Of a stretch of 64,000 bases of DNA, positions 1-64,000 are shown in pieces. The position numbers and the translations under genes are program-made. The DNA lies in contig NZ_BLZO01000053.1 of the NCBI RefSeq assembly GCF_014132355.1, positions 1 through 64,000 on the forward strand. Direction: 5' to 3'. Position 1 is the stretch's first letter. Each line of letters starts with the position of its first letter. This stretch comes from Okeania sp. KiyG1 (GTDB lineage: Bacteria; Cyanobacteriota; Cyanobacteriia; Cyanobacteriales; Microcoleaceae). The notes under the pieces were generated by a model, which worked only from the letters and a program-made list of their open reading frames with translations, did no database searches and was not told the DNA's origin.

Positions 1-714
1 TTATTAGCAGCATGGGCAAATCAAGCAAAAAATAGTGAAATAAATCTCACAGCACAACCAAATCAAAGTGGATTAGCAACTTGGTCAGTTCCAGAAGCAG
101 ACAAAGATGCAGCAAAATCACTAGGAGGTAAACAATATCAACTGCGAGTTTATGATGTCACAGATATAGACTTAGACTCACAACCAGCTCCAAGTGTGCA
201 GCAGTATGATTGCTCAGAATCTACCACGGACAAAGAACTAGAAAACCTGGCAGCAGAACATGAGTATCAGGCAGAAATAGGTTATGTGACTGATGATGGT
301 CATTGGTTAAAGTTAGCTCGTTCAGAGAAAATCAGGATATCAGCAGAAGAAATTGCCACGACCGTGGATGGAGATGAAAGTACGGGAATATCAGTACCAG
401 AAGCAGGGGTAGATACGAAAGAGACACCAACAACTTCCGTTGATGAAACTCCAACAGATGGCATAGGAGTAGCACCAATAGTAGGAGGATTAGGATTAGC
501 AGGGTTATTAGCAGCATGGGCAAATCAAGCAAAAAATAGTGAAATAAATCTCACAGCACAACCAAATCAAAGTGGATTAGCAACTTGGTCAGTTCCAGAA
601 GCAGACAAAGATGCAGCCAAATCCTATGGAGGTAAACAATATCAACTGCGAGTTTATGATGTCACAGATATAGAGCTTAGACTCACAACCAGCTCCAAGT
701 GTGCAGCAGTATGA
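1..714 (+). CDS. DUF4912 repeat protein, 5'-truncated segment in frame 1
   Basis: This frame is open from the first base of the window, so the gene starts upstream. It encodes one DUF4912 unit (WSVPEADKDAAK ... YQAEIGYVTDDG ... LARSEKIRI), a Pro/Thr-rich linker, a hydrophobic stretch of about 18 residues (APIVGGLGLAGLLAAW) and the start of a second unit. DUF4912 is a cyanobacterial domain of unknown function; I recognise it by the LRVYDVTD, AEIGYVTDDG and LARS signatures. An extra T near 677 relative to sister repeats moves the frame and gives the stop at 712-714, while the homologous protein continues in frame 2. The segment is therefore part of one long repeat gene, not a complete protein. 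Confidence 0.7.
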   Translation, partial: LLAAWANQAKNSEINLTAQPNQSGLATWSVPEADKDAAKSLGGKQYQLRVYDVTDIDLDSQPAPSVQQYDCSESTTDKELENLAAEHEYQAEIGYVTDDGHWLKLARSEKIRISAEEIATTVDGDESTGISVPEAGVDTKETPTTSVDETPTDGIGVAPIVGGLGLAGLLAAWANQAKNSEINLTAQPNQSGLATWSVPEADKDAAKSYGGKQYQLRVYDVTDIELRLTTSSKCAAV

Positions 715-807
715 TTGCTCAGAATCTACCACGGACAAAGAACTAGAAAACCTGGCAGCAGAACATGAGTATCAGGCAGAAATAGGTTATGTGACTGATG
801 ATGGTCA

Positions 808-1389
808 TTGGTTAAAGTTAGCTCGTTCAGAGAAAATCAGGATATTAACAGCAGAAACTGTCACGTTCCTGTGGATGGGGATGAAAGTATAGGAGTTTCA
901 ACACCAGAAGCAGGGGTAGATACGACAGAGACACCAACAACTTCCGTTGATGAAACTCCCACAGATGGCATAGGAGTAGCACCAATAGTAGGAGGATTAG
1001 GATTAGCAGGGTTATTAGCAGCATGGGCAAATCAAGCAAAAAATAGTGAAATAAATCTCACAGCACAACCAAATCAAAGCGGATTAGCAACTTGGTCAGT
1101 TCCAGAAGCAGACAAAGATGCAGCCAAATCACTAGGAGGTAAGCAATATCAACTGCGGGTTTATGATGTCACAGATATAGAGCTAGACTCACAACCAGCT
1201 CCAAGTGTGCAGCAGTATGATTGCTCAGAGTCAACCACGGACAAAGAACTAGAAAACCTGGCAGCAGAACATGAGTATCAGGCAGAAATAGGTTATGTGA
1301 CTGATGATGGTCATTGGTTAAAGTTAGCTCGTTCAGAGAAAATCAGGATATTAACAGCAGAAACTGTCGTTACCTGTGGATGGGGATGA
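808..1389 (+). CDS. DUF4912 repeat protein, frame-shifted segment
   Basis: This is the continuation of the DUF4912 repeat gene in frame 1. Homology to the other units begins only near 868; the first 20 or so codons from the nominal ATG are an out-of-frame reading of the repeat. It carries the Thr-rich linker, the hydrophobic helix, and one DUF4912 unit. Between 677 and 868 the matching protein lies in frame 2. The shift back is a two-base gain at the junction after AETV, where sister units read V-T-T-V-D-G-D or V-V-P-V-D-G-D. It ends at 1389 because the same junction gained one base near 1372. I read this as a piece of a single gene broken, or phase-shifted, at unit borders. Confidence 0.5.
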   Translation: MVKVSSFRENQDINSRNCHVPVDGDESIGVSTPEAGVDTTETPTTSVDETPTDGIGVAPIVGGLGLAGLLAAWANQAKNSEINLTAQPNQSGLATWSVPEADKDAAKSLGGKQYQLRVYDVTDIELDSQPAPSVQQYDCSESTTDKELENLAAEHEYQAEIGYVTDDGHWLKLARSEKIRILTAETVVTCGWG

Positions 1390-2911
1390 AAGTATAGGAG
1401 TTTCAACACCAGAAGCAGGGGTAGATACTACAGAGACACCAACAACGACCGTTGATGAAACTCCCACAGATGGCATAGGAGTAGCACCAATAGTAGGAGG
1501 ATTAGGATTAGCAGGGTTATTAGTAGCATGGGCAAATCAAGCAAAAAATAGTGAAATAAATCTCACAGCACAGCCAAATCAAACGGCATTAGCAACTTGG
1601 TCAGTTCCAGAAGCAGACAAAGATGCAGCCAAATCACTAGGAGGTAAGCAATATCAACTGCGGGTTTATGATGTCACAGATATAGAGCTAGACTCACAAC
1701 CAGCTCCAAGTGTGCAGCAGTATGATTGCTCAGAGTCAACCACGGACAAAGAACTAGAAAACCTGGCAGCAGAACATGAGTATCAGGCAGAAATAGGTTA
1801 TGTGACTGATGATGGTCATTGGTTAAAGTTAGCTCGTTCAGAGAAAATCAGGATATTAACAGCAGAAACTGTCATTACCGTGGATGGGGATGAAAGTATA
1901 GGAGTTTCAACACCAGAAGCAGGGGTAGATACGAAAGAGACACCAACAACGACCGTTGATGAAACTCCCACAGATGGCATACCAATAGCACCAATAGTAG
2001 GAGGATTAGGATTAGCAGGATTATTAATAGCATGGGCAAATCAAGCAAAAAATAGTGAAATAAATCTCACAGCACAACCAAATCAAACGGCATTAGCAAC
2101 TTGGTCAGTACCAGAAGCAGACAAAGATGCAGCCAAATCACTAGGAGGTAAGCAATATCAACTGCGGGTTTATGATGTCACAGATATAGAGCTAGACTCA
2201 CAACCAGCTCCAAGTGTGCAGCAGTATGATTGCTCAGAGTCAACCACGGACAAAGAACTAGAAAACCTGGCAGCAGAACATGAGTATCAGGCAGAAATAG
2301 GTTATGTGACTGATGATGGTCATTGGTTAAAGTTAGCTCGTTCAGAGAAAATCAGGATATTAACAGCAGAAACTGTCACGACCGTGGATGGGGATGAAAG
2401 TATAGGAGTTTCAACACCAGAAGCAGGGGTAGATACGAAAGAGACACCAACAACGACCGTTGATGAAACTCCCACAGATGGCATAGGAGTAGCACCAATA
2501 GTAGGAGGATTAGGATTAGCAGGGTTATTAGTAGCATGGGCAAATCAAGCAAAAAATAGTGAAATAAATCTCACAGCACAACCAAATCAAACGGCATTAG
2601 CAACTTGGTCAGTACCACAAGCAGACAAAGATGCAGCCAAATCCTATGGAGGTAAACAATATCAACTGCGGGTTTATGATGTCACAGATATAGACTTAGA
2701 CTCACAACCAGCTCCCAGTGTGCAGCAGTATGATTGCTCAGAGTCAACCACGGACAAAGAACTAGAAAACCTGGCAGCAGAACATGAGTATCAGGCAGAA
2801 ATAGGTTATGTGACTGATGATGGTGAGTGGTTAAAGTTAGCTCGTTCAGAGAAACTCAGGATATCAACAGCAGAAACTGTACGATTCCTGTGGATGGGGA
2901 TGAAAGTATAG
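1376..2911 (+). CDS. DUF4912 repeat protein, three-unit segment in frame 2
   Basis: This segment encodes three successive units of about 168 residues. Each has an acidic linker (VDGDESIGVS), a Thr/Pro stretch (ETPTTTVDETPTDGI), a hydrophobic helix, and a DUF4912 domain. The units are almost identical, including at silent positions, which shows recent duplication or conversion. The nominal ATG at 1376 falls inside the linker after a one-base gain near 1372, so it is not likely a natural start. The end at 2911 is an out-of-frame stop after a two-base gain near 2882, and homology continues in frame 1 in the next segment. If each hydrophobic stretch spans the membrane, the protein would cross it once per unit; this is inference. 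Confidence 0.6.
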   Translation: MDGDESIGVSTPEAGVDTTETPTTTVDETPTDGIGVAPIVGGLGLAGLLVAWANQAKNSEINLTAQPNQTALATWSVPEADKDAAKSLGGKQYQLRVYDVTDIELDSQPAPSVQQYDCSESTTDKELENLAAEHEYQAEIGYVTDDGHWLKLARSEKIRILTAETVITVDGDESIGVSTPEAGVDTKETPTTTVDETPTDGIPIAPIVGGLGLAGLLIAWANQAKNSEINLTAQPNQTALATWSVPEADKDAAKSLGGKQYQLRVYDVTDIELDSQPAPSVQQYDCSESTTDKELENLAAEHEYQAEIGYVTDDGHWLKLARSEKIRILTAETVTTVDGDESIGVSTPEAGVDTKETPTTTVDETPTDGIGVAPIVGGLGLAGLLVAWANQAKNSEINLTAQPNQTALATWSVPQADKDAAKSYGGKQYQLRVYDVTDIDLDSQPAPSVQQYDCSESTTDKELENLAAEHEYQAEIGYVTDDGEWLKLARSEKLRISTAETVRFLWMGMKV

Positions 2912-5763
2912 GAGTTTCAGCACCAGAAGTAGGGGTAGATACGAAAGAGACACCAACAACTTCCGTTGATGAAACTCCAACAGATGGCATAGGAGTAGCA
3001 CCAATAGTAGGAGGATTAGGATTAGCAGGGTTATTAGCAGCATGGGCAAATCAAGCAAAAAATAGTGAAATTAATCTCACAGCACAACCAAATCAAACGG
3101 CATTAGCAACTTGGTCAGTACCACAAGCAGACAAAGATGCAGCAAAATCCTATGGAGGTAAACAATATCAACTGCGGGTTTATGATGTCACAGATATAGA
3201 GCTAGACTCACAACCAGCTCCAAGTGTGCAGCAGTATGATTGCTCAGAATCTACCACGGACAAAGAACTAGAAAACCTGGCAGCAGAACATGAGTATCAG
3301 GCAGAAATAGGTTATGTGACTGATGATGGTCATTGGTTAAAGTTAGCTCGTTCTGAGAAAATCAGGATATTAACAGCAGAAACTGTCGTTCCTGTGGATG
3401 GGGATGAAAGTATAGGAGTTTCAACACCAGAAGCAGGGTTAGATACGACGGAGACACCAACAACTTCCGTTGATGAAACTCCCACAGATGGCATAGGAGT
3501 AGCACCAATAGTAGGAGGATTAGGATTAGCAGGGTTATTAGCAGCATGGGCAAATCAAGCAAAAAATAGTGAAATAAATCTCACAGCACAACCCAATCAA
3601 ACGGCATTAGCAACTTGGTCAGTTCCAGAAGCAGACAAAGATGCAGCCAAATCACTAGGAGGTAAGCAATATCAACTGCGGGTTTATGATGTCACAGATA
3701 TAGAGCTAGACTCACAACCAGCTCCAAGTGTGCAGCAGTATGATTGCTCAGAGTCAACCACGGACAAACAACTAGAAAACCTGGCAGCAGAACATGAGTA
3801 TCAGGCAGAAATAGGTTATGTGACTGATGATGGTCATTGGTTAAAGTTAGCTCGTTCAGAGAAAATCAGGATATTAACAGCAGAAACTGTCGTTCCTGTG
3901 GATGGGGATGAAAGTATAGGAGTTTCAACACCAGAAGCAGGGTTAGATACGACAGATACACCAACAACGACCGTTGATACAGAAACAACACCAGTTGATG
4001 GAAATCAAACAACTCCAACAGATGGTATAGGACTAGGGCAAATAGCATTAGGATTAGTAGGACCAGGGTTATTAGTAGCATGGGCAAATCGAAAACGGGA
4101 ACTAAATAGTGAAATAAATCTGAAATCTAATCATAGTAAAAGTGCATCAGCAACTTGGTCAGTTCCAGAAGCAGACAAAGATGCAGCTAAATTATATGGA
4201 GGTAAACAATATCAACTGCGGGTTTATGATGTCACAAATATTGACCTAGACTCACAAACAGCTCACAGTACCAGGTATTATGATTCCGAAGAGTCAAATC
4301 AGCAGTGGCAAGTAGGAAGCTTACTAGATGATTGCGAATATCAAGCAGAAATAGGCTATGCTACTGATGATGGTCAATGGCTACCATTGGCTCGTTCTAA
4401 CCGAGTTCGGATCTCAGAAGATCGTGTAGATGAAAATAAAAATATAGGTGTAGCAAAAGAACCAGAATTATTAGGTAAAGCACCAGTAAAATGGGTATTA
4501 CCTCCCTGTCAAATTACTATTACTCCTGAGAATGAAGAGAATATGATGGTGGTTTGGGAAGTTCCTCAAGTGGCGAAAAATGCAATCAAAGAACAGGGGG
4601 GAGAACAATACCAGTTGCGAATTTATGATGTTACAGGTATTGACTTGGATACACAGCCAGCATACAATGTACAAGCCTACGATTGTGAGGAATCTACTCA
4701 GCAAATGCAAGCACCTGTTTTTGTAAAAGAACGTGAATATCAAGCAGAAATAGGCTATGTCACTGATGATGGTGAGTGGTTAAAATTGGCTCGTTCTAAT
4801 CGTATCTGGATACCTGTACCTAATTTGATTGTAGACAGTGATGAAGAAAAAAGTACACATTTAGACGGAACTCCCTCTACAGCAACGATTCCAGAGGAAG
4901 TGTTGAAATCCAGTTGGATTACTATAGTACCTCACGATCGCCAGAGTGCTTGTGTTCATTTAGTAGTGTCTCAAGCTGCTAAGGATGCAGCAAAACAACA
5001 AGGTGGACAGCAATATCAATTGCGGATTTATGATGTTACAGATGTTGATATAGAATCACAAACAGCTCAAAAGATACAACAATACGATTGTGAGGAGTCT
5101 ATCCAGAAAAAAGAAATACCTATTAATATTACTTCTCCCCGCTATGTTGATTATTTAGCAGAGATTGGTTATGTCACTGATAGTTTGCAGTGGCTAATGA
5201 TTGCTCGTTCTAATCCACTACGAATGCCTATTTTGGCTCAAACTGATGATATTGCAGAGGTAAAAACAATTGGTGAACCAACTAAACCAATTATTGGTGC
5301 AGATGTAATATCTCCAGTATCAGGAAGTAAAGAAGAAACAGCGATCGCAACAAGTAACATCACCCCTGGCGACTGTGAGATTCAGCATCTTGTTGTCCAT
5401 AGTCGTAACAATTGCTATTCACTCAATGATTCACAAATTAAGGGACTTCAAGAAACGGCCGTCTCTAAAACCCTTGAACCAGGGATTTATATTGTGCGGA
5501 TTAAAAGTGGTACATTTAGTTACGGTTCTAATATTTGTCCCTCTGGTGAACCATTTGTTTTACTTTGGATTTTTGGTGGAAAGGTGAAGAATAAAAAGAC
5601 GAATATTCCGGTTGGGCAAACCTGGTCAACTTTGAATGGGTCTCACGAAACACTAACGTTAGAGGTCCTGGAAACGACTACTTTGTATGCCTTTTTTGTT
5701 GATACTTATCCTGATGATAATAACGGAGAGCTTACTGTTTCTGTAGCTAAGTTATATTCCTAA
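2827..5763 (+). CDS. DUF4912 multi-repeat protein with conserved C-terminal domain
   Basis: This is the longest intact piece of the locus. Residues 1-18 are an out-of-frame reading; homology starts near 2882. Then come two near-identical linker-helix-DUF4912 units, a third with a variant helix (LGQIALGLVGPGLLVAW) and diverged domain, and two more DUF4912 domains without helices (near 4500-4820 and 4900-5240). A linker and a final domain of about 130 residues follow (LEPGIYIVRIKSGTFSYG, EPFVLLWIFGG, LYAFFVDTYPDDNNGE, TVSVAKLYS at the very end). I have the impression that this last domain recurs at C-termini of cyanobacterial proteins, but I cannot name it. The stop is followed directly by a G-rich octamer array. 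Function is unknown; a surface or envelope role is only a guess. Confidence 0.75.
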   Translation: MVKVSSFRETQDINSRNCTIPVDGDESIGVSAPEVGVDTKETPTTSVDETPTDGIGVAPIVGGLGLAGLLAAWANQAKNSEINLTAQPNQTALATWSVPQADKDAAKSYGGKQYQLRVYDVTDIELDSQPAPSVQQYDCSESTTDKELENLAAEHEYQAEIGYVTDDGHWLKLARSEKIRILTAETVVPVDGDESIGVSTPEAGLDTTETPTTSVDETPTDGIGVAPIVGGLGLAGLLAAWANQAKNSEINLTAQPNQTALATWSVPEADKDAAKSLGGKQYQLRVYDVTDIELDSQPAPSVQQYDCSESTTDKQLENLAAEHEYQAEIGYVTDDGHWLKLARSEKIRILTAETVVPVDGDESIGVSTPEAGLDTTDTPTTTVDTETTPVDGNQTTPTDGIGLGQIALGLVGPGLLVAWANRKRELNSEINLKSNHSKSASATWSVPEADKDAAKLYGGKQYQLRVYDVTNIDLDSQTAHSTRYYDSEESNQQWQVGSLLDDCEYQAEIGYATDDGQWLPLARSNRVRISEDRVDENKNIGVAKEPELLGKAPVKWVLPPCQITITPENEENMMVVWEVPQVAKNAIKEQGGEQYQLRIYDVTGIDLDTQPAYNVQAYDCEESTQQMQAPVFVKEREYQAEIGYVTDDGEWLKLARSNRIWIPVPNLIVDSDEEKSTHLDGTPSTATIPEEVLKSSWITIVPHDRQSACVHLVVSQAAKDAAKQQGGQQYQLRIYDVTDVDIESQTAQKIQQYDCEESIQKKEIPINITSPRYVDYLAEIGYVTDSLQWLMIARSNPLRMPILAQTDDIAEVKTIGEPTKPIIGADVISPVSGSKEETAIATSNITPGDCEIQHLVVHSRNNCYSLNDSQIKGLQETAVSKTLEPGIYIVRIKSGTFSYGSNICPSGEPFVLLWIFGGKVKNKKTNIPVGQTWSTLNGSHETLTLEVLETTTLYAFFVDTYPDDNNGELTVSVAKLYS

Positions 5764-5927
5764 AAGAGGGAGTAGGGGAGTAGGGAGTAGGGGAGTAGGG
5801 GAGTAGGGAGTCGGGGAGTCGGGGAGTCGGGGAGTCGGGGAGTCGGGGAGTCGGGGAGTCGGGGAGTCGGGGAGTCGGGGAGTCGGGGAGTCGGGGAGTC
5901 GGGGAGTCGGGGAGTCGGGGAGTCGGG
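5764..5927 (+). repeat. G-rich octamer tandem repeat (GTCGGGGA)n
   Basis: A first part of GGGAGTAGGGGAGTAGG-type units (5768-5809) changes into about 15 perfect copies of the 8-mer GTCGGGGA (about 5810-5927). It starts 3 nt after the DUF4912 stop codon and runs into a short palindrome (GGGCGAATGCCATTCGCCC). G-runs of four at 8-nt spacing could form G-quadruplexes on the plus strand. Open frames read through it on the minus strand are low-complexity artefacts. Confidence 0.9.
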
Positions 5928-6453
5928 CGAATGCCATTCGCCCCTACTTATGGCGTTTTCAAGGTGAATTTGCGTAAGTCCTAATATTTTTCCCACTATT
6001 CCCTATTCTCTGTTCCCTGCTATATTTCATGAAAAATTCACACTAACAATAAATCGAGTGAGGGCGCAATTCGGCAGCTCTGCGGAACGCAAATGCCATT
6101 CGCCCCTATATATGGGGTGTTCAAGGGAGTTGCATGGGTAATATCATGTCCGGATAATTAGTTATAAAAAAACTTTCTCCTTCAACTCCAGTTCTTCTTC
6201 TTTCTTCCCTCCTCCTGGGAGGGGTTAGGGGTGGGTTGGGAGGGGTTAGGGGCGAGGGGTGGGTTGACTCCTGACTCCTGACTTCCCCTCCTCCTGGGAG
6301 GGGTTAGGGGTGGGTTGGGAGGGGAGGGGCGAGGGGTGGTTTGACTCCTGAGGACTCCGTAGTTATTTATTTATCACTGTTCAACCGGACATGATATAAG
6401 TCCTGATATTTTTCCCACTATTCCCTATCCCCTATTCCCTGTTCCCTGTTCCC
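5928..6453. repeat. Intergenic repeat mosaic with a family 5 element (about 6140-6397)
   Basis: The element at about 6140-6397 has inverted ends ATATCATGTCCGG / CCGGACATGATAT. Inside is a doubled C/G-rich text (GAGGGGTTAGGGGTGGGTTG) near 6210-6340. Flanking it, two copies of TTTTTCCCACTATTCCCTAT-type text occur at about 5985 and 6408, and palindromic GCCATTCGCCCCTA texts lie at 5931 and 6092. I see no gene here. Confidence 0.6.
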
Positions 6454-7257
6454 TTAAAAATTCACACTAACAAACTGTGACTCTGGCAATGCAGCTATTT
6501 CTGCCGAACTTGTGTTCAACACATATCCTAAGAGTTGATTTGTACCACTCATTTTAATCGCAGTACCCTCTAAAACACCATCATTATTTGGGTCTAAATC
6601 CTGTAGTGAAAGACCTGCCTTAGGTAAAAGTTCGACTTCATCATCGATAAATGGAAAAATCAAATTTGCATTAATTCCAAACTCTTCAAAACTATTAAAA
6701 TCTTCAAATATCAGATCGGATTTTGTCATCCCTCCTGTTAATCCAATAATATCTTCAGAAGAGTTAAAATCAGTAATAATTGCATTAGGCAATTCAGCAG
6801 TACTGGGAATTCCTGGAAATAAAGAAATAACACCACTTAAATCTTGTGTTATTCCTGCTAACTCAGTTCTGAAAACATATACATCACTTCCCAAACCACC
6901 TTTATAAATACCAACACCAGCATCACCAATTAAAGTATCATTACCCTCTCCACCATTTAATAGATCGGTACCTTTACCTCCATACAATATGTCATCACCA
7001 AAACCACCATTGAGAAAATCCGTATCCTTGTTGCCATACAAACTATCATTACCATTCTCTCCAAATAACTCGTCTTCTCCTCTACCACCAAAAATTAAGT
7101 CGTTGACAGATGAACCAGTAATGGTATCATCACCACTAAGAGCTAATACTCCCCCAGGAAAAGAATTAGCTTGCTCTACTGTGAGAATCTCATTATCATC
7201 ACCACCTGTTCCCAATAAACGAGGAAAAGAATCTGAAAAATCTTCAGTAAGTACCAT
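6454..7257 (-). CDS. RTX-type calcium-binding repeat protein
   Basis: A 267-residue protein. Residues 20-45 (TVEQANSFPGGVLALSGDDT) lead into six or so RTX nonapeptides between about residues 45 and 120 (GGRGEDELF, ENGNDSLYG, GGFGDDILY, GGEGNDTLI), the Gly/Asp motif that binds calcium in a beta-roll. A C-terminal part of about 140 residues with ITDFNSSEDIIGL and DLDPNNDGVLEG follows; such regions are common after RTX repeats in cyanobacteria. No signal peptide is visible, which fits type I secretion of RTX proteins, but no secretion genes are adjacent apart from an unrelated-looking ABC-2 exporter. It is divergent from the ATPase gene at 7346. The exact role (adhesin, S-layer-like) is not determined. 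Confidence 0.85.
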   Translation of the reverse strand: MVLTEDFSDSFPRLLGTGGDDNEILTVEQANSFPGGVLALSGDDTITGSSVNDLIFGGRGEDELFGENGNDSLYGNKDTDFLNGGFGDDILYGGKGTDLLNGGEGNDTLIGDAGVGIYKGGLGSDVYVFRTELAGITQDLSGVISLFPGIPSTAELPNAIITDFNSSEDIIGLTGGMTKSDLIFEDFNSFEEFGINANLIFPFIDDEVELLPKAGLSLQDLDPNNDGVLEGTAIKMSGTNQLLGYVLNTSSAEIAALPESQFVSVNF

Positions 7258-7345
7258 AACTTAGTATGTCTCCTAAATATGCTAAATTTTTGCTGTCCTA
7301 TTTATGTCGAATGTTGTCTGTAACTCAAATTAATATTCAAAAGTT

Positions 7346-8344
7346 ATGTCTATTATAGTCGCTAAAAATCTGAGTAAAATTTACCCAGTAGCTATCAAAG
7401 AACCAGGAATTAAGGGAACACTACGTCATTTTATACGTCGCAACTACCAATATGTTAAGGCAGTTGAAGATATTACATTTGAAATAGACCCGGGGGAGGT
7501 AGTGGGGTTTCTCGGACCTAACGGCGCTGGTAAAACTACTACTCTGAAAATGCTGACAGGTTTAATTCATCCGTCTAACGGTATAGTTAAGGTAGCTGAT
7601 TATGTCCCCTTTGAACGCAAGAGAGAATTTTTAGAGCAAATTACTTTAGTTATGGGGCAAAAACAACAGTTAATTTGGGATTTACCAGTGTTAGACTCGC
7701 TGAAAATTAATGCTGCTGTTTACGGTCTTTCTGACAAAGAATATTACAGAAGGTTAATGGAATTAACGGAGATGTTGTCCCTGGAGGGAAAGTTGAAGCA
7801 ACCAGTCAGAAAATTATCTCTGGGGGAACGGATGAAAGCAGAGTTGATGGCGGCGTTGTTGCATCAACCGAAAGTTTTATTTTTGGATGAACCAACTTTA
7901 GGTTTAGATATAAATGCACAAGTTGCAGTGCGGGAGTTTTTGCAAGAATATAATCAACGTTATCAGGCAACTGTGTTATTGACGAGTCATTATATGGCTG
8001 ATATTACGGCTTTGTGTAAGCGTGTATTGTTAATATATCAAGGTCAGTTAATTTATGATGGGAGTTTAGATGGTTTACTCGATCGCTTTGCTCCTTATCG
8101 AGAGGTACAAATAGAGTTACTTAATCCTGTGTCTACAGATGTAGATAATTTTGAGCAACATTTATCTAATTATGGGGAGGTGGAAATGTTGGAAGGTCAG
8201 TCAATACATTTGTTAGTACGCCGGGAAAATTTAACGGCAACTGTAGCTCAGATTTTGGCAGAATTAGAAGTGCAAGATTTGACTGTGACTGACCCACCTA
8301 TTGAGGAGGTTATTGGTAGAGTTTTTCGTGCAGGAAAAGTATAG
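7346..8344 (+). CDS. ABC-2 type exporter, ATP-binding subunit
   Basis: A 332-residue ABC ATPase. Visible motifs are Walker A GPNGAGKTT (residues 57-65), the signature LSLGE (157-161), Walker B VLFLDEPT (177-184) and the switch histidine in TSH (H215). Residues 250-332 form a C-terminal extension like that in drug/polysaccharide exporter ATPases. The likely partner is the permease at 10590-11378 on the same strand. The two are now 2.2 kb apart because DUF1963 genes and repeats lie between them. ATPases of this type usually work with two DUF990/ABC-2 permeases; only one is present here. The substrate cannot be told from sequence. Confidence 0.9.
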   Translation: MSIIVAKNLSKIYPVAIKEPGIKGTLRHFIRRNYQYVKAVEDITFEIDPGEVVGFLGPNGAGKTTTLKMLTGLIHPSNGIVKVADYVPFERKREFLEQITLVMGQKQQLIWDLPVLDSLKINAAVYGLSDKEYYRRLMELTEMLSLEGKLKQPVRKLSLGERMKAELMAALLHQPKVLFLDEPTLGLDINAQVAVREFLQEYNQRYQATVLLTSHYMADITALCKRVLLIYQGQLIYDGSLDGLLDRFAPYREVQIELLNPVSTDVDNFEQHLSNYGEVEMLEGQSIHLLVRRENLTATVAQILAELEVQDLTVTDPPIEEVIGRVFRAGKV

Positions 8345-8445
8345 TTTAAGTCAAAATTTAAAAGTCAAAAGTCAAAAGTAGGAATTTTTCTGAATTATAT
8401 TACAGCAATTACCGAGTTGATGATAACTGATAACTGATAACTGAA

Positions 8446-8533
8446 ATGACTAATATTCCCCCAAAAATTCAACCCTATAAACGTAATGCTTGGAAACCAA
8501 TAACTATTGATGGAGATGGGGATTTAACTGCTT
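8446..8533 (+). pseudogene. N-terminal fragment of a DUF1963 gene (broken copy 1)
   Basis: The ATG at 8446 begins a text nearly identical to the start of the intact paralogue at 9787 (both read MTNIPPKIQPYK, then AWKPITIDGDG). Homology stops at about 8530, where a foreign sequence beginning CTTGTGACATACTCCC enters and soon gives a stop. The rest of the gene resumes near 8976 as the open frame 8969-9664. This was a tandem duplicate cut by a mobile insertion of about 440 bp. Confidence 0.75.
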
Positions 8534-8842
8534 GTGACATACTCCCACACTAAGCAGGTGCTATAGTATAAGCTCTCTCGTTTCGCAGCCCCGGTATCCC
8601 GTCGGGCAAGCGCGTGCTTTAAGAACGGAATGCCCTGCCGCTCTTTTTGGACATAAAAAACTGCTCACCTAGTTCCGCAATAAGATTTTATGTTTTCCCA
8701 CGGTTGACTAGGAATTTAGGCCAACAACCCCATATCCTATTGAATTTTCATGGTTCATTACTGGCGGCGATTAGCTCAAACCAGCGTAATTCGATGATAA
8801 CATAAAAATTTGTAAATTAATGGAACATCTCCTCCCATTAAT
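8531..8842 (-). mobile_element. Stand-alone right-end-like fragment of a TnpB-type (IS200/IS605) element
   Basis: This is insertion material inside the DUF1963 copy. Read on the minus strand it ends GTGGGAGTATGTCACAAG, a text I associate with right ends of cyanobacterial TnpB elements, and it is rich in short stems (GCACGCGCTTGCCCGACGGG, TGCCCTGCCGCTCTTTTTGG on plus). No tnpB frame remains. The assignment rests on resemblance to other IS right ends and on its position at an insertion point. Confidence 0.4.
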
Positions 8843-8973
8843 TTACCGAATAATTAAGGTTTAAAGCCTCTCCTTTTAAGGAGAAACAAGAAAAAATTTT
8901 CCTTTGATTCAATCCTCTTCCTTTTAGGGAGAGGTAATTATCAATTATCCATTATCAATTATCAATTATTGAA
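8843..8973 (+). repeat. Family 1 repeat, forward copy
   Basis: It begins TTACCGAATAATTAAGG, has AAAGCCTCTCC and TAGGGAGAGGTAATTA stems, and ends with ATTATCAATTATTGAA. It lies directly downstream of the IS fragment. Its final TTG is the only plausible start codon of the open frame 8969-9664. Confidence 0.8.
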
Positions 8974-9664
8974 CGCCGATTCATCTGGTCGCCAAATCAC
9001 AGATTATGGCGATCTGCTCAAGAGCGATTTAGCTAAATTTGCAGGTAAACCTTGGTTAGGAAAAAATGAAGAATGGCCGAAATGTCCTCATTGTCAGAAT
9101 CCTTTAGAATTCTTTTTTCAGCTAAACTTAAATCAATTACCAGAATCATTACAAAATAAGTTTGGCAGTGGAATTTTACAAATGTTTTATTGTACATATA
9201 CGAATGTATATGGAGACGAGTTTTGCGAATTAGATTATCAAGGATGGGAGGCATTTTCAGATATTCATTTTCTCAGAATTATTCAGCCAGAAACAGAAGC
9301 AAGAGATGTAGAAATTCCTGAAATTGAAGATATTTATCAACCAAAACTAATAGTTGGTTGGCAACAATTAGACGATTATCCTAATTTTGAAGAAGCTCAG
9401 GAAATAGGCATTGAACTAAGTTTTGATGAATACTACTCATCTCTAGAAAAATATCCAATTGAAGGAGATCAATTAGGAGGCTGGCCTTTTTGGGAACAAA
9501 ATATAGAGTATCCTAATTGTCCGATTTGTGGTGAAAGAATGGAATTAGTTTTTCAACTTTATTCAGAAGGTAACTCCCCTTTTATAGGTTGTAGAACAGC
9601 TCACGGCCATATTACTCAATGTCAAAATCATAAACATCAGTTAGCATTTTCTTCGTCTTATTGA
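8969..9664 (+). CDS. DUF1963 (YwqG-like) protein, 5'-disrupted copy
   Basis: The 231-residue frame matches the intact paralogue at 9787-10497 along most of its length (FAGKPWLGK, WPKCPHCQNPL, PIEGDQLGGWPFW, CPICGERMELVFQ, then a C-terminal GHITQCQNHKHQLAF). The CPxC pairs and final His/Cys suggest metal binding. Its own start is a TTG contributed by a repeat, and residues 2-22 have no counterpart in the paralogue, so the original N-terminus is lost to the insertion at 8531-8973. It may still be expressed but is more likely a decaying duplicate. Confidence 0.65.
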   Translation: MNADSSGRQITDYGDLLKSDLAKFAGKPWLGKNEEWPKCPHCQNPLEFFFQLNLNQLPESLQNKFGSGILQMFYCTYTNVYGDEFCELDYQGWEAFSDIHFLRIIQPETEARDVEIPEIEDIYQPKLIVGWQQLDDYPNFEEAQEIGIELSFDEYYSSLEKYPIEGDQLGGWPFWEQNIEYPNCPICGERMELVFQLYSEGNSPFIGCRTAHGHITQCQNHKHQLAFSSSY

Positions 9665-9786
9665 TTGACGCGATCGCTAAACTACTAATTTATGAACTAA
9701 TGTAATAAATAATCTGAAACGTTCAATTTTTTCAATTAATTACTATCCTCTAAATAGTTGATTAATTCTTTCTACAAATAAATATT

Positions 9787-10497
9787 ATGACTAATATTCC
9801 CCCAAAAATTCAACCCTATAAACATCACGCTTGGAAACCAATAACTATTGATGGAGATGGTGCTTTAACAGATTCTAAATTTGCTGGTAAACCTTGGTTA
9901 GGAAAAGACGAGCAATGGCCGAAATGTCCCCATTGCCAAAATCCTTTACAATTCTTTCTTCAGCTAAACCTTAATACCTTACCAGAAGCATTAAAAAATG
10001 AATTTGGTAGCGGTATTTTACAGATGTTTTATTGCACTAATGCAGAACTACTTTGTGATTGCGATTATGAAGGATGGGAACCATTTTCCGACATTCATTT
10101 AATTAGAATCGTTCAACCAGAAGGAAAAGCCCAAGATGTAAAAATTCCTGAAAATCAAGAATTTTTTCCTCCTAAATTAATTGTCGATTGGCAATATCTA
10201 GAAGATTATCCTAATTATGAAGAAGCAGCAGAACTTGGTGTAGAATTAAATTTTAATTTAGATGAATTATTTTTCGATAATTTCCCAATTGAAGGAGATA
10301 AATTAGCAGGTTGGCCTTTATGGGTTCAGGGAATAGAATATCCTAATTGTCCGATTTGTAATGAAAGAATGCGGTTAGTTTTTCAGGTTGATTCTGAGGA
10401 TAATTTACCTTTTATGTTTGGGGATGCTGGTTGTGGTCATATTACTCAGTGCAAATATCATAAAAATCAAGTAGCATTTGGTTGGGCTTGTGCCTAA
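9787..10497 (+). CDS. DUF1963 (YwqG-like) family protein
   Basis: A 236-residue intact paralogue. It has KFAGKPWLGKDEQWPKC near the N-terminus, a duplicated core (WPKCPHCQNPLQFF and later YPNCPICNERMRLVFQ), and a C-terminal GCGHITQCKYHKNQVAFGW. These are typical of DUF1963, whose function is unknown; Cys-x-x-Cys pairs suggest zinc. It lies between the ATPase and permease genes of an ABC-2 exporter with a 92-nt T/C-rich spacer before the permease, so co-transcription is possible but functional coupling is not shown. Confidence 0.8.
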   Translation: MTNIPPKIQPYKHHAWKPITIDGDGALTDSKFAGKPWLGKDEQWPKCPHCQNPLQFFLQLNLNTLPEALKNEFGSGILQMFYCTNAELLCDCDYEGWEPFSDIHLIRIVQPEGKAQDVKIPENQEFFPPKLIVDWQYLEDYPNYEEAAELGVELNFNLDELFFDNFPIEGDKLAGWPLWVQGIEYPNCPICNERMRLVFQVDSEDNLPFMFGDAGCGHITQCKYHKNQVAFGWACA

Positions 10498-10589
10498 TAT
10501 AATACTAATAATATTTTTCCTTCTTCCTTCTTTCTTCTTCCTTCTTTCTTCTTTCTTCTTTCTTCTTCCTTCTTCAACCATTAAAAACC

Positions 10590-11378
10590 ATGAAAAAAAT
10601 CATCAAAATAGCCAAAGTTTTTCTATCTACTTACTACGCCTATATGTTAGAATATAGAGCCGAACTCCTCTTATGGGTGTTGTCATCTTCTTTGCCTTTT
10701 ATTATGATGGGAATCTGGGTAAAAGCTTCAGGAATAGGTGAATTTGCATTAGATAAATCACAGTTTTCTCATTATTTCTTAGCTGTATTTCTTGCCCGTG
10801 CAATCACACCTGTTTGGGTGATTTGGGATTTTGAAAAAGAAGTAGTTCAAGGGAAATTATCTCCTAAATTATTACAACCGATAGATCCAGTTTGGCATCA
10901 TTTCTTTGGTCATATTGCAGAAAGGTTGGCGAGAGGACCTTTTGTTTTAGGTTTAATATTATTATTTTTTGTTCTCTATCCCCGGATATTTTGGTTGCCA
11001 AATTTGAGCGATATTTTGTTATTTTTAATTGTAGTAGTAATGGCATTTGCATTACGATTTTTAATTCAGTATACATTGGCTTTATTTGCCTTTTGGATAG
11101 AAAAATCTAGTGCGCTTGAGCAGCTTTGGTTTTTACCTTATATATTTTTATCGGGAATAACTGCTCCATTAGAAGTGTTTCCAGAATCAGTGCATCAAAT
11201 AGTATTATGGACTCCGTTTCCTTATATAGTTTATTTTCCTGCTTCTATCTTAGTGGGGTTGCCTGTGGATATTGGGCACGGGTTATTAATGATGTTTGGT
11301 TGGGGTGCAATATTTTTGGGATTAAATCGTTGGTTGTGGCGAAAAGGGTTAAAGCAATATTCGGGGATGGGGGCTTAA
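10590..11378 (+). CDS. ABC-2 type exporter, membrane subunit
   Basis: A 262-residue integral membrane protein with about six hydrophobic segments (for example LLLWVLSSSLPFIMMGIW near residues 27-45, FVLGLILLFFVLYPRIFWL near 117-135, LLFLIVVVMAFALRFLIQY near 143-161). The pattern, and the motif APLEVFPESVHQIVLWTPF, fit the DUF990/ABC-2 permease family, which pairs with ATPases like the one at 7346-8344. The start ATG at 10590 follows a CTTCTTTCTTC tract and has no strong ribosome site. A second permease is expected for this family and is not in the window. Confidence 0.85.
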   Translation: MKKIIKIAKVFLSTYYAYMLEYRAELLLWVLSSSLPFIMMGIWVKASGIGEFALDKSQFSHYFLAVFLARAITPVWVIWDFEKEVVQGKLSPKLLQPIDPVWHHFFGHIAERLARGPFVLGLILLFFVLYPRIFWLPNLSDILLFLIVVVMAFALRFLIQYTLALFAFWIEKSSALEQLWFLPYIFLSGITAPLEVFPESVHQIVLWTPFPYIVYFPASILVGLPVDIGHGLLMMFGWGAIFLGLNRWLWRKGLKQYSGMGA

Positions 11379-11822
11379 TAATTAATAATTAATAATTAAT
11401 AATTAATAATTAGGGTTTGTGCTCAAAAGTCTTTTAGTAGAGGTAGGAAACAGGAGACAGGAAACAGGAGACAGGAGACAGGAGACAGAAGACAGGAGAC
11501 AGGAGACAGGAGAAATGGAAATTTAGAAGAGGTAGTCGGAAAAATTGTCCTTTAATTTTTCTGCCATAATCATCCTAAAATACTCACTTTTTGAGCTTTT
11601 TCCATTCCAAAGCTTGTACTTTTTTCAACAAAAAAATGCTCAAATGATTAACAGTCAATACTTTGAGAATTAATCAGCAAGCCCTAATTACCTCTCCTTA
11701 AAAAGAAGAGGATTGACGTTTAAAGAAAATGTTTTCTTCTCTTGGTCGATGGTCGGACAGCTCCGAGACCTGGCAATCCCTCGACCCCACGACCGCAATC
11801 AAAAAAAGCGCTGTAAAATTTC
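11379..11822. repeat. Repeat mosaic: AT array, GGAGACA array, family 2 and truncated family 1 copy
   Basis: A TAATAATTAATAATT array (11377-11411) leads into a family 2 element (about 11411-11692, ends TTAGGGTTTG and CAGCAAGCCCTAATTA). The element contains a GGAGACA/GAAACA tandem tract at 11447-11513. A truncated family 1 copy with the internal cassette (TTCTCTTGGTCGATGGTCGG ... CTCGACC) follows to about 11803. I see no gene. Confidence 0.65.
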
Positions 11823-13517
11823 CTAACCTCTGAGGAAAAAATCATCTCCTTGTAATGATGGAGTATTGGTCAAAGTAGCAAACTGACCTCCACTACCGAA
11901 ACCATTTTCGCTACGATTAGAATTATAGAATAAATTGCCATTTTCACTATTGTAGACAATAACTGCATCAACCGTTGCTGCCAATTGGTCATCGGTAACT
12001 GTGGCAAACTCACCAGTAATACTAAACCCAGTTCCTGACTCACTGTTGATAGTAGTAAAAGTATTGCGGTCTAGAAGAATAATATCTCCTTGAGCTTGGG
12101 AAAAATCAGCGATCGTATCTATACCTAAATCATTTGACTGAAATGGTTGATTAGTATTAAAGATAAAGCGGTCAATACTACCACCTCCTATTAACTGGTC
12201 GTTTCCAGCTCCACCATTAAGTCTGTCGCGACCAATACCCCCACTAAGAATATCGTTACCACTGGCACCAAACAAGTGGTCAAAACCAGGACGTCCTTCT
12301 AAAATATCATCACCATCGTTGCCGTAGAGGAAATCATTGCCTTTACCGCCAACTAAAGTATCGTCCTCTTCTGCACCAACTAAAGTATCGTCGCCTTTAC
12401 CACCAACTAAAGTATCGTTATCATTACTTCCTTTTATCAATGAACCTGTATTGAGCAAAACAGAAATCTCGTTGCTCGGTACTTCTTCAGTGCCAAAGTT
12501 GGCCACTGCCACATCTAGACGACCATCCTGGTTAAAATCTCCAGTAGCTACTGCTCTAGCGGCGGTTCCCACTGTCACATCATTCCGATTATCAAAATTT
12601 CCAGAGCCATCTCCTAGTAAAATTGAGACACTATCACTGAAAAAGTTGGCAACTGCTAAATCTTCAGTACCATTTCCATCAAAATCTCCTACTCCAATAC
12701 CAGGAGGAAGTTGTCCAACTGGAAAATCAGTACGACTGAAATCTCCTGTACCATCTCCTAGAAAAACTGAAATATCATTAGTATCTGCATTAGCAACGAC
12801 TATATCTAGATTTCCATCTTGATTCAAATCGCTGCTAATAATTGCATCAGGTCGATCTCCAGCTACAAAGTTAGTTGGAGTGCTAAATGTACCATCTCCG
12901 TTGCCAAAAAGAATGGAAACATCATCGCTAAAAGAATTAGCAATGGCTAAATCTTCATTGCCATCCTCATCAAAGTCTCCCACAGTAATAGAAAAAGGTC
13001 CATCACCAGTTGCAAAAGTTTCTGAGATAGGATTAAAGCTACCTTGACCATCTCCTAGCAGAATTGAAACGTCGTCTCCTCCCTCATCATTTCCACCAAA
13101 GTTTACAACTGCTAGGTCGAAGAAAGAATCACCATTGAAATCTCCAACTCCGAGAGGAACAGGACTATCGCCTACTGGAAAATTAACAGGAGCATCAAAA
13201 CTACCTAAGCCATCCCCCAGTAAAATTGAGACATTGTTATCTAAGTTGTTAACAACAGCGAAGTCTAATATTCCATCACTGTTAAAATCTTCTGTCGCAA
13301 TAAATGTAGGAGCTTGACCCACTGAAAAATTTGTTGGACCGCTAAAATTTCCCAAGCCATCTCCTAATAGCAAGGAAACATCATTACTTTCAAAGTTAAC
13401 AACTGCTAAATCTAAGTTTCCATCATCATTAAAATTACCACTAATAATGGATAATGGAGTTGTTCCTACTGCAAAATCAGTCCGGCTAAAGGCAACAGAG
13501 GTAATTAAATCGTTCAT
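11823..13517 (-). CDS. FG-GAP/VCBS beta-propeller protein with RTX C-terminus
   Basis: About 564 residues from the ATG at 13517; a TTG four codons earlier lies at the edge of a repeat and is less likely. Residues 1-370 contain about six to seven FG-GAP/VCBS repeats with the calcium-binding pattern DFNxDGxxDLAVVN (for example DFNSDGILDFAVVN, DLNQDGNLDIVVAN) alternating with VSILLGDGxGxF, which suggests a beta-propeller. Residues 375-470 carry RTX nonapeptides (GGKGDDTLVG, GGKGNDFLYG, GGAGNDQLIG), then a C-terminal RTX-associated part (RFIFNTNQPF, ADFSQAQGDIILLD). It is likely a secreted calcium-binding protein. There is no cleavable signal. A family 1 repeat lies directly upstream. Confidence 0.85.
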   Translation of the reverse strand: MNDLITSVAFSRTDFAVGTTPLSIISGNFNDDGNLDLAVVNFESNDVSLLLGDGLGNFSGPTNFSVGQAPTFIATEDFNSDGILDFAVVNNLDNNVSILLGDGLGSFDAPVNFPVGDSPVPLGVGDFNGDSFFDLAVVNFGGNDEGGDDVSILLGDGQGSFNPISETFATGDGPFSITVGDFDEDGNEDLAIANSFSDDVSILFGNGDGTFSTPTNFVAGDRPDAIISSDLNQDGNLDIVVANADTNDISVFLGDGTGDFSRTDFPVGQLPPGIGVGDFDGNGTEDLAVANFFSDSVSILLGDGSGNFDNRNDVTVGTAARAVATGDFNQDGRLDVAVANFGTEEVPSNEISVLLNTGSLIKGSNDNDTLVGGKGDDTLVGAEEDDTLVGGKGNDFLYGNDGDDILEGRPGFDHLFGASGNDILSGGIGRDRLNGGAGNDQLIGGGSIDRFIFNTNQPFQSNDLGIDTIADFSQAQGDIILLDRNTFTTINSESGTGFSITGEFATVTDDQLAATVDAVIVYNSENGNLFYNSNRSENGFGSGGQFATLTNTPSLQGDDFFLRG

Positions 13518-13524
13518 TAGTATC

Positions 13525-13657
13525 TTCAAGAATTTAGAATTTAGAATTTAGAATTTAGAATTACCTCTTCTTTTCAAGGAGAGGATTGACTAATTATGAA
13601 AATTTTTATTTATTATCCCCTTAAAAGGGCAGGCTTTAAACCATAATATTTCGGTAA
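13525..13657 (-). repeat. Family 1 repeat, reverse copy
   Basis: It reads TTCAAGAATTTAGAATTTAG ... GGAGAGGATTGACT ... GGCTTTAAACC ... TTTCGGTAA, the reverse orientation of the same element seen at 8843 and elsewhere. It abuts the start of the VCBS/RTX gene (8 nt from its ATG), so it must contribute to that gene's leader. Confidence 0.8.
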
Positions 13658-13882
13658 AGTTAGACTCACTACTGTAATAAGAAAAGATAATACTATTTAG
13701 GGTGAAATATAATTTTATTTTCAAAAAAATCAGCATTTTTATCAAATAAGAAAAAGCTTTATTGAACAGACCCAAAAGTGATTTTTGGATTTATTCTCGG
13801 GGTATTATACAGTAATTTTTAACGAATAAAAGTTTGACAAATTGTCGTTTTTAAAGTTTGACAGTCGGTAGTTTTACTAATA
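13658..13882. other. AT-rich spacer without visible gene
   Basis: It is very AT-rich, with no ribosome site plus frame combination I trust. A minus-strand frame here is low-complexity and not supported. Confidence 0.5.
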
Positions 13883-14112
13883 TTTAGGGTTTGCTTATGG
13901 AAAGTCTTTTTGCTGGGGTAGGAGATAGGAGAAATAGGAATGAACGAGGAGGTAGGAGTAAGAATTTTCCCAAGATTGTTCTGCCCAACTATGTGGCTAA
14001 AATACGCTCCTTTTTGAGGGTTTTAGACTGAAACAAGCGCACTTTTTTCTACCACAAAAATGCACTTCTCTTTATATGTCAATGCTTTTAGATTTAATCA
14101 GCAAGCCCTAAT
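13883..14112 (+). repeat. Family 2 repeat
   Basis: The ends are TTAGGGTTTGCTTA and TAATCAGCAAGCCCTAATTA, an imperfect inverted pair. The interior shares AAATACGCTCCTTTTTGAGG and purine-rich GGGGTAGGAGATAGGAG text with the copy at 38056. Confidence 0.7.
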
Positions 14113-14478
14113 TAAGGTCTGCTGAAAAAATTAGTTGGTGGGGGTAGGACACGGAGACGCGGAGATGGGCGAAACAGGCAAAGGTTTCGGCAATTTTATA
14201 TGAAGAAATTTTCTTGAATTTCAGTATAGAATTTCAGTAAATTGATGCCGATAAGAGCAAATAACTAGGAGATAAACTGAATATAAAAAGCTCGATTACC
14301 GAAAAATTGTGGTTTAAAACCTCCCCTTTTAAGGGGATAATAAAGAAAAATTTTCATTATTAGTCAATCCTCTTCTTTCCAAGGAGAGGTCATTATTCAT
14401 TATTCATTATTCATTATTCATTATTCATTGTTGAACATCAGCTATCCTGACTTTTAGACTTAATCAGCAAGCCCTAAT
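14112..14478 (+). repeat. Family 2 repeat carrying a nested family 1 copy (14296-14435)
   Basis: It shares TTGGTGGGGGTAGGACACGG, CAATTTTATRTGAAGAAATT and GCTATCCTGACTTTTAG with the copy at 30636-30880. Where that copy reads straight through (CTCCATTACTGTAAGCTATC), this one contains a complete family 1 repeat (TTACCGAAAAATTGTGG ... TTGTTGAA). The nesting shows that family 1 moved after family 2 was in place. Confidence 0.75.
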
Positions 14479-14538
14479 TATTAATTATTAATTATTCATT
14501 ATTCATTATTAATTGTTGAATCCTTCCTTCTTCCTTCT

Positions 14539-15108
14539 TCAACCATCAAAAACTGTAGATACTTTCAAATTAAGGGTTCTAAATCCAGGAGACAATACTA
14601 AATCATTACCAGAAAAACTACCGACTTCTGTATAATTTTTGCCGATTAATTCTAATATTAGAATAGTTTTAGTTTCAGGGTCAACAATCCAATACTCAGG
14701 AATACCACAATCTTGATATTGAATTCTCTTCGCAATATAATCTCTCTCTCTTTGTATTTCTCCAGGACTAACAACTTCAACAACTAATAAAGGAGGCGAC
14801 ATAGACAGGCGAATTGTATTCCATTTTGATAATAATTGAATATGTTCTTCTCGGATTATAGTCAGATCGGGATAGCAGTTTTTCGGCTCACCTCTAACCT
14901 CTAATTCTAATCCTTGACCCCGTACTCTACGATGACCTAAAAGTAAGGCAAATCTCAATAACAAAAAATTAGCAATTTCAACATTTAAACCTGATTCAAG
15001 AGGCATTTCAATTAATTCACCATTAAATAATTCACAGAGTTTTTCTGAATTGTTACTGTATGATAAATATTCTTCAAAGCTTTGAAATTTATGTTTAACT
15101 TGTACCAT
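14539..15108 (-). CDS. Uma2 family endonuclease (DUF820)
   Basis: About 189 residues from the ATG at 15108, which has AAAGAAG 8 nt upstream; a TTG seven codons earlier is also open. Family motifs are clear: FNGELIEM, an acidic strand YPDLTIIREE, LLVVEVVSPG, and YQDCGIPEYWIVDP. These form the PD-(D/E)xK-like core of Uma2/DUF820 proteins, which are expanded in cyanobacteria and often treated as restriction-like nucleases, with no proven role. It stands alone between repeats. Confidence 0.85.
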   Translation of the reverse strand: MVQVKHKFQSFEEYLSYSNNSEKLCELFNGELIEMPLESGLNVEIANFLLLRFALLLGHRRVRGQGLELEVRGEPKNCYPDLTIIREEHIQLLSKWNTIRLSMSPPLLVVEVVSPGEIQRERDYIAKRIQYQDCGIPEYWIVDPETKTILILELIGKNYTEVGSFSGNDLVLSPGFRTLNLKVSTVFDG

Positions 15109-15529
15109 CAGATTCACTTCTTTCGTCAAGATTATATATATGCGAGGAATCAGAAAAAAAAAGCAGGAACATATAGATTTTGTCGTTCAATTCAGAGAAA
15201 TAAATTTATCTAAAAATAGTAAGTAATAGAAAATCCGGAGGGAGATTGTTCATCAGCAAGAAGCTATGTTTTTTGATATAGCAGTTGAAGTAAAGGGTGC
15301 AGATATCTCAAAAGTTTAAAACTCAAACAACGCCAGATTTTTCCTTCTTCCTTCTGATATAACTGATTATTTGAATATAATATTATTGACCGAATAATTA
15401 AGGTTTAAAGCCTCTCCTTTAAAAAAGGAACAAGAAAAATTTTTCCTTTGAGTCAATCCTCTCCTTGAAAAGAAGAAGTAATTGTTAATTATTAATTATT
15501 AATTATTAATTATTAATTATTAATTGTTT
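15109..15529. repeat. Spacer with family 1 repeat (about 15386-15527)
   Basis: The first 270 bp show no gene. From about 15386 a family 1 copy runs (GACCGAATAATTAAGG ... GAAGAAGTAATTGTTAATTA) and ends in a (TTAATTA)n tail that abuts the stop of the next minus-strand gene. Confidence 0.6.
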
Positions 15530-15963
15530 TTAATCTTCCTCAAGATACTCTGCTATACTTGGTAAGTTGCCAATTTTAGCAGTAAGTAGCTGAGGGCCAG
15601 CAACAATAATTTTTATTGCATCTTCCTCTACAAGCTCAAACAGATATTCTTCTAAACTAGGTCTTTCTATTACTTCCTGAATGTCTAATTTTACTTCTTT
15701 TTCTTTAGCTTTACGCTTTACCCGCTTCAAAACATCATTAGCTAGAGCGCGATAACCATCCAACATAGAGTTTTGAAGTTTATGCAAAGGATTAGAACCC
15801 AACCAACCAGTCTGCCCCAGTTCCCCAATAACATCATTAATTGAATTATTATTAATAAAAACACAACTCTCAATTTGGCTTGATTTTGTTGAGCTTCTGA
15901 AATTCCTTTCCACATTGCTTTATCGTAAGCATAGGGATTTGCAACCACTAACCAAATATTCAT
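15530..15963 (-). pseudogene. Small conserved protein with a one-base frame shift
   Basis: Two overlapping frames join into one sensible protein of about 144 residues. It begins MNIWLVVANPYAYDKAMWKG, continues ISEAQQNQAKLRVVF, then after the shift NNNSINDVIGELGQTGWLG, LQNSMLDGYRALANDVLKRV, and ends NLPSIAEYLEED. The shift lies in an A-run (15857-15861 on plus); one more A would restore a single frame. A universal-stress-like fold is possible (start VVANPYAYDKA, end IIVAGPQLL), but I do not recognise the family firmly. The lesion could be real decay or a homopolymer sequencing error. Confidence 0.6.
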
Positions 15964-15964
15964 A

Positions 15965-16285
15965 TCTTACCGAATAATTAAAGTTTAAAGCCTCTCCTTT
16001 CAAGGAGAAACAAGAAAAAATTTTCCTCTGAGTCAATCCTCTTCTTTTCAAGGAGAGGTAATTATTAATTATTAACTAGACAGTGCAAAGTTCTTGAAAT
16101 AAATATTGCTAGCTAAGGCTTTCAGCAATCTAAAGGTTAAAAACTCTTTATTCAGAGCTGTAAATACTGTAAGGCTTTTACGGCAATTCTTTCAGCTTTC
16201 AATGCTAATTGTTCTTGGGAATAACTTTGTACTCTCCAGTTATTAATTATTAATTATTAATTATTAATTATTAATTATTAATTAT
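15965..16285. repeat. Family 1 repeat (15965-16078), a possible gene remnant, and an AT array
   Basis: The family 1 copy ends at about 16078. On the minus strand 16238-16152 reads WRVQSYSQEQLALKAERIAV and eight further residues to a stop. This looks like the C-terminus of a lost helical protein and is cut upstream by a (TTAATTA)n array at 16240-16283. The remnant is a weak call. Confidence 0.4.
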
Positions 16286-17713
16286 TCAAACTCCCAGCCC
16301 AAATAAAGGCCAATAAAATTTCGCCATTGCCAAGAATATCAAAGTCCCCACTAATTTTAGCAATAAGCCACGCTTAAAAGCTTCAGCAGGAGACACATAA
16401 CCACTACCAATAATAATGGCCATTACCGGGGTACTTACTGGCAAAAGAAAAGCCAGACCTGATGGCAGAGTAATACCCAATGTCATTGCTCTAGGGTCTA
16501 TGCCATATTTAGCTGCTAAAGCAAGTCCAACTGGCATCAAAACTGCCACAGCAGCAGCATTACTCATTCCTTCTGTCAAGATAGTAATAATCAAAACCAT
16601 TGCTATAAAACAAATTAAACCAGAATTAATCCACGATCCCAATAAGCTTTCTGCTAATGCTAGTGCTGCCCCCGTATCTCTTAACACTGCACTTAGAGCA
16701 ATAGCACTACCATACATCAAAAAAATACCCCAGTTAACATCTTCTTCTACTTCTTGCCAACTTGCCAACCCAAAAATGAAGCTACACATCACCCCAAAGA
16801 AAGCTATTGTATCTAGTCCCCAAACTGTTCCTCGAAAAATCCACAATAAAACTATCCCTGTCACTAATACTAATGTACCAATTTCTCTTGGTGAAATTCC
16901 TCCCAGACTTTTTGACCTAATTTTGAGAAATTTTAGAGCGTTTGGTAAAGACACAACTGTACCTTTTCCTATTTGAAGTAAGATTACATAAGCCACTGTC
17001 AACAGTAATACGACCAAAGGAATAGACCAAATAAACCATTCCACAAAACTGACATCGTATTCTCCATTAGTGGTGCTGCGAAGAACTCCTAATGCTAGTG
17101 GCGCTCTGGCACCTCCAAGTAAAGTTGCAATACCACCAATACCGCAACCCCACCCTAAAGCTAAGAATGCTGCTAGTCCAAAACGTCCACCGGGTTTAGC
17201 TCCTGCTGCTTGTATAACTTCTATCACTACTGGAAATAACATTGCCGTCACAGCGTAGGAACTAATCACAAAAGACATTACGGCGGAAAGAATTAAAATA
17301 GAGGCAATTAAAGTATTCTGGGTATTGCCAAAACGGGAAACTACTGTTAGTGCTAGACGGGTACTCAGTCCCGAACGTTGAATAGGACTGGCTAAAATAA
17401 ATGCTCCTAATACGAAAAATACTGCTTTGTTGCCGAAATAAGCATAAGTTTCTGTGGCAGACATACTGCCACTGAGGGGGATTAAAAATAAGACCATTAA
17501 ACCTGTGACTGCTACTGGTAAGGTATTCGTTGCCCACAGGAAAGCTGTTACTCCAAATACTGCTAATGCTCCTTTTGCCTCTTGTTCTATTCCTGCTATT
17601 GGAAACAGGAGAATACTTACATAGATCAGTGCTGCAGCTACAAACCAAGCCCAACGATACTGAGGTTGACGAGATATGCGTAACCAACTACGAAGATGTC
17701 TAATATTTTCCAT
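16286..17713 (-). CDS. SLC13/DASS family anion:cation transporter
   Basis: A 475-residue protein with about eleven hydrophobic helices. Family features include LFGVTAFLWATNTLPVAVTG-like text near residues 50-70, a long re-entrant SYAVTAMLFPVVIEV (about 150-165), WGCGIGGIATLLGGARAPLA (about 188-207) and a final TLPSGLAFLLPVSTPVMAII repeat, corresponding to the paired SNT-like hairpins of dicarboxylate/sulfate transporters. It likely imports di- or tricarboxylates, sulfate or a similar anion with sodium. The next plus-strand gene is cysC, so sulfate is worth considering, but the genes are divergent and 750 bp apart. The start is the ATG at 17713. Confidence 0.85.
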   Translation of the reverse strand: MENIRHLRSWLRISRQPQYRWAWFVAAALIYVSILLFPIAGIEQEAKGALAVFGVTAFLWATNTLPVAVTGLMVLFLIPLSGSMSATETYAYFGNKAVFFVLGAFILASPIQRSGLSTRLALTVVSRFGNTQNTLIASILILSAVMSFVISSYAVTAMLFPVVIEVIQAAGAKPGGRFGLAAFLALGWGCGIGGIATLLGGARAPLALGVLRSTTNGEYDVSFVEWFIWSIPLVVLLLTVAYVILLQIGKGTVVSLPNALKFLKIRSKSLGGISPREIGTLVLVTGIVLLWIFRGTVWGLDTIAFFGVMCSFIFGLASWQEVEEDVNWGIFLMYGSAIALSAVLRDTGAALALAESLLGSWINSGLICFIAMVLIITILTEGMSNAAAVAVLMPVGLALAAKYGIDPRAMTLGITLPSGLAFLLPVSTPVMAIIIGSGYVSPAEAFKRGLLLKLVGTLIFLAMAKFYWPLFGLGV

Positions 17714-18462
17714 TTATATGAGTTAAGTTGTGGAGATTAAATAGGCGATGATATGAGGAATTTAAATTGAAGAATTTATACCAATTACCAACAGTAATTC
17801 TATACTTAGGTAACACTTCAGTTATTAAGTAATTAAACTATCCTAAGATTTTTTGCTAATTTGAGTCAATTTAATATTAATTATTATTATTTTTACTTCT
17901 CCCCTACTCCCCCACTCCCCTACTTCCCCTCCTGGGAGGGGTTAGGGGTGGGTCCCCTACTCAATAAAATGTAGAATTTTTTTTGAGAAATGGTATTAGA
18001 AGGCAGAAGGCAGAAGGAAAAATTGTTTATGGATAGTCTTCGACACGCCACTCCGTGTCTACAAACCCCAAACAATTTTAGGCACCCCCCTTGACGGTGG
18101 GATATTAAACCCGCCACAGAAAGGATAATTTTTACTGTTTTAATATAGCTTCTATAACTTATAACTAAATGAGCAGTTACATTTTACACTATGTTTGACT
18201 TTTAGCAAGTTAAACAGTTATAGTATCATAGTAGAAATATCTAAGTCAAGAAAACAATGAAACTTTAAATTCCTAAAATTCCTATTTTTATTCGGGATTT
18301 AAATTTTGTTTTTTAGCCAATAATTAAGGTTTAAAGCCTTTCCTTTAAAGGAGAAAAAAGAAAAAATTTTCCCTACCGCGTCAATCATCTTTTTTCCAGG
18401 AGAGGTAATTGTTATTATTAATTATTAATTATTAATTATTAATTGTTGAAAGGATGTTGTGA
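17714..18462. repeat. Spacer with G/C-rich minisatellite text, heptamer tract and family 1 copy (18313-18450)
   Basis: It holds CTCCCCTACT-type tracts and GGAGGGGTTAGGGGTGGGT (17896-17954), AGAAGGCAGAAGGCAGAAGG near 18000, and a TTCGACACGCCACTCCGTG text that recurs near 56530. A family 1 copy (GCCAATAATTAAGG ... ATTGTTGAA, 18313-18450) ends 12 nt before the cysC start. I see no other gene. Confidence 0.6.
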
Positions 18463-19125
18463 ATGGAAAAAATCAATCAAAATGGTGTAACAGTGTGGTT
18501 TACTGGTTTAAGTTGTGCTGGTAAAACTACTCTGAGTTTAGCTGTGGCAGAAGAGTTGCGATCGCTTGGTTATACGGTAGAAGTTCTTGATAGTACTGTT
18601 GTTCGTCAAGACCTTGGTAAAAGTTTGGGTTTTAGTAAAGTTGACCGAGATGAAAATATCCGCAGAATTGGGTTTTTAGCTCATCTTTTAACTCGTAATG
18701 GTGTGATTGTTTTAGTATCTGCTATTTCTCCTTATAATCAAGTTCGAGCTGAGGTTAGAAAAAGAATTGGTAATTTTATGGAAGTATATGTTAATGCACC
18801 TTTAGAAGTATGCGAAGCACGAGACAAAAAAGGACTTTATCAACTTGCCAGAGCTGGAGGAATTAAAGAATTTACTGGCATTGACTTACCTTATGAAGCA
18901 CCTCCTCATCCTGAAGTTGAATGTCTAACTGATTTAGAAACAGTTGGTGAAAGTAAAGAAAAAGTTATTCTAAAAATGATAAATAATGGTTATTTAAAAC
19001 CTCGTGATTTTTCTCATAGTAGTGCTTATTTTTTGATATTTAAAGGAAGAAGGAAGAGGGAAGAAGAAGCAAGGAGGAAGGAGCTGATTGCTAGTATCAA
19101 TATCTATGGCAATTTCCGGCAATAA
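18463..19125 (+). CDS. cysC: Adenylylsulfate (APS) kinase CysC with abnormal tail
   Basis: It phosphorylates APS to PAPS with ATP in sulfate assimilation. The P-loop is GLSCAGKTT (residues 15-23), with Cys where the family usually has Gly. VLDSTVVRQDLGKSLGFS (41-58) replaces the usual LDGD, and DRDENIRRIGF, NGVIVLVSAISPY and DLETVGESKEKV are typical. The family core ends near residue 178 (KMINNGYL). Residues 179-220 are an extra, charged tail (GRRKREEEARRKE) encoded by GAAGGAA-type repeat DNA (19040-19082). A family 1 repeat ends 12 nt upstream and gives part of the AAAGGA ribosome site. The changed P-loop and LDS motif leave some doubt about activity. Confidence 0.85.
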   Translation: MEKINQNGVTVWFTGLSCAGKTTLSLAVAEELRSLGYTVEVLDSTVVRQDLGKSLGFSKVDRDENIRRIGFLAHLLTRNGVIVLVSAISPYNQVRAEVRKRIGNFMEVYVNAPLEVCEARDKKGLYQLARAGGIKEFTGIDLPYEAPPHPEVECLTDLETVGESKEKVILKMINNGYLKPRDFSHSSAYFLIFKGRRKREEEARRKELIASINIYGNFRQ

Positions 19126-19195
19126 CTGAAAAAAAAAGGGGATTTTTTTGACTTGACAAAAAAAATAATTGATAATCTGCTTGGAGGTGATTTGA

Positions 19196-20431
19196 TTGTA
19201 CGCCAAAAAACTCGAATTAAAACTCAGTAACCAAGAGCGTTCATTTATGGCTCAATGCGCTGGTTATGCTCGTTTCGTTTACAACTATGGCCTCAATATG
19301 GTTAATGGAACTTCTGGCATGACCAAAGTTAACAAACGAGGTCAGAAAGTTACCTTAAGTTACGCATTACGCATTTTAGAAGCTAAAAAAGTCTTTACTA
19401 ACTATGTGAAAAAGCAACCAGAATATGCATGGATCAACAATTATTCCTCTCGCATTTACCAAAGTGCTTTTCAACACCTAGGTGAAGCATTTAAACGGTA
19501 TAAAGAAGGAATCAGTAAGTATCCTAAGTTGAAAAGGAAAAAAGACCGACAATCTTTTACGGTTTATGACGGTAATGGAAAAGTAACTATTAGTCCTGGT
19601 AAAAAAATTAAAATACCAACATTAGGGATTTTTCGATTATGGGAATCAATTCCTTATACCACAGCAAGTCAGACTTTTACTATTAGTAGAACAGGGGAAA
19701 AATGGTTTGTTAGTTTTGGTATTGAAGCTGAGAAGTTGCCAGTTCATCCCCTATTAGATGAGCGACAATACGAAACTTTTGGTATAGATGTTGGGGTTAA
19801 ACAATTTGCAAGTATAGCGAACCAAGAAAAGGGGAATAACGTTGTTGTAAGCCTCCCAGACTCTATAAAACTTGAGCTATTATTGCTGGCTAAGTTTCAA
19901 TGGCGCAATCGGAATAAACAACTAGGAGGTAAAGATAAACCACCTTCAAAAAATGCCATTAAATATTACAAAAAACTCGCGAAGTACCATGGTCGTATTG
20001 CTAATGTGCGTAGAGATTTCATAGAGAAAATTACTACAAAATTAGTGACTCAAATTAAGCATGTCTGCTTAGAGAGTTTAAATGTTAAAGGGATGATGAA
20101 AAATGGTAAGTTGGCAGCGTCTATAGCCCGCCAAGGATTTTATCAATTTAGAGAACGATTGACAACCAAAATCGTAAGCTCTGGTGGGACGGTAGTGCTA
20201 GCCGACCAGTGGTTTCCGTCATCCAAAACTTGTCATAGTTGTGGTTACATTAATCAAGAATTAAAGCTAAAAGACCGCACCTTTGACTGTCCTCACTGTG
20301 GAATAAGAATAGACCGGGACTTGAATGCTGCACTGGTGTTATCTCAGTATGGGGAAGTTAATCAAGAAAATAGGGAAGGCTGTGCCCGAATTTACGCTTG
20401 TGAACTGGAAGAGGGCGGCCTCCCAGGTTGA
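19196..20431 (+). CDS. tnpB: TnpB, IS200/IS605-type RNA-guided nuclease (intact)
   Basis: A 411-residue TnpB. RuvC residues are present: D198 (GIDVG), E293 (LESLNVKGM) and D375 (DRDLNAA). The zinc finger is present (CHSCG at 346-350 and CPHCG at 365-369). The start is TTG at 19196, supported by GGAGGTGA 6 nt upstream. No tnpA lies near, so it is a TnpB-only element. TnpB proteins of this family are RNA-guided DNA nucleases that keep such elements in place by cutting empty sites. The guide scaffold normally overlaps the gene's 3' end and continues downstream, here about 20300-20520. It is on the same strand as cysC, 70 nt after it. Confidence 0.9.
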   Translation: MYAKKLELKLSNQERSFMAQCAGYARFVYNYGLNMVNGTSGMTKVNKRGQKVTLSYALRILEAKKVFTNYVKKQPEYAWINNYSSRIYQSAFQHLGEAFKRYKEGISKYPKLKRKKDRQSFTVYDGNGKVTISPGKKIKIPTLGIFRLWESIPYTTASQTFTISRTGEKWFVSFGIEAEKLPVHPLLDERQYETFGIDVGVKQFASIANQEKGNNVVVSLPDSIKLELLLLAKFQWRNRNKQLGGKDKPPSKNAIKYYKKLAKYHGRIANVRRDFIEKITTKLVTQIKHVCLESLNVKGMMKNGKLAASIARQGFYQFRERLTTKIVSSGGTVVLADQWFPSSKTCHSCGYINQELKLKDRTFDCPHCGIRIDRDLNAALVLSQYGEVNQENREGCARIYACELEEGGLPG

Positions 20432-20520
20432 AGCAAGAAGCAAACATCTAAGACTTGCATTACCAGGTTTTACCGAGTTTTGCTGGAATTGTATAGGTAT
20501 TGTACAGCAGTATCTAGTAG
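20300..20520 (+). ncRNA. Candidate omega RNA / right end of the TnpB element
   Basis: In TnpB elements the guide RNA scaffold covers the last part of tnpB and the right end. Downstream of the stop at 20431, the text GACTTGCATTACCAGGTTTT and CGAGTTTTGCTGGAATTG can form short stems, and TGTATAGGTATTGTACAGCA forms an imperfect hairpin. The end at about 20520 is set by the start of a family 3 repeat at 20522. Placement follows family knowledge; no direct evidence of transcription can be seen. Confidence 0.35.
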
Positions 20521-20521
20521 T

Positions 20522-20731
20522 AGACTGACACATCTAAAATGGTGCATTAGATTCAATTCAAAAGTCATTCATCGAGTGCTAATTGGCGAGGTTTCCTCAG
20601 AATGTAAGACGCACTCAAGACAGTCAAAAGTCAAAAGTAAGAATTTTCAAGTTAAAAACTAATGCACAGTTTTAGCTGTGTCAGTCCACTACTGGAATTT
20701 GTAAGAAGAGGTAATTATTAATTATTAATTG
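20522..20731. repeat. Family 3 repeat (20522-20690) and family 1 tail fragment
   Basis: The inverted ends are GACTGACACATCTAAAATGG and CACAGTTTTAGCTGTGTCAG, each followed by the TGCATTA/TAATGCA block. It lies directly behind the TnpB element. From about 20703 there is only the AGAGGTAATTATTAATTATT tail of a family 1 copy, running up to the stop of the oxygenase gene. Confidence 0.65.
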
Positions 20732-21910
20732 TTAATTATTAATTATTCCATATAACTTCGTTCTCAATCTTTCTAATTCTGCCTCAATAACCTGATTTTG
20801 AGCTTCTGATAATTGAAATTTTGTTTGACAATTATATAACTGACTGCGTAACTTTTCTAATTCTGACTCAACTGTTTGAAGTTGAGGTTTTAATACACTC
20901 AGTTCATCATAAGATTCCATTGCCATAGGTCGTAATTTTTCTAACTCCTCCTGAAATTGTAACAGTTGATATTTTAATCTTTCCACTTCATACTGTTCGG
21001 GATTAACTTCAACTTTCTCTCCATTATAAATATGATCGACGACTTTTCCTGTCATAATATTTCTCACTTCTTTCAGATGAATTCTATGTAAAAATGGGTC
21101 TGAAAGTAAAGGAATATAATACATACAATCAGAGAAATAATAATGTGTTACTTGACTATATCTAGTGCGGTTTTTATCTAAAACTTGACTACCCCCATGT
21201 AGTAAATTTGCAGCCCAAATTAAAGCTTGCCCTTTCTTCACATAAAGTTCTACTTTTTCTAAACCATTATGTTCAATTAATGACTGTAAAAACTCTTCAT
21301 ATATAGGATAAACATCATAAGGCTTATTTTGATAACTACCTGTAATTCCTAAGTCGTTTAAATCAAACATTGGTAATTTATGACTACCAGGATAATAATG
21401 TAGGGGACCGTTATTTGCATCTATATCTTCAAGAGCTACCCAAACTCCACACATAAATCTAGCTGGCATTGAACTAAAATGTATACTGTCACTATGAGTA
21501 GATTGTTGAGTACCAAACTTAAAATTTAGGGTTTGAAATGGGATTGGTTCTCGCTGATAAAGTATTTTTAATAAGTTAAGAATTTTGGGAGAAGTGGCAA
21601 TTTTTTTAACATCTTGATTGAATGTCCAAGCATCTTGAATTCGGTCGTGATAAATCCAAGCTGATTCTACTTTGCCTTTGTCTCCATATATGGGAGTTAA
21701 GTCTTTAACTATTCTGTCTGTAGTTTCTGCAATATTTTCTATGCCTAAGTCGTCTATGATTACATATCCTTGTTCGACAAATTGTTTGACAAGTTTTTTT
21801 GTGTCTTCGTCTAAAGTTAACTGGCTAAAAATTTGTTCAAAAAATGGCGAATCTACCAAAGGTACATTCATCAGAGGAGGAGTAAACTTTTTATCTTTTG
21901 TTTTGCTCAT
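20732..21910 (-). CDS. PhyH-like Fe(II)/2-oxoglutarate dioxygenase with coiled-coil tail
   Basis: A 392-residue protein. Residues 40-295 form a phytanoyl-CoA dioxygenase-type fold: the iron triad is H139/D141 (THSDSIHF) and H238 (NLLHGG), with R248 or R250 (NRTRYSQ) as candidate 2-oxoglutarate anchor. NNGPLHYYPGSHKLP (167-181) is typical. Residues 310-390 form a predicted coiled coil (heptads of Leu/Glu: LQFQEELEKL, VESELEKLRSQL, IEAELERLRTKLYG) that is not part of the family. Such oxygenases hydroxylate small metabolites or lipids; the substrate is unknown. The stand-alone position gives no pathway hint. Confidence 0.8.
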   Translation of the reverse strand: MSKTKDKKFTPPLMNVPLVDSPFFEQIFSQLTLDEDTKKLVKQFVEQGYVIIDDLGIENIAETTDRIVKDLTPIYGDKGKVESAWIYHDRIQDAWTFNQDVKKIATSPKILNLLKILYQREPIPFQTLNFKFGTQQSTHSDSIHFSSMPARFMCGVWVALEDIDANNGPLHYYPGSHKLPMFDLNDLGITGSYQNKPYDVYPIYEEFLQSLIEHNGLEKVELYVKKGQALIWAANLLHGGSQVLDKNRTRYSQVTHYYFSDCMYYIPLLSDPFLHRIHLKEVRNIMTGKVVDHIYNGEKVEVNPEQYEVERLKYQLLQFQEELEKLRPMAMESYDELSVLKPQLQTVESELEKLRSQLYNCQTKFQLSEAQNQVIEAELERLRTKLYGIINN

Positions 21911-22818
21911 AATTTGTAATTGAAGAAGGCAGAAGGCAGAAGGCAGAAGGCAGAAGGCAGAAGGCAGAAGGCAGAAGGGAAAATTGCTTATGGATTCTCA
22001 CCCCAAACAATTTTGAACACCGTGTAGACAGTGGGTTATTAAACCCATAAGGGAAATGATAAATAAGCAAGCAGGAGCAAAAAATTATATATATAGGACT
22101 TACGCAGATACGCTATATATAGTACTTGTAACTATTGTCCAATAGTTACTGGACTCTATACATAGTGTCTTTGCGTAAGTCCTGATATATTAGCTATTTT
22201 AGCCTTTTGATGTATTTCCCTTGTTCTGTATGCTTTTCAGCTATTTTTGCCCTCAAAAATATCAAATTCCCGATATTTAATCTTTTTTTCTACTCTTATA
22301 GAAACCATTTGGAATATTAGCCCGCAGTACGAGTTTTTGGCAAAGGAGGACAGAGTCAGGAGCTAGAGAAATATAATATGAGAAAAAGGTAGAAATTTGC
22401 CTCCATAAATTATATATATAGGACTTACGCAGATACGCTATATATAGTACTTGTAACTATTGTCCAATAGTTACTGGACTCTATACATAGTGTCTTTGCG
22501 TAAGTCCTGATATATTAGCTATTTTAGCCTTTTGATGTATTTCCCTTGTTCTGTATGCTTTTCAGCTATTTTTGCCCTCAAAATATCAAATTCCCGATAT
22601 TTAATCTTTTTTCTACTCTTATAGAAACCATTTGGAATATTAGCCCGCAGTACGAGTTTTTGGCAAAGGAGGACAGAGTCAGGAGCTAGAGAAATATAAT
22701 ATGAGAAAAAGGTAGAAATTTGCCTCCATCTCCCCACATTCCCCTCCTGGGAGAGGTTAGGGGTGGGTACCAACACTCCTCACACTCCCCACACTCCCTG
22801 CTCCCTTTCAGTGAACTA
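21911..22818. repeat. 325-bp tandem duplication (22083-22405 and 22406-22727) with family 4 elements
   Basis: Heptamer tract GAAGGCA (21925-21978) comes first. Then two copies of a 325-bp block follow (GGACTTACGC at 22096 and 22421). They are almost identical; the second copy has lost single bases in an A-run and a T-run. Each copy carries a family 4 element (CAGGACTTACGCA-like ends TAGGACTTACGCAGA and TTTGCGTAAGTCCTGA). The first junction repeats AAATTATATATATAGGACTT. A minus-strand frame of 85 codons crosses the second copy, but I do not trust it. Confidence 0.8.
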
Positions 22819-23937
22819 TTATTCCTCAAATTGCAAAAGGTCTTTCACAAATTCTTGATCGAAAATCTTTTTAGGTCTTAATACTAGCAAAACCCGTCCG
22901 AGCAAAGGTGTATTAGGTAATTCATCAAACCACTGCATCTCTATCTTCCCAGCTTGGTCTAATATAAAATAACCATCCTCATGCCATTCACGTTGAGACC
23001 TATCTATAATTAACAAAACTTCTTCAGTTTCTCCTGGTATTGGAGTAGGTAAGCGATCGCTATTTTCAATCACTGCTACAGGATCTTCTGCTTGCATAAC
23101 AACTCGCCATCCAGGTATCCCTACCCAAGCACCTGTTCCACCAGCAAATTTTACTATTCCATGAGACCCCACCTCCTCAACTATAGGTACAGCTTTTAAA
23201 TCTTCCGTATTCAGCGGTAATTTTCCCACCACTGGTAAAACACGGGGCAATTCTTCTTCTGACTCCATTCGATAAATTGGCAAACGGGGTGCTGGTCTCT
23301 GGGAAACAATAGTAAAATCAGTCAGTAATTGTTCAAGTTGTTTTCTGGCCGCTTGAGAATCAGCTAATTTAAGACCTTTGGCAATGAGACGAGACCGATG
23401 TTGTAAGTCGTTTTGCTGCCTAGCTAGTTTCCAACATTGATAGGCTACTATATCTCCAGGGCGATCGGAAAATCCTTCTGGTATAGTTTTCATCCGAGCA
23501 AATTCCTTCATGGCCTTTGCTAAGTCTTTAGCATCGTCAACATCAAGATTATGCTCAACTATAAACTTAGTTGCTATAACTCTTTGCTCTTGAGTTAAAA
23601 TTCTCAATTCGTAAAGAATATCACTACCCGATCTCTCAAAGCGCGATAAAAAATCTGTTTCACTTTGTGAGTTCACATTTTTTTCAGTTTTGGCATTGAC
23701 AATACTGGTATATACTTGAGAACCCACTATCACCTGATTTTGCTGTACAGGTTCAAACCCTGTTGCTTCAAATATTTGCTGAGAAGTATATCCAGCTTTT
23801 TGTAGTTTTGCACAAGCTTGTCCCCACTCTACCCAATTACTTTCTTTGCGACGTAGCAAACCAATTAAGTTTTCTATCTCTACTGGGTTTGTTGATTTTT
23901 CTTGAGAGTTGGGGGAATTTTCTGGTGTTTCGATCAT
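22819..23937 (-). CDS. raf1: RuBisCO accumulation factor 1 (Raf1)
   Basis: A 372-residue match to cyanobacterial Raf1, the chaperone dimer that brackets RbcL dimers during RuBisCO assembly in the cytosol. The N-terminal helical domain is seen as LIGLLRRKESNWVEWGQACA (about 24-43), YTSQQIFEATGFEP, ILYELRILTQEQR and MKTIPEGFSDRPGDIVAYQCW. The C-terminal beta domain has YRMESEEELPRVLPV, GIPGWRVVMQAEDPVAVIEN and REWHEDGYFILDQ. Length and order are as expected. The start is the ATG at 23937. It is single, with no rbc gene nearby. Confidence 0.92.
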   Translation of the reverse strand: MIETPENSPNSQEKSTNPVEIENLIGLLRRKESNWVEWGQACAKLQKAGYTSQQIFEATGFEPVQQNQVIVGSQVYTSIVNAKTEKNVNSQSETDFLSRFERSGSDILYELRILTQEQRVIATKFIVEHNLDVDDAKDLAKAMKEFARMKTIPEGFSDRPGDIVAYQCWKLARQQNDLQHRSRLIAKGLKLADSQAARKQLEQLLTDFTIVSQRPAPRLPIYRMESEEELPRVLPVVGKLPLNTEDLKAVPIVEEVGSHGIVKFAGGTGAWVGIPGWRVVMQAEDPVAVIENSDRLPTPIPGETEEVLLIIDRSQREWHEDGYFILDQAGKIEMQWFDELPNTPLLGRVLLVLRPKKIFDQEFVKDLLQFEE

Positions 23938-24463
23938 AGTTGAGGGCGCACTTTTTTTACTTTAAATGAATGGATAAGCCTTTGACCATGCTACCTAAAA
24001 ATATATCAGCTAGAGATACAAGGCCATAAATTAATTTATTTCTGAGATATAGCAGTAGTCAGTAGTCAGTAGTCAGTAGTCAGTAGTCAGTAGTGAGAAT
24101 TTACAAGAAAAACTCTTGTCATTATTGAATTTGAATTCTGATAGAATGTCCTAAAAGTTGTGGCTACTTCCATACAACATCATAAATCCATACAACACCA
24201 TAAATAAAGTGGAATAATTTCTGGTTATAAAAGAGACATCTCCAGAAAATAAACTTGCCCTTTATTTAGCATAAACTAGAACTGTAAAATTTGTTCACAA
24301 AATCATTTTCTATACCTTTTTCCTTAAAATTTATTGTCTTTTTCCATATTAGGTGTTCCCTGTGCCCTACTTTTACAAAAAGTCTATATCTTTTTCTCCA
24401 AATGCCTAAGGTTTCGGTTGAATACTGACAATTAAAGATAGACGGTTGTTAGATAATAACGTA
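23938..24463. repeat. Spacer with (CAGTAGT)n heptamer array
   Basis: About six copies of CAGTAGT lie at 24053-24094. The remaining 370 bp is AT-rich with no gene or clear structure. Confidence 0.6.
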
Positions 24464-26150
24464 TTGACTACTCCCGGGACTCAAGTCACGGGGAAACAAG
24501 CGCAGATACTACGCAACAGGATAAATCCGTGTTGCTACGTTTCTTCTTAGCTGACCAAAGATATACTCTTTGGGGACAATTTCCGCGGTGCCCCTACACA
24601 GTTGGCTTAAGTAGGGGCGAACGGCCGTTCGCCCCTACAGCTTTGTGGCTTACTTTTGCAATTATATTTGCAGCCCCATTACAGTCTGCATTCACACACC
24701 AATTATTACCTGTTCTATACAAACCACGCTTTGTTCTTTTTCCTGTTTCGCTGCGCGACATGAAAAGCGTTTGCGTAGCATTCCGTAGGAAAGCTTGTCT
24801 GAAAGACTTAGGTTTCCAATCATTGGGTTTCTCACCATAAATAGGCAGATCGTCACTATCTAAAAACGAAGGGGCGAATGCCATTCGCCCCTACAAGTAT
24901 AACTTTCTTCGGTTTCTATCAATATTATTCCATATTCATCACACAACTGAGATATTCTTTCTTTCAGTCTAGCTGTGGGAATTGGTACAAATTATGAATT
25001 ACTTTTATGACCTAATTCTATTTCATTTTTATGACCTTTATTCCAACTAAAAACAATTGTACCGAGCTGATTTTTTAAACAATGATTAATTACTATTCTG
25101 GCTGCTTTATTTATACCCAAATCGCATTTGGCGGTTATGCTTTTCAGTAATGGCAGCTAGTTTATTTGACCAAAATCCAGTCGGTTGATTTTCCTTAATA
25201 GTTGATATCTGTTTGTTGTACCAACCCACCCCTATCCTCCCGGGATGGGAACTAAAGGGGTGGGTGTTTACCATCTACTATCCGCGCTAGTACCTACATT
25301 AGATACACAGGTCAACCAGTTATTTAAACCATGGTCAATTCCTAATACATCATCTTGATTTAATAGAGGTTTAACTACTACTTCTTTTTTATAGACAAAT
25401 TCTTGGGTAAAGCATCTATTTCTCGGTAATATTCTCAGTTCTTTGAGATTATAAAATGCTAGATTACTAGGTATGGGAATTAAAAAGCTATCTACTCCAA
25501 ACCAGCGTTTACAGGTATTCCCTAATGGTACTCTGATTTGATTATCTTTAAGTTTTAATGCTTGCTTGGGATAACTAACTGTAGCCATTCCCCCTTTTTT
25601 TCTATAGTTAGGAATCCTTGGTCTGTCTGATATTTTTCCTGAACTATAGGCAATAATAAGACCATCCTGAAGACCTAAATGATTCCCCTACAGTTCTCAA
25701 GATTTGTTGTGCTGCAAGAGAGATGTAGAACTTTATAGTGATTGTTCTTTTTGTATACCAATTCTTGCGTCATACTTGCCAATGCCTTTTTGAGACTTAA
25801 AATATAGTTGTCTGGCATAATATATTCCCATGTTAGTGAGCTTGTGAAACTGTTCACATAAGAATGTTAAGATAGCAATTAATTCAGAATTTTGAGCAAC
25901 TAAAACTTGCTGACAAGAGTACATTTGAAACGGGTGGAACGAAAACTTATTGTCGATCATAGTAACAGAGGAAAACTTTAGTTGTCTAGTCCAAACGACT
26001 ACCTTGTTTTCATCCCCTCGGTTCAAACACGGGGGCCTTCAACGTGGCTTTTCGGTCAAATAAAATACTTCGGATTAAAATCCGACTCCTCGCCTTTGAT
26101 CCATCGCTTAAAAGACGATGGCTTTCATGCTCCTGTGTTATTTAGGTCAA
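24464..26150 (-). mobile_element. Decayed TnpB element with inserted palindromes
   Basis: The right end (minus strand, CCGGGAGTAGTCAA at about 24464) and candidate guide region (24464-24600) are followed by the tnpB remnant and by a hairpin-rich repeat (26050-26150) also present at 39022. Within the element are a 28-nt perfect palindrome at 24611-24638, a 21-nt one at 24871-24891, a GTTTGCGTAGCATTCC insertion near 24768-24795, and a CCACCCCTATCCTCCCGGGA insertion near 25224-25270. No transposase tnpA is present. Confidence 0.7.
24594..26026 (-). pseudogene. tnpB: tnpB remnant (multiple shifts and insertions)
   Basis: Pieces in order on the minus strand recall a TnpB. The N-terminal piece is MNRGDENKVVVWTRQLKFSS (26026) and LTNMGIYYARQLYFK, followed by a shifted NYILSLKKA/ELVYKKNNHYK. 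The middle piece is SYPKQALKLKDNQIRVPLGN and DVLGIDHGLNNWLTCVSNVG (first RuvC Asp). The C-terminal piece is KRTKRGLYRTGNNWCVNADC and NGAANII. The segments lie in different frames and short repeats separate them, for example AFLRNATQTLFMSRSE at the place where a plain Gly/Ser link is expected. The gene is dead. Confidence 0.8.
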
Positions 26151-26662
26151 GTAGTATTTGATAGATAAATGCCCGATCGCAAAACAGCGCCACAATCTGT
26201 TAATATTATCACTTGGTGAACATTAAACAAATTGCTTGTTAATGCTGGCTGATGGGACTTGGGCTTTTCATGTATCTGATATAGTTAAGACTGGATAAGA
26301 TATTCAAGAATTTAGAATTTAGAATTTAGAATTTAGAATTTAGAATTGCCTCTCCTTTAAAACGGATAGCATTGACTAATCATGAAATTTTTTCTTCTCT
26401 TGGTCGATTGGATATGGCGCAGGTTTCGAGCCATCCCACCCTACGGAAGCTCCGCTACGACCGCTTTTATCCCCTTAAAAGGGGAGGCTTCATACCACAA
26501 TTTTTCGGTAAAATTAAAAGGAAATTCTTAAGCATCCAATCAAATCAGCTTTGAGTTTAAGGTATTGTTGCCATAAATTAATTTTTGAAAGTGTGGGGAA
26601 GATGTCGAAAATTAAATTAGTATTATGTTATTTCGGGGTTACAATTGCAGAGGTTTGTTTGA
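26050..26662. repeat. Hairpin repeat (26059-26150), spacer, family 1 reverse copy (26303-26511)
   Basis: The first block (GGTCAAATAAAATACTTCGG ... ATCGCTTAAAAGACGATGGC) recurs at 39022-39115. The family 1 copy at 26303-26511 carries the internal cassette TCTTGGTCGATTGGATATGG ... CGACCGCTTTTAT. The last 150 bp precede the REC-GAF gene and show no repeat. Confidence 0.6.
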
Positions 26663-27601
26663 ATGGAAGCAATTCCTCAACAGTTAGATAGCATAAAAAG
26701 CCAACTGATGAGCTTAACTAGAAGAAAAAAGCCTAAAATGCTAGTGGTAGATGATGAACCAGATAACCTGGACTTGCTCTACCGCACCTTTAGACGAGAT
26801 TTTAGCGTACTAAAAGCTGAAAGTGGGATTGAGGCTTTGGAAATTTTGGCATCGGAAGGAGAGGTGGCTGTCATTATCTCCGATCAACGAATGCCAGAAA
26901 TGAAGGGTACAGAATTTTTAAGTAAAACATTGCCCCAGTTTCCTAATACTATCAGAATTATTCTGACAGGATTTACTGATATTGAAGATTTGGTGGAAGC
27001 GATTAATTCTGGACAAGTACATAAGTATATTACTAAGCCTTGGGACCCTAATGAACTAAAAAGAGTTGTACAAAAAGCAGCAAATACTTATGAACTTTTG
27101 AATCATCGTACTGAAGAATTGCTGAAAGCTCAAACTCAATTGGAATTGTTGAACAATGTGGTTAATATCTCTCAAAATTCTGAGAGAATAGAGCAAGCTC
27201 TAGAGGAAATTGCGTCTGTCTACAGAAAGGCTTTTTCTTGTGATGTATGTATTTTGCAATTGATTGAGGATAATGCTCAAACTTCAATTGAAGGAGTTAG
27301 TAGTAGTTTGGGTAAGGTGGACAATTGGTTAGCTGACGATCCTCTGGCAATTGAAGCGATCGCCTCTCAAAAATTACAAGCAGCTCTAGATGTATCAGCA
27401 GATAAGGAGCTTTCTAGTATGGCAAATTATCAAACTTTAGGAATAAATACTCATATTGTCATGCCAATTTCCTATCGGCAAAAACTTATGGCCTTGATAT
27501 CCTTACAATGGCAGCAACCGAGTAAAATACGTCCAGAAGAACTTGATACAATTAATATCTGTACTCAACTACTGGCATTGACTTTAAATAGTTTTGCATA
27601 G
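26663..27601 (+). CDS. Response regulator: REC domain, coiled coil, GAF-like domain
   Basis: A 312-residue protein. The receiver domain covers about residues 25-140 with D30/D31, phospho-acceptor D74 (IISDQRMP), T102 (ILTGFTD) and K125 (ITKPW). The ISDQRMP/LTGF text is typical of regulators of RpfG/hydrogenase type. A helix (140-180) connects to a GAF-like domain (about 180-312, ALEEIASVYRKAFSCDVCIL, MPISYRQKLMALISLQW). There is no DNA-binding or HD-GYP output, so it probably signals through partner proteins. There is no kinase neighbour. Confidence 0.85.
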   Translation: MEAIPQQLDSIKSQLMSLTRRKKPKMLVVDDEPDNLDLLYRTFRRDFSVLKAESGIEALEILASEGEVAVIISDQRMPEMKGTEFLSKTLPQFPNTIRIILTGFTDIEDLVEAINSGQVHKYITKPWDPNELKRVVQKAANTYELLNHRTEELLKAQTQLELLNNVVNISQNSERIEQALEEIASVYRKAFSCDVCILQLIEDNAQTSIEGVSSSLGKVDNWLADDPLAIEAIASQKLQAALDVSADKELSSMANYQTLGINTHIVMPISYRQKLMALISLQWQQPSKIRPEELDTINICTQLLALTLNSFA

Positions 27602-27754
27602 CTTCAGGCATACTTTAATGAAGTCAGAAGTTTTTTTGTAACGGGGATGCGTGAGCAACCCAATTATTTTGATAACTTTTGCACTTAACATAGCTGCCTC
27701 CTGCAATCAGCAAAAGTCTCTATAAACTTACTATCAAAATGAAAACTGCTACTT

Positions 27755-28456
27755 ATGATTGATAACTCCACAGAGGTTCAGGCCATATTTAATAGAATAG
27801 CCCCAGTTTATGACCAACTTAATGATGCACTAAGTCTGGGACTACATAAAATCTGGAAGCAAATGGCTGTCATGTGGAGTGAAGCTAATGATGGAGATAC
27901 TTGCTTAGATTTATGTTGTGGTAGTGGAGATTTGGCGTGGATGTTGGCCAAATGTGCGGGTAGTAAAGGTCTAGTGTATGGAGTAGATTTTTCTGTACAA
28001 CAATTGGCGATCGCTCGTAACCGCAGATCGCCTTTATGTGGTCAAATTAGTCCTATTAATTGGGTAGAAGCAGATGCTTTGAATTTACCCTTTGCAGATA
28101 ATTATTTCGATTGTGCTACAATGGGATATGGTTTGCGTAATGTCCTAGATATTCCTCGTTGTTTACAAGAGTTATATCGGGTCCTTAAACCTAATTCTCA
28201 GGCAGCGATTCTGGATATGCACCGTCCGAGTGCTTCTTTAGCAAGAAGTTTTCAACAGTGGTATCTAGATACAGTTGTAGTTCCTGTGGCTCGTAATTTG
28301 GATCTAACCCAGGAATACGCTTATATTAGTCCAAGTCTGACTAAATTTCCCACTGGACAAGAACAAGTAGCTTTAGCATATCAAGTAGGATTTGTCAATG
28401 CCAAACATTACCCTATTGCTGGGGGTATGATGGGAATATTAGTAATTACAAAATAA
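27755..28456 (+). CDS. menG: Demethylphylloquinone methyltransferase MenG (UbiE family)
   Basis: A 233-residue SAM-dependent methyltransferase. Motif I is CLDLCCGSGDLA (50-61), post-I YGVDFS, with EADALNLPFADNYFD and TMGYGLRNV typical of UbiE/MenG. The cyanobacterial signature HRPSASLARSFQQWYLDTVV and the C-terminal GGMMGILV(I)TK fit MenG, which methylates demethylphylloquinone in the last step of vitamin K1 synthesis for photosystem I. The start ATG at 27755 has a weak ribosome site. It is single in context. Confidence 0.9.
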   Translation: MIDNSTEVQAIFNRIAPVYDQLNDALSLGLHKIWKQMAVMWSEANDGDTCLDLCCGSGDLAWMLAKCAGSKGLVYGVDFSVQQLAIARNRRSPLCGQISPINWVEADALNLPFADNYFDCATMGYGLRNVLDIPRCLQELYRVLKPNSQAAILDMHRPSASLARSFQQWYLDTVVVPVARNLDLTQEYAYISPSLTKFPTGQEQVALAYQVGFVNAKHYPIAGGMMGILVITK

Positions 28457-28905
28457 TTTTTTTAAGCTTAAAGGGTGTGTGACGCTACGTTTACCATTTC
28501 TGGAATAATGGTCTGTTTTACAGTCACAAATGTTTGCTGTGGGATACGTCATGTAAAACTAACACCCTCTACTGGACTGACACAGGGGTATTGGGCGGGT
28601 TGATCTAAATTTAATGTTGAGCAATTAAGAATAGCGTGTAACCCGCCCCTACCCGATGCAACATTTTCGACGTGTCACGCCACTACGCGGTCTAAGTACT
28701 TATTTTACAAACACTCTCTGATAATTTTATAATTGTTATAGCGCTGCGCGCAGCTCATCTGGCAATAGGCAATAGGCAGTAGGGGGGATAAAAAGCTGAT
28801 AATATAAAACTTTTAGCTATTGGACACCTCCTGAAATTTGTAAATATGCCAGCGCACATTGCTATATTAGTTTTTTTCAAAGTAGATAGTCTGAAATAAT
28901 TAAAG
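28457..28905. repeat. Spacer with family 3-like block (about 28561-28690)
   Basis: CTACTGGACTGACACAGGGG and CGACGTGTCACGCCACTAC bound a block holding AACCCGCCCCTACCCG. Neighbouring text (GGGTGTGTGACGCTACG near 28473, ACAAACACTCTCTGATAA near 28710) recurs around 32505 and 32945. No gene is seen. Confidence 0.5.
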
Positions 28906-30132
28906 TTGTCTAATATCTGGCTTTATTTTGTACCACCAATTGCAGGTGGAATTATTGGCTATTTCACTAATGATATAGCTATTAAAATGCTATTTCGCCC
29001 TTATCGTCCTTACTATGCTTTTGGGCAAAAGCTACCCTTTACTCCTGGCTTAATTCCTGCTAACCAAGAACGTTTAGCAAAGCGAGTTGCTGATACGATA
29101 ATGGGTTCTTTGTTAACTCCTTCAGAGTTGCAGAATTTAGCACGTCGTTTGTTACAAACGGAGCGAATGGAGGCAGCTATTCTCTGGCTGCTACAAATGT
29201 CTTTAGAACAATTTAAAATCGATACAAGTAAGAAAACTGCTAAAATTCTAGCAAATATTTTACGGGATTTATTAGGTCAATCTTTGCCAAGATTGCTCAA
29301 AGTTTGGGCGAAAAGAGAAGACTTTTTGGAACCTCAACTCAACCAAATTTTTGACCAAGTATTACTAGAGTTTCAGCTAACAGAAATGCAGGCAATTCAA
29401 CTATCAGATTGGTTGCTTAAAGCTGTACTACCACCAGATGTATTAAGACAGACCTTAATTGATTTTCTCACAGATCAAAATATTTCAATTATTGATGAAG
29501 GCTTTCGCGAAAAAGCTAGTGGTACTTATTGGGTAGTAGCTAATTTGTTCGGGCTGCGTAATACTTTAGTTAGATTAAGAACTTTTTGTTTAGATGAGAG
29601 AGAATTAACTAATCAACGCTTAAAAGAATTAATCAGAGCATTAGGTGTGAGAGAAAGAATTCAGGAATGGTTACAAAATCTCTCGATGCAAAATTTACCT
29701 GTTTCTACGGTACGCCAGTTAAGAAATACTATGGGCGATAGTGTACGTTTATATTTGCGAGAGCGTGGTGCTGATTTAATTCAAGGTTTAAGTTTATCTA
29801 TAGATTGGGAGCATATTGCCGATTTAATTATTAATCGTTTACAAGCTTCATCAATAATGAATAGTTCTCTAGAGTTAGTGAGTCAAGAATTAGCTTTGGT
29901 TTTAGAACGTTATTTAGAGCGGGATTTAGAAAATATTGTGGCTCAAGCAATTCCAATTTTAAATATTGACCAAGTAATTATTGACCGTGTTAAGGGTACT
30001 TCTCCTGAAGATTTGGAAGTTGCTGTTAATGTAATTGTTAAAAATGAGTTGCAAGCTATTGTTAATTTGGGTGGTGTTTTAGGTGTTGTGGTTGGTTTAT
30101 TTCAGACAATATTGTTGTTGCTACAAAGGTAA
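28906..30132 (+). CDS. DUF445 family membrane-anchored protein
   Basis: A 408-residue protein. The N-terminal membrane helix is [20 protein letters not shown], followed by the family signature [11 protein letters not shown] and [21 protein letters not shown] long helical middle part follows, and a C-terminal helix [18 protein letters not shown]. This is DUF445 (YheB-like), of unknown function. The start is TTG at 28906, since no ATG precedes the conserved N-terminus and the first helix begins at once. It is followed by an AT array at 30136. Confidence 0.88.
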
Positions 30133-30351
30133 TTCAACAATTAATAATTAATAATTAATAATTAATAATTTATGGACAATAATTCCAATGGGCACTCTAT
30201 GTAACGCCCTTGACACTCTCCACACCCCTTTATCTTTAATCCCGCAAATATCCAACGCCCAAAAACTGCTTCTTTTTCGCCTCCTGCCCGATCGTCACTA
30301 TAATTTCTAATACCAACCTACTCACTTCTTCAAGTTTGTATCTAAAACACT
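30133..30351. other. Spacer with (TTAATAA)n tail
   Basis: A (AATTAAT)n array at 30135-30171, resembling a family 1 tail alone, then 180 bp without visible features before the DUF3493 gene. Confidence 0.5.
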
Positions 30352-30630
30352 ATGTCAACTCCAAACTCAAATAATAATTCCTCTCAAACTAAACTTAGCC
30401 CAGAAAAATATGCTCGCCTCAAAAGTGAACTGGATACACCTTATCGAGGACTACGGCAATTTATATATGTAGCTTTCGGAGCTTCTGGTTTCATCGGAGC
30501 TTTTATTTTTTTGGCAAAAATTATTGCTGGCCAAAATATTGCTTCTGCTTTCCCTAATTTTGCTTTACAAGTCGGAATTGTAGTCCTGATGATTGTCCTA
30601 TTTCGTTGGGAGCAACAGGCCAGTAAGTAG
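30352..30630 (+). CDS. DUF3493 family thylakoid-type small membrane protein
   Basis: A 92-residue protein with a polar N-terminus (SNNNSSQTKLSPEKYARLK), then KSELDTPYRGLRQFIYVAFG and two hydrophobic segments (ASGFIGAFIFLAKIIAG and ALQVGIVVLMIVLFRW). This is the pattern of DUF3493, a family of cyanobacteria and plastids that includes proteins linked to photosystem II accumulation in plants. It is probably a membrane protein; the exact role in cyanobacteria is unknown to me. Confidence 0.85.
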   Translation: MSTPNSNNNSSQTKLSPEKYARLKSELDTPYRGLRQFIYVAFGASGFIGAFIFLAKIIAGQNIASAFPNFALQVGIVVLMIVLFRWEQQASK

Positions 30631-31283
30631 GGTACGGGTGAAAAAATTGGTTGGTGGGGGTAGGACACGGAGACGGACCAGACGCGGGGACGGGTCGATT
30701 TGTGGGGAACAGGCAATGGTTTCGGCAATTTTATGTGAAGAAATTTTCTTGAATTTCAGCAGAAAATTTCAGTATTTTGAGGCAAAACTAGCCAATAACT
30801 TAAGGAGATAAATTGAATATAAAAAGCTCCATTACTGTAAGCTATCCTGACTTTTAGCTTTATTCAGCAAGCCCTAAGTATAGCAGTCAAAACAAAGGGC
30901 GCTGACATTTATGATCGTCAAAGATTACTTTTAACTTTTAACTTTTAACTTTTAACTTTTGATTTTTAACTTTTAACTTTTAACTTTTAACTTTTAACTT
31001 TTAACTTTTGACTTTTGACTTTTGACTTGCGCGGAGCGCGGAGCGCCATAATCGATCCTCTTCGTCTAAGTAACAAAAGTTTAAATTTTGTCATAAGGAT
31101 ATATATTTGGCCATAAAAATACACAAAAATAAAGAAAATATTACGAAATCGTCGATCCCTGTAAAGTTGTTGTCAAATAGTAAATGAATATAAATTGAGG
31201 TCAGCTAAAAATAAAGACCTTAAATATCTAAGTGGGGTTAGCTAATATAAAGGCCCTAAATATAAAAAACTTTTTTTAAAAGC
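30631..31283. repeat. Family 2 repeat (30636-30880), (AACTTTT)n array, AT-rich spacer
   Basis: The family 2 copy carries TTGGTGGGGGTAGGACACGG and ends TTCAGCAAGCCCTAA. A heptamer array (AACTTTT)n with GACTTTT variants lies at 30928-31028. Between 31195 and 31265 two similar blocks occur (GTCAGCTAAAAATAAAGACC and GTTAGCTAATATAAAGGCCC). No gene is seen, but a clear terminator follows. Confidence 0.6.
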
Positions 31284-31322
31284 AAAACGCCTGGCTCTAA
31301 ATATATTAGGACCAGGCGTTTT
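31284..31322. terminator. Strong bidirectional terminator-like hairpin
   Basis: AAAACGCCTGG and CCAGGCGTTTT form a perfect 11-bp stem around an AT-rich 17-nt loop, flanked by A-runs and T-runs on both sides. The nearest upstream plus-strand gene ends 650 bp before, so it may end an unannotated RNA. Confidence 0.75.
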
Positions 31323-31606
31323 GTAATTTGAGTTGTTATCAGAATTATGGCAGAAGGCAGAAAGCAGAAGGAAAAATCTTACATTGTCTAAGTTTTAAGC
31401 TCAGGAATTACGCATAATTATGACAGATACTATGGGTTAACAGCCGTTAACCCCTACAAATGGTGTGTATATAATTTCGTATTTTGTGTAAGTCCTGAAG
31501 CTTCTGAAGTAGTCCGCGCCCTTTTCTGCGACTGCTATAGAATTAGAAAACTTTTTGTGATGGTATTTCTAAGATGCAGTTGAATCTTACTGTATATTTC
31601 CTGCCT
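31323..31606. repeat. Family 4 repeat (31401-31499) in a spacer
   Basis: The ends are TCAGGAATTACGCA and TGTGTAAGTCCTGA, with a palindromic GGGTTAACAGCCGTTAACCC in the middle. A GCAGAAGGCAGAAAGCAGAAGG tract-like text precedes it near 31350. No gene is seen. Confidence 0.6.
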
Positions 31607-31866
31607 TTGACATCCTCCCGACGCTGCACTTGCGTGACAGCGCGGGATTCCTAACCATCGCGCTATTAGGTCTTTCTGCTTCAATGCACCAGCCTCCAAG
31701 GTCGAGCCTCTTTTCGGTCTAAAGGCGCGCTCCACAGACTGAAACTGCTAGCCCAGCAGCCATATTTCTAAGTCTAACACACTATTAACGAAACCGCAAA
31801 ATTGATTGGTTTTCATCCCGACGCTCCCCTTCGGGAGAGCGCGGGTCTTCAACCAACGTTGAGATA
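31607..31866 (-). mobile_element. Stand-alone TnpB-element ends without tnpB
   Basis: The minus strand ends GCAGCGTCGGGAGGATGTCA, the same right end as the intact element at 61878 and the fragment at 44541. The other edge carries GACGCTCCCCTTCGGGAGAG (a hairpin) and CCAACGTTGAGATA, shared with 44210. Only about 260 bp lies between, with conserved stems (GGCGCGCTCCACAGACTGAA, AGCCCAGCAGCC). This looks like a non-autonomous derivative that keeps the guide-RNA end. Confidence 0.65.
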
Positions 31867-31905
31867 AAAAACGAACAAGAAAATTTGTAATATAGACTAC
31901 TGTTG

Positions 31906-32136
31906 TTAATAAGCTAGTGTTTCTAGAGTTTCCCGTAAATAAATACTAACTTGTCGATCCAAGGATAGATTTTGCTGCTGGCCTTCATTAATCTTACGCT
32001 CTAATTGCCATCTCTGAAAACCTGAACTTACAGCGATCGCTTGCTTCAAACCATCCCACATTCTAGATTCTGATTCATTTTTTGTAATTACTTTAGCTGA
32101 ATTATTATTCCAAGAGGTGACATTAAATTTATTCAT
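31906..32136 (-). CDS. Small conserved cyanobacterial protein, function unknown
   Basis: A 76-residue protein (MNKFNVTSWNNNSAKVITKN at the start, ISGFQRWQLER-like SSGFQRWQLERKINEGQ in the middle, SLDRQVSIYLRETLETLAY at the end). The composition and the clean C-terminus suggest a real gene; I have an impression of similar small cyanobacterial proteins but cannot name a family. The ATG at 32136 has TAAGT upstream and no strong ribosome site. Confidence 0.6.
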   Translation of the reverse strand: MNKFNVTSWNNNSAKVITKNESESRMWDGLKQAIAVSSGFQRWQLERKINEGQQQNLSLDRQVSIYLRETLETLAY

Positions 32137-32964
32137 AATACTTACCTAAGTTAGTGATAAAGTTGCTGAGATTTTTAGCTTCTACTTATTTAAAGATAGC
32201 TCACTATCCACAAACCAGGTATTAGTACAGGACTATATATGTCATCAAATCTTGACTTTTAGATATCATCTTTGAATTTATTCAAACATTTAAGATAGAC
32301 AGTTTTAATGCCTACCTATTTCTCAAATTATTTGTTAATAAGTAGCATATCTCATTTAAAAAACTGTAACAAAAATTGCTTTTCTTCAGACATAGGAATA
32401 TTGCATACAAATTCCCTATATACAATTTAATTAATGTGGCTTGATATAACTAAACCTGCTAAAAATTTGAGTTGCTGCATTCAGGTAAACGAAAGATTAA
32501 GTAGGGTGTATGACAGCACAATAATCATTTCTGGAATTACAATAGAACTCACTTCCACTTTGCGAAAGGTTTTATATCAAATCCGGTGGGGTTGCACATA
32601 GAATCCGGCTATATAATATCTGTTTATAATTTCTTAAATTACTCCAATATTAGACATCTCTTCCACGGATAGGGAGTAGGTATGGAGGGGGAAATAATTG
32701 ATAATTTCTGTTACGATAATACGATCATAGATTTTTTATTATTGGAGATGTCTATCTAATCTCTCCCACTCCCCCAGTCCCCTCTTCCCCTCCACGGTCG
32801 GGGAGGGGCTAGGGGTGGGTCCCCTACTCTCAACTATATAATAAGTATTCAACCGGATTTGATATTACACCTCACACACCCCATGGTATGAAGTAGTGTC
32901 CTCTATAACACACTTCACACCCTACGCCATCTAATATTTATCTGACAAACACTCTCTCAGCATT
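32137..32964. repeat. Spacer with family 5 repeat (32574-32865) and nested inverted repeat
   Basis: The family 5 ends are ATATCAAATCCGG and CCGGATTTGATAT. Inside, AGACATCTC (32652) and GAGATGTCT (32745) bound a second inverted structure. GGGGAGGGGCTAGGGGTGGG text lies at 32803. The first 430 bp is AT-rich without visible gene. Confidence 0.6.
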
Positions 32965-35900
32965 TTACACGGACAGTTTCCGACGCTTAGTTACCATTTG
33001 ATAGCCTTCAACTATATCACCCTCAGCCCAAGCACTAAAGTTGTCTAAGCTAATGCCACATTCATAACCTGCATTGACTTCTTTTACATCATCCTTAATA
33101 CGCCTTAGCGAGTCCAGTACACCTTGGTGAATAACTTCTCCTTTGCGACGTACTCTTACCTTACAGTTACGGATAACTTTGCCAGAAAGTACATAACAAC
33201 CTGCAACAGCACCACGATTAATTGTAAACACAGCACGCACTTCAACTTCACCTAACGGTTCCTCTACTAGCTCAGGATCTAATAGACCTTCCATTGCTCC
33301 TTGAATATCATCCAAGAGTTTGTATATGACGTTGTATTCCCGCACATCTACTCCTGCCGCATCCGCTGCTTGACGTGCTCCTGATGCCATCGTTGTATTA
33401 AAGCCAACAATCACAGCTTCACTAGCAGCTGCTAAGTCAATATCTGTTTCTGTCACTTCTCCAGCTCCAGAGAATAATAGCCTTAGTTGCACCTCTTTTT
33501 GAGGTAGTTGTCGCAGAGCTGCAACAATAGCCTCAACAGAACCTTGAACATCTGCTTTTAGTATCAAGTTTAGTTCTTTGAGGTCTCCTGCTTGGGCACG
33601 AGCTGAAACAGCGCCAAGAGTTGTCCTACGCATGATACGGGATTCTCTTTTAGCATCTGCTCTGTCTGTAGCAATTGATGAAGCATCTTTTTCATATTCA
33701 AACACATCAAACTCATCACCAGCTTGAGGCACATCTCTGAGACCAAGAACTTCTACCGCAAAGGATGGACTCGCTTTTTCCACCCGGTTGCCTCGGTCAT
33801 CAATCATTGCCCGCACTTTTCCGTAGACAGAACCAGCAACGACAATATCTCCCACTTTCAAAGTACCATTTTGTACTAACAAACTAGCTACTGGTCCTCT
33901 AGCTTTATCTAAGTGAGCTTCAATTATGGTGCCTTTGGCCGGACGTTCTGGGTTAGCTTGTAAGTCTTCTACCTCTGACACTAACAGAATCATTTCTAGT
34001 AAGCTATCCAGATTCTGTTTCTTTATCGCGCTAACTGGAACCATAATAGCGTCACCACCCCATTCTTCAGGAACTAAGCCATGTTCCATCAATTCTTGCT
34101 TAACACGGTCTGGGTTTGCTTCTTCTTTATCGACTTTGTTAATTGCTACTATAAGTGGTACTCCCGCAGCTTTCGCATGGCTGATAGCTTCTATAGTTTG
34201 TGGTTGTACACCATCATCTGCTGCCACAACTAGCACTGCGACATCTGTAACTCTTGTTCCTCTTGCTCGCATTGCAGTGAAAGCTTCGTGACCAGGAGTA
34301 TCTAAGAATACTACTTGTTGCATCTGACCTTCATGTTCAACATCAACATGATAGGCCCCAATATGTTGAGTAATACCGCCCGCTTCCCCTGCTGCTACTT
34401 TAGTTGCACGGATTGAATCTAGAAGACTGGTTTTTCCATGATCGACGTGCCCCATAATTGTTACTACTGGAGGACGACGTTCCAGCTTTTCTAGATCGGC
34501 ATCTTCTAGCATCTCAGTGGTTTTCTTCGCTGCTGATTCTTCTTCTAGGGCTTCTACAGGAATTCCCTCTTCTTCTGCTACCATTTCTATGGTGGCAATA
34601 TCTAAGCTTTCTGTAATGTTGACTGCTATGCCTTTCATAAACAGTCTTTTAATAATCTCTGTTTCTGATACTGCCAAAGCTTTTGCTAATTCTTGAACTG
34701 TCATGCTTGAATTAATTACTAGCTTTTCTACAGGTTGAGCTTCAACAGATTTATTTTGTTCAGCAATTTCAGACTTGACAGTTTGCTGTGATACACTAGG
34801 TTTCTTTTTGATGCTGGGAGTGCTATTACCAGAATTGGATTTAGTTTTGCCAGAACTACTATTTGGTTTTGGTGGACGAGCTAAAGATAAGCTCATTGTT
34901 ACTGGTTCTGGCTTACTTAAAATTTCTTCTAAATCTTCATCTTCTTCTTCTAGGAGTGGTTTTGGACGAAGACGTTTAGCTTTTGCACTAGCTTTAGTAT
35001 TTTTCTGAGCAATTTCGCTTGGATCTTCTTCTTCTTCCCAAGTTGGACCTTTCTTTAATTTCGATGATGAAGGCTTAGTTGGAGATGTTATTTTTCGTCT
35101 TGGTTTTTCTAGCTCATTATAATCTAATTCTTCTACTATTTTTTCTTCTGGTTCTTTTTGTTCTGTTATATCTAAGTCAATATCTGTATCTTTTACAGAA
35201 GAATCAAATGATGTTTTTAGTTTTGGTTTTGGTGCTAGCTGAGGTTTTTGTAGTTCTTGAACTGGCTTTGCTTTAACTGTAGGTCTATCTCGTTTTTGCT
35301 TTGACTGACTTGAAGTTTCATTAACTGGAACAACTGGTTTTATACTTTTTGTTTGAGCAGTCTCTTTGTTTTCTTTTTTATTAACAATTGCAGGCTTTTG
35401 AGTAGGTTTTTCTTCTCTATCTTTTCTTTTTTTAGCTTCCTGCTTTGTTTTCTTATTTTTTTGATTAGGCTTTGTTGTGGGGGGACTTTGTAGATTTCGA
35501 TTTGTGCTAGGAGGTGCTGGTCTTACAGGTGGTGCTACTAATTGGGGGACTTCCGTTTCGACTGTATTTTTTAATGATACGTTCACACCTATATCTGTAG
35601 ATTTTTTATCTACTTCTGATACAGATTTACCTTTTTCTCCCTCTTGTTTGAGGGGCAGGTTGGGCCTAGGTTTAGCGTTCGGCTTAGTTTGCCGGTCTAA
35701 TGTTTCTGGTGCTGGAGGTTTTGGAGGAGTTGCCACTAACTGAACTTTATTATTCTGGGTTTGGTTTTGATTTTTTAGTTTGGATTTAGATCTTTCTTCT
35801 AATGGTTTTGGTTTTGGTTTGCGTATTTCTAATATCTGCTGTTTCTTACCCTCGTTATGATTAGAAGTTGACTCTTGATTTTGAGAGTTGCTTTTTTCTG

Positions 35901-36093
35901 GAACAGAAGACCTACTGGGAGAGTGGGGTAAGCTTTCTGCTTTTTTGCGGATTAGTTCTGCTTCTGCTTCTGTAATAGTACTACTGTGACTCTTCACAGA
36001 TATGTTGAGTTGTTCACAAACTGCTAATATATCTTTGTTATCCAAATTCAATTCCTTTGATAATTCGTAAATTCTTACTTTTCCGTTGTTCAT
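32965..36093 (-). CDS. infB: Translation initiation factor IF-2
   Basis: A 1042-residue protein, long as in cyanobacteria. The first 480 or so residues are a low-complexity, Lys/Pro/Glu/Ser-rich region after a short N-terminal IF2N domain ([20 protein letters not shown]). A second IF2N follows ([20 protein letters not shown]). The GTPase has G1 [10 protein letters not shown]3 DTPGHEAF and G4 NKVD, followed by domains II, III and the C-terminal fMet-tRNA-binding domain. It delivers initiator tRNA to the 30S subunit. It is the last gene of the rimP-nusA-ylxR-infB set, but 2.4 kb of mobile DNA now separates it from ylxR, so it probably has its own promoter. Confidence 0.97.
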
Positions 36094-36748
36094 CCACTCT
36101 ACCCTCTCTTTACAAGTCTATAGTTTTACATTGTCATAATGTTTATTTAATGACTACACTACAATCATACTAGCTTTAGGCTCAGTTTAGCTACATTAAA
36201 TGCTTTTTTTTTATTTTTTACTGCTTTGAGTTTATGAACTGTTTAGCTAATATCTCGATTAAGTTTATATTTTAGTTAAAACTCATGATTATTTAGATTG
36301 GAGAAATGAATATTTCAGAGTAGTTGCCTGAAAGTATAGTTGCTCCATTTATTAACTAGACTCGATCTTTATGGTATGGGTTGAAAATTATATATATTAA
36401 GTTTAAGTTTCTGGCAATTGTATTTATTCCTCCTGTTTAAGTTTGTTATTTTTTATACATATAATCTTTATGGTACTTCAGTCAAGGGTTTAACTTTATA
36501 GATATATTGAATTCAATCAGAATTTAAGTTTCCTAAGACATTTATTGTCCTCGGAATATCTATTCTAGCAGGATTTATAATTTTTATGTAGTCTGAATGC
36601 TGCCTTAGGCTTTTCATTTAATTTGAAAACTGGCATACTGTTTTACCAGAAAATTGGGTTTAAAGCCTCGCCCTTCTAGGGCGACTTTTTAGTAGTTGAT
36701 TTTATTTCAAGAAATATGTTATCATGTATTTAGTTTAAGAGTCAAATT
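36094..36748. other. AT-rich leader region of infB
   Basis: It is AT-rich and unstructured for about 550 bp; promoters for infB must lie here if the original operon read-through is lost. A short GTTTAAAGCCTCGCCCTTCT/AGGGCGAC hairpin at 36658-36685 marks the edge of the TnpB element. I see no gene. Confidence 0.45.
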
Positions 36749-37957
36749 ATGAAAGCTAGATTTAAGTATCGTATCTATCCCACACCGGGACAAAAATACC
36801 GAGAGCGCAAAGCTATTTGGTTCGGTCCGTGTGGTTTGGAATGATAGCCTGGCTTGTTGTCAACAAAAGTATAGATCGGGAGAAAAGAAACCTTACTTAT
36901 CTCAACTACAAAAACAGTTTATCACTCAATCAAAAAACACTGAAGACAGAGAATGGTTATCAGAAGTTTCTGCGATACCATTGCAGCAATCTTTAAATGA
37001 TTTAAATCAGGCTTATCAAAATTTTTTCAAATCAACTAAAGGTCAACAGAAAGGTAGACCTGTAAAACCTCCTAAATTCATGCATTAGAAAGTCAAAGCA
37101 AACTGCTAGGTTTACAAAGGGAGGGTTTAAAATTGGTCAACACAAAGTTTAGAAGCGCCAAGATTGGAAAGCTGAAAATAGTCTGGTCAAGAAAGTTGCC
37201 TGCTGCTCCATCATCAGTAACAGTAATCAAAGATTCAGCTCATAGATATTTCTTGAGTTTTGTAGTAGAAATACAACCAGAAATCTTAGCTCAAACTGAT
37301 AATTCAGTAGGTATAGATTTAGGCATTTCTACCTTTGCTACATTTAGTGATGGTACGAAGGTTAATGCTCCTAAGCCACTGAAGAAACGAATTAAGAAAT
37401 TAAGAAAGGTAAAGTTTGTCATTATCTAAAAAAACTAAAGACTCTAAAAGGTATGAAAAAGCACGGGTTAGAGTTGCTAAGTTCCATGCCAAGCTGAAAG
37501 ATACGCTTGACAGATTTTCTACATAAATTATCTACTAAAATAATTCGTGAAAACCAAACAGTTGTTTTAGAAGATTTAAACGTTTCTGGTATGGTGAAAA
37601 ACCGTAAATTATCTAGAGCCATATCAGATTTAGGCTGGAGAACATTCAGGACTTTTTTAGAAGGAAAAGCAGAAAAATATGGTCGCGATTTTAGAGTAAT
37701 TAATCGTTGGGAGCCTACCTCTCAAATTTGCTCAAATTGTGGCTTTAAAGGTGGCAAGCTAGACCTGAAGGTGCGAGAATGGGAGTGTCTAAACTGTGGC
37801 AGCAAACACGTTCTTAGACGAGAATGCAGCAATAAATATATTAGTCGCGGGCGGGCAGTCCGAGACATTAAACGGACGTGGAGGCAAGCATAAGACTAAC
37901 GTCAAGCTAGCAGCAGCCAGTGAAACGTCAACCCACCGAAGAGCTATGGTTCAGTAG
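36749..37957 (+). pseudogene. tnpB: tnpB remnant with several frame shifts
   Basis: It is homologous to the TnpB at 61967-63310. It begins MKARFKYRIYPTPGQK, shifts near 36800, continues VVWNDSLACCQQKYRSGEKK, has a stop after KPPKFMH (37088), resumes KLKIVWSRKLPAAPSSVTVI and GIDLGISTFATFSDG (first RuvC Asp), shifts near 37415, resumes DFLHKLSTKIIRENQTVVLE and DLNVSGM (Glu), and ends with zinc-finger CSNCG/CLNCG. The last Asp (DENAAINILV) is readable only after a further shift near 37808. At least four lesions make it non-functional. Confidence 0.85.
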
Positions 37958-37991
37958 GAATCTCCGCGCCTTCAGGCCGGAGAGGATGTCA
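36749..37991 (+). mobile_element. Decayed TnpB element between ylxR and infB
   Basis: The tnpB remnant starts at 36749 and the right end is CCGGAGAGGATGTCAAAA at about 37991, closely like the right ends at 31607, 44541 and 61878. The element is opposite in strand to the surrounding operon. Confidence 0.75.
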
Positions 37992-38483
37992 AAAGGGTTT
38001 CAGCTATCTAAAATTAAAATGCACTACAGCTCAGTAATTTATAGGTCTATATTAATTAGGGTTTGCTGAAAAAGTTTTATGGGTGAGGGTGGTAGACAGG
38101 AGACAACCCACCCCTCGCCCCTCCCAACCCACCCTAGCCCCTCCCAGGAGGGGAGGGGAGAAATGGGTACGAGCGAGGAGGTAGGAGTAAGAATTGTAAT
38201 AATGATTTTTATGCCCAACTATGAGCCTAAAATACGCTCCTTTTTGAGGTTTTTAGACGTGATACCAGGCACTTTTTAAAGGCTCCAAAAAGGCTAAAAC
38301 CTTTATCTGTAAATACTTTTAGATTAGATCGGTAAGCCCTAATTATATATATGAAATATCTAACTGCTAGAGAAGATAGATAAAATTAATTGTGGTCTTG
38401 GATTTATTTAGTAATTTCGAGTTCATTTGTGAATAATGTAAATATTATTTTATTGTACTTTATAACAGTTTTTTGAAGTTTTT
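37992..38483. repeat. Family 2 repeat (38056-38345) and AT-rich spacer
   Basis: The ends are TTAGGGTTTGCTGAAAAA and GGTAAGCCCTAATTA; the interior includes CACCCCTCGCCCCTCCCAAC and AAATACGCTCCTTTTTGAGG. The remaining bases to the ylxR stop show no gene. Confidence 0.65.
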
Positions 38484-38762
38484 TCAGTCATCATCTTTTG
38501 TATTTTTTGATGAAGATTTTTTCAATCTTTGCCACAATTCTTGATATATTTCTGGTGATACATAAGTTTTAAGTGAACGGCCTAATTTATTTTTTTTACG
38601 AGCAATTTGCAAACATTCTATTTCTGGACAAATGTAAGCTGAACGTCCTTCTCCTCGATCTAATCTAATGGTAGAAGATTTTTTAAGACGAACAATTCGC
38701 AAAAAATCTTCTTTAGGAGCAAGTTTTTTACAACTAACACACCGACGGTAATTTGGCTTCAT
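38484..38762 (-). CDS. ylxR: YlxR (DUF448) RNA-binding protein
   Basis: About 92 residues from the ATG at 38762; an upstream TTG is open but the family starts at MKPNYRRCVSC. Motifs: RRCVSCKKLAPKEDFLRIV, RGEGRSAYICPEIEC and ARKKNKLGRSLK. YlxR proteins sit between nusA and infB in most bacteria and bind RNA; in some species YlxR modulates RNase P. Here it keeps that order, although separated from nusA by 390 bp and from infB by 2.4 kb. Confidence 0.92.
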   Translation of the reverse strand: MKPNYRRCVSCKKLAPKEDFLRIVRLKKSSTIRLDRGEGRSAYICPEIECLQIARKKNKLGRSLKTYVSPEIYQELWQRLKKSSSKNTKDDD

Positions 38763-39155
38763 TTTAACTTTTTGTTTGATTAAAACTTTACTCAATTATT
38801 TTTGATTTTTTCAGAATAAATTGGTAAATATTAAGTAATCTATTTATAGATATTTTCCCTAATATTTTAACTTAAAAACGAGCAAAAGATTAGGTCAAAA
38901 TTATCCCCTTTAAAGGGAATAAAAAGTGGTCATTTTGCGCTTCGCATAACTTTCCTACGGTCATGCTACCGCAAACGTTAACTACTAGCCTATTACAGAG
39001 TAGCTCAAGCTATCGCCGACAGGTCAAATAAAATACATCGGATGAAAATCCGACTCCTCGCCTTTCATCCATCGCTTAAAAGACGATGGCTTTCATGCTC
39101 CCATGTTATTTAGGTAAGTAATTAACTCTATCTCTGAAATGACAATCTTTAATAT
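38763..39155. repeat. Spacer with hairpin repeat (39022-39115)
   Basis: The block GGTCAAATAAAATACATCGG ... TTAAAAGACGATGGCTTTCA is nearly identical to that at 26059-26150. CTTTCCTACGGTCATGCTAC and GCAAACGTTAAC near 38950 belong to the GTTTGCG/TTCCGTAGG element group. No gene is seen. Confidence 0.6.
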
Positions 39156-40499
39156 TTAAGTTAATTCCACAGGATATTCAGTTTCATCAACTTCAGAATA
39201 ATTATCTGGATCGTCAAAATCTGTATTTTGTAACTCTAATTCCTCAGCATAATTTTCTTCTTGTTCAGCTTCTTCTTGTTCAGCTAATGCTTGTTCAGCT
39301 TCTTCTTGTTCAGCTAATGCTTGCCGATGAGAAACTTCAACTGCAATTTTGCTATCTTCTTCAGCATGATCGTATTTATCAGTGTCCTTAATATCAATTT
39401 TCCAGCCAGTGAGGCGAGCGGCCAGACGCACATTTTGTCCTTCCTTACCTATAGCCAAACTAAGTTGATCCTCAGATACCAGAATATGTGCTCTTCTTTC
39501 CTCTGGATCTATTAAACGAACTTCGTCTACTCTAGCTGGACTAAGGGAATTGGAAATATAAGTTGCAGGATCTGGAGACCAGCGAATCACATCTATTTTT
39601 TCTCCCCTCAGTTCATTCACAACTACCTGAATTCTCGACCCCCTGGCACCAATACAGGCTCCGACAGGATCTACATCTCTTTCTAGAGTATCAACTGCTA
39701 TTTTAGTCCGAGGGCCAACATATCGGGATGGCGGATTTGCTTCCCTGGCTACTGCTACAATTCTTACTATCTCATCTTCAATTTCTGGGACTTCGTTTGC
39801 AAATAAATAAACCACTAAACCAGCATCTGCTCTGGATACAAGTAACTGAGGCCCACGAGTTGAACCTTCACATACTCGCTTGAGATAAACTTTGAATGTG
39901 GCATTAGCACGATAGTTATCGTTGGGTAATTGTTCTCGCTTAGGTAGTTCAGCTTCTACTTCTGGTCTACCAAAACCACTACTTGCAGATAAGATAATTG
40001 ATTGTCTTTCAAATCTTAGGACTTTGGCTTGAAGAACTTCGCCTTCTAAATCTTGAAATTCTTCTTGAATCATCTTGCGCTGCTGGTCCCGTAGTTTTTG
40101 AGCTAATACTTGTTTGGTCTGGATAGCAGCCATACGACCAAATTCATTTTGTTCTGGTGTGACGTCTAAGAATACGGCATCATTTAACTGGGCTTCTTGA
40201 GCCACCTTTTTAACTTCTTCCAGAGCTATGTGGTGGTCTGGATTGGTTACTTCTTCAACAATGGTTTTAGTGGCCAATACTCGAAATCCTTCTTCTTCTA
40301 CATCTAACTCTACTTCAAAGTTGTCAAAGTAATCATCTGTGAAATGAATTCCATCTAGACGTTGAGTACGTCGGTAGCGTTCATATCCTTTTAGCAGAGC
40401 TTCTCGTAAAGCAGCTTGAACTGCTTGTTTTGGTAAATTGCGCTCTTTACTAATACCTTCGATCATATCTTTAAGTCCAGGCAAATTGACCATTGACAT
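39156..40499 (-). CDS. nusA: Transcription termination/antitermination factor NusA
   Basis: A 447-residue protein. The N-terminal RNA-polymerase-binding domain has MIEGISKERNLPKQAVQAAL and VLATKTIVEEV; the S1 domain is near 130-200; the KH domains follow with DPVGACIGARGSRIQVVVNE and LSLAIGKEGQNVRLAARLTG. The tail after KIDIKDTDKYDH is acidic and contains a short Glu/Ala repeat (QALAEQEEAEQ twice), in place of the acidic repeats of enterobacteria. It acts in pausing, termination and antitermination. It lies downstream of rimP, 331 bp away. Two start ATGs are possible (40499 and 40493). Confidence 0.96.
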   Translation of the reverse strand: MSMVNLPGLKDMIEGISKERNLPKQAVQAALREALLKGYERYRRTQRLDGIHFTDDYFDNFEVELDVEEEGFRVLATKTIVEEVTNPDHHIALEEVKKVAQEAQLNDAVFLDVTPEQNEFGRMAAIQTKQVLAQKLRDQQRKMIQEEFQDLEGEVLQAKVLRFERQSIILSASSGFGRPEVEAELPKREQLPNDNYRANATFKVYLKRVCEGSTRGPQLLVSRADAGLVVYLFANEVPEIEDEIVRIVAVAREANPPSRYVGPRTKIAVDTLERDVDPVGACIGARGSRIQVVVNELRGEKIDVIRWSPDPATYISNSLSPARVDEVRLIDPEERRAHILVSEDQLSLAIGKEGQNVRLAARLTGWKIDIKDTDKYDHAEEDSKIAVEVSHRQALAEQEEAEQALAEQEEAEQEENYAEELELQNTDFDDPDNYSEVDETEYPVELT

Positions 40500-40830
40500 A
40501 ATTTTTTATCCTCTATTTTTCTAAATTTTTGTACTGTGAGGCGAGTTTTTTTCATCCTTGTGAAATTAGGATATTAATAATTTGGGTATTCAAGTGAAGT
40601 AGTTTTTGTTTTTTCGAGAGCTTAAACTTTGAGAATTGAAACAACAAGTAAAGAGGGACAAGTATAGAGTGTTATCTTTGACTTGATATCCAGTTATGAA
40701 ACTATGGGAATTTGAAATTCTTTTTAGTTGTTGATTTTGGTTGTTGATATTTAAGCCTGACGAGCAATCAAAAAATCAATTTAAGACCTTAATTAATATT
40801 TGTTCTTTAATATTTTCTAGTGTCATTTAA
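40500..40830. other. rimP-nusA spacer
   Basis: A 331-bp AT-rich gap, unusually long for this gene pair. I see no repeat family, no terminator and no gene in it. Confidence 0.5.
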
Positions 40831-41292
40831 TTACTTTCCTTCCTGTAATTCAACAGTCATAGTTAGAGAGCGTGGAATAGTCACTTGTCGTCCTTTTTGG
40901 TTAATATAAATTGCTGTTGGATCGCGACCAACCAGTTGTCCTGTCCACTGATTTTTACCTTTATATGGTTCGGAAGTATTAACAATTACGCTAAACCCTT
41001 TAAAGGCAATAAAATCTCGGTCATTATCTAAAAATTTAGAAATACCAGGACTGGATATTTCTAGTAGATATGGTTCAGCAATAATATTTGCTGCATCTAG
41101 TGATTCTTCTATGGCATGGCTCATCCGTTCACAATCATCTAAACCTGTGTCTTGATGAAGGTTCCGAATGTCCAAACGTAGCACTGGAGGATGCTGATTT
41201 GTATGAAATACTGCTCCTACTAATTCCAATCCTAGGGACTCGGCAATAGGGGTAGCAAATTTGATAATTTGTGGTATTAATGGATGACTCAT
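40831..41292 (-). CDS. rimP: Ribosome maturation factor RimP
   Basis: About 153 residues from the ATG at 41292 ([20 protein letters not shown]); an upstream open stretch reading CICP runs through a terminator hairpin and is not coding. Motifs: [46 protein letters not shown] and [12 protein letters not shown]. It assists 30S assembly. It is the first gene of the rimP-nusA-ylxR-infB set and lies directly behind a structured leader with an intrinsic terminator, so its expression probably depends on read-through. Confidence 0.95.
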
Positions 41293-41306
41293 AGGACAAA
41301 TGCAAC

Positions 41307-41329
41307 AAAAAAAGTGGGCTTCACCCACT
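41307..41329 (-). terminator. Intrinsic terminator 15 nt upstream of the rimP start
   Basis: On the minus strand AGTGGG-TGAAG-CCCACT is followed by TTTTTTT. The T-run ends only 15 nt before the rimP ATG and overlaps the place where a ribosome site would be, which is the layout of an attenuator. Confidence 0.8.
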
Positions 41330-41587
41330 CCCCGTTAACAACTGTTAACATTAACTTAAATCCTTGACACCTTCTAAAAATCTAGACAATCCTACCTAGA
41401 CACGCTCTTCATAGGTGACTAAAAGCGATTTTCTGACTCACCCGTCCATAAGTCTACTGGCAAAGAAGGCTGATGTTCCGCTCAAGCACATTGAGTTTAG
41501 GATTCCCTCTGGGGTTTTCATCCTTATGAAAAGTCGAGTGCAAAACACTCCATAATCGTTGCTAAAATCCTCTGGTCTTAGCAGACA
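41330..41587 (-). ncRNA. Structured leader RNA or small RNA upstream of rimP
   Basis: A TATTAT box (41594-41599) with an upstream GTTTTTACG suggests a promoter firing near 41587. The minus-strand RNA then shows many short perfect stems: GCTAA/TTAGC, GAGTG-TTTTG-CACTC, TTTTCAT-AAGG-ATGAAAA, CTCAA-TGTGC-TTGAG, GGTGA/TCACC and TCTAG/CTAGA, and a GTTAACAGTTGTTAAC palindrome, then the terminator at 41307-41329. G+C is higher than in other spacers. I cannot assign it to an Rfam family from memory. It is either a cis-acting leader of the rimP operon or an independent small RNA. A 27-codon frame (41438-41521, MKTPEGILNSMCLSGTSAFF at its start) lies inside, without a good ribosome site. Confidence 0.55.
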
Positions 41588-41599
41588 TAAGTGATAATA

Positions 41600-42282
41600 A
41601 CACAAATTAATGGCGTAAAAACATGGACATTTTTATAGATATAAGTCTTGTATAGTCTATGTTTTAAAGTTAAATTATCTCAATAGTTGCCCAGATTTCT
41701 GGAGACAAAATACTATATTTAACTATATCTGACTATATTTGTTTACAACCTTTATTATACAAGTTTAGAATCGGGATAGGTTTTCCCTACTTCTTAGTTC
41801 TATTAAACTATTAGTCTTTATCCATATCATATTTTTTATTTATAAGCAAGTGAATTTTTTCTCCTATTGCAATTAAATTTTTATACCATTTCACTTTTAA
41901 GGATGTCATTTCAGTTATCAGTTATTAGTTATCAGTACCTCTCTCTGCTTGTTTGCGCAGCATGACCTAGGAAAGTCAGAGGCTTGAAATAATTGAAAAT
42001 AACTTGATTTTCTCTTGGTCGATTAGATATGGCGAGGAAACCCGCTCTTGACAGAGCCGCTCCTAATTGCGCCATCTCTCGACCGCTTTTTCATCCCCTT
42101 GTAGAGCGGTAGCTCGCGGCGCAGCCAAGGGGAGACTATTGACCTTATTTTTTGGTTACAAATAGTTTCAAAATTATAATGCCAAATAATCCGTTGAAAG
42201 TATTGAAACTTCAAAGTTTTCTGTCTATTAAATCTTATCTTTTAACTTTTAACTTTTAACTTTTGACTTCCGTGAAACGGTA
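41600..42282. repeat. Spacer with partial family 1 copy (about 42008-42170)
   Basis: The family 1 piece contains the cassette TTCTCTTGGTCGATTAGATA ... CTCTCGACCGC and an extra GAGCGGTAGCTCGCGGCGCAG. ATCAGTTATTAGTTATCAGT lies near 41916 and (AACTTTT)n at 42240. No gene is seen. Confidence 0.5.
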
Positions 42283-43731
42283 TTAGTTTATATTATTTTG
42301 GGTTTGATTAGCTTTAAGCTGCATTTGTCTGGTTTGTTCTAATATTTTCTCGACATCTTCGTCACTCATCCGCATTACATAGTTAATTTTTACTTCTTCA
42401 AGAAAGGCTGATACTAAGGATTGAAGTTCTTCTAATGTGTGTTCTTGTTGTAATTCTGTACTTAGTGCTTTACCGAAGTTTTGAACTAGCTGGTTAGATA
42501 ATTTTGTTCCTACTGGATCTGCCATTGCTATTTTAACTGTTTCATAAGCATTTTGCGGTCCTTCAGTAGCAAGATTGGATAATTCTTGAACTAATCTTTC
42601 TGATAGTTGATTTGCTAAATTTTCTACTCCTGGTATTTGTTGAAATCTCTGAAAAACTGGTGATTCTTCTACTATTTTCTCTACACTGTAACGGATTAGA
42701 GCTTCTATATCTGGTTGTAATTGAGGTATGACTTTACAAACAGTTACTTGTACTAATCTTGTAGCGATCGCTTCGATTTCATTAATGTTATTTAGATCGA
42801 TATAAGTTTTGTCTTGAGAGGAAAATATTTGCTTTGCTAATTCTCCTGTTTTGACGTCTTTTTGCACCTGATTAATTACTTGCATTATTACTACTTCTGT
42901 TAGTTCTTGAGCAATGGAAGCAAGAAAACCTCGGCTAGCTTGTGCCCTAATTGTTTCAAGGTTAATAATTTGAGCATCATTGAGGCGAATTGTTACAGGA
43001 ATTATCCGTAAAATCTGTAGAAATGGTAATAGCAGAAAAATGTCATACCAACGCCATAGGGTTGCTTCTGGCCAATTGACACTTGGATAACGACGACTAA
43101 TTAAAAATGTTCTGCCTAGAAATTCAATACCAAATATCACAATGAATGGTAGATCAATAATGCCAAAATAATCAGTTAATCCTCCACTTTCACCAATGCC
43201 ACGATAATAATTTTTAGCAATTAGTGGTTGAATTTCTGTTTCAAACCAATTTAGTTCTTCAATCAATTCATTTTGTGTTAAGTATTCTTTACTCCAGAAG
43301 GTTTTAAATGATTCTTTTGCAGAATCTTCTGAATTAGGAATTCTATCCCTGATTCTATTTTTTATTTTTTCTAAAGATCCACTTTTGTTGGCAACTGCGA
43401 AAGGATTTTGATCGATCATTTCTGCACTAAGTTCTCGTAATTCTGCCAACTCTTCTTGTACTATTAAAGAATCAGCACCTTGAGAAATTTGATTTTTCAA
43501 CTCTTGAAGGTGAGTTAAGTATTTTTCTGTATCTCTGTTAGGTTCAATTCCTTTTATTGGGTCGTATTTTTCTGTGAGTATTGGGAAATGCTCAAAATAA
43601 AAATCACGAAAGGTAATATAGGTCATGTTAAATAGCACTAGAATAAAATTTACTAGGACTAAAAGTGCCATGATTCTTTCAAATATTGGAACTTTGCGAG
43701 TTTTCCGGCGGATATATTTTGTAGTTGCCAT
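42283..43731 (-). CDS. Conserved membrane protein of unknown function
   Basis: A 482-residue protein. An N-terminal helix (MALLVLVNFILVLFNMTYIT, about 21-40) is followed by an acidic extracytoplasmic-like helical region (45-180), then a hydrophobic stretch (YFGIIDLPFIVIFGIEFLGR) and another (WYDIFLLLPFLQILRIIPVT). A long C-terminal region of amphipathic helices (270-470) completes it. The layout of the central helices with RTFLISRRYP recalls a voltage-sensor/ion-channel-like pair, but I cannot name the family. The start is the ATG at 43731. It stands alone. Confidence 0.7.
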   Translation of the reverse strand: MATTKYIRRKTRKVPIFERIMALLVLVNFILVLFNMTYITFRDFYFEHFPILTEKYDPIKGIEPNRDTEKYLTHLQELKNQISQGADSLIVQEELAELRELSAEMIDQNPFAVANKSGSLEKIKNRIRDRIPNSEDSAKESFKTFWSKEYLTQNELIEELNWFETEIQPLIAKNYYRGIGESGGLTDYFGIIDLPFIVIFGIEFLGRTFLISRRYPSVNWPEATLWRWYDIFLLLPFLQILRIIPVTIRLNDAQIINLETIRAQASRGFLASIAQELTEVVIMQVINQVQKDVKTGELAKQIFSSQDKTYIDLNNINEIEAIATRLVQVTVCKVIPQLQPDIEALIRYSVEKIVEESPVFQRFQQIPGVENLANQLSERLVQELSNLATEGPQNAYETVKIAMADPVGTKLSNQLVQNFGKALSTELQQEHTLEELQSLVSAFLEEVKINYVMRMSDEDVEKILEQTRQMQLKANQTQNNIN

Positions 43732-43761
43732 TGATGATTTATTTGAAATGACTAATGACTA

Positions 43762-44113
43762 TATTCAACAATTAATAATTAATAATTAATAATTACCTCT
43801 CCTTTTTTGGTCAATTGGATATGGCGCAGGTTTCCTCGCTATCCCACCCTACTGGATTGTTTCACCTAAAATAGTACATTAGCTTTTTTCGTAACCCCCC
43901 AATTCCCCTCCACCGGAGGGGTTAGGGGTGGGTTCCCATCACCCCATTTTCTAATGCAACATTTAAGATGAAACAGTCCACTACGGGAAGCTACGCTTTT
44001 TCCTAGGTCATGCTCCGCAAACATGTCGCGTAGCGTTAACGTAGTTATGCGAAGCAAAACGACCGCTTGTTTCTCATTTAAAGGAGAGGCTTTGAACCTT
44101 AATTATTCGATAA
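43762..44113 (-). repeat. Family 1 copy with cassette and nested family 3 element (43851-43984)
   Basis: The outer element runs from ATTCAACAATTAATAATT to GGAGAGGCTTTGAACCTTAA. Within its cassette a family 3 element (GGATTGTTTCACC ... GATGAAACAGTCCACTAC) is inserted at the CACCCTAC text. After it comes AAGCTACGCTTTTTCCTAGG ... AGCGTTAACGTAGTTATGCG, which is repeated almost exactly at 57530-57605. Confidence 0.7.
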
Positions 44114-44209
44114 TAGCAGGTAGGGCGCGGACATAGACTAAGGACGATCCTAATTCAGGGGAAATGTTTTTCCGGCATTGCTGAATTAAGGTATGAAAGT
44201 AGGTTTATC
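44114..44209. other. Short spacer
   Basis: No features are recognised between the family 1 copy and the TnpB-type ends. Confidence 0.4.
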
Positions 44210-44541
44210 TCAACGTTGGTTGAAGACCCGCGCTCTCCCGTTGGCGGAGGATGGTGGCGGCAGCTATTAGGGGAGCGTCGGGATGTTTGCGCAGCATTCC
44301 GCAGGAAAAACCAATCAATAAGAGCGGTTCTTACAATAGTGTGCTATCCTAAATAGGATAAGGCTGCTGGGCTAGCAGTGTCAGTCTGTGGAGCGCGCCT
44401 TTAGACCGAAAAGAGGTTCGGCCTCGGAGGCTGGTGCTATGTTAGCGCAGCTCCTCTGTCAAGAGGCAGCAGAAAGTCCCTATCAGTGATGGAGCGGGAA
44501 TCCTGCGCTGTCACGCAAGTGCAGCGTCGGGAGGATGTCAA
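44210..44541 (+). mobile_element. Stand-alone TnpB-element ends without tnpB
   Basis: The left edge CTCAACGTTGGTTGAAG with a hairpin (CCCGCGCTCTCCCG ... GGGGAGCGTCGGGATG) is interrupted by the GTTTGCGCAGCATTCCGCAG element. The right edge is GCAGCGTCGGGAGGATGTCA. The interior shares GCTGGGCTAGCAG and GGAGCGCGCCTTTAGACCGA with 31607-31866 in opposite orientation. It is a second member of this non-autonomous, guide-end-only type. Confidence 0.65.
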
Positions 44542-44887
44542 AGGAAATAGGGAACACCGGAGGAGGGAACAGGGAACAGTTAAAAAGTTAGCATCACAGA
44601 CAGAATAAAATAATTGCATAAAAATCACTCTAACAAATATAAATTCTATTCTCCTTTCCTAATAACTATTCTCGACTCCCTCTTTTGGTGGAGATGTCTA
44701 AATTATTCAGGACTTACGCAGACTCTCAGGCAATACGCTATCTGTAGAGGGCAAATGCCATTTGCCCCTACTACATAAGGTGGTTCTGCGTAAGTCCTGA
44801 TTATTATTATTTTTACTTCTCCCCCACTCCCCTACTCCCCTACTCCCCTACTCCTCCACTCCCTCACTCCCTCACTCCTCTACTCCC
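44542..44887. repeat. Spacer with family 4 repeat (44708-44800) and C-rich tract
   Basis: The ends are CAGGACTTACGCA and TGCGTAAGTCCTGA, with the palindrome GGCAAATGCCATTTGCC inside. A CTCCCCTACTCCCCTACT-type tract (44817-44907) extends into the 3' end of the malic enzyme gene. Confidence 0.7.
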
Positions 44888-46276
44888 TTACTCCCCTACT
44901 CCTTCTTGGCGAGCTGCATGGGCCACTGCACTGGCGACAGCAGTAGCTACCCTACTATCAAAGACAGAAGGTACAATATGTTCTTTATCTAGGTCTGAAG
45001 CTTTGACTAATGAGGCGATCGCTCTAGCAGCTTCTAAATACATTGTAGATGTGAGGGTAGTGGCCCGACAATCTAAGGCACCGCGAAATATACCGGGAAA
45101 TGCCAAAACATTATTAATTTGATTTGGGTAATCACTGCGACCTGTGGCCATAACTGCCACATCTCCTTTAACTAACTCTGGTTGTATTTCAGGAATGGGA
45201 TTAGCCATAGCAAATACTATAGGGTCCTTGGCCATAGAGCGTACCATTTCTGGGGTAACAACCCCTGGAGCACTCACACCTAAAAATACATCAGCGTCTA
45301 CCAAAGCATCTGCTAGAGTACCTGAAGATTCAACAGCAAATTCTTGTTTTTCTGGGTTTAAACCTGTACGACCTTTTGATACTATACCTTTAGAGTCACA
45401 TAACCAAATTTTATTAGTCCCTGCTTTGCGTAACAAACGAGCGATCGCTATTCCTGCAGCACCAGCTCCATTAATTACAATACGAATATCTTCTATAGAT
45501 TTTTTGACCAACTTTAAAGCATTAATCAACGCAGCTAAACTAACTATTGCAGTACCGTGTTGGTCGTCGTGAAATACTGGAATGTCTAATATTTGGCGTA
45601 GTTTGGCTTCTATTTCAAAACAACGAGGGGCAGCAATATCTTCTAAGTTGACTCCTCCAAATACAGGAGCAATATTTTTAACTGTTTCGATAATAGCATC
45701 AGTGTCTTGAGTTGCTAGACAGATAGGAAAGGCGTCTACTCCAGCAAATTCTTTGAATAGCATTGCTTTACCTTCCATTACTGGTAAAGCTCCTCCTGGA
45801 CCTAGATTACCTAGTCCTAAAACTGCACTACCATCTGTAACAATGGCAACTGTATTTTGTTTAATAGTGAGTTTATAGATTTGTTCGGGGTCTTCTGCAA
45901 TTGCTTTGGATATTCTGCCTACTCCTGGGGTGTAGGCCATTGATAGGTCAGATTGAGACTTTAATGGTATTTTACCTTGAACTGCTATTTTACCACCACG
46001 ATGTAAATTGAAGGTTCTGTCGTAGACATCAACTACTTTGATTTCTGTCAATGCTTTAACCGCTTGGACAATTTTCTCGGCGTGTTCGGTACTATAGGCA
46101 TCGACTGTAATTTCTCTGAGTGTAATTCGGCGACTTTGCTCTAGTAAGTTAATGTGGCCTATATTACCTCCTTCTGATGCGATGGCTTGAGTGACGCTGG
46201 CCAACATTCCGGTGCGGTTAGGAGTTTCGAGGCGAATTGTGAGACTAAATGAAGGATTAGGTGTTAGTTGTACCAT
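44888..46276 (-). CDS. NAD(P)-dependent malic enzyme with N-terminal ACT domain
   Basis: A 462-residue protein. Residues 1-85 form an ACT domain (LTIRLETPNRTGMLASVTQA, GGNIGHINLLEQSRRITLRE) for allosteric control. Residues 90-460 are malic enzyme: MAYTPGVGRIS, TDGSAVLGLGNLGPGGALPV, MEGKAMLFKEFAGVDAFPIC, PVFHDDQHGTAIV and NGAGAAGIAIARLL for the nucleotide. It converts malate to pyruvate and CO2. The last codons (RQEGVGE and stop) are read from a GGAGTAGGGGAGTAAGGG repeat tract, so the natural C-terminus may have been replaced by repeat DNA. The start is the ATG at 46276. Confidence 0.92.
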   Translation of the reverse strand: MVQLTPNPSFSLTIRLETPNRTGMLASVTQAIASEGGNIGHINLLEQSRRITLREITVDAYSTEHAEKIVQAVKALTEIKVVDVYDRTFNLHRGGKIAVQGKIPLKSQSDLSMAYTPGVGRISKAIAEDPEQIYKLTIKQNTVAIVTDGSAVLGLGNLGPGGALPVMEGKAMLFKEFAGVDAFPICLATQDTDAIIETVKNIAPVFGGVNLEDIAAPRCFEIEAKLRQILDIPVFHDDQHGTAIVSLAALINALKLVKKSIEDIRIVINGAGAAGIAIARLLRKAGTNKIWLCDSKGIVSKGRTGLNPEKQEFAVESSGTLADALVDADVFLGVSAPGVVTPEMVRSMAKDPIVFAMANPIPEIQPELVKGDVAVMATGRSDYPNQINNVLAFPGIFRGALDCRATTLTSTMYLEAARAIASLVKASDLDKEHIVPSVFDSRVATAVASAVAHAARQEGVGE

Positions 46277-46859
46277 TTTAGGTTTGTTCTAGGTTTTGAG
46301 TTCTAGATTTTAGTATTATCGTAGTTAATGTTAAGTGTGATTTAGCATTTTTTGGGTTTAATCAGGATTTTCTTCATTTCTTCATTTATGGTTTTTCTAT
46401 CTATAAAGCAGTCACTATTATTTATCTTGAGTTATAGAATGGCTGAAACAATAGAATTTCAAGAATTAACCTTCTCTACTAGATAATTAAGAGACTGAAT
46501 AGTGAAGTAAATCTAAAAAAGAGGACAGGTAGTAGGTTGGTGGGAATACTCAATTATACACAACTATTAAGCACAAAAAAAATCGTCTAACAATGTTGAC
46601 TAAAATATAGTTATTCTCCAAGAGTAGGGAACGGGGAACAGGGAACGGGGAAGAATAAAAAACGAGTATATATGAATATGATAACTGGCATATTCTATGT
46701 TTTCAAATAATGCCTCAATTATCATAATTTATTCCTAATTTATATATAAAATAGATAATATTAAGGTTGCTACAAGTTGTAAATTAATGAAGAATATTAG
46801 GATATGGAATTATGAAATTTGAAAATATTTATTGGGTTTTATTTTATCCAAAATACTCT
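46277..46859. other. AT-rich spacer
   Basis: No gene is seen. A GAACGGGGAACAGGGAACGG tract lies near 46628. Confidence 0.45.
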
Positions 46860-48330
46860 TGAAATTTGCCGATTTTTGGAAATGGAAATTATGACTGTTT
46901 GATGTCAAAAGTATGTGAAGCTGGATTAATATTTCTGGGCTGATATATTTTACTCAGTCATAGTGAAAAAATTCACTAAATTTTCTAGGGTTGGAAGTTG
47001 AATATTAGTTTCTATCTTTAGAGAGGTTAAATATAGTTGGAAAATTTCCTGATTTTTGGGGAGAGGAAAAATTGGAAATGGAAATTATGACTGTTTGATG
47101 TCAGAAGTATGTGAAGCTGGATTAATATTTCTGGGCTGATATATTTTACTCAGTCATAGTGAAAAAATTCACTAAATTTTCTAGGGTTGGAAGTTGAATA
47201 TTAGTTTCTATCTTTAGAGAGGTTAAATATAGTTGGAAAATTTCCTGATTTTTGGGGAGAGGAAAAATTGGAAATGGAAATTATGACTGTTTGATGTCAG
47301 AAGTATGTGAAGCTGGATTAATATTTTTTGGCTGATATATTCTACTCAGTCATAGTGAAAAAATTCACTAAATTCTCTAGAGGTGGAAGTTGAATATTAG
47401 TTTCTATCTTTAGAGAGGTTAAATATAGTTGGAAAATTTCCTGATTTTTGGGGAGAGGAAAAATTGGAAATGGAAATTATGACTGTTTGATGTCAAAAGT
47501 ATGTGAAGCTGGATTAATATTTCTGGGCTGATATATTTTACTCAGTCATAGTGAAAAAATTCACTAAATTCTCTAGGGTTGGAAGTTGAATATTAGTTTC
47601 TATCTTTAGAGAGGTTAAATATAGTTGGAAAATTTCCTGATTTTTGGGGAGAGGAAAAATTGGAAATGGAAATTATGACTGTTTGATGTCAGAAGTATGT
47701 GAAGCTGGATTAATATTTTTTGGCTGATATATTCTACTCAGTCATAGTGAAAAAAGTTACTAGATTCTCTAGGGTTGAACGCTGAATATTAGTTTCTATC
47801 TTGAGATAAGGGAGGTGAAAAATACTCTTGAAATTTCCTGATTTTTGGGGAGCTGAATATTAGTTTCTATCTTTAGAGAAGGGAGGTGAAAAATAGTTGG
47901 AAAATTTCCTGATTTTTGGGGGGAGGAAAAATTGGAAATGGAAATTATGACTGTTTGATGTCAGAAGTATGTGAAGCTGGATTAATATTTTTTGGCTGAT
48001 ATATTCTACTCAGTCATAGTGAAAAAATTCACTAAATTCTCTAGAGGTGGAAGTTGAATATTAGTTTCTATCTTTAGAGAGGTTAAATATAGTTGGAAAA
48101 TTTCCTGATTTTTGGGGAGAGGAAAAATTGGAAATGGAAATTATGACTGTTTGATGTCAAAAGTATGTGAAGCTGGATTAATATTTTTGGCTGATATATT
48201 TTACTCAGTCATAGTGAAAAAAATTCACTAAATTTTCTAGGGTTGGAAGTTGAATATTAGTTTCTATCTTTAGAGAGGTTAAATATAGTTGGAAAATTTC
48301 CTGATTTTTGGGGAGAGGAAAAAGCTGAAG
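46860..48330 (+). repeat. Tandem array, seven units of 196 bp
   Basis: The text GACTGTTTGATGTC occurs at 46893, 47089, 47285, 47481, 47677, 47949 and 48145. All steps are 196 bp except one of 272 bp, where a 76-bp partial duplication (AGCTGAATATTAGTTTCTAT) is inserted. Each unit includes a stem TAGTGAA-AAAA-TTCACTA and CCTGATTTTTGGGGA. The unit length is not a multiple of three and stops occur in all frames, so it is not coding. No repeat family found elsewhere in the window matches it. Confidence 0.9.
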
Positions 48331-48416
48331 TTAGTAATTATGAAAATGTGGTGATTCCTAGTAACTTTAATGTGCCACTAAACATAGGGTCAAAATTTGG
48401 CGAATTTTATCGATAA
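48331..48416 (+). other. Possible C-terminal gene remnant joined to the array
   Basis: After the last unit one frame reads AEVSNYENVVIPSNFNVPLN and IGSKFGEFYR to a TAA at 48414-48416. It has the look of a protein C-terminus, but no upstream exon-length frame exists because the 196-bp array replaces it. The call is weak. Confidence 0.3.
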
Positions 48417-48797
48417 TTGTTGACTTCAACTATTCAAACTACAAACAAAGAAATTGCAGTTATAGAATATGCTTGGGATACAGGTTCTTATGACCCGTGT
48501 AATACAATGCCGTTAAATTCTCAAGAGTTGAATGATTTGGGTATGAACCACAGACAAGCATTTATCACCAGATTACATTTACAGTATACAAAGAACACTT
48601 ATAATCAGGATTTAGAATTTACGATTACCTCCGATAAAACTCTCTATCAAGGAAGATATATTTGGTTACCACGTTACTATCATGAAGGTAGAAGTGATGA
48701 AGGTACTAACTATTTCGACGGCAAAGTTAAAGTTAAAAATCCTTCTGGTAAAGTTATTTCGGAGGTTGAACTAAAAACAATATTTGAAAAGTTTTAG
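48417..48797 (+). CDS. Hypothetical protein, about 126 residues
   Basis: I do not recognise the family. The protein is soluble-looking, with beta-rich text (LEFTITSDKTLYQGRYIWLP, FDGKVKVKNPSGKVISEVEL) and MNHRQAFITRLHLQY. No ATG is available, so the start is one of two TTG codons (48417 or 48420), directly after the stop of the short upstream frame and without a ribosome site. It may be the surviving 3' part of a larger gene. It converges on the next gene with a 30-bp gap. Confidence 0.5.
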   Translation: MLTSTIQTTNKEIAVIEYAWDTGSYDPCNTMPLNSQELNDLGMNHRQAFITRLHLQYTKNTYNQDLEFTITSDKTLYQGRYIWLPRYYHEGRSDEGTNYFDGKVKVKNPSGKVISEVELKTIFEKF

Positions 48798-48827
48798 ATA
48801 TCAAAAGTATCTAATTGGATGAAAAAA

Positions 48828-49250
48828 TTAATCTAGATTTTGATTCGATAAATCTATAGGAAAAACTTTACACATCATATATTGTGGTAAAAATTCTCGG
48901 ACTTCATCAACACAGTCTTGAAATTTTTCCTCTTCCTGATTCTGAGAATTAGTCTCCTCTGTTTCTTTCAATGGATTTACACAAATAGCAAGTTTTCCTA
49001 CTCCTCCCATTAAAGACATGACTCGATTTTTGAGGCTGTCAATATCTTGAATTAGTCGATCTGCATCTGATATAGAAGGAGCAATAATGAAAAAAGTTTT
49101 TACTCCAAGGGAGTCGGGAGCAAAGCCAAAACTACATTCACCTAATAACGATTGAGTGGAAAAACTTAAAGATTCATAGAAGAGATTAATTAGTGCTTGA
49201 TAGAAAGATTCACTTAGGGAATGATCGTCAAAAGTTGGCTTGGATAACAT
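48828..49250 (-). CDS. Hypothetical protein, about 140 residues
   Basis: The start ATG at 49250 has GAGG 9 nt upstream; a TTG five codons earlier is less likely. The sequence begins MLSKPTFDDHSLSESFYQAL and carries FFIIAPSISDADRLIQDID and GKLAICVNPL, an alternating strand/helix pattern, then a Glu/Gln-rich loop and VREFLPQYMMCKVFPIDL. I do not recognise the family. Confidence 0.6.
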   Translation of the reverse strand: MLSKPTFDDHSLSESFYQALINLFYESLSFSTQSLLGECSFGFAPDSLGVKTFFIIAPSISDADRLIQDIDSLKNRVMSLMGGVGKLAICVNPLKETEETNSQNQEEEKFQDCVDEVREFLPQYMMCKVFPIDLSNQNLD

Positions 49251-50157
49251 AATTAATGTCCTCAAGTATGATTGTCAATAATTGTAACATTTCTTAAAAT
49301 TGTCTGTCGATCATTTTTTATACTTATTATTAAAATCACAAAACTATAAGATAATTATTGCTAATCTAAATATCTCAAGTTAAATTGGAGATTCTACATT
49401 CAGAATCTAATACCTTAAAAACTACATTAATACTACAGTTAAAATACTAGCTACAAAGTAGAAATAAATTATATTAGATAAGTATTTGTGCCAAATTAAT
49501 CTAAAATTATATAGATGAAATACTAAATTTGGGAACAGAAAATATATCTGATACTAAATCTAGTTATTATCGTTTAATTACCTAAATTAAAATTTTTTGA
49601 ACATCTCCCTAGTGGACTAACACAGCTAAAATTATGCACTATATCATTGGGGGGAGGCTTCATATAATTGGTTAAGACTCATTAATTTAACGTGGAACCC
49701 GCCTCTACTATTACAACATTTTTGTGTCACACCACTACTGGACTGACACAGTTAATTTGGTACGTTAGTTAGATTATTGGGGTGTTAAATATAGGGCGTT
49801 GGTGAATCAAGCTATGAAACCTAAATTTGGCCAAGTATAAAATGCTTTTCAGTTAATACTTTGGCAATTGCCATTAAAGCACAATCATAGCCAAAATTAC
49901 CAATGCCAAATATAGCAATTCCCAAGAAGAATGAGGTACAAAATTCCTTTACTGTGTGGGAGTAGCAGGGACGTTGCATGAAACGTCCTTACGGAATAGA
50001 AAAGAAAAAAACAACCGTACCTCAGTAACTTGAGAAACACCATATATAAATGATTTTCCCTACCTACTTAAATATTTACAACGAGCTTATCAGATATCAG
50101 TGCTTTTTTCATAACAATAAAGTTATTATCTATAAGAAATTTAAAATTTTAAACATA
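49251..50157. repeat. Long spacer with family 3-like text and palindromic repeats
   Basis: AT-rich for 320 bp, then AGTGGACTAACACAGCTAAA (49611) and CACCACTACTGGACTGACAC (49728) mark one or two family 3-type pieces around AACCCGCCTCTACTATTACA. On the minus strand near 49800-49915 a frame reads GIAIFGIGNFGYDCALMAIA, which may be a Rossmann-type gene remnant, but its start is a dispersed repeat (also at 53685). No intact gene is seen. Confidence 0.45.
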
Positions 50158-51918
50158 ATGATTAATTCTACTATTGAACAACTCAAAAGTAAATTTGACA
50201 AAGCTATAATTGCTGCTTTAGGTCAAGATTTAGCCAATACAGATCCAATGGTCGTTCCAGCTAGTAATCCCAAATTTGGAGATTATCAATGTAACGTAGC
50301 AATGTCTTTAGCTAAGAAATTAAAGAATAAACCAAGAGCGATCGCTACTCAAATTATCGAAAAGCTGGATATTACTGATATATGTAAGCCTCCAGAAATT
50401 GCTGGACCAGGCTTTATAAATATTACCCTCAAACCAGAATATATAGAAGTTCATTTACAACAGATTATCAAAGATGAACGACTTAATATTTCCCCTACAA
50501 AAAATCCGCAGCGAGTTGTCATTGATTTTTCTAGTCCCAATATTGCGAAAGAAATGCACGTTGGACATTTACGTTCAACAATTATTGGAGATTCTTTGGC
50601 AAGGGTTCTAGAATTTCAGGGACATGATGTACTCAGGTTAAATCATGTGGGAGACTGGGGTACTCAGTTTGGAATGTTAATTACTTATTTACGAGAAGCT
50701 TTTCCAGAAGCTTTAAAAACTGCTGATGTTTTAGATATAGGAGATTTAGTTGCTTTTTATCGACAGGCAAAAAAAAGGTTTGATGAAGATGAAGATTTTA
50801 AGGAAAAATCGAGAGAAGAAGTAGTAAATTTGCAAGCTGGTGCGGAGGATAGTCGTTATGCTTGGCAACTTTTATGTAATCAATCTCGCCGGGAATTTCA
50901 AGTTATTTATGACTTACTTGATATTGAGTTAAATGAGCGGGGAGAATCTTTTTATAATTCTATGTTGTCTGGGGTTGTGGAAGAATTAAATAAGTTAAGT
51001 TTATTGGAGGAGAATAATGGTGCTCAATGTGTATTTTTGGAGGGATTTACTAATAAGGAAGGCGAGCGTTTACCATTAATTGTACAAAAATCTGATGGTG
51101 GTTATAATTATGCAACTACTGACTTAGCTGCTTTATGTCATCGGATTGAAAAGGAGGGTGCAAAGCGATTAATTTACGTTACGGATGCTGGTCAAGCTAA
51201 TCATTTTTCTCAAGTTTGGCAAGTGGCAAAACGTGCTGGTTGGATTCCAGAAAATTTGGAAGTTGTTCATGTTTCTTTTGGTTTGGTATTAGGAGAAGAT
51301 GGGAAGAAGTTAAAGACTCGTTCTGGGGAAACTGTTAGGTTAAAAGATTTATTAGATGAGGCTATAAATAGGGCGCGGAATGATTTGGAAAAGAGGCTGG
51401 AAGAGGAGAATCGTTCGGAGAGTGATGAGTTTATTCAAAAAGCATCTGAAGTTGTGGGTTTGAGTGCGGTTAAGTATGCAGATTTGAGTCAAAATCGGAA
51501 TAGTAATTATGTTTTTAGTTTCGATAAAATGTTGGCTTTGAATGGAAATACTGCTCCTTATTTGTTGTATGCTTATGTGCGGGTTAAAGGAATTGCTCGG
51601 AAGGGAGAAATTGATTTTGAAAAGTTAAGAGAGGATGGCAAAATAATCTTGAAAGATGAGCAAGAGTTGGTGTTAGGAAAACATCTATTGTTGTTGAATG
51701 AAGTGTTAAATATGGTGGCTGTTGAATTATTGCCTAATCGTCTTTGTGAATATTTATATGAATTAAGTGGAAAGTTTAATCAATTTTTTGAGAATTGCCC
51801 AGTTTTAACTTCAGAAGAACCTTTGCGTACTTCTAGATTATTATTGTGTGACTTGACAGCTAGAACTCTAAAGTTGGGATTATCTTTGCTCGGAATTTCT
51901 GTTTTAGAAAGAATGTAA
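50158..51918 (+). CDS. argS: Arginyl-tRNA synthetase
   Basis: About 586 residues from the ATG at 50158 ([17 protein letters not shown]); an in-frame ATG 36 codons earlier is AT-rich and not homologous-looking. Motifs: HVGH class I signature (134-137, in [19 protein letters not shown]), [28 protein letters not shown], and [11 protein letters not shown], which occupies the place of KMSK as usual in ArgRS. The C-terminal anticodon-binding domain includes [10 protein letters not shown] and [12 protein letters not shown]. It charges tRNA-Arg. Confidence 0.96.
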
Positions 51919-52639
51919 TTTAGTAAGCATTTCCTCCGGAATGCTGCGCAAACAGCTGTCAGCTATCAGCTATCAGCTATTGCTTTTAGTAAGTGATGAA
52001 AGCAATATTTAATTGAGAAACGAAAAATCTTGCTACAAAAGTCAGCTCCAAAGTCTATATTCATTTAGACCTTGTCCTTAAGCACAGGGTCTTATTGCTG
52101 ATAGCTGAATGCTTACGTAATTTATATAGCAGGGAACACTTAACTGGAAACAGTTGGAAAAACATCTCCTAGTCTAAGATTAATCATCCGTATAAGTCCT
52201 AAGCAATTCTTTCTTAGTTATAGAATTCATACAGTAGGAGCATTAACGTAGTTGTACGCTAGCTAATGGCCAGAAAGGTAACGCAAAGCTTTCCTACGGA
52301 ATGCTTCGCAAACGCTTTATATGTCGCGGAGCGTTAACGGAGTTATAACAAATTGATAAATGTTTGCTACAAATACTCATGGTTTTTTCTATTCGTAGGG
52401 GCAAATGGCCATTTGCTAATGCAAAGTTCCATTTTAGATAGCTGAATGCTAAATACTGAACTGTGATTTTCACCTCAATTTAATTGTTTTATTTATTCCT
52501 AAAGCTTGAGAATTTGATGTATTTAACGGATAGTATTTTTGATTTTAAGTTTAATTAGATATTCTATCCGGACTTAAATGCCACAAAAGCTGAAACAATT
52601 TTCAAATCTCATACCAATTCTGCTTTAGTAAGCTGATAT
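51919..52639. repeat. Spacer with several short palindromic elements
   Basis: CCTCCGGAATGCTGCGCAAAC (51930) and CCTACGGAATGCTTCGCAAAC-like text (52294) are members of the element also seen inside tnpB at 62545. AGCTATCAGCTATCAGC (51958) and GGGGCAAATGGCCATTTGC (52400) are other short palindromic texts. No gene is seen. Confidence 0.5.
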
Positions 52640-53590
52640 AGCAGAAGGAAAAAGGAAGAAGGAAGAAGGAAGAAAGAAAAATATTATGTTGTCTGAGTTT
52701 TAAGTTTTTCATCTTTCCGCACCCTTCCCTTCTACTACTATATTCAAAAAAGTCAAAGTAAAAAGCGGTGTATAAAATTTGAGGAGGTAAAGTAAATACC
52801 TTACTTGGGAATTGCTATGAAGGAAGAAGGAAGAAGGAAGAAGGAAGAAGGAAGAAGGAAGAAGGAAGAAGGAAGAAGGAAGAAGGAAAAATATTGTGTT
52901 GTCTGAATTTTAAGTTTTTCATCTTTCCGCACCCTTCCCTTCTACTACTATATTCAAAAAAGTCAAAGTAAAAAGTGGTGTATAAAATTTGAGGAGTTAA
53001 AGTAAATACCTTACTTGGAAATTGCTATGAAGGAAGAAGGAAGAAGGAAGAAGGAAGAAGGAAAAATATTGTGTTGTCTGAATTTTAAGTTTTTCATCTT
53101 TCCGCACCCTTCCCTTCTACTACTATATTCAAAAAAGTCAAAGTAAAAAGTGGTGTATAAAATTTGAGGAGTTAAAGTAAATACCTTACTTGGAAATTGC
53201 TATGAAGGAAGAAGGAAGAAGGAAGAAGGAAGAAGGAAGAAGGAAGAAGGAAGAAGGAAAAATATTGTGTTGTCTGAATTTTAAGTTTTTCATCTTTCCG
53301 CACCCTTCCCTTCTACTGCTATATTCAAAAAAGTCAAAGTAAAAAGCGGTGTATAAAATTTGAGGAGGTAAAGTAAATACCTTACTTGGGAATTGTTATG
53401 AAGGAAAAAGGAAGAAGGAAGAAGGAAGAAGTAAGAAGGAAGAAGGAAAAATATTATGTTGTCTGAATTTTAAGTTTTTCATCTTTCCGCACCCTTCCCT
53501 TCTACTGCTATATTCAAAAAGTCAAAGTAAAAAGCGGTGTATAAAATTTGAGGAGGTAAAGTAAATACCTTACTTGGGAATTGCTATAGC
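52640..53590 (+). repeat. Composite tandem array: five units with variable (GAAGGAA)n heptamer tracts
   Basis: The landmark GTCTGAATTTTAAG occurs at 52691, 52901, 53076, 53272 and 53461. The steps are 210, 175, 196 and 189 bp; they differ from 175 by 35, 21 and 14, all multiples of seven. The constant part includes CATCTTTCCGCACCCTTCCC and TAAAGTAAATACCTTACTTG. Between units the GAAGGAA heptamer repeats. Length change is therefore due to heptamer copy number. Confidence 0.88.
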
Positions 53591-54124
53591 GTTTCTCATC
53601 CTAATTAGGTACACTTATCTTTAATTTATTTGTGTACTATTCCCTATTCCCTGTTCCCTAAAAACAAGGAATTTTGTACCTCATGCTTCTTGGGAATTGC
53701 TATAAAATTCTACTAATTACTTAAGTATTGAAGCTAGACTGAAGTATAGGATTATTTTTGGTAATTGGTATAAATACTCTAAATTTTCACCTCAATACTC
53801 AATTTTTTCTAGCTAATTAACTCCTAGCTATAAAAATTTCATCATAACTTCACAAATTTTCGGTAAAACTTCTAATATTTTACTAATAATGTGTATTATA
53901 GTTATAGGCATATACGATTGTATGCTCTACCAAAAAGTTCTGAAACTAGGTTAATAAGATTAATATCTTCTTAGTTAAAAATTTCATTGTTAACTGAATC
54001 GATTGATTTAACCTGCAATTGGGAACACAGTCAGGAGTGCGAGTATTAAATTACCTAATTCAGAGGTGCTGAATCTACACTTCAATTAAGTTCGGTAACT
54101 ATACACTAGCTTCATTATTTAATC
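53591..54124. other. AT-rich spacer upstream of REC gene
   Basis: ACTATTCCCTATTCCCTGTT and GAATTTTGTACCTCATGCTT texts at 53636-53702 are dispersed repeats. The last 400 bp is plain AT-rich DNA that must hold the promoter of the next gene. Confidence 0.45.
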
Positions 54125-54607
54125 ATGATCAAAAAAACAGTCTTAATAGTAGATGACTGCGAGGTTGTCAGAAAACTATGTTCATATATTCTTACTAAGA
54201 TGGGATTGAGTATTATACTGGCAAGTAATGGTTTAGAAGCACTAGAAAAAATTAAGTTAGAACATCCTGATTTAGTACTTTTAGACATTATTATGCCAAA
54301 AATGAATGGCTATTCAGTTTGTCGTCAAATTAAATCAGAGCCTAAAATTATGAATATACCTGTAGTTTTTTTCTCTAATAAAAACGAAGAAGTTGATGTC
54401 TATTGGGCCATGAAACAAGGAGCTAATGGTTATATGAGCAAACCTATAAAAAGATCTGAGTTAATGGCAATAATGGCAAGGTTTAATATCATTACAAATA
54501 TCAAGAACAGATATAGCGACCAGTTTATTTATAAGCAGGGTTGTGTCAGAATTTTTTCCCCAGAAATAGAATCTAAGTCGAATTGTTATGAATTCTGCCC
54601 CATTTAA
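54125..54607 (+). CDS. Single-domain response regulator (PilH/CheY-like)
   Basis: A 160-residue protein. The receiver domain has D10/D11 (IVDDCEVVR), phospho-acceptor D54 (VLLDIIMPKMNGY), S84 (FFSNKNEE) and K106 (YMSKPI). Residues 118-160 are a short tail with three Cys and no known output domain. In cyanobacteria such proteins often serve phototaxis or pilus control, but no che/pil gene lies nearby. Confidence 0.88.
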   Translation: MIKKTVLIVDDCEVVRKLCSYILTKMGLSIILASNGLEALEKIKLEHPDLVLLDIIMPKMNGYSVCRQIKSEPKIMNIPVVFFSNKNEEVDVYWAMKQGANGYMSKPIKRSELMAIMARFNIITNIKNRYSDQFIYKQGCVRIFSPEIESKSNCYEFCPI

Positions 54608-55355
54608 TTTGCCGATAAATTTCTCAAAAGATTGACGGTTAATTAATTCAGTAAAGATTACTTCAGCATTTAGATTTAAAATATTAACAGTGAATTAAAT
54701 GCTTGAAGAAATAAGAAATAAAGGAAGATAATTGGAGAGTTTTTATTGTTGAAAAATTTACAGGTGGGAGCGACTCAAAATGAATTTTAAAACCCTAAAC
54801 ACACTTTTCTATGTTTTTTTGAGCTAGAGAGCGGGGGAGTAGAGAGTGGGGAGTGGGGAGTGGGGAGTGGGGGAGTGGGGGAGTGTTAATTAGGACTTGT
54901 ACCAATTTGAAAAAAGAATGTTACGAATAGTTATGAGGGATAAAAAGACAAATGCAAGAGATATCCCTTTGATAAAAAAGATAATTTACGCCCTAAAAAA
55001 TGGTATTAAAGCAATTCCCATACGACTCCTGACTTCCTGCACGGTCGGGGTTAGGGGTGGGTTGACTCCTAAGAAATACCCTAGATATTTGTAGCAAACA
55101 TTTATCAAATTGCTATTACCGATAGAATCTCAAAGCATTTACAGATAAAGGCTTTAGTATTTTTTTTATGGAAAAAAGTACCTGGTTTTCGGTGTCTGAG
55201 AGCTACAAAAAGTGAGCATTTTGGGCAAGAGTTGGGCAGAAAAATCAAGGGACAAAACATCCAACTACCTCCTCTATAATTCCCATTTCTCCTGACTTCC
55301 CCTCCACCGGAGGGGTTAGGGGTGGGTTGACTCCTGACTCCTGACTCCTCCCCTT
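54608..55355. repeat. Spacer with GGGGAGTGGGGAGT tract and degenerate family 2 copy
   Basis: A G-rich tract lies at 54832-54884. From about 55128 to 55350 there is reversed, diverged family 2 text (ACAGATAAAGGCTTTAGTAT, AAAGTGAGCATTTTGGGC, and CTCCACCGGAGGGGTTAGGG). Open frames here are read through repeats and are not supported. Confidence 0.5.
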
Positions 55356-56261
55356 TTAGCAAAAGACACTTAAATGTAAATTTTGAGAAATTAGTTCTAA
55401 AAGAAATAAACCTGCTACAGAATTTCCTTGCTTGTCTAGAGGAGGACTATAACAAACAATTATTCCTGTACTAGGAACTACTCCCAAAACAATTCCACTT
55501 ACACTAGACTTAATCGGAATTCCTATTTTTACAGTATAACAACTTGATGCTTCATACAAACCACAGGTAGTCATTAGTGCTTTAACTGCACAACAGTGTT
55601 TTTTCCACTTAGAATTAGGACCTTTTACTAACAACATTCCTAAATTAGCTAAATCAAAGATTGTGCCAGATAAACAACAAATTTGATTATAAGTATCTAA
55701 AGCAATTTTCCAGTCTTGAATATAACCAGCTTCTACCAATTTTTCAGCGATCGCTTGATTATTCTGATTAGGTAAAGACCTAACAGAAGCTAATATATTT
55801 GTATCTAAAAATAATTGACATTTTCCATACTCGTTCAGCCAAGAACAAAAATTTTCACAGCGCTCTTGAGCAGTATTTCCTGGTAGTAACGATGATAAAG
55901 CGATCGCTCCACTATTAATCATTGGATTTCTTGGCCATCCACCGTCAATTTCTAGTTGTTCTAAAGAATTGAAAGGCTTTTCTGAAGGTTCTATTCCCAC
56001 TCTTTTAAATACAAAATCACTGCCAAATTCACATAATAAATATAAGAGCAAAAAAGGTTTAATTGCACTCATTAGAGGCAATTTTTTTTCTACATTACCT
56101 AATGAGGTAATCTGATTTTCAATACTTTGTAAAACTATGGCAAAATCATTAGGGTTAGCTTCAGCAAGTGAAGGAATATAAGTAGGTAAATTACCTAGTT
56201 TTGTTTGAATTAATGCTGTTTCTACCCAGGCTGATAATTGTTGTTCGTCAATGGCTAACAT
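55356..56261 (-). CDS. glsA: Glutaminase (serine-dependent beta-lactamase-fold type)
   Basis: A 301-residue protein. The catalytic S65-x-x-K68 lies in LMSAIKPFLLLYLL. RVGIEPSEKPFNSLEQLE, NPMINSGAIALSSLL, CCLSGTIFDLANLGMLLVKG and MTTCGLYEASSCYTVKIGIP are family motifs. GIPIKSSVSGIVLGVVPS holds the later active-site strand. It hydrolyses glutamine to glutamate and ammonia. The ammonia link with the Amt-cyclase gene 2 kb away is suggestive only. The start is the ATG at 56261. The C-terminus (NLHLSVFC) meets a repeat at once. Confidence 0.9.
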   Translation of the reverse strand: MLAIDEQQLSAWVETALIQTKLGNLPTYIPSLAEANPNDFAIVLQSIENQITSLGNVEKKLPLMSAIKPFLLLYLLCEFGSDFVFKRVGIEPSEKPFNSLEQLEIDGGWPRNPMINSGAIALSSLLPGNTAQERCENFCSWLNEYGKCQLFLDTNILASVRSLPNQNNQAIAEKLVEAGYIQDWKIALDTYNQICCLSGTIFDLANLGMLLVKGPNSKWKKHCCAVKALMTTCGLYEASSCYTVKIGIPIKSSVSGIVLGVVPSTGIIVCYSPPLDKQGNSVAGLFLLELISQNLHLSVFC

Positions 56262-56657
56262 TCTAAAATTATTATCGGGTTTTATTATTGTTATCTTTTT
56301 ATTTTGGGTTTAATTACCGAATAATTGAGTTTTAAAGCCTCTCCTTTAAAGGATAAAAAAGCGGTAGAGGGATGGCGAAGTATCCTCGCCATATCCATGA
56401 GGCAAACAGAAAAGAAAAAATTTTCCTTAAGGATAAATCTTCTTTTTTTTAAGGAGAGGTAATTGTTAATTATTAATTGTTTAACCGCCGTCTACATGGT
56501 GTTTGCAATTGCTTGGGGTTTGTAGACAGGAAGTGGCGTGTCGAAGACTATCCCTATCCACTTTTTCCTTCTTCCTTCTTCCTTCTTACTTCTTCCTTCT
56601 TAAATTAGAACGGAGTTTAATTATAATGAGAGCTAAGTAAAAAAATATATATACTCG
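56262..56657. repeat. Family 1 copy with cassette (56314-56481) and repeat text
   Basis: The forward copy has an internal cassette GCGGTAGAGGGATGGCG ... CGCCATATCC. After it, TTGGGGTTTGTAGACAGGAAG and GTGGCGTGTCGAAGACTATCC are the reverse complement of text near 18030. A CTTCCTTCTTCCTT heptamer tract precedes the SDR gene. Confidence 0.65.
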
Positions 56658-57338
56658 ATGAAAAAGATAATTGTTATTACAGGGGTTAGCCGTGGTTTAG
56701 GTAGAGCTATGACCGATGAATTTATTAGATTAGGTCATACTATTATTGGTTGTGCTCGCTCTGCATCTGCTGTTGAAAAATTAACTACTCAATATGGTAA
56801 TCCACATCAGTTTACTTGTGTGAATGTAGCAGATGAAAAATCTGTGCGAGAGTGGGCAGCTAAAACATTAGGTAATTATTCACCGCCAGACTTATTAATA
56901 AATAATGCCGCCATAGTTAATCAACTTGGGTCTGTTTGGGAAGTTGATAGTGAGGAATTTTCTCAATTAATTGATATTAATATTAAGGGTGTAGCAAATG
57001 TGATGCGTCATTTTCTCCCTGCTATGATTTCTAGAAAGAGTGGAATAATTGTTAATTTTAGTTCTGGGTGGGGACGTTCCACTTCTCCACAAGTGGGGCC
57101 TTATTGTGCTTCAAAGTGGGCAATAGAGGGTTTGACCCGTACTTTAGCCCAAGAGTTACCGTCAGGAATGGCCGCTATTCCTCTTAACCCTGGAGTTATT
57201 CATACTGAGATGCTTGATGTCTGTTTTGGGGAGGCAGCAAAGTCCTGTACTCCTGTGCAGTCTTGGGTAAAGAAAGCTGTTCCTTTGTTGTTGAAGTTGA
57301 AACCTAGTGATAATGGAATGCCTTTAACTGTGTCTTGA
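56658..57338 (+). CDS. SDR family oxidoreductase
   Basis: A 226-residue short-chain dehydrogenase. The Rossmann motif is TGVSRGLG (8-15), with NNAA (82-85), catalytic Ser135/136 (NFSSGWG), Y149 and K153 (YCASK), and PGVIHTEM. R33-type residues after strand 2 (GCARSASAVE) suggest NADP preference, which is inference. The substrate is unknown. The start is the ATG at 56658. Confidence 0.88.
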   Translation: MKKIIVITGVSRGLGRAMTDEFIRLGHTIIGCARSASAVEKLTTQYGNPHQFTCVNVADEKSVREWAAKTLGNYSPPDLLINNAAIVNQLGSVWEVDSEEFSQLIDINIKGVANVMRHFLPAMISRKSGIIVNFSSGWGRSTSPQVGPYCASKWAIEGLTRTLAQELPSGMAAIPLNPGVIHTEMLDVCFGEAAKSCTPVQSWVKKAVPLLLKLKPSDNGMPLTVS

Positions 57339-57363
57339 GTCTGATATTTCTAGAAAGTGGCAT

Positions 57364-57653
57364 ATTCAAGAATTTAGAATTTAGAATTTAGAATTTAGAA
57401 TTAACTCTTCTTATAAAGTAAGAGGATTGGTTAAAAGGATTTTGTTTCTTCTCTTGGTCTCATGGATATGGCTCTGAGACCCCCTCTTATCAGAGGCGCT
57501 CCGCGCTCCGCCATCCCACCCTTCGGGAAGCTACGCTTTTTCCTAGGTCATGCTCCGCAAACATGTCGCGTAGCGTTAACGTAGTTATGCGAAGCAAAAC
57601 GACCGCTTTTTTCTCCATGAATGCAGAGGCTTTATACCTGAATTTTTCGGTAA
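57364..57653 (-). repeat. Family 1 copy with long cassette
   Basis: It runs from TTCAAGAATTTAGAATTTAG to ACCTGAATTTTTCGGTAA. The cassette contains CATGGATATGGCTCTGAGAC, GAGGCGCTCCGCGCTCCGCC and the 70-bp text AAGCTACGCTTTTTCCTAGG ... AACGTAGTTATGCGAAGC that is also at 43985-44062. Confidence 0.75.
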
Positions 57654-57760
57654 TTATTTCTGTAACTCAACAGTCTCTGATGAGCAGCTCAACTTGGATT
57701 AAAAATGAGAGAATTTAAGTTTTTTTCAGACTTTTCAGCTTTCTTCCTTCTTAAATTAAA

Positions 57761-57842
57761 TGCGGATGAAGGGACTTGAACCCCCACTTCCGAAGAAACT
57801 AGAACCTAAATCTAGCGCGTCTACCAATTCCGCCACATCCGC
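57761..57842 (-). tRNA. trnL-UAG: tRNA-Leu (anticodon UAG)
   Basis: The minus strand starts GCGGATGTGGCGGAATTGGT (acceptor and D arm with the Leu-type GG). The anticodon stem CTAGA/TCTAG surrounds loop TTTAGGT with anticodon TAG. A variable arm of about 15 nt follows, then GGGGTTCAAGTCCC (T arm) and the acceptor CATCCGC plus discriminator A. The long variable arm is typical of class II tRNA. CCA is not encoded. Confidence 0.97.
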
Positions 57843-58135
57843 ATAATTTCAATATAACACACAAATCAGAAATTTTTACAATAACTGACAATTTTTTATC
57901 TTTTCTTTTGCGAGTTTAATACCCCGCCGTCATTTCAGTTATCAGTTATCAGTACCTCTTGCAATAAGGGGGCTTGAATTTAGAATTTAGAATTTAGAAT
58001 TTAGAATTTAGAATTCTGACTTTTCCCTTTAATTCTGACTTTTGACTTTTGACTTTTGACTTTAATTCTGACTTTTGACTTTAATTCTGACTTTTGACTT
58101 TTGACTTTAATTCTGACTTTTCCCTTTTCCCTTCC
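57843..58135. repeat. Spacer with TAGAATT and (CTTTTGA)n arrays
   Basis: (ATTTAGA)n at 57975-58013 and (CTTTTGA)n mixed with TTAATTCTGA at 58015-58130. It ends at the stop of the Amt-cyclase gene. ATCAGTTATCAGTACCTCT near 57940 is shared with 41920. Confidence 0.7.
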
Positions 58136-61100
58136 TCAATATAACTCTTTTTTTCCCTGCAAAAGATAAGCCTTCATGTAACCCTTGCCCTTAATATTTA
58201 TAAATCCCCGTTCCACAAATAAAAATTTGTGCTGTAGAATCTGATAGATATCTTCTGTCACTTGTATAACACCTGGCATACCATGAGACTCCATACGACT
58301 AGCAATATTCACAGTATCACCCCATAAATCGTAGATAAACTTTTTACGTCCAATTACACCAGCGACTACTGGGCCAGTATTTATACCAATACGGATATTA
58401 AAGTCTTGTTCCTGTTCATCAGAAAAATGAGCTACTTCCTCGATCATATCTATAGCCATTAGAGCGATCGCCTCAGCATGATTTTCCATTGGGTCTGGCA
58501 ACCCACCCACGACCATATAAGCATCTCCAATAGTTTTAATTTTCTCCAAACCATATTTTTCTGCGAGTAAATCAAATCTGGAAAAAATCTCATTTAACCA
58601 ATAAACTAATCTTTCAGGAGTGGCACGACCTGCTAATTCAGTAAACCCTACTAAATCTGCAAATAAAACTGTAACTTCTGCGAATCCTTCTGCAATTGTA
58701 CTATCTCCTTCTTTTAATCTATCAGCAATAGGTTTAGGTAGAATATTTAACAACAATTTTTCTGACTTTTCTCGTTCTAAGAGCAAAGCTGTTTCTACTT
58801 TTTTACGTTCAGTTATATCACGACAAAGAGCCAAAATTAATTTACCATTTCCTGCTTTTAATAAACCCAAACGTATTTCTACAGGAAAAGTTGTATTATC
58901 TTTGCGACGATGAATTCCCTCTATAGTCATTGGTCTGCCAACAATCAAATTTTTCCATTTTTTAGGAAACTCTTGAGAGACAAAATTTTCTTCAATATCT
59001 TCTACATATAAATTCAATAATTCTTGACGAAAATATCCCAAACTTTTACAGGTACTTTCATTTACATCAATAATTTTTCCTTTTAAATCGTGAATAATAA
59101 AAGCATCTGCTGCTTGTTCCATTACTGCTCTAAATCTTTCCTCACTTTCTCGTAATGCTGCCTCTGCTAATTTTCGCTCAGTAATATCTCTTAAAGCTGC
59201 CACTCCATTTTGATTACCTCTGTATAAAAAAACCTTAGATTCAACTTCTAAAGGAAAAGTTGAACCATCTTTTCTCACTCCAATTACTTCATAAGCTTTT
59301 TCCGAACCAGAAGTCATTTTTTCAACTACTAAATCGTGGTATTCTGGAGCGATTAATTGCCATCCATCCATACCCACCATTTCTGATAACTCATATCCAA
59401 ACATATTGGCAGCAGCGACATTTGTATCCATGATTTTTTCTTGTTCATGGATAATAATTCCTTCAACGGTAGCTCTAGATAAACTCCGAAACCTTTGCTC
59501 ATTTTCCTTGAGCTTTATTTCTGATTCCTTTCTATCTGTAATATCTCTAAAAGTTCCTGTGTAGAAAGTTTTTTGATTAAATTTTACTTCCCTAACTGCA
59601 ATTTCCATTGGAAATAGAGAACCATCTGCACGGACACCAACTAATTCAAAAAGGTTTCCACTGTTAGCAATTTTAGATATCAGTAATTCTATATAATCAT
59701 TTTGTCGAACGCTTTTTTTTTGTTGCTCCAACTCTGTTTGACTATCTATTAAATTCTCATCTAGTAAATGCAAAAAACTAGGAAAAAAATCTTGCCAATT
59801 TTCTGGCTGAATATCTGGCAACTCAAAGACATAAAAATAATTTTTACTTTCTAAACTTTGAGAGAAGATCGAATCTGGATTAACCCATAATTTTAATGGT
59901 TCTACTCTTAACTCTTCTGATGCCATTAATAAACGATCAGCATCCATTTTTTCCATAGTCAATGGATTAATAGTAAAGTCAAATACTTGATAAATAGGCT
60001 TCCCTACTAAATCTTGATTTTTGTAGGCAAAAATTTTCTCACCACTAGGATTTATACTAATAATTTCTAGCTCTGGTTTAGTAAAAGTAATAATGGCATC
60101 TGTCGCCACTTTAATAATGGCATCATTTCTGGCAGTAACTTCCTCCAAAGCATCCATTACCTGATTGTAGCGATCGGCAATTTGACCTACTTCTGTAAAA
60201 GGTTCCACAGGTACTCGCAAACTTAAATCTTGCGTACTAGCTTGAGAATCCATTACTCTAAATAAATCTAATATTTCTGTTTTAGCTTGATGCTCCGAAA
60301 CATTTAAACCAATACGTTCATCTGCTTCTGAAACTCGGAAGAAATAAAGCTTATTTGTAATAAATAAAATTGGATATACCAAACAAAATCCTAATAAAAA
60401 AGCTGCAAAAATTCCTAATAGCTGAACTGTCAATTGTTGGCTAAAACTAAGACCAGTATCTAAAACCTCTGCCTTCCCAAAAAAAGCTACAGCTAATGTT
60501 CCCCAAATACCCCCACCCAGGTGAACTGGAATAGCTCCAACAGCATCATCGACTCGAACTTTTTCTAAAGCTTGCTCTACCAACATAGTGACTATGGCAG
60601 CAATAACACCAATGAAAATGGCAGAAAAAGCTGTAACAGCATGACAAGCTGCTGTAATGCCAACTAAACCAGAAAGAGTACCATTAATTAGTCCCTCAAC
60701 ACTGGGTATTCCTCTGATATACCAAGTAATACCAAGAGTAATAATCATTCCTGCTGCACTAGCAAGAATTGTATTGACAATAATACCTGCTACTTGTTCG
60801 TTTAATGCCAGGGTACTTCCACCATTAAACCCAAACCAACCAAACCAAATCAGCATTGCCCCCAAAACTGATAGGGGTAAATTAGAACCATGAATTTTTT
60901 CTGGTGGACGACCGGGAGGAAATCTACCTGTTCGAGGACCAATAACTAATAAAGCTGCTAGAGACACCCACCCACCAATACTATGAACAACAGTCGAACC
61001 TGCGAAGTCAACAAAACCATTATGTCCAAGCCAACCTATTAATATACCAGTATCAACTCCATTCCAAACCCAATGACCAAATATGGGATAGACCAAACCT

Positions 61101-61456
61101 GAAACTAGGGAGGCGACGAATAAATAGGAGGCATACTTCATGCGTTCAGCTACTGCACCAGAAACGATGGTGGTAGCTGTACCACAGAACATTACTTGAA
61201 ATAAAAAGAAGGCTGCGTCAAAAGCTTGTAGATCGGTTGCCAGGAAAAATTTACTATGGCCAATTATTCCAGAAGATGAAGCCCCAAACATGAAAGCAAA
61301 TCCAAAACTCCAAAAGCAGGTAACTGAAATACCAAAATCTGTTAAGTTTTTAATGGCAACGTTAATGCTATTTTTTGACCTGGTGAGTCCAGACTCTAAA
61401 CACATAAATCCAGGCTGCATGATAAATACTAACCCAGAGCAAAGTAATATCCACAA
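58136..61456 (-). CDS. Ammonium transporter - PAS - adenylate cyclase fusion protein
   Basis: A 1106-residue single frame. Residues 1-385 are an Amt/Rh ammonium channel with D150, H158 (STVVHSIGGW) and H312 (IPVHLGGGIWG), the ammonium-recruiting Asp and twin His. A linker follows (HAMP-like, 385-445), then PAS domains at about 445-550, 580-645, 655-760 and 770-885 (NEQRFRSLSRATVEGIIIHE, ESEERFRAVMEQAADAFIIH, with RDITERK linkers). Residues 890-1106 are a class III cyclase: metal D934 (LFADLVGF) and D978 (IGDAYM), adenine-selecting K974 (KIKTIGD) and D1043 (IYDLWGD), N1050 and R1054. All catalytic residues are present, so it is predicted to make cAMP, possibly under control of ammonium passing the channel. 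The start at TTG 61456 truncates the N-terminus; see the small frame at 61507. Confidence 0.93.
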   Translation of the reverse strand: MWILLCSGLVFIMQPGFMCLESGLTRSKNSINVAIKNLTDFGISVTCFWSFGFAFMFGASSSGIIGHSKFFLATDLQAFDAAFFLFQVMFCGTATTIVSGAVAERMKYASYLFVASLVSGLVYPIFGHWVWNGVDTGILIGWLGHNGFVDFAGSTVVHSIGGWVSLAALLVIGPRTGRFPPGRPPEKIHGSNLPLSVLGAMLIWFGWFGFNGGSTLALNEQVAGIIVNTILASAAGMIITLGITWYIRGIPSVEGLINGTLSGLVGITAACHAVTAFSAIFIGVIAAIVTMLVEQALEKVRVDDAVGAIPVHLGGGIWGTLAVAFFGKAEVLDTGLSFSQQLTVQLLGIFAAFLLGFCLVYPILFITNKLYFFRVSEADERIGLNVSEHQAKTEILDLFRVMDSQASTQDLSLRVPVEPFTEVGQIADRYNQVMDALEEVTARNDAIIKVATDAIITFTKPELEIISINPSGEKIFAYKNQDLVGKPIYQVFDFTINPLTMEKMDADRLLMASEELRVEPLKLWVNPDSIFSQSLESKNYFYVFELPDIQPENWQDFFPSFLHLLDENLIDSQTELEQQKKSVRQNDYIELLISKIANSGNLFELVGVRADGSLFPMEIAVREVKFNQKTFYTGTFRDITDRKESEIKLKENEQRFRSLSRATVEGIIIHEQEKIMDTNVAAANMFGYELSEMVGMDGWQLIAPEYHDLVVEKMTSGSEKAYEVIGVRKDGSTFPLEVESKVFLYRGNQNGVAALRDITERKLAEAALRESEERFRAVMEQAADAFIIHDLKGKIIDVNESTCKSLGYFRQELLNLYVEDIEENFVSQEFPKKWKNLIVGRPMTIEGIHRRKDNTTFPVEIRLGLLKAGNGKLILALCRDITERKKVETALLLEREKSEKLLLNILPKPIADRLKEGDSTIAEGFAEVTVLFADLVGFTELAGRATPERLVYWLNEIFSRFDLLAEKYGLEKIKTIGDAYMVVGGLPDPMENHAEAIALMAIDMIEEVAHFSDEQEQDFNIRIGINTGPVVAGVIGRKKFIYDLWGDTVNIASRMESHGMPGVIQVTEDIYQILQHKFLFVERGFINIKGKGYMKAYLLQGKKELY

Positions 61457-61506
61457 AATATCAATTGGTTCGTAGGTAGATTGAGATGAGGAAGTGGATA
61501 TATTTT

Positions 61507-61764
61507 TCAGTCTAAATTGATTTTTCTAGGAATAACAGTTAGAGTTTTATGGGAATTTTGGGGTTCTATAAACTGTAATTCTGGGGATTTGTCAAAGCAA
61601 AGATTTTCTAAGTCTGAATTATAAATTTGCTGTATTGTACTTTCTTTTATTTGATTTGATAATTGATGATTTTGTATATATTTATCTATTAGTGACCCGT
61701 GTAAAATAGTTAATGCTAGGGTCAGGAAAAATAAAATAATCCCTAAAATGGATTTTCGATGCAT
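61507..61764 (-). CDS. Probable N-terminal part of the Amt-cyclase protein (shifted frame)
   Basis: 85 residues with an N-terminal membrane segment (SILGIILFFLTLALTILHG) and a polar stretch ending VIPRKINLD. The Amt frame is open upstream of its TTG, reading KNISTSSSQSTYEPIDILW, which looks like a natural run-in to the first Amt helix. The two frames meet in a GAAAAATC run (61526-61532 region); one extra A, or a minus-one slip on AAA, would fuse them. I therefore read this as the signal/first helix of the same protein, separated by a homopolymer frame shift. Confidence 0.55.
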   Translation of the reverse strand: MHRKSILGIILFFLTLALTILHGSLIDKYIQNHQLSNQIKESTIQQIYNSDLENLCFDKSPELQFIEPQNSHKTLTVIPRKINLD

Positions 61765-61877
61765 GGCTTCGGGTCTTAGACTTTTATTTGGTTGGTTTTG
61801 AAGAGGAAGCCTTGGGGATAATGGCTATTTAATAAAGCAAATATTTGAGGTTTGGCAAAGCAAAATATTTTAAATCT
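61765..61877. other. Short spacer
   Basis: It probably holds the promoter of the Amt-cyclase gene; no clear boxes recognised. Confidence 0.3.
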
Positions 61878-63410
61878 TTGACATCCTCCCGACGCTGCTC
61901 TACGAGACAGCGCGGGATTCCCATCCATCAATCAAACAGACAGTAGGGGCGAACGGCCGTTCGCCCCTACAGGAAAGATTCAGGGCGGGTTGACGACTCA
62001 CTGACACGAACATCCTTTTTAGGGGATGATTTACCACGTCTCCTCGTCCGTTTAATTGTCTCCGGTTGACCCTCGGCGACTTCATTAAAAAGTGATAATT
62101 GTACAGACGTTTCTACTACTTTTGTTTTCGCTGTTTCCACCTTGGTTTTCGGTTGAACAACTTCTAAAATATTTACAGCAGCGTTGACATCTCTATCGTG
62201 AAAAGTTCCGCAATTGAGGCAAGTCCACTCACGGACATTTAGCTCTTTCTTTCCTCCCTTAAAGCCACAAAAACTGCATTTTTGGCTAGTAGGCTCCCAT
62301 CTGGAAATGACTTTAAACTCTCTACCATACTTTTCACATTTAGCCTCAGTTATAGTTCTAAATTGTCTCCAGCCTAAATCACTAATTGCTTTAGCCAATT
62401 TGCGATAGCGTAGCTCCTCCGTAGGAGGCTTTTTAACCATGCCAGAAACATTCAAATCTTCCAGTACAATAACATCATACTTTCTAACCAAATCAGTTGA
62501 TAACTTGTGTAGAAAATCAGTCCTAATATCTTTAATTTTGGTATGTTTGCGCAGCATTCCGTAGGAAAGTTTACCGATTTTTAGTCTACGTTTTTCACGA
62601 CGTTTACTGCCTGATTCAGTTCTGGCAAATTTACGCTGAAATTTAGCTAACTTTTTGAGGTTGTTTTTCAGAGGTTTTGGAGCATTAATTTTGTCTCCGT
62701 TACTCAAAGTTGCAAAAGTTGAAATACCTAAATCAATACCTATTGATTTGCCAAGCTTTGGTAAATGTTCTGCACAAGTTTCTACAACAAAACTAGCAAA
62801 GTAACGTCCTGCACTATCTTTAATTATAGTAACTGAACTAGGTTTACTAGCCAATGGTCTAGACCAAACTATTTTAATTTTTCCTACTTTTGGGAGATAG
62901 ATTTTATCTGGACCTACCTGATAATTTTCACCTACAAATCTTGCAGTTTGTCTAGATTTCCTGGACTTAAATAATGGTGGCTGTACGGGCGAACGGCCGT
63001 TCGCCCCTACACCTTTACGCTTACCAGTACAACTATTAAATAAATTTTTATATGCCTGGTCTAAATCTTTTAATGATTGTTGTAGTGGAGTGGATGCCAC
63101 TTCCTTTAACCAAACTAATTCTCGTTTAGCTTTAGTTATGAATTGTTTAGTTAAATCAACATAACTTGGTTTCTTACTACCATTAGCATACAGTTGATTA
63201 CAATGTGCTAATGATTGATTCCAAACATATCGACAACAACCAAATAGTTGATTAATGCGCGTTACTTGTATATGATTTGGATAGATGCGATATTTGTATC
63301 TTGCTTTCAATGTTTTTACCTATTACTCACACTCTTCGTATTACTATAGTATTGGTTGGCATTCATCCCGACACCAAATCAGAGATTATGGTGCGGGTAT
63401 AAATGCCAAC
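61878..63410 (-). mobile_element. Complete TnpB-only IS200/IS605-type element
   Basis: The right end (minus strand) is GCGTCGGGAGGATGTCAA at 61878, matching right ends at 31607, 44541 and 37991. The left end is a hairpin GTTGGCATTCATCCCGAC ... GTGCGGGTATAAATGCCAAC (63355-63410). It contains one tnpB and no tnpA. The region between the tnpB stop and the right end (61878-61966) would hold the end of the guide RNA; it is now invaded by a 28-nt palindrome at 61943-61970. Confidence 0.85.
61967..63310 (-). CDS. tnpB: TnpB with three in-frame repeat insertions
   Basis: A 447-residue TnpB. RuvC residues are D192 (GIDLGIS), E283 (VLEDLNVSGM) and D373 (HDRDVNAA), and the zinc finger is C344/C347 and C363/C366. 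Compared with the homologue at 36749 and the family pattern, three short peptides are extra: VGANGRSP (101-108, from the palindrome at 62983-63010), SYGMLRK (248-254, from 62545-62569) and PPTEELRY (294-301, from 62402-62431). The stop codon itself lies in another palindrome copy (61943-61970), which has probably replaced the original C-terminus. All active-site residues remain. The start ATG is at 63310, with the usual MKARYKYRIYP. Confidence 0.88.
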   Translation of the reverse strand: MKARYKYRIYPNHIQVTRINQLFGCCRYVWNQSLAHCNQLYANGSKKPSYVDLTKQFITKAKRELVWLKEVASTPLQQSLKDLDQAYKNLFNSCTGKRKGVGANGRSPVQPPLFKSRKSRQTARFVGENYQVGPDKIYLPKVGKIKIVWSRPLASKPSSVTIIKDSAGRYFASFVVETCAEHLPKLGKSIGIDLGISTFATLSNGDKINAPKPLKNNLKKLAKFQRKFARTESGSKRREKRRLKIGKLSYGMLRKHTKIKDIRTDFLHKLSTDLVRKYDVIVLEDLNVSGMVKKPPTEELRYRKLAKAISDLGWRQFRTITEAKCEKYGREFKVISRWEPTSQKCSFCGFKGGKKELNVREWTCLNCGTFHDRDVNAAVNILEVVQPKTKVETAKTKVVETSVQLSLFNEVAEGQPETIKRTRRRGKSSPKKDVRVSESSTRPESFL

Positions 63411-64000
63411 ATTCAGATAAATATATAAATTTGTGGAGAATTTTTCACTTGATTCAACTTAATTCTCAAGTGAATTAAATCTATAATGTTTAAGAATATA
63501 GAATTATTGGTATGAAAGTTAGTTAATTGGTATAACTTATGTTTTACCGAATAATTAAAGTTTAAAGGAGAGGCTTTACAGGAGAAACAGCGGTCGAGGG
63601 ATGCGCCATATCCAATCGACCAAGAATCGACCAAGAGAAGAAAAAATTTTCCTTTTATTCAATCCTCTTCCTTTTAGGGAGAGGTAATTATCAATTATCC
63701 ATTATCAATTATTAATTATTGAAAGTATGGTTTATAATATTTTTATATCACCATATCATATTTTGCGCCTAAAATAGTTTTTACATTTGATATATGAAGA
63801 TAAAATTAGATATTTGACGTAATAGGAAATAGAGGAAGATCGTAGGCAAATTTTTTCTTCTAGCAAAAATTTTTATCCAATATAAAACAAAGCGATCGAC
63901 AATTTTTACTTTTTCGCCGATCGCTTTATATAAAGTAGGCATATTTTTGATCAAACTATCTTTTTTTTCTGGATTTAATACCCCGCCTTCTGCACGGTGT
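63411..64000. repeat. Spacer with family 1 copy (63544-63723) and a HIP1 hairpin
   Basis: The family 1 copy carries a short cassette (AGCGGTCGAGGGATGCGCC, ATCCAATCGACCAAGAATCG). AAAGCGATCG and CGATCGCTTT (63889-63898 and 63918-63927) form a 10-bp stem with a T-rich loop, possibly a terminator. No gene is seen before the window ends. Confidence 0.65.
63889..63927. terminator. Terminator-like hairpin built from HIP1 motifs
   Basis: A perfect 10-bp inverted repeat with a 19-nt loop, flanked by A-rich and T-rich text. No gene end is adjacent inside the window. Confidence 0.4.

Follow-up and report, generated by a model that had tools for sequence, protein, structure and literature searches.

Layout of the fused gene

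The window, a stretch of 64,000 nucleotides from contig C53 of the Okeania sp. KiyG1 draft genome (10,982,302 bases in 198 contigs), carries on its minus strand an open reading frame at 58136..61456 with 1106 codons, counted from the first TTG, and zero internal stops. Judged by the frame itself, Pfam and homologues, it encodes an Amt module, a HAMP-like module, three PAS domains (PAS1-3) and a class III adenylate cyclase of IIIa type, and all of these features lie on the same minus strand. On the 1106-residue frame, Pfam placed Ammonium_transp at residues 1-392 (E = 2.5e-118) and Guanylate_cyc at residues 923-1100 (E = 2.2e-63). That one polypeptide joins an Amt to a cyclase, as an earlier note on this DNA had described, is borne out by the single open frame, by Pfam and by the recurrence of the architecture in relatives; a joint search for Amt and cyclase found the same layout in 5/5 congeners and in other cyanobacteria. 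Among the Amt matches of the host's own genome, only the one at 58136-61456 sits in an Amt-cyclase frame. The fusion is genuine. An AlphaFold2 model of it was built from 24 sequences and reached a mean pLDDT of 74.3 and a pTM of 0.49.

The catalytic domain of the cyclase covers residues 923-1100 (58157..58690), as located by Pfam and by alignment of catalytic residues. D934 and D978 are the metal residues, K974 and D1043 the purine residues, and N1050 and R1054 the transition-state residues; all six stand exactly where the earlier note had placed them, the Lys/Asp purine pair included, and are invariant in a 12-row alignment. By this residue set the domain is a class III adenylate cyclase, predicted to be active. 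We take the Lys/Asp pair to mark class IIIa and the D,K,D,T,N,R type to mark class IIIb. Parts of the cyclase fall below a pLDDT of 50 in the model. The same genome gave 30 class III cyclase matches, two of which are pieces of one gene, and 14 cNMP-binding matches. Among these cyclases (L177-L183 and others), the nearest group shares the D,K,D,D,N,R set with the fusion; all of them differ from it in having no Amt attached.

PAS_9 matched the frame with 136 bits against a cut-off of 27, in three stretches. PAS1 (residues 453-640, 59537..60100; Pfam, alignment and model) is interrupted by some 100 inserted residues (about 495-600, 59657..59974), which are without counterpart in locus L019 and mostly of low confidence in the model. 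It is followed by PAS2 (residues 645-762, 59171..59524) and PAS3 (residues 769-887, 58796..59152), both located by Pfam and the model. The model shows three PAS-type sheets, within residues 454-638, 722-757 and 785-880; its prediction of the PAS2 front is poor. A count of four PAS-like domains, as given earlier, is ruled out by the split of PAS1 and by the three sheets; there are three instead.

The Amt module and its ammonium site

The Amt module occupies residues 1-392 (60281..61456; Pfam, alignment with the Ks-Amt5 site, and model). In the parts of its description drawn on here, Ks-Amt5 of Kuenenia stuttgartiensis (6eu6) is an ammonium sensor histidine kinase that is reported to have lost transport and that lacks HAMP according to its authors (PMC5764959). 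The Okeania fusion resembles it in placing a cytoplasmic output behind an Amt with the extra intramembrane NH4+ site residues, and is unlike it in that the output of Ks-Amt5 is a histidine kinase, the protein is reported to lack HAMP, and its T51 is Phe in the fusion.

At the Ks-Amt5 ammonium site (Q24, E31, N47, D50, T109 and T/S112 in Ks numbering), the Okeania Amt carries Q14, E21, N37, D40, T96 and S99. The letters read QENDTS in the fusion and in Sd-Amt1, the receptor of Shewanella denitrificans with deposited structures PDB 8qj3, 8qj4 and 8qpf, and QENDTT in Ks-Amt5; the transporters Af-Amt1 and AmtB have VYSSAT and TYVTGV. The seventh Ks-Amt5 ligand, T51, is likewise Phe in Sd-Amt1. Five of the seven Ks-Amt5 ligands are thus identical in the fusion and a sixth is conservative. 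Stand-alone cyanobacterial Amts carry NENV or TYSL/M at the site, and with QEND the fusion is not transporter-like there.

The receptor Gln/Asp pair was found in 49/49 fused Amts against 0/34 scorable stand-alone Amts among the loci sampled, a residue count that separates loci L037-L116, in which Q24 is present largely by construction since they stem from a scan (80 of 564 matches taken) with the peptide pattern MQ[PA]GFMC, which includes the site Gln. The stand-alone sample is mostly the best-scoring part of a match list longer than the 30 loci taken from it, and identical Amt segments were dropped before the site alignment. Exceptions to the clean split are two short Amts with receptor letters, L058, a contig-end piece inside the cyclase clade, and L062, whose tail has 89 residues. 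In a 76-row tree the Okeania Amt grouped with the known receptors, apart from stand-alone transporters, on a branch with support 100/99; Ks-Amt5 and Sd-Amt1 are long branches in this tree. It was built without 11 rows picked by name as close kin or fragments (identity unmeasured), all but five SAR11-type rows, all but five stand-alone Amts, and two PDB transporters.

Judged by sequence, model, tree and site residues, the Amt half is assigned to the ammonium-receptor class of Ks-Amt5 and Sd-Amt1 and not to the transporters, an assignment that is new here. The sensor role, which the earlier note had drawn from the Amt-kinase precedent alone, is supported by the same four lines, and the site residues offer an annotation rule for separating receptor Amts from transporters. 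Amt and PAS entries fill the best 50 matches listed for the fusion, so the absence of cyclase and HAMP there carries no weight.

Pore features are kept as well, namely the Phe gate F90/F210, W131, S214, D150 and the twin His H158/H312. D150, H158 and H312 lie at the very positions claimed for a "complete Amt channel"; the word channel itself may mislead, because Ks-Amt5 is reported, in the parts of the paper used, to have lost transport (PMC5764959). Y30 and F34 of Ks-Amt5, two of three bulky residues said to close its pore, are L20 and L24 in the Okeania Amt. As T51, Y30 and F34 are not kept, loss of transport cannot be assumed for the fusion.

The HAMP-like converter and the outputs behind it

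Between Amt and PAS1, where the earlier description had no module, residues 393-452 (60101..60280) form a HAMP-like signal converter, recognised from the linker alignment, Pfam, hhalign and the model. It adjoins the C-terminal GLNxxEH of the Amt in 66 aligned relatives, independent of output, and its pattern there resembles TEILDLFRVMDSQAxTQDLSLRVPVEPFTEVGQIADRYNQVMDALE. HAMP was the Pfam family matched most often by 67 linkers (27/67, best E 0.0059; next family 5/67), with no HAMP match in 40/67. The Okeania linker alone scored 15.1 bits, below the Pfam HAMP gathering cut-off of 25, and for this reason we call the module HAMP-like and not a HAMP member. Using hhalign, the linkers matched 14 HAMP domains of the same genome with a probability of 91.6%, as against 0.2% for the reversed alignment and at most 6.4% in 40 column shuffles; the HAMP profile used 14 of 17 matches over the cut-off, the three with shortened loci being left out. 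The model shows a helix-connector-helix arrangement with helices at 394-408 and 422-452 and a pLDDT of about 58-81 per block of ten residues. Five short relatives stop a little way past the converter; 3/5 matched HAMP above the Pfam cut-off with the best region behind the converter, so a second HAMP can follow it. By its sequence pattern, a conserved HAMP-like converter follows the Amt before kinase, SpoIIE-type phosphatase, GGDEF or cyclase alike, which is new here.

The outputs found by Pfam on this Amt class are histidine kinase (L027, L028, L030), SpoIIE (L021, L022 and the SAR11 locus L067), GGDEF-EAL (L044) and cyclase. The cyanobacterial Amt-PAS histidine kinases (L027, L030) and Amt-PAS-SpoIIE proteins (L021, L022) share the Amt class and the converter with the fusion, and differ from it in their kinase or SpoIIE-type output and in having one PAS_9 stretch each. 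Output labels came from small HMMs built from Pfam-defined domains, with which an output may go unseen in loci cut at an edge; L036, L133, L136 and L137 were rescored as whole proteins, and L174 was scored as a cut locus.

Cyclases occur in three places of the Amt tree. The clade of the Okeania fusion holds 13 cyclase rows plus L058 (support 93/94), a six-row clade combines kinase and cyclase (99/92), and Yoonia sediminilitoris (L077, 681 residues) sits on a long branch with weak placement (84/51). Kinase-receiver-cyclase proteins were found in Symploca sp. SIO3C6, two Pseudanabaenaceae MAGs and Cyanobacteria bacterium SBLK; the two remaining rows of the six-row clade and a third protein outside the tree had kinase and cyclase once fetched whole. 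In the cyclase tree, the group of the fusion is one clade of 14 rows (99/95) of the D,K,D,D,N,R type, the kinase-receiver group lies in a part of the tree where D,K,D,T,N,R predominates, and the Yoonia cyclase, which follows directly behind the converter, falls outside the clade of the fusion on a very long branch. With the first labels the Amt tree needs five changes between cyclase and no cyclase, and supported branches alone force two for the label AC. After correcting the cut loci, we read these trees as indicating that a cyclase joined the receptor three separate times, through PAS, through kinase(-receiver) and, in Yoonia, directly, a reading that is new here; supported branches and differing cyclase types underlie the first two couplings, whereas the third is based on its architecture and on a placement that is weak. 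For plasmid copies of the Yoonia-type fusion, 22 records matched and none covered 80% of the query.

On balance we lean towards regarding Amt plus converter as an ammonium receptor of general, plug-in character that has exchanged one output for another: kinase, SpoIIE-type phosphatase, GGDEF and adenylate cyclase, the last in three architectures (IIIa via PAS, IIIb via kinase-receiver, IIIa directly in Yoonia). If this holds, a direct NH4+-to-cAMP route would be a recurrent bacterial pathway, so far unnoticed. With cyclases recruited more than once and the converter shared, the coupling lends itself to domain swaps.

Conservation, proposed signalling and rival readings

Matches at E 1e-100 or better were present in 75/149 related genomes, many over the Amt part or the PAS-cyclase part only. 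Near-full-length matches were found in all five congeners (G001-G005), in G011, G012, G017 and G026 of the same family, and within the same order in G068 and G136 (two pieces, one frame); G035 is split across two frames, and pieces occur in G006, G022 and G032. A scan of named genomes added an Oscillatoriales MAG (L038) and Oscillatoria sp. SIO1A7 (L039), and Okeania sp. SIO3I5 (L037) gave match values identical to those of the G017 locus. Among 386 sampled genomes of the phylum, 30 had a close match to the Amt-linker part (E 1e-110 or better), and the frames of the fusion's type among these were its own, G011 and G068; the version found here therefore appears uncommon. Seven relatives were used for dN/dS, of which L017 was saturated or nearly so. 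Against the six with measurable dS, Amt gave 0.13-0.22, the linker 0.08-0.20 and the cyclase 0.13-0.19, while PAS2-3 lay at 0.20-0.31. PAS1 together with its insertion reached 0.33-0.54 and is under the weakest constraint of all parts measured within the 1106-codon frame. Amt, linker and cyclase are under purifying selection.

A response regulator, a glutaminase, an SDR and the Amt-cyclase gene lie side by side in 8/13 sources; the set was not seen in L038, L039, L077 and L233, and L230 ends too early. As the intervening SDR is encoded on the opposite strand and the set did not appear in those four loci, we set aside a functional link with the glutaminase and take the neighbourhood as shared descent.

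According to the reading that we favour with fair confidence, the fusion would be a one-protein ammonium-to-cAMP transducer. External NH4+ would enter the vestibule of the receptor-type Amt and bind the putative intramembrane site formed by Q14, E21, N37, D40, T96 and S99, which would shift the C-terminal region of the Amt. The HAMP-like module (about 393-452) could turn this movement into a helix change that would travel through PAS1-3 and a signalling-helix stalk to the cyclase, where the pairing of two cyclase domains would change and alter cAMP output, upward or downward. The one frame, the domain make-up, the receptor-class Amt, the complete catalytic residues, the conserved converter and the selection on the fusion are established here; NH4+ binding, signal path, cyclase activity and ammonium-dependent cAMP are inferred. 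Amt proteins are trimers and HAMP, PAS and class III cyclases are usually dimers, a mismatch that counts against the transducer reading, as do the changes at T51, Y30 and F34, the low HAMP score of the Okeania linker, the 40/67 linkers with no HAMP match and the leader that is out of frame in this strain.

Fungal Mep2 has been proposed as an ammonium transceptor acting on PKA/cAMP, and resembles the fusion as an Amt-family protein that signals ammonium toward the cAMP pathway, although the fungal pathway uses separate proteins and the fusion is a single polypeptide. By analogy, the Amt part might still transport ammonium and the cyclase report flux rather than binding. The retention of every pore feature from the Phe gate to the twin His would fit this, as would the smaller residues at two of the three Ks-Amt5 positions said to close its pore. 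Against it stand the Gln and Asp specific to receptors; Ks-Amt5, moreover, has the same pore motifs yet reportedly lost transport (PMC5764959). We regard this reading as unlikely. Slightly less likely still, in our judgement, is a reading in which the true input (redox, light or oxygen) comes in through the PAS domains, with the Amt serving chiefly to anchor the protein in the membrane or to act as a brake. Three PAS domains do stand between Amt and cyclase, and the cyclase domain falls together with D,K,D,D,N,R cyclases encoded by the same genome; however, constraint is weakest, among the parts measured in the frame, in PAS1 with its insertion (omega 0.33-0.54), and PAS number varies (only two PAS_9 stretches in L038, none by Pfam in L077) while Amt and linker stay constant. 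The PAS domains themselves probably relay the signal or contribute a second input.

Two further alternatives concern the gene itself. An assembly join of two genes, which the earlier note named as a possible refutation, can be dismissed almost entirely: the joint architecture is found in 5/5 congeners and other genera, the neighbours are syntenic in 8/13 sources and the parts are under purifying selection, and nothing was found in favour of a chimera. Decay of this particular copy is a different matter. TTG at 61456 is merely the first start-like codon in frame, and the first in-frame ATG is codon 13, within the first Amt helix. In 4/5 congeners and in the relatives from G012, G017, G011 and G026, a leader of about 100 residues, beginning like MHRKSILG, precedes the Amt in frame; the fifth congener, G001, has two tandem copies, with the leader in frame in the first and out of frame in the second. 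In the window the leader (61507..61764, minus strand), which combines a hydrophobic helix with a variable stretch, forms an ORF of its own, out of frame with Amt and displaced by a one-base slip near 61520-61530, and homology with the congeners ends about 120 bases before the leader ATG, beside a TnpB ORF directly upstream. With the leader out of frame and the first in-frame ATG inside the Amt helix, this copy may be poorly expressed, and the slip, the upstream break and the second G001 copy would all suit decay. Yet all 1106 downstream codons are open with low omega, and the leader (dN/dS 0.55-1.3 in five pairs) evolves almost freely, so that the protein may do without it. Frame breakage also affects a stand-alone amt on C115 of the draft, which makes a sequencing slip a possible cause. 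A decaying gene seems to us a doubtful explanation, and intact copies with an in-frame leader exist in congeners.

One sensor Amt with kinase output has been published (PMC5764959) and receptor Amt structures deposited; an adenylate cyclase output appears to be new as far as the open-access text searched goes. No Amt-adenylate cyclase fusion occurred in titles or abstract openings among the matches listed from open-access literature, nor was the name "Sd-Amt1" found among the matches listed there, and "cyclase" has zero occurrences in the main text of a 2023 review of prokaryotic Amt proteins (PMC10433425). Cyanobacterial cAMP responds to nitrogen among other factors, and section 7 of the source, the part relied on, names no receptor (PMC10117731). 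NifH of the same genome scores 453.9 bits, above the 394.35 bits required by its NCBIfam equivalog model, and the host may therefore fix nitrogen. Sd-Amt1 has a diguanylate cyclase as its output, unlike the three PAS domains and adenylate cyclase of the fusion. To our knowledge, few receptors are known for outside ammonium, as against internal nitrogen status, which is sensed via PII. The fusion may translate external ammonium straight into cAMP signalling, and such a protein in a nifH-bearing genome would offer a direct handle on the nitrogen effect on cyanobacterial cAMP.

Upstream regions of 700 bases were searched for an NtcA-type site with the consensus GTA-N8-TAC. None was present in 7/8 sources; the eighth, Okeania sp. 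SIO3I5, has one GTA-N8-TAC about 600 bases upstream.

Surroundings of the Amt-cyclase gene

Directly upstream of the Amt-cyclase gene, a TnpB ORF (IS605/Cas12f-like) occupies positions 61967-63310 on the reverse strand. Homology between the window and its congeners ends near 61880, upstream of the Amt-cyclase gene; the TnpB element therefore probably displaced the native upstream region. Two genes downstream, a glutaminase gene was found on the same strand (55356-56261), and in 8 of 13 sources a glutaminase lies beside the Amt-cyclase. Ammonium is released by glutaminase.

Receptor-type Amts in other genomes

In Pelagibacteraceae loci of SAR11-type genomes, including L067, L069 and L080, a receptor-type Amt is followed by the same HAMP-like converter and then by a SpoIIE-type domain, as in the genes at L067:7959-10064 and L067:10485-12710. 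Among the matches listed, at least 10 of the Pelagibacteraceae loci carried a tandem pair of such genes. The SpoIIE-type label was assigned to 56 of the 78 fused proteins in the loci derived from the peptide-pattern scan (80 of 564 matches).

Five cyanobacterial Amts with the converter (L135, L139, L140, L144, and L061) have frames of about 550-600 residues, in which a catalytic output was not found. HAMP scored above the Pfam cut-off in three of five scanned tails of these short proteins, which possibly are receptors working through a separate partner.

Additional gene copies and a DUF4912 protein

The genome of Okeania sp. KiyG1 also contains stand-alone amt genes on contigs C115 (67001-68157; L002) and C130 (10372-11700; L003). 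The former is split across two frames and the latter is divergent, with 35% identity to the window's Amt; their state could reflect either true loss or draft errors.

In the congener G001, the Amt-cyclase gene is duplicated in tandem (contig C118, L229:2589-6499 and 7106-10558), the first copy being broken up by N runs.

Within the window, a 978-aa protein (2827-5760, forward strand) matched DUF4912 in five stretches.
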